A stretch of 60,675 nucleotides of DNA. Source: Actinospica acidithermotolerans. Its GTDB lineage: Bacteria; Actinomycetota; Actinomycetes; Streptomycetales; Catenulisporaceae. The DNA lies in assembly GCF_018139625.1 (NCBI RefSeq), contig NZ_JAGSOH010000031.1:1-60675 (forward strand). Reading direction: 5' to 3'. How positions within the stretch are numbered: position 1 is the stretch's first letter; the number at the start of each line of letters is the position of its first letter. The notes beneath the pieces were generated by a model that did not search any database, had not been told where the DNA came from, and saw only the letters and a program-made list of their open reading frames with translations. Shown here one piece after another: positions 1-60,675 of the stretch. A program made the translations under genes and the position numbers.

Positions 1-463
1 GCCCCGACCACGCCCCGATCGCCCGCGCCCGGTCGTCCGGATGGAACGACGCCTCGATGATCGCCAACGAGCCCGGCGCCAGCAGCGCACCTCCCATGCC
101 CTGCAACACCCGCGCCGCGATCAGCATGTCCACGTTCGGCGCCACGCCGCACAGCAGCGAAGCCGTCGCGAACCAGGCCACCCCGATCACGAACACCCGC
201 CGCCGCCCGAACCGATCGCCCAACGACCCGCCGAGCAGGATCAACGACGCCAAGCTGAGCGTGTACCCGTTCACCACCCACTGCAGCGAAGCCGCCCCCG
301 CATGAAACTGCGCGCCGATATGCGGCAGCGCGATGTTGACCACCGTCGCGTCGAGAAACGCCATCCCCGACCCGAGCACCGTCGCGACCAGCACCCACCG
401 CCCATCGGCCCTCCCATACCGCACCCCCGTGCCGACGGCGGGACCGGTGACCGATGCGCTCAT
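1..463 (-). CDS. MFS drug/proton antiporter (DHA2/EmrB-QacA type), N-terminal part only
   Basis: The gene begins at an ATG (complement of 461-463) and runs off the left edge, so only about the first 154 residues are visible. Helix 1 reads WVLVATVLGSGMAFLDATVV. The motif LGGSLGDRFGRRR is the canonical MFS loop 2-3 motif A, followed by ARVLQGMGGALLAPGSLAII, the motif typical of 14-helix DHA2 exporters. Family knowledge points to proton-driven export of drugs or small molecules across the cytoplasmic membrane; the substrate cannot be told. It is divergent from the membrane-protein gene at 550, with about 85 bp between them and no obvious repressor gene in view. Confidence 0.85.
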   Translation of the reverse strand, partial: MSASVTGPAVGTGVRYGRADGRWVLVATVLGSGMAFLDATVVNIALPHIGAQFHAGAASLQWVVNGYTLSLASLILLGGSLGDRFGRRRVFVIGVAWFATASLLCGVAPNVDMLIAARVLQGMGGALLAPGSLAIIEASFHPDDRARAIGAWSG

Positions 464-549
464 GGGGTGAATCTGCCCCAAGAGTCCGCATACGGAACTT
501 CGATCGCGTCGGGCGAACCGGACTGAACGAGATGAGCTGGATGAGCTGA

Positions 550-1500
550 ATGGCGGATGGCTGTCATGTACGGGTCGTCGGAGGTGGGCGGCTCCGTGAC
601 GCTGGGAGGGTGGATCGTCCCGAGGAACACGTGGAAGGCGCCGGGCCGTTCACGACGCGCGTGAGGCGCCGGCTGGCGGGCGGAGTCGTCGCGACGTGGG
701 AGTCGCGGGTGGCGCGGAAGCGGGGGGCGCTGAAAATCAGCTCCGCGGACCGGTCGGACGCAGGCACGCCGGGCGGCAGCCTGCGTACGGCGGAGAACTT
801 GCGCACGGCGGAGAGCTTGCGCACAGCGGACAGTGTCTCGCTCAAGCGGCTGGGGAGGCTCAACGTCGTCGCGGCCACGGCGTTCACGGTGGGCGGAGGG
901 CTTTTCGCCCTGGGCGCGGCGCTGACGCAGCTCGGGAGCGTCGGGGCTACGGCCAGCGCGTCGATCTACTTCGCGGGCGGACTGTTCTTCAACACCGGCG
1001 GATACGCCTCGCTGTTGCAGGCGATCAACGCGCCTCGGCAAGGGCCGGACGCCGCCTCGCTGCTCACCGGCCGGTGGCGGTGGTGGAGCTACGAGCCTTC
1101 GCGGATCGGGTGGTTGAGCACGTTCCTGCTGTTCGCGGGGACGCTCGTCTTCGGCGTGAACCTGCTCGACTCGTTCCTGCAGGGGCTCACGGTCCAGCAG
1201 GTGAACCGGCTCATCTGGGCGCCGGACATCGTCGGGTGCGTGCTGTTCCTGCTCTCTGGCCACCTCGCGATCGTCGAGGTGTGCCACGGCCGGCCGCGCC
1301 TGAAACCGCATGAGCTCAGCTGGTGGATCGTCGCGGTCAACCAGCTGGGTTCCGTGCTCTTCATGGTCTCCGCGCTGGCCGCGTTCACGCGCCCGGACAC
1401 CGGGAGCGCGATCAACGTCGACATCAGCAACTGGGGGACCTTCGCGGGAGCGGCGTGCTTCCTGATCGGGGGCGTGCTGCAGTTCTTCGAGCGACCGTGA
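550..1500 (+). CDS. Six-helix integral membrane protein, function unknown
   Basis: The open frame encodes up to 316 residues. The N-terminal ~95 residues are hydrophilic, Arg-rich and contain three tandem copies of LRTA(E/D)x(L/V), so the true start could be further downstream; no clear ribosome-binding site marks position 550. From about residue 100 there are six hydrophobic helices arranged as three helix pairs: VAATAFTVGGGLFALGAAL, ASIYFAGGLFFNTGGYASLL, WLSTFLLFAGTLVFGVNLL, PDIVGCVLFLLSGHLAIVEV, WWIVAVNQLGSVLFMVSALA and WGTFAGAACFLIGGVLQFFE. The repeated two-helix layout recalls YrhK-like membrane proteins, but I do not recognise a characterised family. It is convergent with the S53 protease, 27 bp away. 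Confidence 0.7.
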   Translation: MADGCHVRVVGGGRLRDAGRVDRPEEHVEGAGPFTTRVRRRLAGGVVATWESRVARKRGALKISSADRSDAGTPGGSLRTAENLRTAESLRTADSVSLKRLGRLNVVAATAFTVGGGLFALGAALTQLGSVGATASASIYFAGGLFFNTGGYASLLQAINAPRQGPDAASLLTGRWRWWSYEPSRIGWLSTFLLFAGTLVFGVNLLDSFLQGLTVQQVNRLIWAPDIVGCVLFLLSGHLAIVEVCHGRPRLKPHELSWWIVAVNQLGSVLFMVSALAAFTRPDTGSAINVDISNWGTFAGAACFLIGGVLQFFERP

Positions 1501-1527
1501 CGGCCGGGCTTGAGAGCCGGGTGGATC

Positions 1528-3528
1528 CTAGAAGCCGAAGCCGAACGACCTGAGGAACGCGGCGTTCGGTGAGCCGACGCCGGTGGCGAGGTCGTAGCCG
1601 CGGGTCGCGGGCAGGCCCTCGTCGGCGTTGTACTGCACCAGGCGGTAGTAGCCCGAGTAGGGGCTGTCCGACGGGTACTCGAAGATCACCGAGTCGACCG
1701 GGGTGCTGCCGATCTGGCGCGGGCTGCCGGTGACGTCGGTGGCCAGCGAGGCCCGGAAGTAGATCGCCGGGTTGGCGAAGCCGACCGGGATGCCGTGCTG
1801 CGCCTGCTGGGCGTCGGCGAGGATGCCTGCCCAGGACGGCGCCGAGACCGACGTGCCGCCGTAGCCCGCCTCCGAGTAGACGCCGCCGGTCGTCTGGCCG
1901 ACGAGCGTGCTGCTGAAGTACAGGTCGCCGTTGAGCGAGATGTCGGGGATGGTCCGCTTCGGCGTCGTCTTCGTGCCGTCCATCAGTGTGGTGGACAGCT
2001 TCTTCGGGACGACCCAGCTCTGGTACCAGGGCTGTGCCTCCGTCTCGCTGACGCCGCCGCCGCCGCCGAAGGTGCCCGCGGCCGCGGCCCACGAGGTCGC
2101 GCCGGCCGCGGTGCGGCCGCTACGGTTGTCGCCCATGGCGGTCTCGAAGGCGTAGCCGCCCTGCTTGTTGAGCCCCAGGGCGGTGCCGCCGACGGCGGTG
2201 ACCCAGGTGGACGAGGTCGGCCAGTCGACCGACGCGCGGCTGACGGTCGGGTCGCAGTTCAGGCCGCTGGCGACGGAGTAGGCGTCGTTGTTCATGCAGT
2301 CGCCGGTGGAGAAGTCGAAGGCGATGCCCTCGGTGGCGCCCAGTTCGAAGATCTGGTCGTAGGCGGCCATCGTCGCCGGGTCCAGGTCGCCGAGGGTCGA
2401 GAAGATCGACTCGCCCCACGAGTTGGACACGATGTCGGCGAGGTGGTTGTCGACGATCTCGGCTTCGGCGGCGATCAGGTCGCTGTCGTAGCAGGAGTTC
2501 GCCGCGACGGTGACGATCTTGGCGTCCGGCGCGAAGCCGTGCGCCATCTCGACGTCCAGCGCCTCCTCGGAGTTGTCCCCGTAGCCGCACACGTCCTCGT
2601 TCGTCCACTGCGACGGCGTGCTCACCTCGGAGTACTGGCCGGGCTTGAAGGGCTTGTCGCCGTGGTTGATCGAGTACTGGTCGGCGTCGGCCTCCATGGT
2701 GGAGGAGCCGTACCAGTTGACGATCGCGATGGTCGAGCCCTTACCGGTCAGCCCGGTCTGGGTGACCCCGTACGCCTTGCGCAGCTCGCTCGGGTACAGC
2801 GAGCACTGCGCGAGCGTGGACGGGTTGGAGTAGCCGGCCGGGACCGCGGGCAGCGTCGCCGGCGCCGTCTTCTGGCCGTAGTAGGCCGAGCACGACGGGT
2901 CCGAGGCCGTCGTGGCCGAGCCCGTCGTCGTGGACATGGTCACGGCGTGGGTCGTCGCCTGCGCCAGCCCCGAGACCCCGGAGACCGCGCTCGCCACGCC
3001 GGCCGGGATCACCGCGTTGTGCTGCGGCGCGTGCAGCGTGCCGTGCGCGGTCTTGTAGTTGTGCAGCGTCGTGTCAAACGCCTTGGGGACGTCGGCCGCC
3101 GGGCCCTTGACGTCGATCCAGTGGTCCGTCGTCGAGGTGACGGTGAATCCGGCCCCCGTGAGCCAGGACGTGACCGCCGAGATCTGCTGCGACGTCGCCC
3201 CGAAGTCCGCCCGGGCGGCGGCCGCGCTGAGGTAGTGCCGGTAGAGCGAACTGGTCGGATCCGAGACGTTCTTGGCGTAGGCGGCCAGGCCCGCCGCGTT
3301 CCGGCCCGCGAGGTAGACGCGGACGGACAACTGCGTGGCGCCCGCCGTCTGGCCTTGGTCGGCGGCGGCGGTCGCATAGCTCGGGCTGCTACCGGACAGG
3401 GTGTGGGCACTCTGAACGGCACTCGCCGGTGCCGCGGCTGCGACTCCGGCCGAGAGGGCGGCCAACACGACGGAGATCGCCGTCGCTGCTGCAATTCGCC
3501 CGCGTCGCCGTTGTACGGCTGAACTCAT
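1528..3528 (-). CDS. Secreted S53-family (sedolisin/kumamolisin) serine-carboxyl protease with prodomain
   Basis: This 666-residue protein has an Arg-rich n-region and a hydrophobic core ending near AAAAPASA (signal peptide, about 35 residues). A pro-kumamolisin activation domain follows (about residues 60-190), then the peptidase domain. The S53 catalytic set is visible: Glu and Asp in EEALD (about 321-325), the oxyanion Asp in STGD (about 407), and the nucleophilic Ser in GGTSVSAPS (about 561). The C-terminal GYDLATGVGSPN is the usual calcium-site region. Known family members are acid-active endopeptidases that mature by removing their own prodomain. It is transcribed away from a second secreted protein starting at 3946, which suggests that both are extracellular-growth functions. 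All key residues are present, so it should be active. Confidence 0.95.
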   Translation of the reverse strand: MSSAVQRRRGRIAAATAISVVLAALSAGVAAAAPASAVQSAHTLSGSSPSYATAAADQGQTAGATQLSVRVYLAGRNAAGLAAYAKNVSDPTSSLYRHYLSAAAARADFGATSQQISAVTSWLTGAGFTVTSTTDHWIDVKGPAADVPKAFDTTLHNYKTAHGTLHAPQHNAVIPAGVASAVSGVSGLAQATTHAVTMSTTTGSATTASDPSCSAYYGQKTAPATLPAVPAGYSNPSTLAQCSLYPSELRKAYGVTQTGLTGKGSTIAIVNWYGSSTMEADADQYSINHGDKPFKPGQYSEVSTPSQWTNEDVCGYGDNSEEALDVEMAHGFAPDAKIVTVAANSCYDSDLIAAEAEIVDNHLADIVSNSWGESIFSTLGDLDPATMAAYDQIFELGATEGIAFDFSTGDCMNNDAYSVASGLNCDPTVSRASVDWPTSSTWVTAVGGTALGLNKQGGYAFETAMGDNRSGRTAAGATSWAAAAGTFGGGGGVSETEAQPWYQSWVVPKKLSTTLMDGTKTTPKRTIPDISLNGDLYFSSTLVGQTTGGVYSEAGYGGTSVSAPSWAGILADAQQAQHGIPVGFANPAIYFRASLATDVTGSPRQIGSTPVDSVIFEYPSDSPYSGYYRLVQYNADEGLPATRGYDLATGVGSPNAAFLRSFGFGF

Positions 3529-3945
3529 GGTGCGCAGTTCCCTTCCATGGTGGAGAGATGCACTTAATGTCCGAATATCGGCATGTTCGTACCCTCATTC
3601 GGACAGACAGCCCATTTATAAAGGCGGACCGCCGGGTAGACAAGGGGTGCGGGGCTTTCGATATGCGGAATGCCCGCATGCTTCAGGCGTGCGGTCCGCC
3701 GACCGCGGACGCGTATCGGGCAAAGCACTGGAAATCAACCGGAAGAGCCCCCCGGGCACGACGAAGGCCGCACCGCCCTCGATGGGGACGATGCGGCCTG
3801 GCTGCAGTGCATTCAGGTCAGCCAGAGGATGTAGGTACTGCTCATGGAGGGAGAGAAATCCAGAGGCATTGAACATGCTGACATGACACACTCCACACCG
3901 GGCCCTAGGCCCAGCATCACAATCCAATACAATGGAGTGGAATCA
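3529..3945. other. Divergent intergenic region between two secreted-protein genes
   Basis: This 417-bp non-coding stretch separates the protease start from the beta-rich protein start. It is less GC-rich than its surroundings near 3600-3625 (cccatttataaaggcgg) and holds a hairpin (3765-3799) almost identical in its stem to the ssrA terminator at 5710-5743. I see no gene in it. It presumably carries both divergent promoters, but no -10/-35 pair is convincing enough to mark. Confidence 0.6.
3765..3799 (-). terminator. Terminator-like hairpin, duplicate of the ssrA terminator
   Basis: The inverted repeat AGGCCGCA (3765-3772) / TGCGGCCT (3792-3799) has a loop containing a further CCC/GGGG pairing. 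On the minus strand it is followed by TTCGTCGT. The same stem recurs at 5710-5743 beside ssrA. No minus-strand gene ends just before it, so it looks like a displaced copy. Confidence 0.55.
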
Positions 3946-5583
3946 GTGGCAAACATGCTGCTACGACAACGCGCTCTACGTGTCACGACGGCCTTGGCGG
4001 TAGCCGTCGCGCTCACCGCGGGTGTCCCCGCCGTGGCCTTCGCCGGCAGCGCGGACGGCGACATCCGCCTATCGGCACTCGACCTCTCACCAGCGACAGT
4101 CGATGCGAGCACGGGCTCGGCCACGGCGAACCTCACATGGACGATCACCGATTCGAACGCGAGCGCGAGCACCGTTCAAGGCACGGTCGAAATCCGCCAG
4201 CGCGCCGCCGACGGGGAGTTCACCGGGCCGGCCTACGACGTGCCGTTCGGGCTTACCCAGACGGCGACGGGCGACGTCTCGGCCAACTACCCGGCCACCG
4301 CGCAGTCGTCGAGCTATTCATACACCTTCCAGGTTCCCCAATACGTTGCGGGAACCGCGGCCGTCTGGGCGGTTGAGCGCGTGACCGCCTCGGACGATCA
4401 GTCGGACAGCCTTGACGCCGGCTCCGCGACCCTGAACAGGTTCGCCAGTTCGGTCACAGCGACCGAACTCCAAGACGCGAGCGTTCCGAAGATCGCGAAC
4501 GTGAGTTTCGACAACGCCGACCAGCCGACCTACCTCTACGACGTGGGTGTCTCACCGACTGTCGGCTATCTAATCGAGGTGACGTCGGCGGACGCGGGAT
4601 TCTGGCACGGAGAGTTGCACCTGCGCAACACGGCTGGCCGGACTCTCGATGCCGCCTTCAGCCTGCAGTACGGCTTCGACGGCTCCACCAGTTGCGGCAA
4701 CGGGCCGGATGCCGGGGTCAACTGGGGCGCGAGCGATGTGATGTGCGACGTGGTCGTGAGCATCCCAGCCGGCTCACCCGCGGGTACCTGGACGCTGGAC
4801 AGCGTTCAGCTCACGGACACGGCGGGGGCCAAGGCAAAGTACTCCCACCTCGGTGAGCTGCCCGTCCAGGTGACGGATGACAGTAAGCTGCAAGCCGGCG
4901 ACTTCTCGCTCAACCCCACGAGCGTGAACAACTGGTCGAGCGTACAGAAGATCGCCCTCTCGCTGACCCCGACCGGAGCTACCGGCGGCATCTCGACCGT
5001 CGTCGTCGATACGAATCCGGGGTGCGGCGGATCTACCACGCAATCCCCCGCCGTCTCGGCCGACGGCAGCTTGACGGTCTCCATAAGCATGCCGCCGATC
5101 TACCAGAAGCAGTGCTCGGTCACCGGGATCGCCGTCGTAGACGGCGCGGGGGACGTCGCCGTCTACGGCAGCACCTTCGACGGCCCGGCGCTCAACCTTG
5201 TCGCGAACCAGATTCCCGACACCAGTGCCCCGGTCGCTCTCTCGGCGTCCTTGAGCTCACCGACCACGACGTCCACCCAGGGCGAATTGCTCAGCGTCGA
5301 TGTGTCCTCCTTCGCCGGCGTCGGAGAGATGGACGTCGAGGTCTACGACAGTACGACAGGCACCTCCGCCTATTACCAGTACGGCGGTGTGACCTGGACT
5401 ACCAGCGGCACGCTCAAGTGGGGAATCAACCTGTCGGGAGTCGCACCCGGCACTTACACAGTCGCGTTCACACTCATCGACAACGGCGGACTCTCGACCG
5501 CGTACGGCTACGCGCCCTCCGCTTCTTCCAACTCTCAGCCGATGCCCGGTGGCCCGCTGCAGTTCACCGTGGCAGCGAGCTGA
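3946..5583 (+). CDS. Secreted, beta-sandwich-repeat (Ig-like) protein of unknown function
   Basis: I place the start at GTG 3946, which has a GGAG eight bases upstream; ATG 3955 is an alternative. The product is about 545 residues. A Sec signal peptide (RQRALRV, then TTALAVAVALTAGVPAVAFA) would be cut at AFA|GSADG. The rest is Thr/Ser/Asp/Gly-rich with alternating hydrophobics, and repeating openings such as LSALDLSPATVDAST and LSASLSSPTTTSTQGE suggest three or four Ig-like beta domains. Two pairs of Cys (near STSCG/VMCDV and NPGCGG/QKQCSV) could form disulfides. There is no LPXTG, membrane anchor or recognised catalytic motif. Codon use is slightly less GC-biased than in neighbouring genes. 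The gene is bracketed by two copies of the ssrA-type terminator, which suggests that it was inserted as a unit. Confidence 0.8.
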   Translation: MANMLLRQRALRVTTALAVAVALTAGVPAVAFAGSADGDIRLSALDLSPATVDASTGSATANLTWTITDSNASASTVQGTVEIRQRAADGEFTGPAYDVPFGLTQTATGDVSANYPATAQSSSYSYTFQVPQYVAGTAAVWAVERVTASDDQSDSLDAGSATLNRFASSVTATELQDASVPKIANVSFDNADQPTYLYDVGVSPTVGYLIEVTSADAGFWHGELHLRNTAGRTLDAAFSLQYGFDGSTSCGNGPDAGVNWGASDVMCDVVVSIPAGSPAGTWTLDSVQLTDTAGAKAKYSHLGELPVQVTDDSKLQAGDFSLNPTSVNNWSSVQKIALSLTPTGATGGISTVVVDTNPGCGGSTTQSPAVSADGSLTVSISMPPIYQKQCSVTGIAVVDGAGDVAVYGSTFDGPALNLVANQIPDTSAPVALSASLSSPTTTSTQGELLSVDVSSFAGVGEMDVEVYDSTTGTSAYYQYGGVTWTTSGTLKWGINLSGVAPGTYTVAFTLIDNGGLSTAYGYAPSASSNSQPMPGGPLQFTVAAS

Positions 5584-5709
5584 GCCTGCCGGTGCCGAGG
5601 TGCGCCGTCGACCGGTCGACGGCGCACCGCTTGGAAGCCCACCTGACCTACCGGCGGTCGTGACCGCCGGAACCGCCCGGCCACGCCGAAAGCCGTGCGC
5701 AGACGATGA

Positions 5710-5743
5710 AGGCCGCACCATCCACAGCAGGATGATGCGGCCT
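5710..5743 (-). terminator. Rho-independent terminator of ssrA
   Basis: An almost perfect 14-bp stem, AGGCCGCACCATCC / GGATGATGCGGCCT (one mismatch), has a 6-base loop. It lies about 30 bp downstream of the tmRNA 3' end on the minus strand and is followed there by TTCATCGTCT. It may also stop transcription from the plus-strand gene ending at 5583. Confidence 0.75.
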
Positions 5744-5774
5744 GATCGGGCCATACCTGGGCAATCCAGGTCAC

Positions 5775-6182
5775 GGTGGAGGTGCCGGGAATCGAACCCG
5801 GGTCCATCGGCGGCTCTGCAGGGCTTCTACGGGCGTATTCCCGAACGCTTTTCTCGGCTCCGGCGATCCCCGGGACGGGTCACCGACAAGCCCAGCCACG
5901 TAAGTTCCCTCACTCACCCGTGGCCTGTTCGTGAGGTTTTGCCCCCTAGATGATGCCGCGGCCAGGTCGGGGGCGATCCTGGAGCGACAAAGGAACTGCG
6001 GTGAAACCTTACTGCTGGACTAGCGAGAAGCTAGATCAGGCAGCGAGGGCCATCGTGTTCCGGGCAACCGTCTTCTGGTTGGCATTTGTTTTTTTGCCGT
6101 GTTTCGTGGTTAACGAGATCATCACGGCTTCCTCGGCCCGCTTCCCCTGCGTCGACGTCCAATGTCGAAACCGTTCACCCCC
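5775..6182 (-). ncRNA. ssrA: Transfer-messenger RNA (tmRNA, SsrA)
   Basis: The 5' end GGGGGTG (complement of 6176-6182) pairs with CACCTCC near the 3' end, forming the alanyl-tRNA-like acceptor stem. The T-arm GGGTTCGATTCCCG is present (complement of about 5787-5802), and GGTTTCGAC follows the 5' end as in other tmRNAs. After the discriminator A the DNA reads CCG, so the final A of CCA must be added post-transcriptionally. The tag reading frame opens at GGC (6098-6096), encodes 20 residues beginning GKKTNANQ and ending NTMALAA, and stops at TGA (6038-6036). The ALAA end is the classical degron. SmpB, its obligate partner, is encoded just upstream on the same strand. Confidence 0.95.
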
Positions 6183-6307
6183 GGGTGGTGGAACCACACA
6201 CGGGCACGGCTCGCACGCGGCGAGCGCAGAAGAGCGTACGTGTGCAGTTCTCAAACAACGGCCGACGTCCAGGCGACGCGGCTGAAGCTCCTTCAAGGAT
6301 AGCGGGT

Positions 6308-6359
6308 GGCGCGGCGCCGCAGCCACTTGTTTGCGATCAGCGAACAGTGGCGCCGCGCC
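6308..6359 (-). terminator. Strong hairpin between smpB and ssrA (smpB terminator)
   Basis: Perfect 11-bp arms GGCGCGGCGCC (6308-6318) and GGCGCCGCGCC (6349-6359) enclose further pairing (CCACT...AGTGG and TGTT/AACA). It lies 36 bp past the smpB stop and upstream of ssrA, separating the two transcripts. Confidence 0.7.
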
Positions 6360-6394
6360 GCTAGACCGTACCGCGCCGTACCGCGCCGCTTCGC

Positions 6395-6874
6395 TCAGGC
6401 CCGCTGCCGCCGCCGGGCCGAGGACATCGCCCGCTCTGCCTCGCGCTTCATGGTGCGCTCCATGATCGTCTGGCGCTTGTCGTAGTCCTTCTTGCCCCGG
6501 GCGAGTCCGAGCTCGACCTTCGCCTTGCCGTCCTTGAAGTACAGCTCCAGCGGGATCAGCGTCAGGCCCGACTCCTTGGTCTTGCCGATCAGCTTCTGGA
6601 TCTCCGCCTTGTGCAGCAGCAGCTTGCGCAGCCGGCGCGGCGCGTGGTTGTTCCAGGTGCCCTGGTTGTACTCGGGGATGTGCACGTTGTACATCCACAG
6701 CTCGCCGTCGCGGATCTGGGCGAATCCGTCGACCAGGGAGGCGCGGCCCTCGCGGAGCGACTTCACCTCGGTCCCGGTCAGCACGATGCCGGCCTCCCAG
6801 GTGTCCTCGATGAAGTACTCGTGCCGCGCCTTCTTGTTCCGGGCGATCGTCTTCTGACCCTGCTCCTTGACCAT
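6395..6874 (-). CDS. smpB: SsrA-binding protein SmpB
   Basis: At 159 residues this is full length for the family. The recognisable core includes [45 protein letters not shown] and the basic [13 protein letters not shown]. The C-terminal tail, [20 protein letters not shown], is the segment that enters the vacant mRNA channel as a helix. SmpB binds the tRNA-like domain of tmRNA and delivers it to stalled ribosomes. It lies immediately upstream of ssrA on the same strand and 14 bp downstream of ftsX, so it is probably co-transcribed with ftsE-ftsX. Confidence 0.98.
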
Positions 6875-6888
6875 GGTTCGATTATCGC

Positions 6889-7803
6889 TCAGACGCGCAA
6901 GTACTTACGCAGCGTGAACGCGGATGCGACCACCGCCATCAGGATGCCCGCGCCGAGCAGCACCGGCACGATGAACACGAACGGACCCCAGCCGATGAAC
7001 TGGATCGAGGTCAGGTGCGGGGCCACGATCCCGTCGATGAAGAAGGCCTTGATCCCGATCAGCACGCCCGAGGCCAGCACGCCGCCGAACAGGCCGGCGA
7101 CGGCGCCCTCGAGCAGGAACGGCATCTGGATGTAGAAGTTCGACGCGCCGACCAGCCGCATGATGCCGGTCTCCCGCCGTCGGCTGAACGCCGAGAGCCG
7201 GACCGTGTTGAAGATCAGCAGGAACGCGAGCACCAGCATGACGCCGGCGACGCCGACGGCCGTGTACTCGGCGATGTGGATGAAGGTGAACAGCGGTGAG
7301 AGCAGCTGCTGCTCGTCGACCACCGACGAGACGCCCGGCATGCCGCCGACCGCGCCCTCGACGATCTGGTACTTCGACGGGTCGGTCAGCTTCACCCGGT
7401 AGTCGGACTCGAGGAAGCTCGGCGTCGCGTTCTGCCCGAGCGCGGTCTTGCCGTACTCCTCCTCGTAGTGCTGGTAGGCCTCCTGCTGCGACTCGTAGAT
7501 GACGCCGCCGGGCGCCACGTAGGGCGTGATCTCCAGCTTGGCCTTGATCGCGTCGCTCTCCGCGGCGGTCACCGCGCTGGTGCAGTTCGCCGAGTTACCG
7601 ACGTCGTTCTGGTTGCACATGTAGACGGCGACCTGGACCTTGCCGTACCAGTAGCCCTCCATCGCCTTCGTCTGCTGCCACATGAGCAGACCCGCGCCGA
7701 GCATGGTCAGCGCGACGGCGGTGGAGACGATGACGGCGATCACCATCGTCAGGTTGCGTCGCAGGCCGTGGCCGATTTCCTGGAGTACGTACTGGATCCG
7801 CAT
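6889..7803 (-). CDS. ftsX: Cell-division membrane protein FtsX
   Basis: This 304-residue protein has the FtsX topology. One N-terminal helix (about 18-42) is followed by an extracellular loop of about 135 residues with two Cys (YMCNQND and SANCTSA), then three helices near 180-202, 232-256 and 275-298 in the MacB/FtsX permease domain. FtsX with FtsE forms an ABC-type complex that does not transport but relays ATP hydrolysis to peptidoglycan hydrolases at the septum; in actinobacteria the outer loop engages RipC-like NlpC/P60 hydrolases. ftsE lies upstream, 69 bp away, and smpB follows. Confidence 0.97.
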
Positions 7804-7872
7804 ATCGGTCGATTCCCTGCAGAAGTCTTCTCGTGGTGGGGGACGTGGGCCGCGGCGGCGGCCGCGTGCGGG

Positions 7873-8562
7873 TTAGCGCACGTAGCCGTACACGCCGCGG
7901 GCCTGGTCGCGCACGAGGTTGCCCTGGTCGAGCTCGAGCACCCGCTTGCGCATCTGGTTCACGATGGCCTGGTCGTGGGTGACCATGACCACGGTCGTCC
8001 CGGTGCGGTTGATCCGGTCGAGCAGCTTCATGATGCCGACGCTGGTCTCCGGGTCGAGGTTACCGGTCGGCTCGTCCGCGATGAGGATCATCGGCCGGTT
8101 CACGAACGCGCGCGCCACCGCGACCCGCTGCTGCTCGCCGCCGGACAGCTCGCTCGGGAGCCGGTCCTCCTTGCCGTCGAGGCCGACGAGGTCGAGGACC
8201 TCGGGAACCACCTTGTTGATGTGGCTCTTGGGCTTGCCGATCACCTCGAGCGCGAAGGACACGTTCTGGTGCACGGTCTTGTTCGGCAGCAGCCGGAAAT
8301 CCTGGAAGACGGTGCCGATCAGCCTGCGGTGGTGCGGCAGCTTCCAGTTGGACAGCTTGGACAGGTCCTTGCCGGCCACGATGACCCGGCCGGTGGTGGG
8401 CCGCTCCTCGCGCAGGATCAGCCGCATGAAGGTCGACTTGCCGGAGCCGGAGGAACCGATCACGAAGACGAACTCTCCGCGCTCGACCTCCAGGGACATC
8501 TCGCTCAGGGCGGGGCGTTCCTGGCCCGGGTACGTCTTGCTGACGTTCTCGAAGCTAATCAC
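7873..8562 (-). CDS. ftsE: Cell-division ATP-binding protein FtsE
   Basis: The GTG at 8562 gives 229 residues beginning [13 protein letters not shown], the usual length and start for FtsE; a longer upstream extension is open but lacks family similarity. Walker A is GSSGSGKST, the Q-loop region VFQDFRLLP, the ABC signature LSGGEQQR, Walker [16 protein letters not shown] and the switch His is in VMVTHDQ. It is the cytoplasmic ATPase partner of FtsX, the next gene on the strand. Confidence 0.96.
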
Positions 8563-8712
8563 GGTTGCATCACGTCCGGCAGTGTAGTGAGAGTGCGCCG
8601 CCCCCGCCGGGGGGAGTTGCGCGAACTTCACTGGAGTGTAGGACGCCGGGGACGGGTAGGAGGGAACGGATGGCGGCGCCGGGGCGTTCTACTTCGTAAC
8701 GAGGAGGAACCG

Positions 8713-8901
8713 ATGCGACGAGACGACCTGGTGTGCGCCCACTGCGCGGGGCGGGTGTCCGAGGGGCGCTGCCCGGTCTGCCGTGCCGCGCGTGACCAGT
8801 ACGGATACGGGCGGAACGGACTTAACGCCACGTGGTGGATGCTGCTCGCCGTGGTGGCCGCGCTGATAGCCGCCGTGGCGCTGGACGTCCGATTTGCGTG
8901 A
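8713..8901 (+). CDS. Small zinc-ribbon, single-pass membrane protein (62 aa)
   Basis: ATG 8713 is preceded by a good GAGGAGGAACCG ribosome-binding site. The N-terminus holds two CxxC pairs (CAHC and CPVC, 10 residues apart), a rubredoxin/zinc-ribbon knuckle, and the C-terminus is one hydrophobic helix (TWWMLLAVVAALIAAVALDV). The gene is divergent from ftsE and stands alone, followed by a strong hairpin. Similar short CxxC-plus-helix proteins occur in actinomycetes near this locus as far as I recall, but no function is known to me. Confidence 0.75.
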   Translation: MRRDDLVCAHCAGRVSEGRCPVCRAARDQYGYGRNGLNATWWMLLAVVAALIAAVALDVRFA

Positions 8902-8986
8902 CTCGAATGTGGCTCCGGTCACATTTGCAGCTTAAACCCCGCATGTGCGCGGGATTACCGTCCGATTACCGTACGCATAAGCAGAA

Positions 8987-9022
8987 CCGGCGCCCTGTCG
9001 GGAACCTTCCCGAGGGCGCCGG
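8987..9022. terminator. Bidirectional terminator hairpin
   Basis: CCGGCGCCCT (8987-8996) pairs with AGGGCGCCGG (9013-9022), and inside it CGGGAA pairs with TTCCCG across a CC turn, giving a stem of about 16 bp. It lies between the 62-aa gene (plus strand) and the prfB end (minus strand), so it can serve both. Confidence 0.75.
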
Positions 9023-9051
9023 CTTCGTAGTGTCCGCACGGCGGAGCGGAC

Positions 9052-9271
9052 TTAGCGCCGCCGTCGCCAGCGGATCGCGGCCTGGATTATCCACCGCCCG
9101 TCGATCTCCGCCACGCTCAGCGTTTCCGCCACGCTCGGGGCTGCCGCCACGCTTAGCGCTGCCGCCGCCAGCGGATCGCGGCCTGGATTAACCACCACCC
9201 GTCGATCTCCGCCACGGTCAGCGTGTCCGCCACGGTCAGCGTTTCCGCCACGCTCAGGGCTGCCGCCACGC
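9052..9271 (-). repeat. Two downstream copies of the prfB 3' end with 18-bp minisatellite units
   Basis: Units 9052-9152 (101 bp) and 9153-9271 (119 bp) each start at a TAA (tta on plus) and repeat the last ~16 codons of prfB in altered form (IDGRWIIQAAIRWRRRR and [17 protein letters not shown] versus [15 protein letters not shown] in the gene). They are separated by three and four units respectively of an 18-bp repeat of the form TxTCCGCCACGSTCAGCG. The 18-bp difference in unit length equals one repeat. The three stops lie in three different frames, so the copies are not extensions of prfB. Confidence 0.9.
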
Positions 9272-10369
9272 TTAGCGCTGCCGCCGCCAGCGGATCGCGG
9301 CCTCGATGAATCCGTCGATCTCGCCGTCCAGCACGGCCGAGGTGTTGCCGGTCTCGAACTCCGTGCGCAGGTCCTTGACCATCTGGTACGGGTGCAGCAC
9401 GTAGGAGCGCATCTGGTTGCCCCAGGAGCCGCCGGAGTCGCCCTTGAGCGCGTCCATCTTGGCCTGCTCCTCCTGCCGCTTCACGTCGAGCAGCTTGGCC
9501 TGCAGGACCGCCATGGCCGAGGCCTTGTTCTGCAGCTGAGAGCGCTCGTTCTGGCAGGAGACCACGATGCCGGTCGGGATGTGCGTCAGGCGCACCGCCG
9601 AGTCGGTGGTGTTCACGCCCTGGCCGCCGGGGCCCGAGGAGCGGTAGACGTCCACCCGCAGCTCGTCCTCGGGGATGTCGATGTGGTCGGTCTGCTCGAC
9701 GACCGGGAGCACCTCCACGCCCGCGAACGAGGTCTGCCGGCGGCCCTGGTTGTCGAAGGGCGAGATGCGCACCAGGCGGTGGGTGCCCTGCTCGACGGAG
9801 AGCGTGCCGTACGCGTACGGCGCCTTGACCTGGAAGGTCGCGGACTTGATGCCCGCCTCCTCCGCGTACGAGGTGTCGTAGACCTCGGTCGGGTAGCCGT
9901 GCCGCTCGCAGTAGCGCAGGTACATCCGCAGCAGCATCTCGGCGAAGTCCGCCGCGTCCACGCCGCCCGCCTCCGAGCGGATGGTGACCAGCGCCTCGCG
10001 GGAGTCGTACTCGCCGTTGAGCAGCGTGCGCACCTCCATCTCGGAGACCGCCTTGGTCACGCCGGGCAGCTCGTCGGCCGCCTCGTTCACGGTGTCCGCG
10101 TCGTCCTCCGCGAGGCCGAGCTCGTAGAGGGTCTCGAGGTCGTCGAGGCGCCGGCGCAGGCCCTCCACCCGGGACAGCTCGCCCTGGAGGTTGGACAGCC
10201 GGCTCGTCACCTGCTGCGCCTTGGCCTGGTCGTCCCACAGGTCCGGCGCCGCGGCCTCCTCGTTCAGCCGCTTGATCTCCGCGCGCAGCGCGTCGAGGTC
10301 CACGACGGCCTCGATCGACGCCATGGTGGACTTGAGGTTTTTGAGGTCTTCAGCAAGGTCTACCGACAC
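9272..10369 (-). CDS. prfB: Peptide chain release factor 2 (RF2)
   Basis: The 365-residue RF2 starts at GTG 10369 ([12 protein letters not shown]). The stop-codon recognition tripeptide SPF occurs in [11 protein letters not shown] and the catalytic GGQ in [18 protein letters not shown]2 reads UGA and UAA and triggers peptidyl-tRNA hydrolysis. The reading frame is continuous: the UGA-dependent +1 frameshift found in many bacterial prfB genes is absent, as is usual in actinobacteria. The C-terminus [15 protein letters not shown] is normal, but its DNA is duplicated twice downstream. It lies 55 bp downstream of a Ser/Thr kinase gene on the same strand. Confidence 0.97.
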
Positions 10370-10424
10370 AGCTCTTAAGACTACGCGACGCGGGGCGCCG
10401 TGTTCGCCTCGGTTTACCGCTCCT

Positions 10425-12506
<2,082 letters not shown>

Positions 12507-12573
12507 TGGGGCCGTTGTCGAAACGGCATCACCCTAGCGGCGCACGGAGCGTTCGGCGTGCAGACCCACGGAA

Positions 12574-14028
<1,455 letters not shown>

Positions 14029-14364
14029 GTGAAACCCTTTCCTCCCCGGCCTCGCGGCGTACGGTGGTGCAAGCGGTGCGGTGGTGGCGGTGGTGCGCCT
14101 GTGGTGGTGTCGCGGTGGTGCCAGGCCAGCGTAGTGCGAGCGGGGAACTCCCCGGCGTCTGGGATGGCGGTTTGTACCCCAATCGCTACCTTAATTCCAC
14201 CCGGTAATCCGGCGGAAGGGCTTCCGGGGCGCGGCGCGCGGCACGGCGGATCCGGGGCGCCCGAAGATCGCGTCCCGGTTGGCGAGCCGGGACTGTCAGA
14301 AGTCTCGGCTAACGTATCTTTGGTAGCTCTCCCCGTCCCGCCGCTCCAAGGACCGCGTACTCCC
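14029..14364. other. Divergent intergenic region, kinase / FHA-FtsK
   Basis: A 336-bp non-coding stretch with both genes' promoters presumably inside. The most A/T-rich piece, near 14185-14205 (ctaccttaattccaccc), and taacgtatctttgg near 14310-14325 are possible -10 areas for opposite directions; neither has a convincing -35. The open frame running through it on the plus strand lacks family similarity and I do not include it in the downstream gene. Confidence 0.5.
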
Positions 14365-17313
14365 ATGCAGCTGCGACTGTCCGTCAGTGTGCCGACCGGG
14401 CCAGCCCGTGCCCCGGGCCGGGCCACGGCCGGCGGCGCGAACCCGAACTCCCTGCTGGACGTGCTGGTCACGGCCCCGGCGGGGACGCCGCTGCGCGCGG
14501 CGGCCGGGCAGCTGGCGAACCTCGCGGGGCTGGCCGAGCCGGTCTTCCACGTGGGCGCCCGGCGGCTCGCGGACGACCATCCGCTCGGCGTGCCCCCGCT
14601 CGTGGACGGCGCGGTTCTGACGGCGGATCAGCCGGACGCGGCGCTGCCCCCGCCCGGGAATCTGGAGCTGCACGTGATCGGCGGCCCGGACGCCGGCGGG
14701 GTGCACCTGCTGACGCCGCCCCCGCCGGGCCTGGCCGCGCTGCGGCTGACGATCGGCCGCGGCGCCGAGGCGGACATCCGGATCGAGGACCCTGACCTGT
14801 CCCGGCGGCACGCGGTGCTGACGGTGAGCACCGACTGGGTGCGCCTGGCGGACTGCGGCTCGACCAACGGCACGGTGCTCGGCGGCAGCCGCATCGGCGA
14901 GGAGCCGGTGCTGCTCGCGCCGCAGACCCCGGTGCGGCTCGGCGAGACGACGCTGCTGCTGCGGCACGGCGAGGAGTCCCTGGAGGTGGACCCGGACCGG
15001 CTCGGCAGGGTGCTGGTACGCGTCGTGCCGCGCAGCAACCCGGCCGTGCCGGCCCCCCGCTTCGAGCTGCCGACGCCCCCCGGCGCGCGCGGCCTGCCCG
15101 CCGCAAGGCGCCGCATGCAGGCGGCCTTCGAGCAGGCGAAGGCGGCCACCGAGGCGAAGATCTCCGCGGCCCTCGCGGTCGAGTCGGGCCTGCGCCGTAC
15201 CCGGCACCCGGACCCGGCCGCGCTGCTGACCACGGCGCTGCGCCCCGGGCTCGGCCTGTGGAGCCGCGGCCGGGACCAGCCCGAACTGCTGGAGCTGCGG
15301 CTCGGCACGGCGCGGCTGCCCTCCTCCGTGACGGTCACCCAGGGCCCGCGCAGCTTCCGCCCGCGCGTCCCGGCCGCGCCGGTCACCGTGGACCTGTCCG
15401 GGGTCGGCGTGCTCGGCCTGGTGGCGGCGGAGGGCCCCGAGGGCGGCGAGGATCTCGAGCTGCCGCCCTACGACCTGCTCGGCAGCGAGCACACCGGCGC
15501 CGGGACCTCGGGCTCGTACTCGGTGCGCGCCCTGGCCCGCAGCCTCGTCGCCCAGCTCGCCGCCCTCTGCTCCCCCCTGGACGTCGACCTGGTCGTGCTG
15601 TGCACCAACGGCGCCGAACGCTGGCGCTGGACGACCTGGCTGCCGCACTGCGCCCCGCAGGACGGTCAGAACTGCCGCGCGATGGTCGCCTTCGACGCGG
15701 GCCAGCTGGCCGCCCGGCTGGCCGAGCTGACGGTCCGTCTGGAGGCCCGCCAGGGCGCGCTGCGCGGCAGCGACGAGCCGTGGCCGGGGCGCCGTACCGT
15801 GCTCGTGCTGGACCGCGGGGAGTCGGCCGCGAAGGCGCCGTACCCGCCGGAGCTGCTGCGCCTGCTGGCCGAGGGCCCGCGCGTCGGCATGCACGCCATC
15901 GTCGTGGCCGACCGCCGCGAGGAGCTGCCCGAGGGCGTCGCCGCGATCGCCGCCGTCGGCGGGGAGGTGCACACCCGGCTGCGGCTGGAGCAGCCCGGGA
16001 AGCTGACCATGGAGGGCATACTCGCCGATCTGACGTCGCCCCAGTGGGCCATCAGATTCGCGCACGCCCTCGCCCCGCTGCGGGACTCGCGCGAGGGCGG
16101 CGTCCAGGGCATACACGGCACGAACCAGCGCCAGCTGCCCGAGGAGGCCAGGCTGCTGCCGCTGCTGGAGCTGGACCTGCTCACCCCGACGAAGCTCTCG
16201 GCGCGGTGGGCGGCGGTCAGGGAGTCGGCGGCCCGAGAACAGGCGGCACGGGAACAGGCGGTTCGAGAACAGCCGCGGACGGCACGGCGGAGCATCGGCG
16301 GGTACGAACAGGCGGCAGCGGCAGGCGGCGCGGGATTGCCGGTCGTGTTGGGCGCGGACAGCCACGGGGCGGTACGGGCGGAACTGACGGGGCACCACAT
16401 CCTGGTCGGCGGAGCGTCGGGCTCCGGCATCTCCGAGGCGCTGCGCTCCATCCTGTGCTCCGCCGCGCTCCCGACCCCGCCCGAGCGGCTGCGCGTGCTG
16501 CTCGTCTCCGGCGGCAACGGCGCGTCCTGGGGCGAGACCACCCGCCTTCCGCACGTGGCCCTGCACGCCGCGGACGCGACGAACGAGGCCGAGCTTCGCC
16601 ACCTGCTCGCCACGGCGCGCGAGTTCTACGAGGAGCGCGGCGCACGCGAAGTGCGCGGGGTACGGGGAACGAGCGAGGTGCACGGCGCGCGCGGGACGGG
16701 CGATGCGCGCGGGAACGGGGACGTGCGCTCCGTGCTCGGGGCGCTCGAGCCGGACCGGCCCTCCGAAAGGCTGCTGCTCGGCGTCGACGGACTCGATCGG
16801 ATCGCCGTGCGCCACCCCTGGTTCGTGAAGGAGCTGACGGAGCTGGCCCAGGAGGGGCGCCCGCACGGCGTCCATCTGCTGCTCGGCATCACCCTCGACG
16901 ACGGCCCCGCGCGCCGGCTGCTCGACGGCGAGCTCTGCGAGGAGCTCGACCTGCGCCTGGCGCTGCGGACCTACGGCCCCGAGGAATCCAGAAGGCTGAT
17001 CTCGCTGCCGGACGCGGCGGCCATCCGCCCCAGCCTGCCCGGCCGCGGCTGGCTGGCCCTGCCCGACGGCAGGGTCCTGCCGGTCCAGGTTCCCCGCGTC
17101 AGCGGCCGTATGGCCTCCAGCGCCACCGCCCGCGCCCACGTGGCCGTCGACGACTGGCGCCGCCTCGGCGACCAACTGCCCAACCGCGCCCTGGGCGGCA
17201 CCGGCGCGCTCCCCCTGCAGCCCGGCACCCCGACGGACCTCGCGCTCCTCGTCGAGAGCGCGACCCGGGCGGCGATGGCGCCGAGTCGAACGGCGGCGGC
17301 CAGCAGCCGGTAG
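14365..17313 (+). CDS. FHA-domain, FtsK/SpoIIIE-like (EssC/EccC-type) protein with degenerate P-loop
   Basis: ATG 14365 gives 982 residues. An FHA phosphothreonine-binding domain lies at about 120-190 (TIGRGAEADI, DLSRRHAVL, CGSTNGT), containing the conserved Gly-Arg, Ser-x-x-His and Asn-Gly elements. After a linker come two FtsK/EssC-like ATPase modules: the first (about 330-590) has no P-loop, and the second has HHILVGGASGSGISEAL around residue 689, where the Walker A Lys is Ile. The Walker B-like segment LLLGVDGLDRI (about 800) lacks the usual DE pair. AREQ (about 617-635) and REVRGVRG-type (about 755-785) low-complexity repeats interrupt it. In type VII secretion EssC couples ATP hydrolysis to export, but no WXG100 genes are seen here. 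Divergent kinases suggest regulation by phosphorylation. Confidence 0.85.
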   Translation: MQLRLSVSVPTGPARAPGRATAGGANPNSLLDVLVTAPAGTPLRAAAGQLANLAGLAEPVFHVGARRLADDHPLGVPPLVDGAVLTADQPDAALPPPGNLELHVIGGPDAGGVHLLTPPPPGLAALRLTIGRGAEADIRIEDPDLSRRHAVLTVSTDWVRLADCGSTNGTVLGGSRIGEEPVLLAPQTPVRLGETTLLLRHGEESLEVDPDRLGRVLVRVVPRSNPAVPAPRFELPTPPGARGLPAARRRMQAAFEQAKAATEAKISAALAVESGLRRTRHPDPAALLTTALRPGLGLWSRGRDQPELLELRLGTARLPSSVTVTQGPRSFRPRVPAAPVTVDLSGVGVLGLVAAEGPEGGEDLELPPYDLLGSEHTGAGTSGSYSVRALARSLVAQLAALCSPLDVDLVVLCTNGAERWRWTTWLPHCAPQDGQNCRAMVAFDAGQLAARLAELTVRLEARQGALRGSDEPWPGRRTVLVLDRGESAAKAPYPPELLRLLAEGPRVGMHAIVVADRREELPEGVAAIAAVGGEVHTRLRLEQPGKLTMEGILADLTSPQWAIRFAHALAPLRDSREGGVQGIHGTNQRQLPEEARLLPLLELDLLTPTKLSARWAAVRESAAREQAAREQAVREQPRTARRSIGGYEQAAAAGGAGLPVVLGADSHGAVRAELTGHHILVGGASGSGISEALRSILCSAALPTPPERLRVLLVSGGNGASWGETTRLPHVALHAADATNEAELRHLLATAREFYEERGAREVRGVRGTSEVHGARGTGDARGNGDVRSVLGALEPDRPSERLLLGVDGLDRIAVRHPWFVKELTELAQEGRPHGVHLLLGITLDDGPARRLLDGELCEELDLRLALRTYGPEESRRLISLPDAAAIRPSLPGRGWLALPDGRVLPVQVPRVSGRMASSATARAHVAVDDWRRLGDQLPNRALGGTGALPLQPGTPTDLALLVESATRAAMAPSRTAAASSR

Positions 17314-17491
17314 GCGGGATGGTCGCCGATGCTTCGGTCGGCCTGACCGGCCTTCCGCTCGCGCGGCATCTGACGAGGCGTCGGCGGCTCGCGGATCGGT
17401 GACGCGAGCCGGCTCAGGGCAGGGCTACGCCGTTCGCCGCCGCCAGACCGGTCTCTCGGGCTTCTGCACGTCCACCTCCACCGGCGAAGCG

Positions 17492-17532
17492 AAGCGGCCG
17501 CGCACCTGTTTTCCACAGGCGCGCGGCCGCTT
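17492..17532. terminator. Bidirectional terminator between convergent genes
   Basis: Arms AAGCGGCCGCGC (17492-17503) and GCGCGGCCGCTT (17521-17532) pair perfectly. A mismatch and then CCTGT/ACAGG close over a TTTCC loop. It sits between the FHA-FtsK gene (ends 17313) and gdh (ends 17583). Confidence 0.8.
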
Positions 17533-17582
17533 GCCGGCGGTTCTCGCTACCCTCGCTGCTCCCGCCGCTCGTCTCCCGCTCC

Positions 17583-20500
17583 CTACATCGCGTTCGCGCG
17601 CAGCAGGGTCCTGATCGTGCGCAGGGCCACCGAGAGGATCGCCAGGTCGAACGAGTCGGCCGAGGAGATCTCGGTGAGCACGGCCCTTGCGCGCTCGACG
17701 GCGGCCTGGTTCTTGTTGACCCAGACGGAGAAGCGGACGTCGGGGTCGGTCTCGCCGGGGGCGGCGGCCAGGACGTCGAAGGTCAGCGCGGCCTGGGCGG
17801 CGTAGAGCTCCTCCCGGACGGCGGCGCGGGCCATGGTCTCCCAGCGGTCGGTGCGCGGGAGGGCGGTGATGCGGTCGCGCAGGGCTCCGATGCCGAGGCG
17901 GTCGACGAGGTCGAAGTAGCCCTCGGCGACCTCGCCGGGGCCGCGGCCGGTCTCCTTGGCGACCTCGACGATGTCCAGCGCGGAATACGCCGAGCCGGCC
18001 ACCGCGACGCGGGCGGCGAGCTCCTCCGGGACGCCGTACTCGACGAGTTCGGCGGTGGCGGAGGCCAGTTGCTGGGCGTCGGTGCCCTTGAGCAGCTTGG
18101 GCAGCTGGGCGCAGACCTCCGTGACGCCCGCGGAGAAGGCCTCGACCTGCTCGGTGATGTCGATCGGGTGCTTGCGATTGAGCAGGAACCAGCGGGCGCC
18201 GCGCTCGGTCAGCCGGCGGCCGGCCAGCCGCATGCGGGTCTGGATCTCGGCCGGGACCCTGTTGTCCAGCTCGTCGATCGCCTTCCAGAAGCTGTCCAGG
18301 CCGAAGACCTCGCGGGCCACGGTGTGCGCCCGGGAGATCTCCTCCGCGCTCGCGCCCGTCTCCTCGCGCATCCGGAACAGGAAGCTGATGCCCGCGTTGT
18401 TCACCAGGTTGTTCACCACCTGGGTGGCGATGATCTCCCGGCGCAGCGGGTGGGCGGCGATCAGGTCGTGCAGCCGCTCGCGGACGGCGCTGGGGAAGTA
18501 GCGGAACAGGTCCGCCTCGAGGTACTGGTCGTCCAGGAGCTCGCTGGCCAGCAGCTCCTCGTTCAGCACGATCTTGGTGTAGGCCAGCAGCACGGCGAGC
18601 TCGGGCTGCGTCAGCCCCTGGCCCGCGGAGCGGCGCTCCTGGATGACCCGGTCCCGGGGCAGGAACTCGAGGTCCCGGTTCAGGTGGCCGTCCGAGGTGA
18701 GCTGGCGCATGTAGCGCGCGTGGACGTGCAGCAGCGCGGGCGCCTGGGCCACGGCCGAGGCGAGCGCGACGTTCTGGCCGTAGTTGTCGGCCAGGACGAG
18801 GTCGGCGATCTCGTCGGTCATCGAGGCGAGCAGCGGGGTGCGCTCCTCGGCCTCGAGCACGCCGGACTTCACCGCCTGGTCGACCAGGATCTTGATGTTG
18901 ACCTCGTGGTCGGAGGTGTCCACGCCCGCGGAGTTGTCGATGGCGTCGGTGTTGATCCGGCCGCCCTCGCCCGACGGGCCGCCCTGCAGCGCGTACTCGA
19001 TGCGGCCCAGCTGCGTGCAGCCGAGGTTGCCGCCCTCGCCGACGACCTTGACCCGCAGCTGGGAGCCGTTGACCCGGATCGCGTCGTTGGCCTTGTCGCC
19101 GACGTCGGCGTGCGACTCGCCGGCCGACTTCACGTACGTGCCGATGCCGCCGTTCCACAGCAGGTCGACCGGCGCCTGCAGGATCGCCTTCATCAGCTCG
19201 GCCGGCGTCGTGCGGGTCACGCCCTCGGGCAGCCCGAGCGCGCGGCGCACCTGCGGGGTGACCGGGATCGACTTGGCGCTGCGCGGGAAGACGCCGCCGC
19301 CGTCGGAGATCAGCTTCGTGTCGTAGTCGGCCCAGCTGGAGCGCGGCAGGTCGAACAGCCGCCGGCGCTCGGCGTACGAGGCGGCCGGGTCCGGGTCCGG
19401 GTCGATGAAGATGTGCCGGTGGTCGAACGCGGCGATCAGCTTCGCGTGCTCCGAGCGCAGCAGGCCGTTGCCGAAGACGTCCCCGGACATGTCGCCGATG
19501 CCGACGACGGTGAACTCCTGCGTCTGGGTGTCGACGCCGAGCTCGCGGAAGTGGCGCTTGACCGACTCCCACGCGCCGCGCGAGGTGATGCCCATCGCCT
19601 TGTGGTCGTAGCCGACCGAGCCGCCGGAGGCGAACGCGTCGCCGAGCCAGAAGTTGTACTCGGCGGAGACCGCGTTGGCGATGTCCGAGAACGTCGCGGT
19701 GCCCTTGTCGGCGGCGACGACGAGGTAGTGGTCGTCGCCGTCGTAGCGCACGACGTTCTTCGGCGGCACGATGACGCCGTCGACCAGGTTGTCGGTGATG
19801 TCCAGCAGGCCCCTGATGAACATCTGGTAGCACGCGATGCCCTCGGCCATGAAGGCCTCGCGGTTGGACGGGTCCACCGGGTTCTTGACCACGAAGCCGC
19901 CCTTCGCGCCGACCGGCACGATGACGACGTTCTTGACCATCTGCGCCTTGGCCAGGCCGAGGATCTCGGTGCGGAAGTCCTCGCGCCGGTCCGACCAGCG
20001 CAGTCCGCCGCGCGCGACCTTGCCGAAGCGCAGGTGCACGCCCTCGACCCGGGGCGAGTAGACCCAGATCTCGAACCTGGGCCTGGGCATCGGCAGGTCC
20101 TGCACGGCCGGAGCGTTGATCTTGAAGGAGATGTACGGCTTGGGGGAGCCGTCCTCGGCGGGCTGGTAGAGGTTCGTGCGCAGCGTCGCCCGGATCACGC
20201 CGAGCAGCGAGCGCAGGATGCGGTCCTCGTCCAGCGAGGCGACGGTGTCGAGCGCTCCCTCGATCTCCTCGACCATGCCGTCGATCAGCTCGTGGCCGGC
20301 GTCGGCGTGCGCGGGGTCGAAGGAGGCCTCGAACAGCCGGACCAGCAGCCGGACGATCCGGGTGTTGGCGCCGAGCACCTTCTCGACCAGGCCCTGGCTG
20401 AAGGTCATGCCGCCCTGCCGCAGGTACTTGACGTACGCGCGCAGGATCGAGGCCTGGCGCCAGCTCAGGCCGGAGCCGAGGACCAGGGTGTTGAAGCCGT

Positions 20501-22490
20501 CGTTCTCCGCCATCCCGGACCACACGGCGCCGAACGCCGCGGTGAACCGGTCCCGCGCGCCCACGTCGAGCAGCGACTCGGGGTCGCTCACCCGCAGGCC
20601 GAAGTCCAGGATCCAGGCGCTGTCGCCGCCGGCCCGGAGCAGCTCGTACGGCTGCTCCTCGAGGACCTCGACGCCGAAGCGCTGCAGGATCGGCAGCACC
20701 TCGGCCAGCGTGATCATCCGGCCGACGCGGAAGATCTTGAGCCGGTACTCGTCCGGGCTCGATCCCGCCCTGCGGTAGACGGCGAGCGAGGAGTCGGTGG
20801 TGTCGTCGGCGTGGATGGCCTCGATCCTGGCCAGGTCCTGCGCGGCGCGCTCCGGCGCGAAGTCCGCCTTGTAGCCCTCCGGGAAGGCGTTCTTGAACTC
20901 GGCGATCAGGCTGGCGGCGCGGTCCTCGCCGAGCTGCTCCTCGAGCAGGTCCTCGAGCGCGTCGTTCCAGCTGCGCAGCGCGCGGGCGAGCTTGCGCTCG
21001 ATCTGCTCGGCGTCCACCTCCGGCAGCCGCTCGCCGTTCGCCATCCGGATGACGAAGTGCAGCCGGGTGAGCACCGACTCGGTGGAGCGCACCGTGTAGT
21101 CGATGGCCTTGCCGTGCAGATCCCTGAGCAGGATCTCCTGCAGCTTGAGCCGGTTCGCCGTGTCGTAGAGGTCGCGCGGGACGTAGACCAGCGCGGAGAA
21201 GTAGCGCCCGTAGACGTCCTTGCGCAGGAACAGCCGCACCCGGCGCCGCTCCTGCAGGTGCTGCACCGCGCCGGAGATCTCGGCGAGCTCGCCCACCGGG
21301 ATCTGGAACAGCTCGTCGCGCGGGTAGGACTCGAGGATCTGCAGCAGGTCCTTGCCGGAGTGCGAGTTGAGCGTGTATCCGTGCACGTCGAGGACCTGAC
21401 GGACCTTCTGCCTGACGACCGGGATGTGCTGCACGGACTCGGAGTACGCGGCGGCGGAGAACAGGCCGAGGATGCGGCGCTCGCCGACGACCTCGCCGGC
21501 GGCGTTGAAGACCTTCACGCCGATGTAGTCGAGGTAGCCGGGGCGGTGCACCGTGGCGCGCGAGTTGGCCTTGGTGAGCACCAGCAGCCGCGGTTCGCGG
21601 GCCTTGGTGCGCACCTCCGGCGGCAGCTTGGAGAAGGTGCTCGGCGCGTTCTGCGGCTGGTCGGAGCGCAGGATGCCGAGACCGGTGCCCGGCACGGCGC
21701 GCAGCCGGTCGTCGCCGTCCTCGGTGATCAGCTCGTACTCGCGGTAGCCGAGGAAGGTGAAGTGGCCGTCCACCAGCCAGCGCAGCAGCTCCTGGCCGGC
21801 CGAGAGCTCCTCGAAGTCGAGGCCCGCGGCCTGCGCGGCCTCGCCCTGCGCGCCGTCGAGCGCCTCGGCCGCGGCGAGGGTGGCGTTCTTCATCTTCGGC
21901 CAGTCCTCGACGGCCTCGCGCACGTCCCGCAGCACGCGGCGCAGGTCGGCCTCGAGGGCGGCGATCCGGGCCGGGTCGTCGGCCTGCCGGTCGATCTCGA
22001 TGTGCATCCAGGACTCGACGCTGGCGCCCTCGGGGGCGGACTCCGGGTCGACGTCGTACACCTGGCGCAGGTCGCCGGCGACGTCGCGGTCCACCGCGAG
22101 CACCGGGTGCACGACGAGGTGGATGCCCTGCCCGCTGCGGGTGAGCTCGGCGGTGACCGAGTCGACGAGGAAGGGCATGTCGTCCGTGACGATCTCGACG
22201 ACGCTGCGGCGGTTGCGGCCGGTGCCCCAGCCGTCCTCGGCCGCCGGGGTCAGGACCCTGATCTTGGCGGTGCCCTGCGGGCGGTGGGCGGCGAGCTCGA
22301 GGCTGGAGGCGGCGGCGCCGTACAGGTCGGCGGGTCCGCGGTCGGCGAGGTCGTCGAGGGCGACGTGCCGGTAGTAGCGGTTGATCACCGCCTCGCCGAC
22401 CGTCGCGCCCGCATCCTGCCCGCCGGATCCGGCCAGGGCGGCCGCCTCCCCGAGCAGCGCGTTCTTAGCCGAGTCCAGTTGCGTCACCAT
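17583..22490 (-). CDS. gdh: Large NAD-dependent glutamate dehydrogenase (GDH-180 class)
   Basis: I choose ATG 22490 (MVTQLDSAKNALLGEA), preceded by GGAG nine bases upstream, giving 1635 residues; upstream in-frame starts are possible. This length and the long N-terminal ACT-like region followed by the catalytic core are typical of the Streptomyces/Pseudomonas ~180-kDa enzyme. The core shows RGGLRWSDRREDFRTE, KGGFVVKNPVDP, VGIGDMSGDVFGNG, LWNGGIGTYVK and GEGGNLGCTQ. It oxidises glutamate to 2-oxoglutarate plus ammonia with NAD+, feeding carbon from amino acids into the TCA cycle, and the family is allosterically controlled. It is monocistronic, between convergent FHA-FtsK and a separately spaced upstream gene. 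Confidence 0.96.
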   Translation of the reverse strand: MVTQLDSAKNALLGEAAALAGSGGQDAGATVGEAVINRYYRHVALDDLADRGPADLYGAAASSLELAAHRPQGTAKIRVLTPAAEDGWGTGRNRRSVVEIVTDDMPFLVDSVTAELTRSGQGIHLVVHPVLAVDRDVAGDLRQVYDVDPESAPEGASVESWMHIEIDRQADDPARIAALEADLRRVLRDVREAVEDWPKMKNATLAAAEALDGAQGEAAQAAGLDFEELSAGQELLRWLVDGHFTFLGYREYELITEDGDDRLRAVPGTGLGILRSDQPQNAPSTFSKLPPEVRTKAREPRLLVLTKANSRATVHRPGYLDYIGVKVFNAAGEVVGERRILGLFSAAAYSESVQHIPVVRQKVRQVLDVHGYTLNSHSGKDLLQILESYPRDELFQIPVGELAEISGAVQHLQERRRVRLFLRKDVYGRYFSALVYVPRDLYDTANRLKLQEILLRDLHGKAIDYTVRSTESVLTRLHFVIRMANGERLPEVDAEQIERKLARALRSWNDALEDLLEEQLGEDRAASLIAEFKNAFPEGYKADFAPERAAQDLARIEAIHADDTTDSSLAVYRRAGSSPDEYRLKIFRVGRMITLAEVLPILQRFGVEVLEEQPYELLRAGGDSAWILDFGLRVSDPESLLDVGARDRFTAAFGAVWSGMAENDGFNTLVLGSGLSWRQASILRAYVKYLRQGGMTFSQGLVEKVLGANTRIVRLLVRLFEASFDPAHADAGHELIDGMVEEIEGALDTVASLDEDRILRSLLGVIRATLRTNLYQPAEDGSPKPYISFKINAPAVQDLPMPRPRFEIWVYSPRVEGVHLRFGKVARGGLRWSDRREDFRTEILGLAKAQMVKNVVIVPVGAKGGFVVKNPVDPSNREAFMAEGIACYQMFIRGLLDITDNLVDGVIVPPKNVVRYDGDDHYLVVAADKGTATFSDIANAVSAEYNFWLGDAFASGGSVGYDHKAMGITSRGAWESVKRHFRELGVDTQTQEFTVVGIGDMSGDVFGNGLLRSEHAKLIAAFDHRHIFIDPDPDPAASYAERRRLFDLPRSSWADYDTKLISDGGGVFPRSAKSIPVTPQVRRALGLPEGVTRTTPAELMKAILQAPVDLLWNGGIGTYVKSAGESHADVGDKANDAIRVNGSQLRVKVVGEGGNLGCTQLGRIEYALQGGPSGEGGRINTDAIDNSAGVDTSDHEVNIKILVDQAVKSGVLEAEERTPLLASMTDEIADLVLADNYGQNVALASAVAQAPALLHVHARYMRQLTSDGHLNRDLEFLPRDRVIQERRSAGQGLTQPELAVLLAYTKIVLNEELLASELLDDQYLEADLFRYFPSAVRERLHDLIAAHPLRREIIATQVVNNLVNNAGISFLFRMREETGASAEEISRAHTVAREVFGLDSFWKAIDELDNRVPAEIQTRMRLAGRRLTERGARWFLLNRKHPIDITEQVEAFSAGVTEVCAQLPKLLKGTDAQQLASATAELVEYGVPEELAARVAVAGSAYSALDIVEVAKETGRGPGEVAEGYFDLVDRLGIGALRDRITALPRTDRWETMARAAVREELYAAQAALTFDVLAAAPGETDPDVRFSVWVNKNQAAVERARAVLTEISSADSFDLAILSVALRTIRTLLRANAM

Positions 22491-22694
22491 GAGCGCTCGC
22501 TCCATACCAGCCGTGCGCCCTTGCACGGCAACGAGTCTTAGGCCGGGGCGGTTCCCGGCCTCGGGTACGCCTGAAAGGCTACCCGGCAAAGTGGAACGCC
22601 GGGATGCGGCTGTCCGATCACGTTGTTACGTCTGAGTTGTGGATTCCTACAGTGTGGACCGAACAGGGGAACACAGGAGCGAAGATCCCCCCGG

Positions 22695-23189
22695 CTAGAG
22701 CAGGTCGCCGAGTTCCTGCGCGGCGAACCAGAGCAGGTCGTAGTCCTCGACGGCGTCCACGGTGAACAGCGCGTCGGCGTCACCCTCGTCGGCGGCGGAC
22801 AGGGCGCGCGCGGCCGCCGTGACGTACTCCTGTGCGCCCGCCTCGTCCACGTGCAGGGAAGCGATGTCGACCAAACGCACGGAGCCTGTGATCTTGATCA
22901 CACCGGGCTCCGCGGGCCCGGCGCCGTCGGCCGGGAGGGAGACCCGCGCGTCGTTGATGTCGGAGGCGATCACCACCCGGCGGCGCGCGGCATCCGGCTC
23001 GCCGGCCAGCCGGCGCAGCGAGGCGCGGGCGGCGGCGGTCAGCGCGGCGTACTCCAGCTCCTCCTCGTCGCCCTCGGCGTACCAGTCGCGCAGCGACTCG
23101 GTGACCGCGAATCCGTCCGTCAGGTGCAGCTCGCCGTCCGCGGAGAGCCGTGCGAGCAGGGGCATCGTGGCAGGCAGGTAGACGCGCAT
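22695..23189 (-). CDS. Conserved actinobacterial protein of unknown function (DUF6912-like)
   Basis: The 164-residue acidic soluble protein begins MRVYLPATMPLLARL and continues LTDGFAVTESLRDWY, VVIASDINDARVS and ITGSVRLVDIASLHVDE. The end, DYDLLWFAAQELGDLL, matches my recollection of a family widespread in actinobacteria (DUF6912). There is no signal peptide, membrane helix or catalytic motif. It starts 9 bp after the patatin gene stops, so the two form an operon. Function is not known. Confidence 0.8.
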   Translation of the reverse strand: MRVYLPATMPLLARLSADGELHLTDGFAVTESLRDWYAEGDEEELEYAALTAAARASLRRLAGEPDAARRRVVIASDINDARVSLPADGAGPAEPGVIKITGSVRLVDIASLHVDEAGAQEYVTAAARALSAADEGDADALFTVDAVEDYDLLWFAAQELGDLL

Positions 23190-23198
23190 GGGACGAGG

Positions 23199-24251
23199 TT
23201 AACGCCTGGGGGCCGGATCGACCTCGGGCTGGAGCTCGTGGTCGGCGGCCAGGCTCGCGGTCACCGTGCGCATGGCCGTGTCCAGCACCTCGACCCGGCG
23301 GCTGGGGTCCATCAGGTTGGCGCCGATCACCTCGAGGTCCTCGGGGCCTGGGCACAGCACGTGCACCCGGGTCCCCTCCCGCCTGATCTGGATGACCTCG
23401 TGCAGCATCTGCCGGGTGACCAGGTGCCGGAAGCTGCGCTCCAGCCTGCCGAGCACGCCGGAGGGCTTGTCGTAGCCGCGGGCCGCCGAGGGGGCCAGCA
23501 CGTACACCTCGTCGAGCGCCCGGCCGGCCGGCAGCTCGTCGGCGCCGACCACGTCGAGGTTCGTGGTGGAGACGGTGCCGCCGTCCACGAAGCGGCGCTC
23601 GCCGAGGCGCGCGGGCGGGAACCAGCCCGGGATCGAGCAGGACGCGACGACGGCCTCGGCCAAGCCGATCGGGGGAGAGCCGGCCCGGCCGAACACGACG
23701 CGCTCGCCCGAGTCGTAGTCCATCGCGACGATCCGGATCCCGGGGTGCGGGGACCACGTGCCGGAGGGGATGACGTCCTCCACCATCTGCCCGATGTCGC
23801 CGAGCGAGCCGCGGCCGGGCGGCATGAACGCGGAGAGCACGGCCGTGCCCGGGTAGCGGCGCGGGTGGCGCACCGAGCGGGCGATCAGCCGCGGCGAGCC
23901 GAGCAGGCCGGGGATCGGCATCGGCGGGGCGGCGCCGCCCGCGGCCATGTCGTAGTCGAAGATGTGCCCGGCCAAGGGCCCGAGCTCGACCGGCTCGCCC
24001 CGCTGGTGCCGCCACAGGTCCTCGGCCGACGCGCCCGCGCCGAGCAGCGCGGCGAGAATGGAGCCGGCGGAGGTGCCGACGATCAGCTGCGCGTCGCGCA
24101 GGTCCAGGCCAGAGCGCTGCTCGATCGCCCGCAGCGCGCCGATCATCCAGGCCGCGCCGAGCGTGCCTCCCCCGCCCAGCACCAGGCCGCGGCGGACCGC
24201 GGGCGGGTGCACGCCGCGCGCCCTCACGTTCTCCAACACGTTCATCACCAT
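23199..24251 (-). CDS. Patatin-like phospholipase/acyl hydrolase
   Basis: This 350-residue protein has the full patatin signature. The oxyanion glycine loop is GLVLGGGGTLGAAW (about 22-35), the nucleophile elbow is GTSAGS (about 60), and the Asp of the Ser-Asp dyad lies in FVDGGTVSTTN (about 220). Patatins hydrolyse acyl esters of phospholipids or neutral lipids. There is no signal peptide, so it is cytoplasmic or membrane-peripheral. It is upstream partner of the DUF6912-like gene and divergent from the MprF-like gene. ATG 24251 is chosen; ATG 24245 is equally possible. Confidence 0.92.
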   Translation of the reverse strand: MVMNVLENVRARGVHPPAVRRGLVLGGGGTLGAAWMIGALRAIEQRSGLDLRDAQLIVGTSAGSILAALLGAGASAEDLWRHQRGEPVELGPLAGHIFDYDMAAGGAAPPMPIPGLLGSPRLIARSVRHPRRYPGTAVLSAFMPPGRGSLGDIGQMVEDVIPSGTWSPHPGIRIVAMDYDSGERVVFGRAGSPPIGLAEAVVASCSIPGWFPPARLGERRFVDGGTVSTTNLDVVGADELPAGRALDEVYVLAPSAARGYDKPSGVLGRLERSFRHLVTRQMLHEVIQIRREGTRVHVLCPGPEDLEVIGANLMDPSRRVEVLDTAMRTVTASLAADHELQPEVDPAPRR

Positions 24252-24517
24252 CTCATAACGCCGGCGCGGGCACGCGGCGGGTGGCGCGGTCGCGGGTTTC
24301 CCCCGGATGAGCCAGTCCGAGGGGGCCGGGCGGCTGACGCGGCGGTGGGCGCGCCGGGCGGGGGGAGCGCGGTATCGGCGGGATAGTAGGGGCGCGAGCG
24401 CCGCGTGGGCCGTGCGTCACCCTGTGCCCGAGCACCTCCATAACGACTCGACAACTCCGGCGCGAAAGGGGAATCCGTCCGCACTGCGGGTAGTTGCACT
24501 ATTGCGGGGAGGTGGCG

Positions 24518-26329
24518 ATGAATGTGATGTCTGTCCGCCGGGCCGAGGCGAGCCGCCGGGCCGGCGGCGATCGGCATGAGCGGACCGTGTGGCCGTTCGC
24601 GGCGCTGGTGGCCGCGGCCGGCCTCGTCATGCTCGGCTACGCGCTGCTCGCCCAGCCGGGGTGGCTGACCGGGCTGACGCTGACCGTGTGCGGCACCAAC
24701 CCGACCGCACCGCACGCCGTGCTGCTGGCCGGCGTGCTGCTGATGCTGGCCTGGGGCATGGCCCGCGGCAGGCAGACGGCCTGGGCGCTGGCGCTGTGCC
24801 TGCTGGCCTGGAGCGCGGCCGCCGAGCTCGAGGCCGCCCTCGCGCCGAGCCCCGCCGCGCCCTGGCGGCTGGCCCCGCTCGGCTTCGCGATCATCGGCCT
24901 GTGGCACGGCCGCAGCCGCTTCCGGGTCCCGCTCAACGCCACCCGGCTCAAGCAGGCGGCCGAGATCAGCGCGTTCTCCGTCACCGCGATCCTCGTCGTC
25001 GGCGGCGGCGGCCTGTTCATGGAGCGCTCGCACTTCGAGACCCCGGTCTCCGCGCCGGACATCGGGCGCACGGTCGTCTCGATGGCCGCGGCGAACCCGG
25101 GCCCGGCCGCGTTCGACGGGCCGGCCTGGCAGATCAACGGCATCGCGCTGCTCAGCGGCGGGCTGGTCATCGTGGTGACCGGCTGGCTGCTCGCCTCCGC
25201 CCCGGCCCCGCGCCCGGCCGGCCGGGCGCAGCGCGCGATCGTGCGCGCGATGGTCTCGCACCCGGACTCCGAGACCCTCGCCCCCTTCGCGATGCGCTAC
25301 GACAAGAGCTACGTCTTCTCCGCGGACGGCCGCGCCGCCGTCTCCTACCGCGTGCTCGCGGGCATGGCCGTGGCGGGCGGCGATCCGGTCGGCGCGCGCG
25401 AGTCCTGGCCCGGCGCGGTCGAGGAGTACTGCACGCTGGTGGAGCGCAGCGGCTGGCGTCCCGCCGTACTCGGCGCGGGCCCGGACGCGCGGCTGCTGTG
25501 GGAGGAGCGCGGCATGCGCTCCATCGGCATCGGCGACGAGGTGATCGTCGACACCGGGGCCTTCACCCTGCACGGCCGCTCGATGCGCAACGTCCGCCAG
25601 GCCGTCCACCGCACCGAGCGCGCGGGCCTGGTCACCGAGGTCATTCCGGAGCGGCAGCTCGATCCCGGCCTGGCCGGCCAGCTGCGCCGGATCCACCGCG
25701 AATGGCTCGGCGCCGCCGGCCGCGAGCACGGCTTCGCGATGAACCTCGACGCGATGGCGCGCGGGGTGCACCCCGACGCGCTGGTCGCGGTCGCGATGGC
25801 CCCCGAGGGCTACGCCGTCGCCTTCCAGCGCTACTTCCCCGCCGCGCACGCCGGACGGAACGCGGCCCTCTCGCTGGACGTGATGCCGCGCACGCCGCTG
25901 TCCCCGAACGGCGTCAACGAGCGGCTGATCGTCGACATGATCGACTACGCCCGCAGCCACGGCTACCCGAGGATCTCGCTCAACTTCGCCGCCTTCCGCC
26001 CGCTGCTGGCCCGGGCGCGCTCCAGCCCCGAGTCGCTGACCGGAGCCGAGCGCGCCACGATCCGGGCCATCGGCCTGCTCGACCCGCTGATCCAGGTGGA
26101 CTCGCTCTACCGCTTCAACGACAAGTTCCAGCCCGGCTGGAACCCGCGCGCCGTCTACATCGGCTCCTGGTTCGACCTGCCCCGTTTCGCCGTCGCGGCC
26201 TTTGGCCTGGAGTTCGCCCTCCCCTACGACCGCCGCCGCACCGGCCGCGCCGTCACCGCGGGCGACCCGGGCTTCGAGCCGCTCAAGGGACCGGCGCCGG
26301 TCGAGGCGCACCGGGCCGTGCGGCACTGA
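24518..26329 (+). CDS. MprF-like phosphatidylglycerol lysyltransferase (DUF2156 C-terminal domain)
   Basis: ATG 24518 follows GGGGAGGTGGCG. The 603-residue product has an N-terminal membrane half with about six helices (residues ~25-230). The C-terminal DUF2156 GNAT-like domain (about 245-590) includes MRYDKSYVFSADGRAAVSYRV, GRSMRNVRQAVHRTERAG, LSLDVMPRTPLSPNGVNE and LYRFNDKFQPGWNPR. Family members transfer lysine or another amino acid from aminoacyl-tRNA to phosphatidylglycerol, lowering surface charge and resistance to cationic peptides. It lacks the fused lysyl-tRNA synthetase of mycobacterial LysX, and the membrane half is shorter than the 14-helix MprF flippase, so flipping may be done elsewhere. 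The amino acid used is not deducible. Confidence 0.88.
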   Translation: MNVMSVRRAEASRRAGGDRHERTVWPFAALVAAAGLVMLGYALLAQPGWLTGLTLTVCGTNPTAPHAVLLAGVLLMLAWGMARGRQTAWALALCLLAWSAAAELEAALAPSPAAPWRLAPLGFAIIGLWHGRSRFRVPLNATRLKQAAEISAFSVTAILVVGGGGLFMERSHFETPVSAPDIGRTVVSMAAANPGPAAFDGPAWQINGIALLSGGLVIVVTGWLLASAPAPRPAGRAQRAIVRAMVSHPDSETLAPFAMRYDKSYVFSADGRAAVSYRVLAGMAVAGGDPVGARESWPGAVEEYCTLVERSGWRPAVLGAGPDARLLWEERGMRSIGIGDEVIVDTGAFTLHGRSMRNVRQAVHRTERAGLVTEVIPERQLDPGLAGQLRRIHREWLGAAGREHGFAMNLDAMARGVHPDALVAVAMAPEGYAVAFQRYFPAAHAGRNAALSLDVMPRTPLSPNGVNERLIVDMIDYARSHGYPRISLNFAAFRPLLARARSSPESLTGAERATIRAIGLLDPLIQVDSLYRFNDKFQPGWNPRAVYIGSWFDLPRFAVAAFGLEFALPYDRRRTGRAVTAGDPGFEPLKGPAPVEAHRAVRH

Positions 26330-26371
26330 GCCGCGGCGGACCGGCCGCCGCCCGCGCCGGCCGTCAGACCG

Positions 26372-26974
26372 TCAGTTGAACTGCAGCGCGGTGCACAGCC
26401 AGTCGAAGCCGCGCGGCTGCGGTGTACCGTGCCGGCCGGGCGCGGCGGGCGCGGCCTGCTCGAAGCGGAGGGCCACGGCGCGCACCCGCGGACCGTCCTG
26501 AACGATGACGGTCGACTCGACGATCCCGGCGGCCGGCTGGTGCAGCCGGACCGAACGGATCATCGAACGGGCGGCGAACCGCGAGGCGCGGCGGTCCGCC
26601 GGGGCGACGGCGAGGGCTTCCGCGGCGGCCTCGAAGCCGTAGCCGACGCGCCCGGCGGCCTGCGGGGTCAGCTGTCCGGCCACGTCGCGGGAGAGCCAGC
26701 GGCGCATCTGCTCCAGCGGCCGGCGCTCGAGGAGCACGTCGACCACGGCCTCGGCCAACCGGCCCACCCCGGCGATCGGCTCGGGCTGCGGCAGGCCGAG
26801 CGGATCGACCTCGAGCCGGTGCGTCCAGCCGGTCACCCAGGACCTCAGCCAGCCGCGCTGGCCGGGCACCGTCCCGCCGGCGCCGCCGTGGTCGGCCAGC
26901 GCGCCGGCCACGCGCTGCAGGCCGCTGTCCGAGATGTTGACCTCCGTGATGAGGTAAACGTCGTCCTCGCGCAT
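26372..26974 (-). CDS. Rv3235-family conserved protein
   Basis: The 200-residue protein has a conserved C-terminal half: VGRLAEAVVDVLLERRPLEQ, MRRWLSRDVAGQLTP, SMIRSVRLHQPAAGIVE and STVIVQDGPRVRAVALRFE, ending near FDWLCTALQ. This matches the small Rv3235-like family typically encoded close to secA in actinobacteria. It is likely cytoplasmic, and its function is unknown. It lies downstream of secA on the same strand but is separated by a strong terminator, so it probably has its own promoter. Confidence 0.8.
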   Translation of the reverse strand: MREDDVYLITEVNISDSGLQRVAGALADHGGAGGTVPGQRGWLRSWVTGWTHRLEVDPLGLPQPEPIAGVGRLAEAVVDVLLERRPLEQMRRWLSRDVAGQLTPQAAGRVGYGFEAAAEALAVAPADRRASRFAARSMIRSVRLHQPAAGIVESTVIVQDGPRVRAVALRFEQAAPAAPGRHGTPQPRGFDWLCTALQFN

Positions 26975-27171
26975 CTTTTACGCCCCGTTCTCCTCGAGAC
27001 CCTCAAGACTGGGATGCCACGTAGGACCGACGAGCGGGGCGAACCGTTGCCCTGCGTACGTGAAGATCACCCGATACGGTGAGCCGCGCTGGGCCGGTCG
27101 GCAGATGGCGCGACCCCGGCGCGGACCCGGCGCGACCCGGAGCGCGGCGCGCGGGAGCGCCGAAAACGCCG

Positions 27172-27207
27172 GACGCCCCGCCGGGCCGGGGGGCCTGACG
27201 GGGCGTC
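27172..27207 (-). terminator. Terminator of secA
   Basis: GACGCCCCG (27172-27180) pairs perfectly with CGGGGCGTC (27199-27207). The loop also contains CCGG/CCGG pairing. It is located 30-65 bp past the secA stop. Confidence 0.7.
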
Positions 27208-27236
27208 GCGATCACGCGGATGCGCGGGCTTGCCGG

Positions 27237-29951
<2,715 letters not shown>

Positions 29952-30227
29952 TTTGGGAACGGCTCCTTGCGAGACAAATGCGGACGGCGACCGCGGCCCG
30001 GCGGTGGTGGTGCCGGGCGCAGCCTGAGCCGACCGGCGTCGACCGGTCGATATGTCATCGTAAGCGACCGGGGCCGGTGGAAGACAGTGCGCGCCCCATT
30101 CTCTTAGCGCACAGTAAGGAGGTTCGGGGGGCCGGGGGCCGGGCGAAGATCGCCGGGTTCGCGACCGGGCAGGTCCCGCGGCTGCTCTCACCGCATCCGC
30201 CGGAAGCTTCTCAGAGCACGCTCATGC
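29952..30227. other. Divergent intergenic region, secA / mannosyltransferase
   Basis: 276 bp of high-GC non-coding DNA. I see no RNA gene or strong hairpin. The sequence gatatgtcatcgtaagc near 30048-30064 is the only A/T-richer spot and may hold the secA promoter. Confidence 0.4.
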
Positions 30228-31775
30228 ATGCCGCTTATCGTCGCGGACGTGGCATTTCAGACAAGCACCCCCGCTCCCAGCGGCTCCGCGCCGGCCCTGC
30301 CCGGCCCCGAGCCGCGCCGTCGGCTGCCGCGCCCGCGACGGGTGGACCTGACGGCGCTCGGCGTCTGGCTGGTCACCAGGGCGGCGATGCTGCTGCTGAG
30401 CCTCTACTCGCGCTACGCCACCTCGAGCGGCGCCTCCGAGTCGTGGCTGGGCCTGTTCCAACACTGGGACTGGTACCGCTACCTGACCGTCGCCGAGTAC
30501 GGGTACACGAGCGGCAAGGGGCCGGCGTACGACGAGAACATCACCGCCTTCCTGCCCGGCTACCCGCTCACGCTGCGGTTCGTCCATCTCATCGTGCGCG
30601 ACTGGGCCGTCTCCGGCCTGCTGATCTCGCTCGTGGCCGGCGGGGTCGCGGTGGTGGCGCTGGCCCGGCTGACCGAGTTCGAGTACCTGCGCCGGCACCC
30701 CGAGGCGACCGAGGAGCAGACCGGCCGGGCCGCGCGCACGGCCGTTCTCCTGCTGGTCTGCGCCCCGGCCGCGGTCTTCCTCGCGGTCGGCTACACCGAG
30801 GCGCTGTTCCTGGCCTTCGCCGTCCCGGCCTGGCTGGCGGCGCGGCGCGGGCAGTGGGTGCGCGCGGGGATCCTGCTCGCCTTCGCCTGCACGATCCGGA
30901 TCAACGGCCTCTTCGTGCTGGCCGGCATCGGGGTCATGTTCCTGGCCTCGCGGCCGACGAGGCGGGACTGGGTCCGGTCCCCCGCGCTGCTGCTGCCGCT
31001 CGCCTCGGCGGGTGCGTACGCGGCGTACCTGAAGGACATCACCGGCGACTGGCTGGAGTGGCTGCACGCGGAGAAGCGCGGCTGGTCGCGCTCGTTCACC
31101 GACCCGATCTCCGCCTGGAAGACGTCCTGGAACAACGCCTTCGGCTCGGGCTTCGGCGGCGGCCTGGGCGCTGGCGGAGCCGGCGGGAACGGCGGGAACA
31201 CCGGCGGGCGCAGCGGCGGGAACGGCGGCTTCCCGGGCGGCGGCTCCGGCGGCCAGGGCGGCCTCCCCGGGAACGGCGGCGGCTTCCCCGGCAGCGGTTC
31301 GGGCGGCACCACGGGAAGCAGCGGCACGAGCGGGACCACCGGAAGCAGCGGCACGAGCGGCGGGCGGCAGGGCTTCGGCGGCGGGTCGGCGCAGTCGATC
31401 CCGCAGTCGAGCACCGGATCCGGCACCGGGACAGGAGCCGGCCACGGCTCCCTGGCGGGCGTCGGCAGCTTCGACGCCTGGGCCTTCCGGCTGGAACTGC
31501 TCGCCGTGCTCGTCGGCGTGGCGACCGTGCTCTGGCTCGGCTGGCGGCGGCGGTGGGCGGAGCTCACCTACGTCGGCATCTCCGTGTTCACGCTGGCCAC
31601 GTCCACGTACTACCAGTCGATCCCGCGCGAGATGCTGCTCTGGTGGCCCCTCTGGGTCGGCGCCGCGATCTGGCTCGCGGCGCGCCGCTGGGCCACCGTC
31701 GCCGTCCTGAGCGTGAGCGGCGCCCTGATGGTCGGGGTGACGCTGCTCTACTTCAGCGGGCAGTGGGCCGGCTAG
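30228..31775 (+). CDS. PIG-V-like GT-C mannosyltransferase with glycine-rich insertion
   Basis: This 515-residue polytopic membrane protein has the motif pattern of the PIG-V/Dol-P-Man-type mannosyltransferases: HWDWYRYLTVAEYGY after helix 1, FLPGYPLTLR, and FLAVGYTEALFLAFAVPAW. Family members transfer mannose from a lipid-phosphate carrier on the outer membrane face. Residues about 306-405 form a Gly/Ser/Thr-rich low-complexity block (GGAGGNGGNTGG, GSGGTTGSSGTSG) in an exterior loop not found in typical members; the remaining helices follow (about 415-510). Start ATG 30228 lacks a clear ribosome-binding site. It is convergent with the Ppx/GppA gene, the two stop regions overlapping by 4 bp. 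Confidence 0.82.
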   Translation: MPLIVADVAFQTSTPAPSGSAPALPGPEPRRRLPRPRRVDLTALGVWLVTRAAMLLLSLYSRYATSSGASESWLGLFQHWDWYRYLTVAEYGYTSGKGPAYDENITAFLPGYPLTLRFVHLIVRDWAVSGLLISLVAGGVAVVALARLTEFEYLRRHPEATEEQTGRAARTAVLLLVCAPAAVFLAVGYTEALFLAFAVPAWLAARRGQWVRAGILLAFACTIRINGLFVLAGIGVMFLASRPTRRDWVRSPALLLPLASAGAYAAYLKDITGDWLEWLHAEKRGWSRSFTDPISAWKTSWNNAFGSGFGGGLGAGGAGGNGGNTGGRSGGNGGFPGGGSGGQGGLPGNGGGFPGSGSGGTTGSSGTSGTTGSSGTSGGRQGFGGGSAQSIPQSSTGSGTGTGAGHGSLAGVGSFDAWAFRLELLAVLVGVATVLWLGWRRRWAELTYVGISVFTLATSTYYQSIPREMLLWWPLWVGAAIWLAARRWATVAVLSVSGALMVGVTLLYFSGQWAG

Positions 31776-32710
31776 TCCAAGACGCTGTACGCGATGCCGT
31801 CGAGGATGTCGTGCTCGGAGACGACGACCTCGGGCAGCCCGAGCCGGTCCATGATCTGGGTCAGGACCAGTCCGCCGGCGCCGATCACGTCCACCCGGCC
31901 GGGGTGGATGACCGGGATGGCCGCGCGCTGCTCGTGGGACATGGCGAGCAGGTCGGCGGACGTCTGCCGGACGACCTCGGCCGGGATGCGCGCGAGGTGC
32001 ACCCGCGAGCGGTCGTACTCGCTGAGCCCGAGGGCGATGGCGGCGAGCGTGGTCACCGAGCCCGCGAGGCCGACGAGCGTCTTGGCCTGGGCGAGGTCCA
32101 CGGTCTCGGCGGCGAGGTCGATCGCCGCGTCGATGTCCCGCCGGGCGGCGGCGATCTGCGCGGAGGTCGGCGGGTCGGACTTGAAGTGACGCTCCGTCAT
32201 CCGGACGCAGCCCACGTCGACGGACCGTGCCGCCACGACGTCCTCGGCACCGAGTACGAACTCGGTCGAGCCGCCGCCGATGTCGACCACGAGATACGGG
32301 GTCGGGTGGTCGGAGCCGTCGTCGGCGAGGGCGCGGGTCGCGCCACGGAAGGAGAGGCTCGCCTCCTCGTCTCCGCTGATCACCTCGGGGTCGACGCCCA
32401 GCCGAGCGCGCACCCCGGCGAAGAACTCCTCGCGGTTGCTCGCGTCCCGGGTCGCGCTGGTGGCCACGAAACGCAGCTCGCTGACACCGTACTCGGCGAT
32501 GACCCGCGCGTACTCGTCGCACGCGGCGAAGGTCCGCTCGAGCGCCTCGTCGGCGAACCGGCCGGTGGCGTCCACGCCCTGGCCGAGGCGCACGATCAGC
32601 ATCCTGCGGTCAAGCTCGGTCTCCGCGCCGGTCTCCGGATCGAGGTCCGCCACGAGCAGGCGGATCGAGTTGGTGCCGCAGTCGACCGCCGCCACACGCC
32701 TGCCGCTCAA
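31772..32710 (-). CDS. Ppx/GppA-family exopolyphosphatase / pppGpp phosphohydrolase
   Basis: The 312-residue protein has the ASKHA-fold motifs: phosphate-1 VAAVDCGTNSIRLLVADL (residues 6-23), RFVATSATRDASN, phosphate-2 YLVVDIGGGSTEF (about 140-152), and GLAGSVTTLAAI. The length matches the short single-domain actinobacterial form (like Rv1026). Such enzymes shorten polyphosphate or hydrolyse pppGpp and so touch stringent control. It overlaps the DUF501 gene by 4 bp (translational coupling); the order divIC, DUF501, ppx is standard in actinobacteria. Confidence 0.95.
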   Translation of the reverse strand: MSGRRVAAVDCGTNSIRLLVADLDPETGAETELDRRMLIVRLGQGVDATGRFADEALERTFAACDEYARVIAEYGVSELRFVATSATRDASNREEFFAGVRARLGVDPEVISGDEEASLSFRGATRALADDGSDHPTPYLVVDIGGGSTEFVLGAEDVVAARSVDVGCVRMTERHFKSDPPTSAQIAAARRDIDAAIDLAAETVDLAQAKTLVGLAGSVTTLAAIALGLSEYDRSRVHLARIPAEVVRQTSADLLAMSHEQRAAIPVIHPGRVDVIGAGGLVLTQIMDRLGLPEVVVSEHDILDGIAYSVLD

Positions 32711-33363
32711 CGGCCCGCCTCCACATCCGAGTCATCCGAGTCATTCGAGTCATCCGAGCCGGCCGGGTCGTGCGAGTCGGCCGAGTCATCGACGTCGTGC
32801 GAGTCATCTACGTCGTCCGAGTCGTCCGGGGTCTCCGGATCGAGGTTCACGCAGGCGCCGTTGCGCCACCACTCCGGCAGCAGCGCGAGCGCCTCGTCGC
32901 CGAGCGGGTTCACGCCGGGGCCGGCCGCGAGCGAGTGCGCGACCAGCACGTGCAGGCACTTGACCCGGTCGGGCATGCCGCCGGCGCTGGGGAAGCCGGC
33001 CAGGATCTCGATCGCGTCCCGCCGCCGGATGTAGTCCTCGTGCGCGGCCCGGTACTTCGCGGCGAGCTCGGGGTCGGTGCCGAGCCGCTCGGTCATCTCG
33101 GCCATCAGGCCGCCGCCCTCCAGCGTGCCGATCGCGGAGGCGGCCTTCGGGCAGGTCAGGTAGTAGAGGGTGGGGAAGGGCTCGCCGTCCGGATTGCGCT
33201 CGGTCTTGATCCGCGGCGCGGTCTCCACGACGTCCGGGTTTCCGCAGGGGCACCGGTGCGCGACCGCCCGCAGCCCGCGCGGCGCCCGGCCGAGCTGGGC
33301 CTCGACGGCGGCGGCGTCCTTCGGATCCACGGCGTCTGCGGCCGCGCTGTGCACGCTGTTCAC
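32707..33363 (-). CDS. DUF501 protein with acidic Asp/Ser repeat tail
   Basis: This 218-residue protein carries the DUF501 core: QLGRAPRGLRAVAHRCPCGNP, PFPTLYYLTCPKA, GGMPDRVKCLHVLVAHSLA and EWWRNGACVNLD. The clustered Cys/His residues suggest metal binding, but function is unknown. After about residue 178 the tail is almost pure D/S/H (PDDSDDVDDSHDVDDSADS and onward), coded by near-9-bp repeats of GACTCGGAT type; such a tail is not part of the normal family. The gene lies between divIC/ftsB (upstream, 301 bp away across a repeat array) and ppx (4-bp overlap). Confidence 0.93.
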   Translation of the reverse strand: MNSVHSAAADAVDPKDAAAVEAQLGRAPRGLRAVAHRCPCGNPDVVETAPRIKTERNPDGEPFPTLYYLTCPKAASAIGTLEGGGLMAEMTERLGTDPELAAKYRAAHEDYIRRRDAIEILAGFPSAGGMPDRVKCLHVLVAHSLAAGPGVNPLGDEALALLPEWWRNGACVNLDPETPDDSDDVDDSHDVDDSADSHDPAGSDDSNDSDDSDVEAGR

Positions 33364-33383
33364 CGGTCTACGGTACTACCGGC

Positions 33384-33668
33384 CGGTCGAGCCGCCGCCC
33401 GCGCGGCGCTCGCGTCCGGGCCGCAGCGGCCCACCTGCCGCTCGGTGCTCGCGTCCAGTCCGTGGTGGCTTACCTGCTGCGGAGCGCTCGTATGCGCTCC
33501 GCAGCGGCCCACCTGCCGCTCGGCGCCCGCGTCCGGTCCGTGGTGGCTTACCAGCGGCTCGGCGCTCGCGTCCGCTCCGCGGCGGCCCACCTGCCGCTCG
33601 GCGCTCGCGTCCGGTCCGTGGTGGCCCACCTGCCGCGGGGCGCTCGTATGCGCTCCGCGGCGGTCTAC
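33384..33668. repeat. 39-bp tandem repeat array next to the ftsB 3' end
   Basis: Six full 39-bp units span 33423-33656 (starts 33423, 33462, 33501, 33540, 33579, 33618) with partial units on both sides. Units alternate between GTGGTGG- and GCGGCGG- openings and share CACCTGCCGCTCGGCGCTCG. The last partial unit includes the ftsB stop codon (33665-33667), so the array appears to derive from the ftsB 3' end. Period 39 keeps a plus-strand frame open (13-residue repeats), but there is no support that it is translated. Confidence 0.9.
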
Positions 33669-34465
33669 TGGCCGCTCTGCGTGGCGGTCGGCGACTTCAC
33701 CGTGCCCCACAGCGTGTCGTACCAGGGCGACGCGCTGGGCGTCGGCATGCCGAGCGGCTCGCTGCCGATCGCCGTTCCGGGCAGCGTGAAGCCCTCCTCG
33801 CCGGGCAGCACGTAGTGCAGCTGGGAGCGGGCCTGGATCGCCACGTAGCCGGGGTCGCGCCAGAGCGAGATCTGCGCCTGAAGGCTCGTCACCTTGCTGC
33901 TCAGCGCGGCGTTCTGCGCGTCGATCGACTCCAGCTGGGAGCGCTGGGCCAGATACTCCTGCAACGGGTACGCGATGGTGCACACGACCGCGCAGACGGC
34001 CAGCAGCAGGATCGTGGCCCGCCGGGTGAGCCGGAGGCGCGGACGCGGCGAACCGGGGCGGAGGCGGGGACGAAGAGCGCGCGGGTGGGTCCCGGCGCCG
34101 GCCTTGTCCGCGGTACCGGTCTTGTCGGCGGCACCGGTCTTGTCGGCGGCGCGCGCGGGCGGCACCAGGCCGAGCGCGGACCTGGCGGACCGACCGGCCT
34201 TCTCCGGCCTCGCCGACTTCTCCGGCCTCGCCGACTTCTCCGGCTTCGCAACCGTCTCCGGCCTCGCCGACTTCTCCGGCCTCGCCGACTTCTCCGGCTT
34301 CGCAGCCTTCTCCGGCTTCGCAACCGTCTCCGGCCTCGCCGAGTTCTCTGGCTTCGCAGCCTTCTCCGGCTTCGCGGCCCTCGCCGGCCTCGCGGTCTTC
34401 CGCGCCGCGGGCTCGGCCGGGGGCTTGGCGCCCTCGGTTCGCTCGTGCGCCATGCGGCCTGACAC
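33665..34465 (-). CDS. ftsB: Septum formation protein DivIC/FtsB with extended repeat-rich N-terminus
   Basis: The 266-residue protein has the DivIC core at its C-terminal half: one helix (about 148-165, RATILLLAVCAVVCTIAY), then a coiled coil (about 166-203, LAQRSQLESIDAQNAALSSKV) and the exterior LWRDPGYVAIQARSQLHYVLPGE. FtsB/DivIC bridges FtsL and FtsQ at the septum. The cytoplasmic N-terminus carries ten consecutive six-residue units of pattern A(K/R)PExx at residues 31-90 and DKTGAADKTGTADK near 108-121, making it much longer and more basic than usual. It follows eno, 60 bp downstream of it on the same strand. Confidence 0.93.
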   Translation of the reverse strand: MSGRMAHERTEGAKPPAEPAARKTARPARAAKPEKAAKPENSARPETVAKPEKAAKPEKSARPEKSARPETVAKPEKSARPEKSARPEKAGRSARSALGLVPPARAADKTGAADKTGTADKAGAGTHPRALRPRLRPGSPRPRLRLTRRATILLLAVCAVVCTIAYPLQEYLAQRSQLESIDAQNAALSSKVTSLQAQISLWRDPGYVAIQARSQLHYVLPGEEGFTLPGTAIGSEPLGMPTPSASPWYDTLWGTVKSPTATQSGQ

Positions 34466-34485
34466 CCCCTCGTCAAACGGAAAGC

Positions 34486-34509
34486 GGCGCGCCCCGAGCG
34501 GGACGCGCC
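34486..34509 (-). terminator. Hairpin after eno
   Basis: GGCGCGCCCC (34486-34495) pairs with GGGACGCGCC (34500-34509) with one mismatch and a 4-base loop. It lies 16 bp past the eno stop and before ftsB, so it may attenuate read-through. Confidence 0.65.
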
Positions 34510-34524
34510 ACCATCGTATTGCGG

Positions 34525-35820
<1,296 letters not shown>

Positions 35821-35894
35821 TCAAGCTGTCATATCTCGTCGTGGGGCAGCCTAGTTCACCGGCACTCGGCCACGCACGGGCCGTCCGTCCCTCG

Positions 35895-37169
35895 TCACCC
35901 GATGCGCCGTCGCCCCTCGGGGCTGAGCCGGACCGGCAGCTCGTGGACCCCGCGCATGATCAGCCCGGAATGCCAGCGCAACGATTCGGCGGGCGCGGCG
36001 AGCGCGATCTCGGGGTGGCGCGCGAGCAGCCGCTCGAAGCCGATCCGACCCTCCAGCCTGGCCAGCGGCGCGCCGATGCAGAAGTGGATGCCGTGGCCGA
36101 GCGCGAGGTGCCCGGGCGCCGGCCGGCCGAGGTCGAGCGTGTCGGGATCGGCGAAACGCCGCGGATCGCGGTCGGCCGCGGCGAGGACGGCGAGCACCGG
36201 TTCCCCGGCCGGGATCCCGACGCCGCCCACGGTGATGGGCGCGGTGGTGAAACGCCAGGTGGCGAACTCGACCGGGCCGTCGTAGCGCAGCAGCTCCTCG
36301 ACCGCGCCGTCCAGCAGGGCCGGGTTCGCCTGGAGCCGGGCGCGCTGCTCCGGATGGGTCAGCAACGCGAGCGTGCCGTTCCCGATCAGGTTGATCGTGG
36401 TCTCGAAACCGGCGAAGAGGAGGATGAACGCCATCGAGGCGGCCTCGTCCTCGCTCAGGTGCTCGCCGTGGTCCGAGGCGCGCACGAGGGCGGTCAGCAG
36501 GTCCTCGCCGGGGTTGAGCCGCTTCTTGTGAATGAGGGTGCGCAGATAGCCGCGGATGCGCTTGACGGACCGTCCGACGCCCCCGCGCACGCTGCCGCGG
36601 TCCACGACGCCGAACGCCCACTCGTGGAAGATCGCCTGGTCCTCCGGCGGCACGCCGAGCATCTCCAGGATGACGGCGACCGGCAGCGGGCACGCGTAGC
36701 CGCGGATCAGGTCGACGGTGCCGTCGCCGTCCCGCGCCGTCTTCTCGCAGGCGTCCAGCAGCTCGTCCGCGATCCGGGCGATGGAGGGCTCGAAGTCGGC
36801 GATCCGGCGCGGCGTGAAGGCCTTCGAGACCAGCCGCCGCAGCCGGGTGTGGTCCGGCGGGTCGAGATTGAGCAGGTGCGCGGCGATGCCGGAGCGGTGC
36901 TCGCCGGGGATGCCGGTGCGGCCGGGCTGCCAGCCGGGGAACGAGGCCGCGGCGTTCTTCGACAGCCGCGGATCGGCGAGCACGGACTTCACGTCGTCGT
37001 ACCGGGTGACCAGGTAGGCCTCGACGCCGTTCGGCAGCTTCGCCCGGTGCACCGGCGCGTGCTCGCGCAGCCAGGCGTAGGCCGGGTACGGATCGTCGAT
37101 GAACGCGCGATCGAAGAGCTGCGGCGCGTCCGGGGACGCGGTCGGGGCGGAGGCGGGCTGCTCGGTCAC
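35895..37169 (-). CDS. Cytochrome P450 (bacterial class, CYP107-like)
   Basis: The 424-residue soluble P450 has all landmarks. The I-helix oxygen-activation motif is LLFAGFETTIN, the ExxR motif is in VEELLRYDG, and the heme loop LGHGIHFCIGAPLARLEG has the axial Cys at about 363. The N-terminus (LFDRAFIDDPYPAYAWLREHAPVHR) is typical of actinomycete P450s, many of which hydroxylate macrolide-like or xenobiotic substrates. There is no adjacent ferredoxin, reductase or biosynthetic cluster, so electrons must come from elsewhere and the substrate cannot be told. It is 41 bp downstream of a small RHH protein gene. Confidence 0.95.
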   Translation of the reverse strand: MTEQPASAPTASPDAPQLFDRAFIDDPYPAYAWLREHAPVHRAKLPNGVEAYLVTRYDDVKSVLADPRLSKNAAASFPGWQPGRTGIPGEHRSGIAAHLLNLDPPDHTRLRRLVSKAFTPRRIADFEPSIARIADELLDACEKTARDGDGTVDLIRGYACPLPVAVILEMLGVPPEDQAIFHEWAFGVVDRGSVRGGVGRSVKRIRGYLRTLIHKKRLNPGEDLLTALVRASDHGEHLSEDEAASMAFILLFAGFETTINLIGNGTLALLTHPEQRARLQANPALLDGAVEELLRYDGPVEFATWRFTTAPITVGGVGIPAGEPVLAVLAAADRDPRRFADPDTLDLGRPAPGHLALGHGIHFCIGAPLARLEGRIGFERLLARHPEIALAAPAESLRWHSGLIMRGVHELPVRLSPEGRRRIG

Positions 37170-37210
37170 CGCTCCATCGTCACACGCCGCCCGCCGGCGG
37201 CGCGGACAGG

Positions 37211-37417
37211 TCAGCCGTGGTCGATCCCGGCGAAGCTGCGCAGCAGCTCCCGGCGCCGCTCGGCCGCCCGCGGAGCGGCGCTGCGGCGCTGCTGCTGCTC
37301 CTTGTCCGCCAGGTACTCCTCGAGGGCCAGGAAGACGACCTCGTACGTCGTCGCCTGTTCGTACTCGGCGACTTTGCGCAGGCGTTCGGTCTGGCTGTCG
37401 GTGAGCGCAAGTGCCAT
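37211..37417 (-). CDS. Small ribbon-helix-helix-like (CopG/antitoxin type) protein, orphan
   Basis: ATG 37417 gives 68 residues: MALALTDSQTERLRKVAEYE, then ATTYEVVFLALEEYLADKE. A short beta strand followed by two amphipathic helices is the RHH plan seen in antitoxins paired with Doc/Fic or VapC toxins. The basic tail is RRSAAPRAAERRRELLRSF. No toxin gene is adjacent; the next gene on the strand is the P450, so it is either a solitary regulator or the remnant of a pair. A palindrome AGACCAGTGGTCT (37500-37512) lies 83 bp upstream and could be an operator. Confidence 0.65.
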   Translation of the reverse strand: MALALTDSQTERLRKVAEYEQATTYEVVFLALEEYLADKEQQQRRSAAPRAAERRRELLRSFAGIDHG

Positions 37418-37499
37418 GTCCACGCGCGGGAAAATATAGGACCGCGGGGCGGGTTGAGAACCCCTGTCCCGCAGAGTCACCGATACGAGTGAATGGCCT

Positions 37500-37512
37500 A
37501 GACCAGTGGTCT
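37500..37512. promoter_or_regulatory. Palindrome, possible operator
   Basis: AGACCA-G-TGGTCT is a perfect 6-bp inverted repeat, upstream of the RHH gene and downstream of the tatA terminator. Which regulator binds, if any, is unknown. Confidence 0.3.
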
Positions 37513-37595
37513 CACCGGGCTGATCGCGACCGGGCGGACGGCGCCCGGGCGGACCGTGGCCGGGCAGGCGCGGTCCGCGGGCCCGGAGACGGCGA

Positions 37596-37639
37596 GATCC
37601 CGTTCCGGCGGGCACGCGGCTCGCTTTCGGAACGGGATC
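37596..37639 (-). terminator. Terminator of tatA
   Basis: Perfect 12-bp arms GATCCCGTTCCG (37596-37607) and CGGAACGGGATC (37628-37639) with a 20-base loop, about 30 bp past the tatA stop. Confidence 0.7.
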
Positions 37640-37667
37640 GGCGGCGACGCGCCTCGGGCGCGGTACG

Positions 37668-37937
37668 TCAGCGCTGGGCGGCGTCGTGCGACGGGACGGA
37701 GTCGGTGACCGGCTGGGCCGGCGGGACGACCGAGCTCTCGACGGCCTGCGGCGCCGCCTGCGGCTGGGCCGGCGCGCTCGCGCCGTCGTCCTTGGCGGCC
37801 TTCATCTCCGACTTGAAGATGCGCAGGGACTGGCCGACCGACCGCGCGGCGTCCGGCAGCTTGCGCGAGCCGAACAGCAGCACGATAAGGGCGAGAATGA
37901 CGATGACGTGCCAGGGCTCAAGTCCGCCACGAAACAT
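37668..37937 (-). CDS. tatA: Twin-arginine translocase subunit TatA
   Basis: The 89-residue protein has the TatA plan: a short exterior N-terminus (MFRGGLEPW), one helix (HVIVILALIVLLFG), the FGSRKLPDAARSVGQSLRIFKSEM amphipathic-helix region (joined directly to the helix), and an Ala/Pro/Gln-rich tail. TatA oligomers form the pore for folded Tat substrates. Actinomycetes often encode tatA away from tatC, as here; no tatB/tatC is in view. Confidence 0.95.
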   Translation of the reverse strand: MFRGGLEPWHVIVILALIVLLFGSRKLPDAARSVGQSLRIFKSEMKAAKDDGASAPAQPQAAPQAVESSVVPPAQPVTDSVPSHDAAQR

Positions 37938-38019
37938 GGTTCCGCACTCCTAATGATCAGTTGCCGTAGCCGTGTGCCGCACCGTTGGTGGGGGTTCCGG
38001 CGCCGGTGCACTGACCAGA

Positions 38020-39105
38020 CTAACCGCACTTGCCCGACGACCGGGAGGCCTCCTGGTTAAGAATCTCGTCCCGCAGCCGCCTGGCCTCGGCGCGCAGCGC
38101 CGCCTCCGGATCCACGCCCAGCTCCCGGGCCAGCCCCACGACCGCCATCAGCAGCGCCCCGACCTGCGCCTGCGCATCTGCGTCCGAATTATCCGCAGGT
38201 GCACGAAGCGTCTGGGGAAGTAGCGGAATCGTTACATCCATACCCGCGTTCTTCGACCGTTTGAGTAGCTTCTCTGCTAATGAGAGAGCCGGCTGGTTGA
38301 GCGGCACGCCCTCGACGACCGAGGTGCGGCCCTTCTCCGCCGCCTTGATCTGCTCCCAGTTGGCCTCGACGTCGGCCGCGGTCCCGGCGGCGACGTCGGC
38401 GAAGACGTGCGGATGGCGGTTGATGAGCTTCGTCACGATGCCCTGCGCCACGTCGTCGATGTCGAACGGGTCCTCGGGGTGCTCCCGGGCGATCCGGGAG
38501 TGGAAGGCGACCTGGAGCAGCACGTCGCCGAGCTCCTCGCGCAGCGCGTCCCGGCCCTCCCCGGGGGTGTCCGGATCGCCGTCCTCGATCGTCTCGACGG
38601 TCTCGTAGGCCTCTTCCAGCAGGAATTTCACCAGCGACCGGTGCGTCTGCTGGGCGTCCCACGGGCAGCCGCCCGGGGAGCGCAGCCGGTCCATCACGGC
38701 GACCAGGTCGAGCAGGCGGGCGCCGGGCACGTCGTAGCTGCCGGGGGTGAGTTCGAGCTCGATCTCCGCCTCGTCCGCCGAGCCGCCGGTCAGCCGCTCG
38801 CCGAGCGCGAGCACCAGCGGCTGGTCCTCGCCCGAGGGATCGGCCAGCCAGACCACCGTCTCGCCTGCCGCGGCCTCCTTGAGCAGCTCGTCGGCCACCT
38901 CGGCCGTCTCGCCCTCGATCAGCTCGATCTCGACGTCCTGGTCGTCCAGGTACTCCAGGATCGGGTGCTCCGCGCTGCCCGCGTGCACCCGCGCCCCGGC
39001 GCCCGTCACCGCCTTCCAGGCGGCGGCCGAGAGCAGCCCGGGGGCGACCCGGGGAGAGAAGGGCACGAGGATGATCCGTCCGGTCACGGCGCTCACCTTA
39101 TCCAT
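38020..39105 (-). CDS. mazG: Nucleoside triphosphate pyrophosphohydrolase MazG
   Basis: This 361-residue protein has the MazG domain in its centre: RLRSPGGCPWDAQQTHRSL, FLLEEAYETVETI (metal-binding EExxE), REELGDVLLQVAFH (the second ExxxD set), and KLINRHPHVFADV, with a WEQIKAAEK follow-on. The N-terminal ~120 residues are the extra domain seen in actinobacterial MazG. The enzyme hydrolyses NTPs, including oxidised ones, to monophosphates, protecting DNA synthesis and moderating starvation signalling. It starts 7 bp after the mfd stop, so the two are one operon. Confidence 0.95.
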   Translation of the reverse strand: MDKVSAVTGRIILVPFSPRVAPGLLSAAAWKAVTGAGARVHAGSAEHPILEYLDDQDVEIELIEGETAEVADELLKEAAAGETVVWLADPSGEDQPLVLALGERLTGGSADEAEIELELTPGSYDVPGARLLDLVAVMDRLRSPGGCPWDAQQTHRSLVKFLLEEAYETVETIEDGDPDTPGEGRDALREELGDVLLQVAFHSRIAREHPEDPFDIDDVAQGIVTKLINRHPHVFADVAAGTAADVEANWEQIKAAEKGRTSVVEGVPLNQPALSLAEKLLKRSKNAGMDVTIPLLPQTLRAPADNSDADAQAQVGALLMAVVGLARELGVDPEAALRAEARRLRDEILNQEASRSSGKCG

Positions 39106-39112
39106 CGTCAGG

Positions 39113-42100
39113 TCACGCGCCCATCCGGATGACGCCGTCGATCAGCGAGCGGCACCACTCGAGCAGCGGCAGGCCGGTGACCGGCTCGGCGGGGAAGCCG
39201 GAGGTCTTCGGCCGCGGCACCAGGATGTGGTCGGACTGCTTCTTCACGATCGAGCCGGGGAAGACCCGCTTGAGCCGCATCTCCTGGGACTCGCGCAGGT
39301 AGACCTGGCTGAACTTCACGAAGTTGCCCTGCAGCACGATCTCGGCGAGGCCCGCCTCCCGGGCGTGGGCGCGGAACAGCGCCACGGCCAGCAGGTTGCC
39401 GACCGGCTCGGGCAGCTTCCCGTAGCGGTCCACGAGCTCGTCGTGCACGGCGACGACGTCCTCCTCCCTGGCGATGGACGCGATCCGGCGGTAAGCCTCA
39501 AGACGCAGCCGTTCGCCGGGCACCCACTCGTGCGGGATGTGCGCGTCCACCGGGAGGTCCACCCGCATGTCCGGGGCCTCGTCCGGGCTGCTGAGGCCCG
39601 CCGCCTGCTCCTTGAACTCCTTGACCGCCTCGCCGACCATCCGCACGTACAGGTCGAATCCGACCCCTTCGATGTGCCCGGACTGCTCGCCGCCGAGCAG
39701 GTTGCCCGCGCCGCGGATCTCCAGGTCCTTCATCGCCACGTACATGCCGGCCCCGAGGTCGGTGTGCTGGGCGATGGTGGCCAGCCGCTCGTGCGCGGTC
39801 TCGGTCAGCGGCTTCTCCGGCGGATACAGGAAGTACGCGTACGCGCGCTCGCGGCCGCGGCCGACCCGGCCGCGCAGCTGGTGCAGCTGGCTCAGGCCGA
39901 AGTTGTCGGCGCGCTCGACGATCAGGGTGTTGGCGTTCGCGATGTCGATGCCCGACTCGACGATCGTCGTGCACACCAGCACGTCGTACTCGCGGTTCCA
40001 GAAGTCGACGATCAGCTTCTCCAGCGCGTGCTCGTTCATCTGGCCGTGCGCCGTGGCCACCCGGGCCTCCGGCACCAGCTGGCGCAGCCGCGCCGCGGCC
40101 CGGTCGATCGACTCGACCCGGTTGTGGATGTAGAAGACCTGGCCCTCGCGCAGCAGCTCGCGCCGGATCGCCGCGCCGATCTGCTTCTCCTCGTACGCGC
40201 CGACGAAGGTGAGCACCGGGTGCCGCTCCTCCGGCGGGGTCTGGATCGTGGACATCTCGCGGATGCCGGTGACCGCCATCTCGAGCGTGCGCGGGATCGG
40301 GGTCGCGGACATGGTCAGCACGTCCACGTTCGCCCGCATCTGCTTGAGGTGCTCCTTGTGCTCGACGCCGAAGCGCTGCTCCTCGTCCACGATCACCAGG
40401 CCGAGGTCCTTGAACCTGGTGTCCTTGGCGAACAGCCGGTGGGTGCCGATCACGACGTCCACCGAGCCCTCGGCCAGGCCGCGCAGCACCTCGGCCGACT
40501 CCTTGTCGCTCTGGAAGCGCGAGAGGGCCTTGATCGTCACCGGGAACTGCGCGTAGCGCTCGGCGAAGGTGGAGAAGTGCTGCTGCACGAGCAGCGTGGT
40601 CGGCACCAGCACGGCGACCTGCTTGCCGTCCTGCACCGCCTTGAAGGCCGCGCGCACCGCGATCTCGGTCTTGCCGTAGCCCACGTCGCCGCAGATGAGC
40701 CGGTCCATCGGGACCGTCTTCTCCATGTCGCCCTTGACCTCGTCGATGCACGCGAGCTGGTCCGGGGTCTCGGTGTACGGGAAGGCGTCCTCGAGTTCGC
40801 GCTGCCAGGGCGTGTCCCCGGCGAAGGCGTGGCCCGGCGCGGCCTGCCGGGCCGAGTAGAGCCGGATCAGGTCGCCGGCGATGTCGCGCACCGCCTTGCG
40901 GGCCCGCGACTTCGCCTTCTGCCAGTCGGCGCCGCCGAGCCGGTGCATCGAGGGCGACTCGCCGCCGACGTACTTCGTGACCTGCTCGAGCTGGTCGGTC
41001 GGCACGTAGAGCCGGTCGCCGGGCTGGCCGCGCTTCGAGCTCGCGTACTCGATCACCAGGTACTCGCGGGTGGCCCCGGCGACGGTGCGCTGCACCATCT
41101 CGATGTACCGCCCGACGCCGTGCTGCTCGTGCACGACGTAGTCCCCCGTCTTGAGCTGCAGCGGATCGACCATGTTGCGGCGCCGCGAGGGCATCCGGTT
41201 CATGTCCTTGGTCGACGAGCGCTGGCCGGAGATGTCGGTCTCGGTCAGCAGCACCAGCCTCGCCGCCTCGTCCACGAAGCCGCGGCCGAAGGACGCGCAG
41301 GTGACGTACGCGATCCCGGTCTCCATCGGTGCGTCCAGGTCCGGCACCAGGCGCACGCCGAGGTCGGCGCCGCGCAGCACCTCGGCGAGCCGCTCGGCCG
41401 GGCCGTGGCCCTCCGTGGTCAGCACGACGTGCCAGCCCTCCCGCAGCCAGCGGCGCACGTCGGCCAGCATCGTCGCGCCCTCGCCCCGGTAGTCGGGCGC
41501 CTCCGCGGCCGGGGAGATCTCGGTGTCGTCGGTCTCGACGGACTCGCCGTCCGCCGCGAACTCGGCCAGGCCGGCGTCCGCGACGAAGGGGGTGATCGAC
41601 CACCAGGGCAGGCCGCGGGAGCGCACGTGGTCGCGCAGGTCGGCGAGCGACCAGAGCGAGGCCGCGCCGAGGTCCAGCGGGCTCTTGCCGCCGAGGGCGG
41701 CCGCGGCCCAGGAGGCCTCAAGGAACTCCTGCGAGGTGCTGACCAGGTCGGCGGCCCGGGTGCGCACCCGCTCCGGGTCGCACACCACGACGTGGGTGCC
41801 CTCCGGCACGACGTCGGCCAGCAGCTCCATCTTGTCGACCAGCACCGGCGCCAGCGACTCCATGCCCTCGACCGCGATGCCCTCGGCGATCTTGCCGAAG
41901 ACGTCCGCGAGCTCCGGGTACTCGGAGGCGTAGCCGTGCGCCCGCTTGCGGACGGTCTCGGTCAGCAGCAGCTCGCGGCACGGCGGCGCCCACAGCCCGC
42001 CCTGCGCGATTTCCAGCGAGCGCTGGTCGGCGACCTTGAAGTAGCGGATCTCCTCGACCGTGTCGCCCCAGAACTCCAGCCGCAGCGGGTGCTCCTCGGT

Positions 42101-42670
42101 CGGCGGGAAGACGTCCAGGATGCCGCCGCGCACCGCGAAGTCGCCGCGCTTTTCCACGAGGTCGGTGCGCAGGTAGGCGGCGTCGGCCAGCCGGCGCGTC
42201 ACCTCTTCGAGCTCCAGCTCGGCGCCCGCGACCACCCGCACCGGTTCGAGGTCGCCGAGCCCGGCCACCTGCGGCTGCAGGACCGAGCGGATCGGCGCCA
42301 CGACGACGCTGAGTCGGTTCCCGTCGCCCGGATGGGCCAGGCGGCGCAGTACGGCCAGGCGGCGGCCCACGGTGTCGGAGCGCGGCGAGAGGCGTTCGTG
42401 CGGCAGCGTCTCCCAGGACGGGAACTCGGCGACCGCCGAGTCGCCGAGCAGCGAGCGCAGCGCGGCGGCGAGGTCCTCGGTCTCCCGGCCGGTCGCGGTG
42501 ACCGCGAGCACCGTCCGCCCGGTGCCGGCGATCGCGGCGATGGCCGGGGCGCGCAGGCCGCCGACGGCGGTGAGGTCGAGCCGGGGGCGGGCGCCGAGCG
42601 CCGCCGCCTCGGCGGCGGCACGCAGCGCGGGGTCGCGCCGCAGGGGTTCGAGGAGACCGGAGAGGGTCAT
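39113..42670 (-). CDS. mfd: Transcription-repair coupling factor Mfd
   Basis: ATG 42670 (MTLSGLLEPLRRDP) gives 1185 residues, the normal Mfd size. The UvrB-like N-terminal module includes VLAVTATGRETEDLAAAL and FPSWETLPHERLSPR. The RNA-polymerase-interacting domain has LKTGDYVVHEQHGVGRYIEM. The RecG-like translocase has Walker A GDVGYGKTE, the DExQ box VIVDEEQRFG, and TMSATPIPRTLEMA. Mfd pushes stalled RNA polymerase off lesions and recruits UvrA. It is the first gene of the mfd-mazG operon and is divergent from the SMI1/KNR4 gene. Confidence 0.97.
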   Translation of the reverse strand: MTLSGLLEPLRRDPALRAAAEAAALGARPRLDLTAVGGLRAPAIAAIAGTGRTVLAVTATGRETEDLAAALRSLLGDSAVAEFPSWETLPHERLSPRSDTVGRRLAVLRRLAHPGDGNRLSVVVAPIRSVLQPQVAGLGDLEPVRVVAGAELELEEVTRRLADAAYLRTDLVEKRGDFAVRGGILDVFPPTEEHPLRLEFWGDTVEEIRYFKVADQRSLEIAQGGLWAPPCRELLLTETVRKRAHGYASEYPELADVFGKIAEGIAVEGMESLAPVLVDKMELLADVVPEGTHVVVCDPERVRTRAADLVSTSQEFLEASWAAAALGGKSPLDLGAASLWSLADLRDHVRSRGLPWWSITPFVADAGLAEFAADGESVETDDTEISPAAEAPDYRGEGATMLADVRRWLREGWHVVLTTEGHGPAERLAEVLRGADLGVRLVPDLDAPMETGIAYVTCASFGRGFVDEAARLVLLTETDISGQRSSTKDMNRMPSRRRNMVDPLQLKTGDYVVHEQHGVGRYIEMVQRTVAGATREYLVIEYASSKRGQPGDRLYVPTDQLEQVTKYVGGESPSMHRLGGADWQKAKSRARKAVRDIAGDLIRLYSARQAAPGHAFAGDTPWQRELEDAFPYTETPDQLACIDEVKGDMEKTVPMDRLICGDVGYGKTEIAVRAAFKAVQDGKQVAVLVPTTLLVQQHFSTFAERYAQFPVTIKALSRFQSDKESAEVLRGLAEGSVDVVIGTHRLFAKDTRFKDLGLVIVDEEQRFGVEHKEHLKQMRANVDVLTMSATPIPRTLEMAVTGIREMSTIQTPPEERHPVLTFVGAYEEKQIGAAIRRELLREGQVFYIHNRVESIDRAAARLRQLVPEARVATAHGQMNEHALEKLIVDFWNREYDVLVCTTIVESGIDIANANTLIVERADNFGLSQLHQLRGRVGRGRERAYAYFLYPPEKPLTETAHERLATIAQHTDLGAGMYVAMKDLEIRGAGNLLGGEQSGHIEGVGFDLYVRMVGEAVKEFKEQAAGLSSPDEAPDMRVDLPVDAHIPHEWVPGERLRLEAYRRIASIAREEDVVAVHDELVDRYGKLPEPVGNLLAVALFRAHAREAGLAEIVLQGNFVKFSQVYLRESQEMRLKRVFPGSIVKKQSDHILVPRPKTSGFPAEPVTGLPLLEWCRSLIDGVIRMGA

Positions 42671-42981
42671 GTGCACCTTCCGTAGGCACGCCGAGTAACC
42701 CCGGACAGCCCGCAGGGGGGCAGGGGGTTTCGTGTACCTCCAGGGTACGCACTCCCGCCGACAACGCCGTCCCGCGTGTGATTTACATGATCGGCGGCCT
42801 GCCGTCGGGCGGGCTGCAAAACACCGCAAATCGGGCGCGCGTCAAGAAATCGGCACCCTCGGACGGCACTCCCGCCTATCGCCGGACCACCGGCTCCGGG
42901 TACCGTCGTCGTGAGCAACCAGTGTGCCGGGCCACCCACGGGCCCGGCCCGCGCGAGGCGATGGCAAGGGACTGGAGAACG
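42671..42981. other. Divergent intergenic region, mfd / SMI1-KNR4 gene
   Basis: 311 bp, no gene or hairpin seen. The piece cgtgtgatttacatgatcgg (42775-42794) is the most A/T-rich and may be promoter. An in-frame upstream extension of the SMI1/KNR4 gene is open but not conserved in my judgement. Confidence 0.4.
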
Positions 42982-44010
42982 ATGACGCAGGGAACGGGCA
43001 CGGGCCTTCCGACGAACGCGGCCGGAATACCCAACGGTCAGTTCGCGGGGCGCCTCATCGAGTTCAGCGATGTCGAACTGGATCGCAAGTACCCGCGCGG
43101 GGTCTATCTGAACTTCCACGGCTACCCGGACTTCTCGGTGTACGCCCGGCAGGCCGTGCAGATCGCCGACCCGCCGCCGGAGCTGTCCGTGGACGAGGTC
43201 CGGGTCACCGACGTGATCGCGGCGAACCTGCTCGCCTCCGGCACCGGCGACCCGCTCTACCAGCAGGGCCGTCCCCCGACGGCCACGCCGGAGGGCTGGA
43301 CCTGGACGCACGAGGCGCGCAGCCGGCGGCTGTTCCTGGTCCCGGCGGAGCTCAACGGCTCCTTCCGGCACCACGGCGGGGTGGCCACGCTCCAGCTCGA
43401 CCGGGGCAAGTCCGGCCTGTGGCACGAGGGCATGCTCGACCCGGTGGCCTTCGAGCGCTCCGGCTCGGTGCCCGAGGACGCGATGCTGCAGCTCGAGTCG
43501 CAGCTCGGCTTCCAGCTGCCCGTCTCCTACCGGCGCTTCCTGGCCGGCACGGACGGCGGCCGGCCGCTGGGCCCGGCGGTCAACCTGCAGTGCGGCTTCG
43601 TGGCCGACGGCTGGCTGTTCGGCGTGCGCCGCTCGGACCCGCACCAGGAGCTCGTCTACGCGAACCAGGCGCTGTTCGACCGTTTCACCGAGGAGTTCCT
43701 CGCGGTCGGCTACGTGCGCGGCGGCATGCTCGTGCTCAAGATCCGCGGCCACGACACCGGCTCGGTCTGGTACTTCGACGACGACGACGTGCGCGACCGG
43801 GACTCCCGGGACGCGGCCTCGGTGTGCAACGAGCTGCTGATCCGGGTCGGCAACGACTTCGACGACTTCGCCCGGCACCTGGTGGCGCTGCCGCAGCAGA
43901 TCCAGGAGATCTCCGAGGCGGCCGTGCAGCAGGGCTTCGCGAGCCTGGTGACCGACGTGGACTACCTCGGCTCGGCGCTCCCGCCGCACCTGGCGTTCCA
44001 CCGGCGTTGA
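42982..44010 (+). CDS. SMI1/KNR4 (SUKH) family protein
   Basis: ATG 42982 (MTQGTGTGLPTNAAG) with GGAG just upstream gives 342 residues; ATG 42961 is an alternative. The fold signature is LESQLGFQLPVSYRRFLAGTDGG followed by GWLFGVRR, and VGYVRGGMLVLKI then GSVWYFDDDD. Streptomyces have a close architectural relative (opening PRGVYLNFHGYPDFSVYARQA, then TPEGWTWTH). SUKH proteins are often immunity proteins to polymorphic toxins, but no toxin gene is adjacent here and the protein is larger than a typical immunity protein. Role unknown; probably cytoplasmic. Confidence 0.8.
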   Translation: MTQGTGTGLPTNAAGIPNGQFAGRLIEFSDVELDRKYPRGVYLNFHGYPDFSVYARQAVQIADPPPELSVDEVRVTDVIAANLLASGTGDPLYQQGRPPTATPEGWTWTHEARSRRLFLVPAELNGSFRHHGGVATLQLDRGKSGLWHEGMLDPVAFERSGSVPEDAMLQLESQLGFQLPVSYRRFLAGTDGGRPLGPAVNLQCGFVADGWLFGVRRSDPHQELVYANQALFDRFTEEFLAVGYVRGGMLVLKIRGHDTGSVWYFDDDDVRDRDSRDAASVCNELLIRVGNDFDDFARHLVALPQQIQEISEAAVQQGFASLVTDVDYLGSALPPHLAFHRR

Positions 44011-44138
44011 GCCACGTCTCAGGTTCTGGCCAGGTGTCGCCGGTGTGACGCACGCCGCATACGATGCTGGCGAAGTCCTGAGCTAGGACAACGGCGTCCT
44101 CGAGTTCAGCTCGCCCGCTTATCGAGGAGTGTGCCGCA

Positions 44139-47003
44139 GTGGCCGACACCGACGCCGTATCCACCTCTGCACCGGAGACCCCCGCGCCCGACGCCGCTCT
44201 GCGCGGCGACATCAAAGCCCTCGGCGAACTGCTCGGGCAGACGCTGGTGCGCCAGGAGGGGCAGCAGCTGCTCGACCTCGTCGAGCAGATCAGGGCGCTG
44301 ACGCGTTCGGCGGAGCCCGGCGCCGGGGACGAGGCGCAGGCGCGGCTCGCCGAGCTGGACCTGTCCACCGCGATCCGGCTGGTGCGCGCCTTCTCCAGCT
44401 ACTTCTACCTGGCGAACGTCACCGAGCAGGTGCACCGCGCCCGCGAGCTGCACGCCGAGCGGGCCACCAGCGGCTCCTGGCTTTCGCGCGCGGTGGACCG
44501 GATCGGCGCCGCGATCGAGGACCCGGAGTCCAAGGTCACCCGGGACTGGGTCGAGGAGGTCGTCAACCGGCTCTCCGCGCGCCCGGTGTTCACCGCGCAC
44601 CCGACCGAGGCCGCCCGCCGCACGATCCTCGGCAAGCTGCGGCTGATCGCGCAGCTGCTCGACGCCAACCCCTTCCCGCAGCCCGGCACCGCGGCCGACC
44701 CGGTGGCGCAGCGGCGGGCCGAGCGGCGGCTGCAGGAGCTGGTCGAGTCGCTGTGGCAGACCGACGAGCTGCGGGTGGCCAGGCCCGAGCCGACCGACGA
44801 GGCGCGCAACGCCCTCTACTACCTCGACGAGCTGCACGGCAGCGCCGTGCCCGACGTGCTCGACGAGCTCGCCGCCGAGCTCGAGCGGATCGGCGTGCGG
44901 CTGCCGGTGGACGCCCGGCCGCTGACCTTCGGCAGCTGGATCGGCGGCGACCGGGACGGCAACCCGAACGTCACCCCGCTGCTCACCCTGGAGATCCTGG
45001 CGCTGCAGCACGAGCGCGCGGTGGACGACGCGCTCAAGATCGTCGAGGGGCTGCGCAACAGCCTGTCCACCTCGAACCGGATCGCCTCGATCACCCCGGA
45101 GCTCGAGGAATCGCTCGCCAAGGACCTCGCGGCGCTGCCCGACATCCCGGCCAGGTACAAGCGGCTCAACCAGGAGGAGCCCTACCGGCTCAAGGCCACC
45201 TGCGTGCGGCAGAAGCTGCTGAACACGAGGAAGCGGATCGGCAAGGGCCGGGCGCACGTGCCCGGCCAGGACTACCTGAACGGCGAGGAGCTGGTCGCCG
45301 ACCTGCTGCTGATGCGCGACTCGCTGCTGGCCGACCGCGGCGAGCTGATCGCCCGCGGCAGCCTGGACCAGGTGATCCGCACGGTCTCGGCCTTCGGCCT
45401 GCAGCTCGCCACGCTGGACGTGCGCGAGCACGCCGACGCGCACCACCACGCGATCGGCCAGCTGATCGACCGCCTCGGCATCGAGTCCTGGCGTTACGAG
45501 GACATGCCGCGCGAGTACCGCGCCGGGCTGCTGGCCAAGGAGCTGCGCTCGCGCCGGCCGCTGGCCAAGCTGCCGGAGAAGATCCACCGGGACGGCGTCG
45601 AGGGCTTCGACGCCTGGGGCGGCGCGGCCCCGCTGCTCGACCCGGCCGCGGCGAAGACCTTCGGCGTGTTCACCGCGATCCGCGAGACGATCGAGCGATT
45701 CGGCCCGGACGTCATCGAGTCCTACATCATCTCGATGTGCCGCGGCGTGGACGACGTGTACGCGGCGGCGCTGCTGGCCCGCGAGGCCGGGCTGATCGAC
45801 CTGCGCGGCGGCCGGGCCCAGATCGGCTTCGTGCCGCTGCTCGAGCAGGTCGCCGAGCTGCGCCAGGCCGACGCGATCCTGGACGAGCTGCTGAGCGACC
45901 CCTCCTACCGGAAGCTGGTCCGGCTGCGCGGCGACGTGCAGGAGATCATGCTCGGCTACAGCGACTCGAACAAGGACGCGGGCATCGCGACCAGCCAGTG
46001 GGAGATCCACCTGGCCCAGCGCAAGCTGCGCGACGTGGCGCACCGGCACGGCGTGCGGCTGCGGCTGTTCCACGGCCGCGGCGGCACGGTCGGCCGCGGC
46101 GGCGGCCCGACCCACGAGGCGGTGCTCGCCCAGCCCTGGGGCACCCTCGAGGGCGAGATCAAGGTCACCGAGCAGGGCGAGGTGATCTCGGACAAGTACG
46201 CGCTGCCGAGCCTGGCCAGGGAGAACCTGGAGCTGACCGTGGCCGCCACGCTGGAGGCCTCGGTGCTGCACATCGGCCCGCGGCAGAGCGCCGACGCGCT
46301 GGCCCGGTGGAGCGCGGCGATGGCCGGGATCTCGGACGCGGCCTACGCCCGGTACCGGACGCTGGCCGACGACCCGGACCTGCCGCGCTACTTCCTCGCC
46401 TCGACCCCGGTGGACCAGCTCGGCGACCTGCACCTCGGCTCGCGCCCCTCGCGCCGGCCTGACTCGGGCGCGAGCCTCGACGGCCTGCGCGCGATCCCGT
46501 GGGTGTTCGGCTGGACCCAGTCCCGGCAGATCGTGCCCGGCTGGTTCGGCGTCGGCACCGGCCTCGCCGCGGCCTACGCGGCGGGCCACGAGGACGTGCT
46601 CGCCGAGATGTACGCGGACTGGCACTTCTTCCGCAACTTCCTGTCCAACGTCGCGATGACGCTGGCCAAGACGGACCTGCGGATCGCCCGGCTCTACGTC
46701 GAGCAGCTGGTGCCGGACGAGCTCAAGCGCATCTTCGACACGATCGTCGAGGAGCACGACCTGACGGTGGCGCAGGTGCTGAAGGTCACCGGGCAGACGG
46801 AGCTGCTCGGCCACGACCCGGTGCTGGCCCGCACGCTGCAGATCCGCGACCGCTACCTGGACCCGATCTCCTACCTCCAGGTCGCGCTGCTCAAGCGGCA
46901 CCGTGAGGCGCTCGCCGCCGGCGAGACGCCGGACCCGCAGCTGAGCCGGGCCCTGCTGCTCACGGTCAACGGCGTCGCCGCCGGCCTGCGCAACACCGGC
47001 TGA
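44139..47003 (+). CDS. ppc: Phosphoenolpyruvate carboxylase
   Basis: GTG 44139 with GAGGAG upstream gives 954 residues. Active-site segments are all present: [13 protein letters not shown] (catalytic His), [42 protein letters not shown] (the second site) and the C-terminal RNTG. The enzyme carboxylates PEP to oxaloacetate to replenish the TCA cycle, complementing citrate synthase at 55.6 kb. The downstream convergent gap holds the DnaA-box cluster. GTCCTGAGCTAGGAC (44075-44089) upstream is a small inverted repeat of unknown meaning. Confidence 0.98.
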
Positions 47004-47319
47004 CGGCCTTCTACACAGGAACCGCCGAGTTATCCACAGACCTGGGGAGGTTATCCCCAGGATCCACAGATCTTGTCCACGATGGGGATAAATCCTGTGG
47101 ATAACCCGGCGGCCTGTCCCCAGTCCGGCGTAACGAAATGCCAGCGACTGGGGATAACCCACCCCTCGCCTGTGGAAAACTCGGGTCCGCCCAGGTCACG
47201 GGTGACGTGCGGATAATGTCGTGCACTGATCTGGACGTCCGTTCTCCGGCATCGTTAGCTTGAGGCGACGACGTGCCGCGGGACGTGAACCCCTTCAGCG
47301 CTCAGCGTGGACCGCCGAA
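47004..47319. promoter_or_regulatory. DnaA-box cluster in the convergent ppc/purU gap
   Basis: Two perfect TTATCCACA boxes are seen: 47030-47038 (plus) and 47096-47104 (minus, TGTGGATAA). Near-consensus boxes are TTATCCCCA 47051-47059 (plus), 47083-47091 (minus) and 47149-47157 (minus); TTGTCCACG 47073-47081 (plus); and TGTGGAAAA 47171-47179 (minus). Weaker ones are at 47060-47068 and 47208-47216. The 187-bp core is markedly less GC-rich than the genes. Both flanking genes end here, so this is not a promoter region. There is no dnaA or dnaN nearby. Confidence 0.8.
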
Positions 47320-48192
47320 TCAGGGGAAGACGACCGTGCGCTTGGAGCCCATCAGGACGCGGTGCTCCGCGTGCCAGGCGACGGCGCGGGAGAGCACCCG
47401 CGACTCCACGTCCCGTCCCGCCGCGACGAACTGATCGGGCGTCATGCCGTGGCCCACCCGGACCACGTCCTGCTCGATGATCGGCCCCTCGTCCAGGTCC
47501 GCCGTCACGTAGTGGGCCGTGGCGCCGATCAGCTTCACGCCGCGGTCGTGCGCCTGGTGGTAGGGCTTGGCGCCCTTGAACGACGGCAGGAAGCTGTGGT
47601 GGATGTTGATGATCCGCCCCTCCAGCGCCTTGCAGACCTCGTCCGAGAGCACCTGCATGTAGCGCGCGAGGACGACCAGCTCGATCTCGTGCTCGCGCAC
47701 CAGCTCCAGCAGCCGGGCCTCCTGGGCCGCCTTGTCCGACTTGTCCGGCGCGACCGGCAGGTGCACGAACGGGATGCCGTAGCCCTCGACCATCTGGCGG
47801 AAGTCCTGGTGGTTCGAGACGACGAGCGGGATCTCCACCGGCAGCGCGCCGCTGGCGTGCCGGAAGAGCAGGTCGTTGAGGCAGTGGCCGAACTTCGAGA
47901 CCATGATCATCGTCGGCATCCGGGTCTCGGCCGCGTGGATCTGCCACTGCATGCGGAAGGACGCGCCGGTGGCCGCGAAGCCGTTGGTCAGCGCCGTCAG
48001 GTCGACGCCCGGCTCCTGCGCCCGGAAGTGCACCCGCATGAAGAACACCCCGGTGTCCGGATCTCCGTACTGCTGGCTGTCCACGATCGAGCATCCCGTG
48101 ACGAGCAGGAAGCTGGCCACCGCGTGCACGATGCCGCGCTGGTCGGGACAGGACAGGGTCAGGATGTAGTCGGCGCGGGGCTCCTCGGTCAT
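47320..48192 (-). CDS. purU: Formyltetrahydrofolate deformylase
   Basis: ATG 48192 (MTEEPRADYILTLSCPD) gives 290 residues. An N-terminal ACT domain (about 8-90) is followed by the formyltransferase-fold catalytic domain: SNHQDFRQ, LVVLARYMQVLS, and NIHHSFLPSFKGAKPYHQAH with GATAHYVT and LDEGPIIEQD, which holds the catalytic Asn-His-Asp triad. PurU releases formate from 10-formyl-THF, balancing one-carbon units for purine synthesis. GTG 48198 is an alternative start. It is separated from the chelatase gene by about 80 bp on the same strand. Confidence 0.96.
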   Translation of the reverse strand: MTEEPRADYILTLSCPDQRGIVHAVASFLLVTGCSIVDSQQYGDPDTGVFFMRVHFRAQEPGVDLTALTNGFAATGASFRMQWQIHAAETRMPTMIMVSKFGHCLNDLLFRHASGALPVEIPLVVSNHQDFRQMVEGYGIPFVHLPVAPDKSDKAAQEARLLELVREHEIELVVLARYMQVLSDEVCKALEGRIINIHHSFLPSFKGAKPYHQAHDRGVKLIGATAHYVTADLDEGPIIEQDVVRVGHGMTPDQFVAAGRDVESRVLSRAVAWHAEHRVLMGSKRTVVFP

Positions 48193-48273
48193 GCGCACAG
48201 GGTAAAGGACGCGTCACCTGCGCCGCAGCGCTCGACCGCCAGGCGAAACGGGCGCGCGCGCCACGCCGGGCCG

Positions 48274-49062
48274 CTACTTCAGGTACAGCGCCTGGTCATA
48301 GCGGCGGACGAGCAGCCGGGCGACCAGTTCGTGGGCGCCGAGGGGGCCGGCGACGCGCGGGGTGCGCACGGCCTCCTGCTCCAGGCCGGCGAGGGCCGCG
48401 ATGTCGCCGAGCCGCTGGGTGTAGCCGCCCTCGGCCAGCAGGTAGCTCGCCACGGCCACCGGCCTCCCGCGCCGGGAGAGCCTGGTCAGCAGCGACTCCA
48501 CGGTCGGCTCCGTCGCGCTCAGGTACGCGGTGCGCACCGGCATGCCGAGCCGTTCCGCGAGAAAACCCGCCATCACCACGGCGTCCGCATTGGCCCGGCG
48601 GTCCTTGGAGCCGGCCGCCGCCAGCACGACCTCCGTGCCGAAGACGCGTCCGGTGACCGCGGCGAGCCGGTCCGAGAGCACGTGGGCGAGCATCGGGTCC
48701 GGACCTAGCGCGCGGGCCGTGTGCACCCGGAAGCCGCGGCCCTCGGTGGCGCGCACGGCCTCGGCGATGTCGTGCCGCACGTGGTAGCCGGTGGTCAGGA
48801 ACATCGGCAGCACCACGGCCTCCCGGTGCCCCTGGCCGGACAGCTCGGCCAGCACGTCGAGCGGGCGCGGCTCCGCGTTGGAGACGAAGCTGAGGCTGAC
48901 CGGCATCCCGGGCCGCAGGAATCTGACCCGCTCCATGATCGCGTCGAGGGTGAGCAGCCCCGGCAGGTGGGTGGTGCCGTGGGCGACCGCGACCATGGGC
49001 ACGTCGTCCCGCGCGGGCGGCAGGAAGGAGGGGCTGAGCGACGCGACGTTCTGGACGGCCAT
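48274..49062 (-). CDS. Sirohydrochlorin chelatase (CbiX/SirB type)
   Basis: The 262-residue protein has two CbiX halves. The first contains VAVAHGTTH (metal-binding His) and PMFLTTGYHVRHDI; the second, VVLAAAGSKDRRANADAV and VASYLLAEGGYTQRL, has no second clear active His, as in actinobacterial single-site enzymes. It would insert Fe2+ (siroheme) or Co2+ into sirohydrochlorin. It lies directly downstream of a HemD-winged-helix regulator, the same pairing as in M. tuberculosis Rv0259c/Rv0260c next to nitrite reductase genes, so a role in siroheme for nitrite/sulfite reduction is likely. nirBD itself is not in the window. Confidence 0.85.
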   Translation of the reverse strand: MAVQNVASLSPSFLPPARDDVPMVAVAHGTTHLPGLLTLDAIMERVRFLRPGMPVSLSFVSNAEPRPLDVLAELSGQGHREAVVLPMFLTTGYHVRHDIAEAVRATEGRGFRVHTARALGPDPMLAHVLSDRLAAVTGRVFGTEVVLAAAGSKDRRANADAVVMAGFLAERLGMPVRTAYLSATEPTVESLLTRLSRRGRPVAVASYLLAEGGYTQRLGDIAALAGLEQEAVRTPRVAGPLGAHELVARLLVRRYDQALYLK

Positions 49063-49122
49063 GGGTGCTTCCCTCTCCGGCGACGTGCTCGTATGCGGTC
49101 GGAACAGTCTGCGATGGCCGGG

Positions 49123-49956
49123 TTACGGTTCGACGGCCAGCCGGTATCCCCGCTTGGTCACGGTCTTCACGAGGCCTGAGGCCGGCCCGAGAGCCGTGCG
49201 CAGCCGGGCCACCGTGGCCTCCACCGCGTGCTCGTCGCGCCCCGCCCCGCCGCGCACGTCGCGGCCGTCCCACACCCGGCGCAGCAGCTCGGCGCGGGAG
49301 ACCACCCAGCCGGGGCGCCGGGCGAGCTCGGCCAGCACGGCGGCGGGCAGCGGCGGCAGGGTCACCGAGTAGTCGCCGATCGCCGCGCTGAAACCCTGCA
49401 TCACCAGCGTGCGCGCCGCGTCCACCCGGACCTCGCGCCGGATCCGCGGCGGCAGCTGCTCGCACAGCACGTCCGCGAGCGCCGAGAAGCGCGGCTTGTC
49501 CGGGCTGAGCGCGGGCACGCCGACCGCCTCCAGCGGGCGGGCGCAGGCCGGGCCGAGGCAGACCGGCATCACGTCGCCGCGCAGCGCGGCGAGCAGCTGG
49601 TCGAGTGAGCCGGATACGGCCGCGGCCTCGAGCAGCCCGGTCACCCCGGGCGCGGTGGTGAAGGTGACCGCGTGCACGTCGCGCCGCAGTACGGTCTCGA
49701 CGAAGCGGGATGCGGCGGCGCGGTCGCCGGCGCGCCGCGCGACCACGCCTTCGTCGCCGGGGGCGAGCCGGACCGTCGGGGTCTCCACGGTCCGCGCTCC
49801 CCGTTCTTGCAGCAGGGCGGCCAGTTCCTCACGACGGCGGTCCGCGGTGATCGCGATCACGCTGCCGGTCAGCGGGCGGGCGTCGAAGACGGTGCCCGGT
49901 TCTGCGCCCCTGGCTGCGATGACGGTGTGGTGGTCAAGCGTCTCTGCCGGTGCCAT
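49123..49956 (-). CDS. HemD-like/winged-helix regulator with an internally deleted HemD domain
   Basis: 277 residues: a uroporphyrinogen-III-synthase-like N-terminal part and an OmpR-type winged helix (about 190-277: LPPLPAAVLAELARRPGWVVS, LLRRVWDG, DEHAVEATVARLRTALG, VKTVTKRGYRL). Known relatives are about 380 residues. Here ITADRRREELAALLQERGA runs through PTVRLAPGDEG almost directly into FVETVLRRDVHAVTFTTAPG, skipping the ~100-residue second lobe that completes the active-site cleft. The protein therefore probably works as a DNA-binding regulator, not a synthase. It sits upstream of the chelatase gene, 60 bp apart, and may control the same nitrogen/siroheme regulon. Confidence 0.85.
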   Translation of the reverse strand: MAPAETLDHHTVIAARGAEPGTVFDARPLTGSVIAITADRRREELAALLQERGARTVETPTVRLAPGDEGVVARRAGDRAAASRFVETVLRRDVHAVTFTTAPGVTGLLEAAAVSGSLDQLLAALRGDVMPVCLGPACARPLEAVGVPALSPDKPRFSALADVLCEQLPPRIRREVRVDAARTLVMQGFSAAIGDYSVTLPPLPAAVLAELARRPGWVVSRAELLRRVWDGRDVRGGAGRDEHAVEATVARLRTALGPASGLVKTVTKRGYRLAVEP

Positions 49957-50051
49957 GGCACCAACCTTCGCCGCCCGGCGTTTCCGCAGTGTTGCCGGAT
50001 CGTTGTGCGCCGGTAAGACCCGCTACCGCTGCCCGTCGGCTTCGGCGGCCG

Positions 50052-51221
50052 CTACAGGTCGTACTTGGTGATGGAGGGCTCGTAGTTGGCCATGACCGAG
50101 TTCCACAGCGTGGCGGCGGCCTGCTTGTCCTGGTTGGTGTTGCCGGAGCTCGCAGCCTGGTAGTTGGCGTCGTTTTTCAGGGCGCTCTTGCTGCAGCCGC
50201 CGTTCGCGAAGTCGCTCGCGGCCTTCGCGTAGTCGTTGTCCGAGTCGGCCGAGTCCTGCCAGGCTTTCTGCAGGGCGCTGATGAGGCTCGCTCCACCGCT
50301 GATCTTGTCCACCGGGAGCTTGGCGACCTTGGTCGCGGCGCTCTGCCTGGCCTGCGCGCTCGCGTTGATCTCGCTTTGCACGGCCGAGATGTCGCACTCG
50401 TCGAGCTTGACGACCTCGTTGGTGATGTCCTCGCGCAACTGCTTGGCCTGCTTCACCAGCTGGTAGACGGCGTCCGCCTGCTGCTGCGCGGTCTCGTTCG
50501 ACGCGGCGCTCGCGGTGGCGGTGCCGGTCGCGCCGGTCGCGCCGGCCTTGCCGGAACCGCCGCCGCCGGACAGGCCGAGGTAGAGCCCGACGACCGCGAT
50601 CACGGCCACCACGGCGCCGACGACCAGCGGGGTGCGGCGGTTGCCGCCGGCGCCGCCGCCGGGCGGTCCTTCGTAGCTGAAGGGCCCGTTGCCGTAGTCG
50701 GGCGACTGGCCGGCCGGCGCCGCGTCGTACGGCTGCTGCTGGTTGTACATGGCCGTGGCCTGGGCCTGGGCCTGGGCCTGCGGCGCGGCCTGGGTGGCCT
50801 GCATCGCCTGCGGGGCCCGCTGCTGGCTCTGCGCGAAGCCCGGCGAGGGCGTGGCGCCGGGTCCGGAGACCATCGGCTGCCGGCCCGATATCGCGCGGCG
50901 GTCCTCCGGGGAGGAGTCGCGGAAGAGGTGGTCGAACTCGCTGGGCAGCGAGGCCTGTTCCTCCTCGGCGAACACCGCCTGCTGCGGCACCGTCTGCTCG
51001 GGCTGGTACTGCTGCTGAGCGTACTGCTGCGGCTGCGGTTGGTGCTGAGGCTGGGGCTGGTGGTACTGCGCCTCCGGGTAGCCCTGCTGCTGGTACGGCT
51101 GCTGCGTTTGGTACGGCGCTTGCTGCGGGTATGCCTGCTGCACCGGTTCCATCGGCGCACCGGGCACGTACTGCGTACCCTCTTCCGGCCAGCTCCCCGC
51201 GACTTCGGGCATCTGGGACAC
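50052..51221 (-). CDS. Single-pass membrane protein with Q/P/Y-rich cytoplasmic domain
   Basis: GTG 51221 (VSQMPEVAGSW) with GAGGAAG upstream is chosen, giving 389 residues. The first ~190 residues are Gln/Pro/Tyr/Ala-rich (AYPQQAPYQTQQPY, AQAQAQATAMYNQQ), a disordered low-complexity region. One helix (RTPLVVGAVVAVIAVVGLYLGL, about 200-220) is followed by a Gly/Ser/Thr linker and a helical exterior domain with two Cys (LDECDISAVQ, NGGCSKSAL). Such domain order occurs in streptomycete membrane proteins of unknown function; I do not recognise a specific one. It ends 95 bp after the HemD-like gene starts, same strand. Confidence 0.75.
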   Translation of the reverse strand: MSQMPEVAGSWPEEGTQYVPGAPMEPVQQAYPQQAPYQTQQPYQQQGYPEAQYHQPQPQHQPQPQQYAQQQYQPEQTVPQQAVFAEEEQASLPSEFDHLFRDSSPEDRRAISGRQPMVSGPGATPSPGFAQSQQRAPQAMQATQAAPQAQAQAQATAMYNQQQPYDAAPAGQSPDYGNGPFSYEGPPGGGAGGNRRTPLVVGAVVAVIAVVGLYLGLSGGGGSGKAGATGATGTATASAASNETAQQQADAVYQLVKQAKQLREDITNEVVKLDECDISAVQSEINASAQARQSAATKVAKLPVDKISGGASLISALQKAWQDSADSDNDYAKAASDFANGGCSKSALKNDANYQAASSGNTNQDKQAAATLWNSVMANYEPSITKYDL

Positions 51222-51406
51222 AGTGCGTCTTCCTCGCAAAATAGGCGAACTCTCCGGCGCCACGGCAGCATCGAGCACCGTGCCACGGCGACCGGATAGA
51301 CGCTACTCGCCCCGGCACGCCATGCCACGCCCGCATGAGCCTTCGTCACGAAACTGCAACGCGTTTCTACCGAACGAAGAACCCAGCCGGCCGCGGAACC
51401 GCCTGC

Positions 51407-52843
51407 TCAGCGCGGAATCGCGGGCGCCAGCACCAGCGGGAGCGCGCTTTGGCGCACCGCGAGCCTGCCCAGCCGCTCCCGGAAGCCGCGCACGGACGCG
51501 CTGTCCTGGTACGGATCGAGCCTGCGGTCCAGGTCGTGCAGGTACTCGATGCCGCGGTGCGATCGCAGCTGGCTGAGCATCTCGATGGCCTGGGAGCCGG
51601 CGGCGCAGGCCGCCTCCACCTCGCGTTCCTGCGCGTACGCGGTGGCCACCAGCACGGTGTCCACCACCCGGCGCCGCACGTGGCCCGGCTGATGCTCGGC
51701 CAGCGCCCGCTGCGCGTGGTCCCTGGCCTGCCGCGGCTTGTCCAGGTCCCGGTAGCAGTGCGCGAACTCGTCCGCCAGGTACGCGGGCGTGAAGTGCCGG
51801 ATCCAGTCCGGATCCTCCTGCGGGTTCGACTTCTCCATCTCGGCCGCGGCCTTGGACAGGGCCGCCTCGCAGGCGCGCACGTCGCCGAGCACCGCGTGCC
51901 CGCGCGCCTCCGCCGAGTGGAACATGGCGCGCACGGTCGGCGTCGCCTGCTCCCTGGCCCCCTCGCTGGCCGCGCGGGCGAGCTGGGTTATCTCGCGGGG
52001 CGAGCCGAGCTGTCCCGCCAGGTGGCTCATGCCGGCGGCCAGCACGTAGCCGCCGTACGCCCGGTCCCCGGCGGCCTGGGACAGTCGCAGAGCCTGGATG
52101 TAGTACCGCTGGGCGAGCCCGTGCCGGCCGGTGTCCACGGCCATGTAGCCCGCCAGCTCGGTGATCTGGGCCGCCGCCGAGAACAGCGCGCGCCCGGTGC
52201 GCTCCGGGTAAGTGCCCGTCAGCATCTCGGCGACCACGTCGTCGAGGTAGTGCACGACGATGGAGCGCACGTAGCCCGAGCCGAACTGGTGGTCGAGGTC
52301 GCGGAAGACCCGCGCCGCGGCGCGCAGCGCGTAGACATCGGAGGGGCCGATCCGCGGGCCGCGCCCGGCCAGCGACGGCGGCCTGGCGACCTCCGCGTCC
52401 GGCGGGGTGATCAGCCAGTCCCGGCTCGGCGCGATCAGCGCGGCGACGGCGAACGAGGACCCGAGCAGGAACTCACGGTGGCTCACATCCGCGCGCCACA
52501 GCTCCGTCACCTCCTCGATCGCCGCGGCGGTGGACGGCGCGAAGTGCAGGCCGACGCTGGACGAGCCGTTGCGCCCGTCCGCCATGCCGATCTCCTCGAC
52601 GGTGACCGGGCGGCCCAGCTTGCGGCCGAGCGCCTCGGCGATCAGCGTCGGGGCCATGCCGCGCGGCTGCTGTCCGCGCAGCCAGCGGGCGACGGAGGTC
52701 TTGTCGTAGCGCAGGTCGAGTCCGTGCTCTGCGCCGACCATGTTGACGCGCCTGGCCAACCCCGCGTTCGAGCTCGCCGCCTCCTGGATCAGCGCGGCGA
52801 GCCGTTGGTTCGGCTGCCGCGGTCCCGCGGTGCGTACGGCCAT
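51407..52843 (-). CDS. Helix-turn-helix/TPR regulator of the streptomycete developmental type
   Basis: The 478-residue protein opens with an XRE-like DNA-binding region (about 10-90: LAALIQEAASSNAGLARRVN, YDKTSVARWLRGQQPRGMAP, LGRPVTVEEIGM). The rest (about 160-450) is helical repeats of TPR type (GLAQRYYIQALRLSQAAGD, PRQARDHAQRALAEHQPG). This layout is common in Streptomyces regulators of sporulation and antibiotic production (for example NsdA-like proteins). No target or partner can be read from the sequence. It is divergent from the prim-pol gene across 254 bp. Confidence 0.8.
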   Translation of the reverse strand: MAVRTAGPRQPNQRLAALIQEAASSNAGLARRVNMVGAEHGLDLRYDKTSVARWLRGQQPRGMAPTLIAEALGRKLGRPVTVEEIGMADGRNGSSSVGLHFAPSTAAAIEEVTELWRADVSHREFLLGSSFAVAALIAPSRDWLITPPDAEVARPPSLAGRGPRIGPSDVYALRAAARVFRDLDHQFGSGYVRSIVVHYLDDVVAEMLTGTYPERTGRALFSAAAQITELAGYMAVDTGRHGLAQRYYIQALRLSQAAGDRAYGGYVLAAGMSHLAGQLGSPREITQLARAASEGAREQATPTVRAMFHSAEARGHAVLGDVRACEAALSKAAAEMEKSNPQEDPDWIRHFTPAYLADEFAHCYRDLDKPRQARDHAQRALAEHQPGHVRRRVVDTVLVATAYAQEREVEAACAAGSQAIEMLSQLRSHRGIEYLHDLDRRLDPYQDSASVRGFRERLGRLAVRQSALPLVLAPAIPR

Positions 52844-53097
52844 CGGGCCTCCCCTATCTCCCTCGGTCCACAGGCGTTGAGCACGAGTACGGCCAACGCG
52901 CGCCCGGCCTCGCGGCCCACGCGAGCCTCCGGGTACTGCATGCGCATATGTCGCGAAGAGTAGCGGCGAATCGCTCCGAGCGGTAGCCCAGCGTAATCGC
53001 TCGGACAGAATTCGTCGTTACCCCACGGGCAGGTGATTTATTCGCCACGCCGGGGGACGCGCCGTAACCAGGACCACCGGAGCCCGGTTTCCAGCGT

Positions 53098-53790
53098 GTG
53101 GAGACAACTATCGCGACGGGGACGCCCCGCAAGGCGGGCGCCGACCGGACCAATCCGGAGGACCGGCTCGGTCTGCTCGACGCCGCTCTCGAATATATCG
53201 AGGATCGGCACTGGGATGTGGTTCTTGGGACGAGTGTGATCCGGGAGGACGGGTTCTGCTTCTGCTCCTGCGGGGACAGGGGGTGCGCGATGATCGGTTC
53301 GCACCCTGCGATGCGCGACTGGCAGAAGCGGATCAGCGGCCAGCCGAGCAAGGCGCACGAGTGGTGGGCGGCCAATCCGCAGGGTTCGATCATCCTGCCC
53401 ACCGGCCGGGCCTTCGACGTACTCGAATGCTCCGAGGAGGCCGGGCTGCTGGCGCTGGCGCGCCTGGAGCGCTCCGGGGCGAACCCGGGGCCGGTGGCCG
53501 CGACGCCGACCCGGCGCCTGTACTTCTTCATCCTGCCGAATTCGCGCACGAAGGTCGCGAAGGCGCTGGCCGAGCTCGGCTGGGGGCGCACGGCGCTGGA
53601 CCTGAACTGCCGCAGCGCCGGCGACTACATCGTCGCGCCGCCGTCCCGGATGGGCACCCGCGGCCAGGTGCAGTGGGTGCGCGGCCCGGCGGACTCGGCG
53701 CGCTGGCTGCCGGATCCGGAGGAGGTGCTGGCGCCGCTGGCCTACGCCTGCGGCCTGCACCGCGACCGCGTCGCCGGCTTCCCCCGCTGA
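53098..53790 (+). CDS. Bifunctional primase/polymerase (prim-pol) family protein, probably catalytically degenerate
   Basis: GTG 53098 gives 230 residues. Shared with the prim-pol family of plasmids and ICEs are CSCGDRGCAMIGSHPAMRDW (the zinc-like Cys region with the family HP-x-W element), NPQGSIILPTGRAFDVLE, and DYIVAPPSRMGTRGQVQW followed by RWLPDPEEVLAPLAYACG. The acidic DxD motif of active enzymes is here DVLEC, and the sxH motif is replaced by TPTRRLYFFIL. A chromosomal streptomycete homologue that I recall also lacks them, so this is likely a conserved non-mobile relative with another role. No helicase or integrase lies nearby. Confidence 0.8.
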   Translation: METTIATGTPRKAGADRTNPEDRLGLLDAALEYIEDRHWDVVLGTSVIREDGFCFCSCGDRGCAMIGSHPAMRDWQKRISGQPSKAHEWWAANPQGSIILPTGRAFDVLECSEEAGLLALARLERSGANPGPVAATPTRRLYFFILPNSRTKVAKALAELGWGRTALDLNCRSAGDYIVAPPSRMGTRGQVQWVRGPADSARWLPDPEEVLAPLAYACGLHRDRVAGFPR

Positions 53791-53863
53791 CGTGCGGGTT
53801 CGGCGCGCGCAGGCGCAGGCGCCGGGGGCGCCGCTCGCGGCCGACTCCTTATATAGCGCGCGC

Positions 53864-53902
53864 AACGTTCCGCGGAACGTTCAACTTAACGTTCCGCGGA
53901 AC
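53864..53902. promoter_or_regulatory. Twin palindromes GTTCCGCGGAAC, operator-like
   Basis: An 18-bp perfect palindrome AACGTTCCGCGGAACGTT (53864-53881) is followed by AACGTTCCGCGGAAC (53888-53902). The core repeats 24 bp apart, about 2.3 helix turns. Upstream is an A/T-rich ctccttatatagcgcg (53845-53860) that could be a -10. Both neighbouring genes end here. Confidence 0.55.
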
Positions 53903-53955
53903 AGCGCAGTCGAGGTTCCCCCGCCTTCAGCCGGCCGTTCAGCCCGGCGGTCCGG

Positions 53956-54657
53956 TCAGCCCCGGTCCGCGAACACGTGCGCGGCGAGTTCGAGGTCGAG
54001 CTCGGTCGACTCCTTGGCGGCGCTCAGCAGCACCCCGCCCTCGGTCGGCGTCACCTGCACCGCGTTGCCCGGGCGCACCCCGGCGCGGCGCAGCCGGTGC
54101 ATTACGTCCAGGTCCGACTGGAGCGGCTCGCCGATCCGCCGGATGACCGCCACGCCGTGCTCGCCGGCCGGCAGCGTGTGCGCGAAGTCCCGCAGCGTGA
54201 CCAGGTCGCCGTCCCGGAAGCCGGTCGAGTGCAGGCCGGCGTCGAGCTCCTCCAGGCCCGGGATCGGATTGCCGTAGGGCGAGACCGTCGGGCTGCCGAG
54301 CAGCTCAAGCAGCTTCAGCTCCACCTGCTCGCTGATCACGTGCTCCCAGCGGCAGGCCTCCTCGTGCACCTCGTCCCAGGGCAGCCCGATCACGTCCACC
54401 AGCAGCCGCTCGGCCAGCCGGTGCTTGCGCATCACCCGGGTGGCCAGCTGCCGGCCGTTGTCGGTCAGCTGCAGGTGGCGGTCGCCCTCCACGGTCAGCA
54501 GCCCGTCCCGCGCCATCCTGGCCACGGTCTGGCTGACGGTCGGCCCGCTCTGCCCGAGCCGCTCGGCGATCCGGGCGCGCAGCGGGACGATGCCCTCCTC
54601 CTCGAGCTCGAAGATCGTGCGCAGGTACATCTCCGTGGTGTCGATCAGATCGCTCAT
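53956..54657 (-). CDS. DtxR/IdeR-family metal-dependent repressor
   Basis: The 233-residue protein has the DtxR plan: winged helix (TTEMYLRTIFELEEEGIVPLRARIAERLGQSGPTVSQTVARM), metal-binding/dimer domain with His in MRKHRLAERL and the EEACRWEHV Cys/Glu/His set, and an SH3-like C-domain (DVMHRLRRAGVRPGNAVQVTP). All metal ligands (Met10, His79, Cys102-like, Glu/His105-106 by family numbering) are visible. With Fe2+ it would repress iron uptake and siderophore genes. It lies upstream of nothing else in this direction, with pdxH 97 bp upstream of its start on the same strand. Confidence 0.95.
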   Translation of the reverse strand: MSDLIDTTEMYLRTIFELEEEGIVPLRARIAERLGQSGPTVSQTVARMARDGLLTVEGDRHLQLTDNGRQLATRVMRKHRLAERLLVDVIGLPWDEVHEEACRWEHVISEQVELKLLELLGSPTVSPYGNPIPGLEELDAGLHSTGFRDGDLVTLRDFAHTLPAGEHGVAVIRRIGEPLQSDLDVMHRLRRAGVRPGNAVQVTPTEGGVLLSAAKESTELDLELAAHVFADRG

Positions 54658-54754
54658 GGGAGCGGCTCCCGCCGGTCTCGGCCCACCTCTTCAGGCCCGG
54701 TCAATACAGTCAAAGCCCATTGTGGCGCACCGTGCGGACCGTGGTCGCACCCGC

Positions 54755-55429
54755 TCAAGGGCTGAGCCGCTCGACCCGCCAGCCGTGCGGCGCCGCGGCG
54801 TCCCGGACGTACAGGATCCGGTCGTGCAGCCGGTCTGGACGGCCCTGCCAGAACTCCACGGAATCCGGACGCACCCGCAGGCCGCCCCAGTGGGCGGGAC
54901 GCGGCACCACGTCCGGGAATCTGGCGTCGAACTCGGCCAGCCGCCGGTCCAGCCAGGCCCGGTCCGGGATCGTCTCCGACTGCTCACTCGCCCAGGCGCC
55001 GAGCTGGGCGCCGCGGGGACGGCTCGCGAAGTAGCCGTCGCTCTCCGCGTCCGGCACCGGCGCCACGGCGCCCTGCACGGCGACCTGACGCTGCAACGGG
55101 TACCACGGGAACAGCAGGCTGACGTTCGGATTGGCCGCGATCTGCCGTCCCTTTCGGGAGCGGAGGTTCGTGTAGAACGTGAATCCTTCCGGTCCGTACC
55201 CTTTGAGCAGCACCGTTCGGCTGGACGGGTGAGCCTCGGCGTCGGCAGTGGTCAGGACCATTGCGTTGGCTTCGAACCAGGAGGCGTCCGATTTTCGTGC
55301 AACGGCGTCGACTTCAGCGAACCAGCGGGCGAACAGGGGCTCCGGTGCGCTTGTGAGCTCAGTCACCTCAATCGCCCGTTCAGCGTAATCTCGGCGCAAC
55401 CTGGAGAGTTCCGGCTGCTCAGCGGACAT
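54755..55429 (-). CDS. pdxH: Pyridoxamine 5'-phosphate oxidase
   Basis: ATG 55429 with GGGAGG upstream gives 224 residues, the standard size. Family stretches are EPLFARWFAEVDAV, NAMVLTTADAEAHPSSRTVLLKGY, FTFYTNLRSRKGRQIAANP, and the C-terminal RVRPDSVEFWQGRPDRLHDRI then GWRVERLSP. The FMN enzyme makes pyridoxal 5'-phosphate from PNP/PMP. SerC, a PLP enzyme and part of the PLP pathway, is encoded 1.5 kb away. It is divergent from citrate synthase. Confidence 0.97.
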   Translation of the reverse strand: MSAEQPELSRLRRDYAERAIEVTELTSAPEPLFARWFAEVDAVARKSDASWFEANAMVLTTADAEAHPSSRTVLLKGYGPEGFTFYTNLRSRKGRQIAANPNVSLLFPWYPLQRQVAVQGAVAPVPDAESDGYFASRPRGAQLGAWASEQSETIPDRAWLDRRLAEFDARFPDVVPRPAHWGGLRVRPDSVEFWQGRPDRLHDRILYVRDAAAPHGWRVERLSP

Positions 55430-55642
55430 GTGCTCGCCTCCCAGATCTTTCGGCCCCCTGGATTTCCATCCGGCCGTTGTAGCGGTCCAATATAGGTAGC
55501 TGGCCGCACTTGGCGGGAACCTCCAAGGGCGTGCCGCCCGTTCATACAGCGCTCGACGGCGCCGCGATCCGCACGCGGACCCCGCTCGCGGCGCCGGAGA
55601 GAACCTCACGAAGGACATTTGCCACAGCAAGGGAGCCGTAGG

Positions 55643-58095
<2,453 letters not shown>

Positions 58096-58188
58096 TCGGA
58101 CGGCAGTAAGGCTGAGCGGCGGCAACTCTCATCTCGGTGTAACGCGGTCCTGAAGTTTCCTTATAGATGTTCGCCTAGCTTCGCGATC

Positions 58189-58461
58189 ATGCCGCGCATA
58201 CTCAGGATGAGCTCGCTGCTCTCGACCGCCTCGGGCATGGCGTTGGTCATCGGCACCGCAGTACTGGTGACGGTGGCCCTCGCCATGGCCCTCGTCGGCC
58301 CGAGCCGCTCCGCAGACACGGCGCGGGGCACGTCGACGAGGTCGGTCAAGGTCGTCAGCGACCACGCCCCGGCGCCGGTGACGGTAACGACGTCGCGAGC
58401 GGTGACGGGGACGCGTGCGGCTGGCAATGCCGGCGGAAACGGGAGCGTCGAGCGCCGGTAG
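58189..58461 (+). CDS. Possible small secreted/membrane protein (90 aa)
   Basis: ATG 58189 opens a 90-residue frame with a short charged start, one strong hydrophobic stretch (ASGMALVIGTAVLVTVALAMALVG) and a Thr/Ala/Ser-rich tail (VTVTTSRAVTGTRAAGNAGG). It looks like a signal-anchored peptide, but no ribosome-binding site is visible; a tatagat -10-like element lies 25 bp upstream, so a near-leaderless transcript is possible. It has no recognised family. Opposite-strand frames exist here too, so confidence is low. Confidence 0.4.
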   Translation: MPRILRMSSLLSTASGMALVIGTAVLVTVALAMALVGPSRSADTARGTSTRSVKVVSDHAPAPVTVTTSRAVTGTRAAGNAGGNGSVERR

Positions 58462-58537
58462 CCCGCGGCGCTGCACACCGGATCCGCGCTGGCAGGCGCC
58501 TCATCGGCGACGAGAGGAAAGAGCCGGACGGGGACCC

Positions 58538-58633
58538 TCAGTGGATGTGCTTGAGCAGCGTGCCGACGAGCACGAGGGCGAAGAGCGCCAGCAGGGTCGC
58601 GGTGACGATTCGGGTACGGATGCGCGGGTCCAC
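58538..58633 (-). CDS. Tiny single-helix membrane protein (31 aa)
   Basis: GTG 58633 opens VDPRIRTRIVTATLLALF followed by ALVLVGTLLKHIH. A basic start and one hydrophobic helix match my recollection of short actinobacterial proteins of the form (V/M)DPRxRTRIV with one helix. A TATGCT -10-like element sits close before the start, suggesting a leaderless message. It is below most gene-finder length limits. Confidence 0.5.
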   Translation of the reverse strand: MDPRIRTRIVTATLLALFALVLVGTLLKHIH

Positions 58634-58757
58634 CTCAACAGCATAGGCGCGCCCGCGGTGTGTTGATCGTGCCGGGCGGCTCCACCGGCCCGAAAACCCC
58701 CTCGGCCCCTCCTCGGCGAGCTGCCCCGGGGCCGTCAGCCATCGGCCGGCGACCTGC

Positions 58758-59348
58758 TCAGCGGCCGGTCAGCGGCCAGCGGCCGCGGCTGAGGTAGATG
58801 TTGGCCCGGCCCGCCGTCGCGGGCTTGACGGACTCGAACAGCTCCATCTCCTTGACCAGCCAGCGCGGGGTGCGGAAGGCGGCCATCCGATCGACGTAGG
58901 GCTGCAGGTCGGTCTGCGGCGGGGCCACCGCCGCCTCGGCGCCTTCGGGGAAGTCGTTGCGGACCCGGGCGAGGGTGACGTGCGGGCGGTAGGGGCGGTC
59001 GTCGATCTTGAGGCGGCAGCGGCGGGCGGCGGCGGCGACCGTCTCGGACAGGCGGCCCAGCCGGTCGCGGTCGCCCTGGACGCCCGCCCACAGGACGCGG
59101 GAGTCGAACTGGCCGCCGCCGGCCACGGACAGTTCCATGGGCGTGGCCCGGGACGCGGCCCGAGCCAGCCGCTCGGTGAGTTCGGGGAGCGTCTCCCGCG
59201 GCACGTCGCCGAGGAACGCGAGCGTGATGTGCCAGCTCTCGGGGTGGCGCCACCGCAGGTTCCCGTCCGTGTGCGGCAGCGTGCTCAACGCCGCGCGCAG
59301 TTCGAGTAGGACGGGCCGCGGCGGTACCACCGCGACGAAAAGGCGCAT
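58758..59348 (-). CDS. thpR: RNA 2',3'-cyclic phosphodiesterase (2H family, ThpR/LigT)
   Basis: ATG 59348 (MRLFVAVVPPRPVLLEL) with GGGAGGTG upstream gives 196 residues. The two HxTx motifs of the 2H superfamily are HITLAF (after RHPESW) and HVTLAR (after RPYRP), about 85 residues apart. The product hydrolyses 2',3'-cyclic phosphate ends of RNA and can ligate tRNA halves in vitro. It lies 46 bp downstream of the MFS gene stop on the same strand. Confidence 0.95.
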   Translation of the reverse strand: MRLFVAVVPPRPVLLELRAALSTLPHTDGNLRWRHPESWHITLAFLGDVPRETLPELTERLARAASRATPMELSVAGGGQFDSRVLWAGVQGDRDRLGRLSETVAAAARRCRLKIDDRPYRPHVTLARVRNDFPEGAEAAVAPPQTDLQPYVDRMAAFRTPRWLVKEMELFESVKPATAGRANIYLSRGRWPLTGR

Positions 59349-59394
59349 CGCGCACACCTCCCTAGGGAGCTGATTGATGAGTGTCAACTCATCA

Positions 59395-60675
59395 TCATGC
59401 AGGGCGGGCGACCACTGCGATGTGCGGGCGGGCCAGCAGGCGGGTCCGGATCTGCCGATCGGTGGTCCTCGCCAGCCAGTATGCCGCGCCCAGCGCGGCC
59501 GCGGCGGTGAGCGCGCCGCACAGGGACTGGGTCCAGCGCACGCCGATCTGGCCCGCGAGCCAGCCGACGATCGGCGACCCGAGCGGCGTGCCGCCCATGA
59601 ACACGAGTACGTACACGCCGGTCACCCGGCCGCGCAGTTCCGGCGCGACGGTGGTCTGCATGATCGCGTTGGCGGTGGTGGCGGTGGTCAGCCCGCAGGT
59701 TCCGGTGAGCGCGAGCAGCAGGGAGTAGGACACGATGTCCGGCATCACGGCCGCCGCGGCCTCGCCGATGCCGAACAGCAGGGCGCCGCCGACCACGAGG
59801 CGGATCCTGGCCTCGCCGCGGCGTGCGGCGAGCAGGGCGCCGAGCAGCGAGCCGACGGCCATGACCGCCGAGATCACGCCGTAGGCCGAGGCGCCGGCGT
59901 GGAAGACCTCTGTGGTGAAGAGCGGCAGCAGCACCGGGAAGTTGAGGCCGAAGGTGCCGAACACGGCGATGATGCACATGACGGCGAGCAGGTCGGGACG
60001 GGTGCGCAGGTAGCGGAAGGCCTCGCGCTGGCCGCCACCTCCGCGCCGGGCCCGCTTGTCGGAGTGCAGCGAGCGCTTGTCGATCATCGCGAGGCCGCTG
60101 ACGACCGCGACGTACGAGACGGCGTTGATCAGGAACACCCAGCCGCTGCCGACGACCTCGGAGGCGAACGCGCCGATCATCAGCCCGGCGACGGCGGGGC
60201 CGAGCACGCGGGCCAGGTTGAAGTTGGCCGAGTTGAGCGCGACGGCGTTCTGCAGGTCCTCCGGGCCTACCATCTCGACCACGAAGCTCTGCCGGGCCGG
60301 GGTGTCGGCGGCGGTCACCGTGCCCAGCAGCAGCGCGAACGCGTAGATCTGCCACTCGGTGATGTGCCCGGTGACGGTCAGCACGCCGAGGATCGCGGCG
60401 AGCACGCCCATCGTGCTCTGGGTGAGCATCAGCATGGTCCGCTTCGGGAAGCGGTCGGCGAGCACTCCGCCCCAGACGGAGAACAGCAGGATCGGCAGGA
60501 ACTGCAGGGCGGTGACGATGCCGAGGGCGGTGCCGCTGTGGGTGATCGTCAGAACGAGCCAGTCCTGGGCGATGCGCTGCATCCAGGTGCCGGTGTTGGA
60601 CACGACCTGGCCGGCGGTGAACAGCCGGTAGTTGCGGTTCCGGAGGGAGCGGAACAGGCCGCCCCGGGAGCCGGA
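59395..60675 (-). CDS. MFS efflux transporter (DHA3/EntS-like), C-terminal part
   Basis: The frame is open to the right edge, so the start is outside; at least 426 residues are visible. The start FRSLRNRNYRLFTAGQVVSNTG and TWMQRIAQDWLVL are typical of MFS DHA3 exporters (EntS and macrolide-efflux types), followed by FSVWGGVLADRFPKR and TPARQSFVVEMVGPEDL. Further helices (FGTFGLNFPVLLPLFTTEVF, YGVISAVMAVGSLLGALLAA) fit 12 in total. The C-terminus ends with RPHIAVVARPA. Substrate unknown. With the left-edge MFS gene, it brackets the window by chance. Confidence 0.92.
   Translation of the reverse strand, partial: SGSRGGLFRSLRNRNYRLFTAGQVVSNTGTWMQRIAQDWLVLTITHSGTALGIVTALQFLPILLFSVWGGVLADRFPKRTMLMLTQSTMGVLAAILGVLTVTGHITEWQIYAFALLLGTVTAADTPARQSFVVEMVGPEDLQNAVALNSANFNLARVLGPAVAGLMIGAFASEVVGSGWVFLINAVSYVAVVSGLAMIDKRSLHSDKRARRGGGGQREAFRYLRTRPDLLAVMCIIAVFGTFGLNFPVLLPLFTTEVFHAGASAYGVISAVMAVGSLLGALLAARRGEARIRLVVGGALLFGIGEAAAAVMPDIVSYSLLLALTGTCGLTTATTANAIMQTTVAPELRGRVTGVYVLVFMGGTPLGSPIVGWLAGQIGVRWTQSLCGALTAAAALGAAYWLARTTDRQIRTRLLARPHIAVVARPA

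Follow-up and report, generated by a model that had tools for sequence, protein, structure and literature searches.

The window, by which we mean the whole stretch of 60,675 nucleotides of Actinospica acidithermotolerans DNA that was analysed, contains a gene for a 982-residue protein with an FHA domain and an EccC-like pseudo-motor, divergent from two Ser/Thr kinase genes. The features of the locus are as follows.

9272..10369, minus strand: prfB (peptide chain release factor 2), conserved next neighbour behind the PkaB orthologue
10425..12506, minus strand: second Ser/Thr kinase, behind the first, putative orthologue of PkaB (SCO2973) whose C-terminus forms a large extracytoplasmic region
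11550..11570, minus strand: STHINQM, conserved juxtamembrane motif of the PkaB-type kinase
12574..14028, minus strand: Ser/Thr kinase, putative PkaA (SCO2974) orthologue with a C-terminal transmembrane helix, directly opposite the FHA gene
13159..13173, minus strand: TVVLP motif (Thr286) in the juxtamembrane linker of the PkaA orthologue, candidate FHA ligand
14029..14364: intergenic region of 336 bp separating the divergent kinase and FHA genes
14365..17313, plus strand: FHA/EccC-like pseudo-motor gene, 982 aa, putative orthologue of S. coelicolor SCO2975
14365..14634, plus strand: N-terminal ubiquitin-like domain, residues 1-90 (fold match of the predicted model)
14656..14970, plus strand: FHA domain, residues 98-202, with intact phosphothreonine-site residues (Pfam and fold match)
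15094..16089, plus strand: stalk helix and EccC DUF (D0, a degenerate ATPase fold), residues 244-575, with no preceding transmembrane pair (TIGR03924 and fold match)
16330..17109, plus strand: single FtsK/EccC-type ATPase domain, residues 656-915 (PF01580 and fold match)
16411..16434, plus strand: degenerate Walker A GASGSGIS (Lys to Ile), residues 683-690 (alignment)
16771..16797, plus strand: Walker B strand LLLGVDGLD, which retains the first Asp but has Gly in place of the catalytic Glu (alignment)
17583..22589, minus strand: NAD-glutamate dehydrogenase, convergent neighbour

A sequence-only reading of this DNA had placed two kinases directly opposite the FHA gene. Both are indeed divergent Ser/Thr kinases, but only the gene at 12574-14028 is directly opposite, and that at 10425-12506 lies behind it. 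A divergent kinase adjoined the orthologue in all 40 unique loci, and an adjacent kinase was found in 45 of 45 further loci. prfB followed behind in 33 of the 40, the remaining 7 being interrupted by contig ends.

The locus appears to correspond to S. coelicolor SCO2975 beside pkaA-pkaB, since one Streptomyces-family locus (L046) holds exact matches, with no mismatch, to both published promoter motifs (pkaA and sco2975). In the accessible part of PMC6767563, sco2975 and pkaA are both listed as sigmaE targets, SCO2975 merely as 'Hypothetical protein'. A literature search, beyond whose reach most subscription papers lay, found no study of SCO2975 itself. The sigmaE listing of both genes in Streptomyces suggests that they act in the response to cell-envelope stress. 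Of 72 loci in the Streptomyces family (f2, which includes L046 with the S. coelicolor motifs), 57 had a sigmaE-like box. This box was not found in the 336-bp intergenic region of the window or in any of the 12 sampled loci of family f1 ('Catenulisporales', which includes the Actinospica durhamensis contig), and the connection to sigmaE may therefore not extend to the organism of the window.

Domain composition of the 982-residue protein

The predicted model of residues 1-97 (pLDDT 75, medium quality) matched 6sgw_B, a chain of the ESX-3 core complex that we take to be EccD (E 5.5e-4). It matched 4kv2, the ubiquitin-like domain of EccD1 (E 1.2e-2), and SUMO/ubiquitin folds more weakly. The FHA domain was recognised by its profile above the Pfam cut-off (E 1e-14) and by the fold of the model (3gqs, Z 17.9, rmsd 1.4, 98 aligned). 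Its motif residues G, R, S, H and N (GR, SxxH, N) had been described as intact, which is correct for the window protein and also for 84 of 84 orthologues that have residues aligned at these positions, the frame-split copy L051 (genome G023) having no FHA letters in the alignment. TIGR03924 matched residues 260-619 with E 3e-41, at 141.8 bits against a cut-off of 509, and the D0 model matched the EccC DUF 8rin (Z 21.6, rmsd 3.7, 236 aligned). The ATPase domain matched PF01580 (FtsK_SpoIIIE; E 2.6e-11, 43.8 bits against a cut-off of 24) and the FtsK motor 6t8o (Z 27.1, rmsd 3.1, 265 aligned). Profile and fold thus both place the protein in the FtsK/SpoIIIE/HerA superfamily.

D2 and D3 are absent: there is one FtsK match only, and the C-terminus lies 67 residues past the ATPase domain. 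No hydrophobic segment was found between FHA domain and stalk across 85 orthologues, the 19-residue Kyte-Doolittle maximum in the linker being 1.03. Residues 394-412 within D0 score 1.82, above a membrane-helix threshold, but in the predicted model they belong to the D0 fold, as part of one helix and one strand. Hydrophobic segments before D0 (1.71-2.64) were listed in 13 of 16 proteins and were lacking in L067, L077 and L084, the last of which is an orthologue; maxima of 1.78-2.71 were found within residues 150-500 of L087-L102. The sequence-only reading had proposed a pseudo-translocase that reads phosphothreonine. The disarmed P-loop, conserved FHA domain and adjacent kinase fit a non-motor reader, but 'translocase' is an unsuitable label because no membrane pair was found.

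ATPase motifs in orthologues and full-length relatives

The P-loop GASGSGIS was confirmed at residues 683-690 of the open reading frame. In the 85 orthologues, the Walker A Lys position was occupied by Arg in 70, by Val or Ile in 12 and by Lys in 2 (L103 and L146), and was deleted in 1 (L038). This set left out L027, which lies on the same contig as L018, and L104, a contig-end fragment of genome G031. Arg is the rule in the Streptomyces family, and Val or Ile was present in 12 of 12 sampled f1 orthologues from 3 genera. An alignment of homologues had been proposed to show whether the Lys is missing throughout the family, with intact P-loops taken to mean a strain-specific lesion. The Lys is absent in 83 of 85, but loss throughout the whole family is rejected given the two that keep it; a strain-specific lesion is rejected as well, because all 12 sampled f1 orthologues have Val or Ile.

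The Walker B acids had been called missing. This holds for the catalytic acid, which is Gly here and Glu in 0 of 85 orthologues, but not for the first Asp, which is present in 85 of 85. Walker B reads Asp-Asp in 73 of 85, including the Streptomyces family, and all 12 f1 orthologues combine Val/Ile at Walker A with Gly/Asn at the second Walker B acid. The ATQRP sensor was absent in 21 of 21 aligned orthologue rows long enough to include it, and no Q followed the GVHL strand in the list of orthologue residues. An ATQ[RK]P pattern did occur in the last 400 residues of 13 of 85 orthologues, but at least some of these matches belong to an RTATQRP stretch closer to the C-terminus. After the LRIAL strand, the segment that reads ESxDVID in relatives was deleted in 12 of 14 aligned Streptomyces-family rows; of the exceptions, L084 retains letters and L103 stops earlier, short of Walker B, so that its Walker B was read from the 85-orthologue alignment. 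L043, outside that alignment, was also flagged at this segment by a looser pattern.

Among named genomes, a scan yielded a single true orthologue, that of Actinospica durhamensis, besides 8 weak partial matches. In two of 14 f1 genomes (G008, 90% complete, and G009, 81% complete) the search found no orthologue, the best matches there being paralogues.

For comparison, 31 full-length relatives were chosen by core profile and aligned, without regard to the Lys. Their D1 domains had the Walker A Lys in 31 of 31, DE in 30 of 30 (L088 ends before Walker B) and ATQRP in 29 of 30 (L067 reads ASQRL). The absence of the Lys from the window protein is therefore read as derived. In the tree, grouping of the family with D1 over D2 or D3 was moderately supported (89/63), the nearest sequences outside it were L087, L088, L090, L092, L093 and L094, and three kinds of P-loop loss (Arg, Val/Ile and deletion) were seen. 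Arg at the Walker A Lys position is also common in D2/D3 of the full-length relatives; with this and the Lys kept in L103 and L146, nucleotide binding may persist, and the Arg of the 70 orthologues might still allow it.

TxxLP motifs in the adjacent kinase

The juxtamembrane linkers of the adjacent kinases contained 226 T-x-x-L/M-P motifs, in 80 of the 83 kinases counted, against about 1.3 expected from shuffles that ignore the relatedness of the kinases. The first kinase set held 97 (0.6 expected; 37 of 38 kinases) and the further set 129 (0.65 expected; 43 of 45). L037 was scored as a miss after a false transmembrane call had shortened its linker to 30 residues, and its printed linker shows TTAMP. 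In the further set, a contig end truncates L135, and L105 counts as a miss. Of 24 control kinases, many with shorter linkers, 2 carried the motif; the controls came from the best 30 of 55 kinase matches in two genomes, minus 4 locus kinases and 2 without a frame (L160 and L166). The motif was found in 0 of 36 PkaB-type kinases, the fragments L034 and L054 being excluded. L018, L029 and L031, whose contigs each hold a single kinase, stand outside both the PkaA- and PkaB-type counts; the L029 linker shows TVVLP and that of L018 is interrupted by the contig end. The window's PkaA-type kinase has a single TVVLP, and Streptomyces-family kinases have several motifs each.

FHA domains are described as selective at pT+3 in the accessible part of PMC5549992, and that of PMC12077195 reports phosphorylated juxtamembrane threonines in another bacterial kinase, StkP. 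The proposal that the kinases are natural partners of the FHA protein fits an adjacent kinase in every orthologous locus examined and the TxxLP arrays in that kinase, from which binding may be presumed. Other FHA proteins of the same cell might also read these motifs.

Proposed function and comparison with known systems

Because the anchor and engine are lost, the FHA domain is kept and the adjacent kinase carries FHA-type motifs, the protein probably works not as a pump but as a platform on which that kinase docks. On balance we favour the view that a type VII secretion motor was retired and became a cytosolic, disarmed adaptor, whose FHA domain attaches it to the autophosphorylated PkaA linker. 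Its ancestor would have been a full-length, membrane-anchored FHA-EccC motor. Compared with that type, the ubiquitin-like domain, FHA, stalk, D0 and D1 fold are kept in the sequence, and the membrane pair, D2-D3, Walker B Glu and ATQRP sensor are lost, as is the Walker A Lys in 83 of 85. PkaA would autophosphorylate threonines in its juxtamembrane T-x-x-L/M-P motifs, and the FHA domain would bind these phosphothreonines with Leu/Met at pT+3. Several motifs per Streptomyces-family kinase could allow multivalent docking. The D0-D1 core, which in EccC is part of the ring-forming portion, may serve as an oligomerising or partner-binding platform. Loss of ATPase activity is predicted from the degenerate motifs. 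Only tentatively do we extend this to a kinase-tethered hub, in which three or more lineages disarmed D1 independently after loss of the anchor and D2-D3, the kinase kept or expanded its TxxLP motifs, and FHA domains arranged in a ring could gather phosphorylated PkaA into clusters at the membrane during envelope stress.

It is unlikely that D1 acts as a nucleotide-gated switch, binding ATP without hydrolysis so that occupancy toggles the adaptor, with binding itself lost in f1. The positive charge at the Walker A Lys position (72 of 85 orthologues), Asp-Asp at Walker B (73 of 85), the ATPase fold intact in the predicted model and a strongly constrained P-loop region (dN/dS 0-0.21 for eight of nine pairs and 0.41 for the ninth, whose dS is very low) are in line with such a switch. 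It would, however, be dispensable, given the residues of the 12 f1 orthologues and the deletion in L038, and the EccC5 DUF of M. tuberculosis is described, in the accessible part of PMC11154593, as having a degenerate Walker A with no ATP binding. The same part proposes that this DUF retains the ability to hexamerise, which agrees with an alternative we regard as quite improbable, namely that the dead D0-D1 co-assembles as a regulatory subunit with full-length FHA-EccC paralogues and gates them on kinase activity. The genome does encode FtsK-domain proteins, at least six of them, in open frames of 1335-1624 aa; identity between the protein studied here and its six paralogues in this genome is only 26-30%. 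WXG100 genes, which had been suggested for a search elsewhere, are present in the host genome (11 PF06013 matches, 9 above cut-off), but there is none on the window's contig (C244).

Selection bears on the two remaining alternatives. dN/dS of the ATPase domain was 0.12-0.32 in 9 of 9 pairs, indicating purifying selection, and for comparison was 0.03-0.29 for the ubiquitin-like and FHA domains and 0.03-0.35 for D0. Such constraint would suit an active non-secretion motor whose Arg or hydrophobic P-loops hydrolyse ATP by an unusual mechanism, yet this is very improbable with the Walker B Glu missing throughout, no sensor in the aligned rows and the ESxDVID segment mostly deleted in the Streptomyces family. 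Values well under 1 in every domain, the conserved FHA residues and the retained synteny also make a decaying, functionless relic scarcely credible, even with three kinds of P-loop loss on the tree and one frame-split copy.

If the favoured adaptor reading is true, the family would offer a clear example of how a secretion motor became a signalling adaptor, with ATPase residues lost repeatedly in separate lineages. It would give the conserved, little-studied Streptomyces trio pkaA, pkaB and sco2975 a testable wiring of threonines, reader and stress regulator, with single-residue predictions for the Thr in TxxLP and for FHA Arg132. The TxxLP arrays in the adjacent-kinase linker are new here.

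The protein shares stalk, D0/DUF and FtsK-type ATPase folds with the EccC/EssC (TsxC) motors of type VII secretion, and its N-terminal FHA domain with those of T7SSb, d, e and f; the accessible part of PMC11217815 describes FHA at the N-terminus of the motor in these four and kinase genes nearby in several subtypes. Unlike EccC/EssC, it has no membrane pair and no D2/D3, its D1 is disarmed and no WXG100 gene is near. Full-length FHA-EccC genes of other Actinomycetota share the prfB or glutamate dehydrogenase neighbourhood (L092; L093 and L094, both near glutamate dehydrogenase), but they differ in having open frames of 1452-1592 aa, a hydrophobic segment, and GTTGxGKSE and DEF in D1. PknH-EmbR and PknB-FhaA are mycobacterial kinase-FHA pairs. 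PknF-Rv1747 is another, as described in the accessible part of PMC5549992. These pairs likewise join a membrane Ser/Thr kinase to an FHA protein. There, however, the FHA partner is an ABC transporter, a transcription factor or a small adaptor, whereas at this locus a disarmed secretion motor takes that place; the window-type kinase, unlike those pairs as described, carries TxxLP arrays.

Domain architecture of the FHA/EccC-like protein

The gene under study lies on a window of 60,675 bases (contig C244) belonging to a 7.9-Mb genome, which also carries a tmRNA gene.

14365-17313, + strand: open reading frame of the FHA/EccC-like pseudo-motor, 982 aa
5775-6182, - strand: tmRNA gene, tag ANQKTVARNTMALAA

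When the 982-aa protein was compared with Pfam, FHA (residues 129-193) and FtsK_SpoIIIE (residues 676-840) were both found over the cut-off. The EccC-type NCBIfam models TIGR03924 (residues 260-619) and TIGR03925 (residues 675-922) scored 141.8 and 59.9 bits, far under their curated cut-offs of 509 and 347, respectively. The protein was then modelled by AlphaFold2 (mean pLDDT 76) and fold matches were sought domain by domain. The FHA part resembled an FHA domain (Z 17.9, rmsd 1.4, 98 aligned), D0 the DUF of EccC5 (Z 21.6, rmsd 3.7, 236 aligned) and D1, the first ATPase domain, FtsK motor domains (Z 27.1, rmsd 3.1, 265 aligned). For residues 1-97, modelled separately, the sole match below 0.001 was 6sgw_B of the ESX-3 core complex (E 5.5e-4), a chain which we take to be EccD; weaker matches were to the EccD1 ubiquitin-like domain and to SUMO/ubiquitin folds. 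Based on these profile and fold matches, the domain order is therefore Ubl - FHA - stalk - D0 - D1.

Eighty-five orthologues were compared, comprising the window gene, 40 loci from the first collection and 44 from later searches. In the named genomes scanned, the sole orthologue was that of Actinospica durhamensis (order Catenulisporales), of the same genus and family (f1) as the window. The linker from FHA to stalk ranged from 70 to 641 residues across the 85 proteins, and many Streptomyces-family (f2) orthologues (among L039-L066 and L103-L146) had a long low-complexity insert there. The orthologue at locus L051 (genome G023) consisted of two overlapping frames of 624 and 970 aa, caused by a frameshift or a sequencing error.

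Catalytic residues and selection

The FHA domain was conserved among the orthologues, and catalytic residues of the ATPase domain were lost. At the Walker A Lys position, Arg was found in 70 of the 85 orthologues, Val or Ile in 12, Lys in two (L103 and L146) and a deletion in one (L038). The first Walker B Asp was kept in 85/85 and was followed by Asp (73), Asn (8) or Gly (4), never by Glu. All 12 Val/Ile P-loops fell into one clade (SH-aLRT 99) and came from three genera of family f1. The Lys-bearing L103 and L146 emerged from the unresolved base of the f2 clade that carries Arg. The simplest reading of these sequences would be that the Walker A Lys was ancestral and lost separately; a reversion to Lys is a possible alternative. 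Of 14 aligned f2 rows, 12, among them Lys-bearing L146, also had a deletion of the segment that follows the LRIAL strand and reads ESxDVID in relatives.

The NG86 dN/dS of the ATPase domain was 0.12-0.32 in nine orthologue pairs, speaking against decay of the pseudo-motor, and that of 48 codons around the P-loop was 0.06-0.12 in three Actinospica pairs. The low values for both the domain and the P-loop region therefore indicate that the degenerate site is kept.

For comparison, 31 full-length relatives were chosen by core profile and aligned. Their D1 had Lys in 31/31, DE in 30/30 and ATQRP in 29/30, and in D2 and D3 Arg was frequent at the Walker A Lys position. In the ATPase-domain tree the pseudo-motor family joined D1, not D2 or D3, with moderate support (89/63; D1 itself 99/97), in agreement with its place directly behind D0. 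Since D1 of EccC is described as the active ATPase and D2/D3 as degenerate [PMC11154593], the disarmed domain is the one expected to work.

The adjacent kinases

The gene was next to a divergent kinase in 40/40 unique loci, with prfB following in 33 and the other 7 cut by contig ends; a divergent kinase was also present in 45/45 further loci. Because linkage alone is weak evidence of partnership, the kinases were searched for motifs readable by FHA domains. PkaA-type kinases carried T-x-[VILA]-[LM]-P in the linker between the kinase domain and the transmembrane helix. There were 97 copies in the first set (37/38 kinases) against 0.6 expected from shuffled linkers, and 129 in the further set (43/45 kinases) against 0.65, the shuffles ignoring relatedness in both cases. 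Streptomyces-family kinases mostly had two to four TxxLP copies, a few one or five, and the window kinase had one, TVVLP (Thr286). Among control kinases (from the best 30 of 55 matches in two genomes), 2/24 had one copy. More weight rests on the copies repeated within a single protein and on the control kinases. The two exceptions, L158 (window's genome) and L161 (genome G096), carried TTALP or TTVMP in the linker and might likewise be bound by FHA proteins.

The motif was not found in any of 36 PkaB-type kinases by linker motif count. In 35 of these 36, a pattern search detected a juxtamembrane [DS]TH with Met two or three residues later, possibly a second phosphothreonine site.

11550-11570, - strand: STHINQM, juxtamembrane motif of the PkaB-type kinase (pattern search)
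10425-11402, - strand: about 325 residues past the transmembrane helix of the 693-aa PkaB-type kinase, without a Pfam match

PkaB-type copies of 703-724 aa also occurred in the window's family, versus 416-428 aa for Streptomyces-family copies with the helix.

FHA domains are reported to discriminate by the residue at pT+3 [PMC5549992], and seven juxtamembrane-domain threonines of StkP, another bacterial kinase, are reported as phosphorylatable [PMC12077195]. In the proposed mechanism, PkaA would autophosphorylate on TxxLP, the FHA domain would dock on phosphorylated PkaA, and the pseudo-motor would act as an oligomeric platform without motor action.

Regulation, origin and comparison with known systems

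The published S. coelicolor sigmaE regulon lists sco2974 (pkaA) and sco2975 ('Hypothetical protein') together with promoter motifs [PMC6767563]. At L046, a Streptomyces-family locus, both motifs were found upstream of the FHA gene with zero mismatches; from the end of the second to the start codon is 221 bases, the figure that the published table gives for it. The shared motifs strongly suggest that SCO2975 belongs to the pseudo-motor family. A GCAAC-N17-CGTC[TC] box oriented towards the kinase was detected in 57/72 f2 loci versus 0.05 expected, and in 0/12 family f1 loci. In Streptomyces, the pseudo-motor would serve in envelope stress.

In a shared-core tree made by a quick method, the pseudo-motor family formed one clade (97) adjoined by L088 (86), and the full-length FHA-EccC proteins L087, L090, L092, L093 and L094 were at the base of the remainder. 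The gene for L092 lay close to prfB, those for L093 and L094 close to glutamate dehydrogenase; the window gene sits between prfB and the kinases on one side and glutamate dehydrogenase on the other. Judged from tree and neighbours, the pseudo-motor probably descended in place from a full-length FHA-EccC. Of L087-L102, 16 of the high-scoring relatives listed outside the order, 15 had open frames of 1391-1779 aa and L088 was cut by its contig. A full-length FHA-EccC paralogue in the window's genome (G000:C386; L069, L164) also has a kinase gene close by, so the linkage of kinase and FHA motor is not unique to the window locus.

A membrane pair, an intact D1, D2-D3 and a neighbouring WXG100 gene were looked for and were absent, and the protein was therefore not classed as a type VII motor. 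Its domains follow the FHA-EccC order, with the membrane pair and D2-D3 missing. As far as our searches go, no description was found in the literature of a retired motor that serves as an adaptor next to a kinase carrying a docking array. The pseudo-motor and PkaA most likely work in the manner of a kinase-FHA adaptor pair. Kinase-FHA pairs are already known, and so are T7SS clusters that contain kinases together with motors bearing FHA [PMC11217815].
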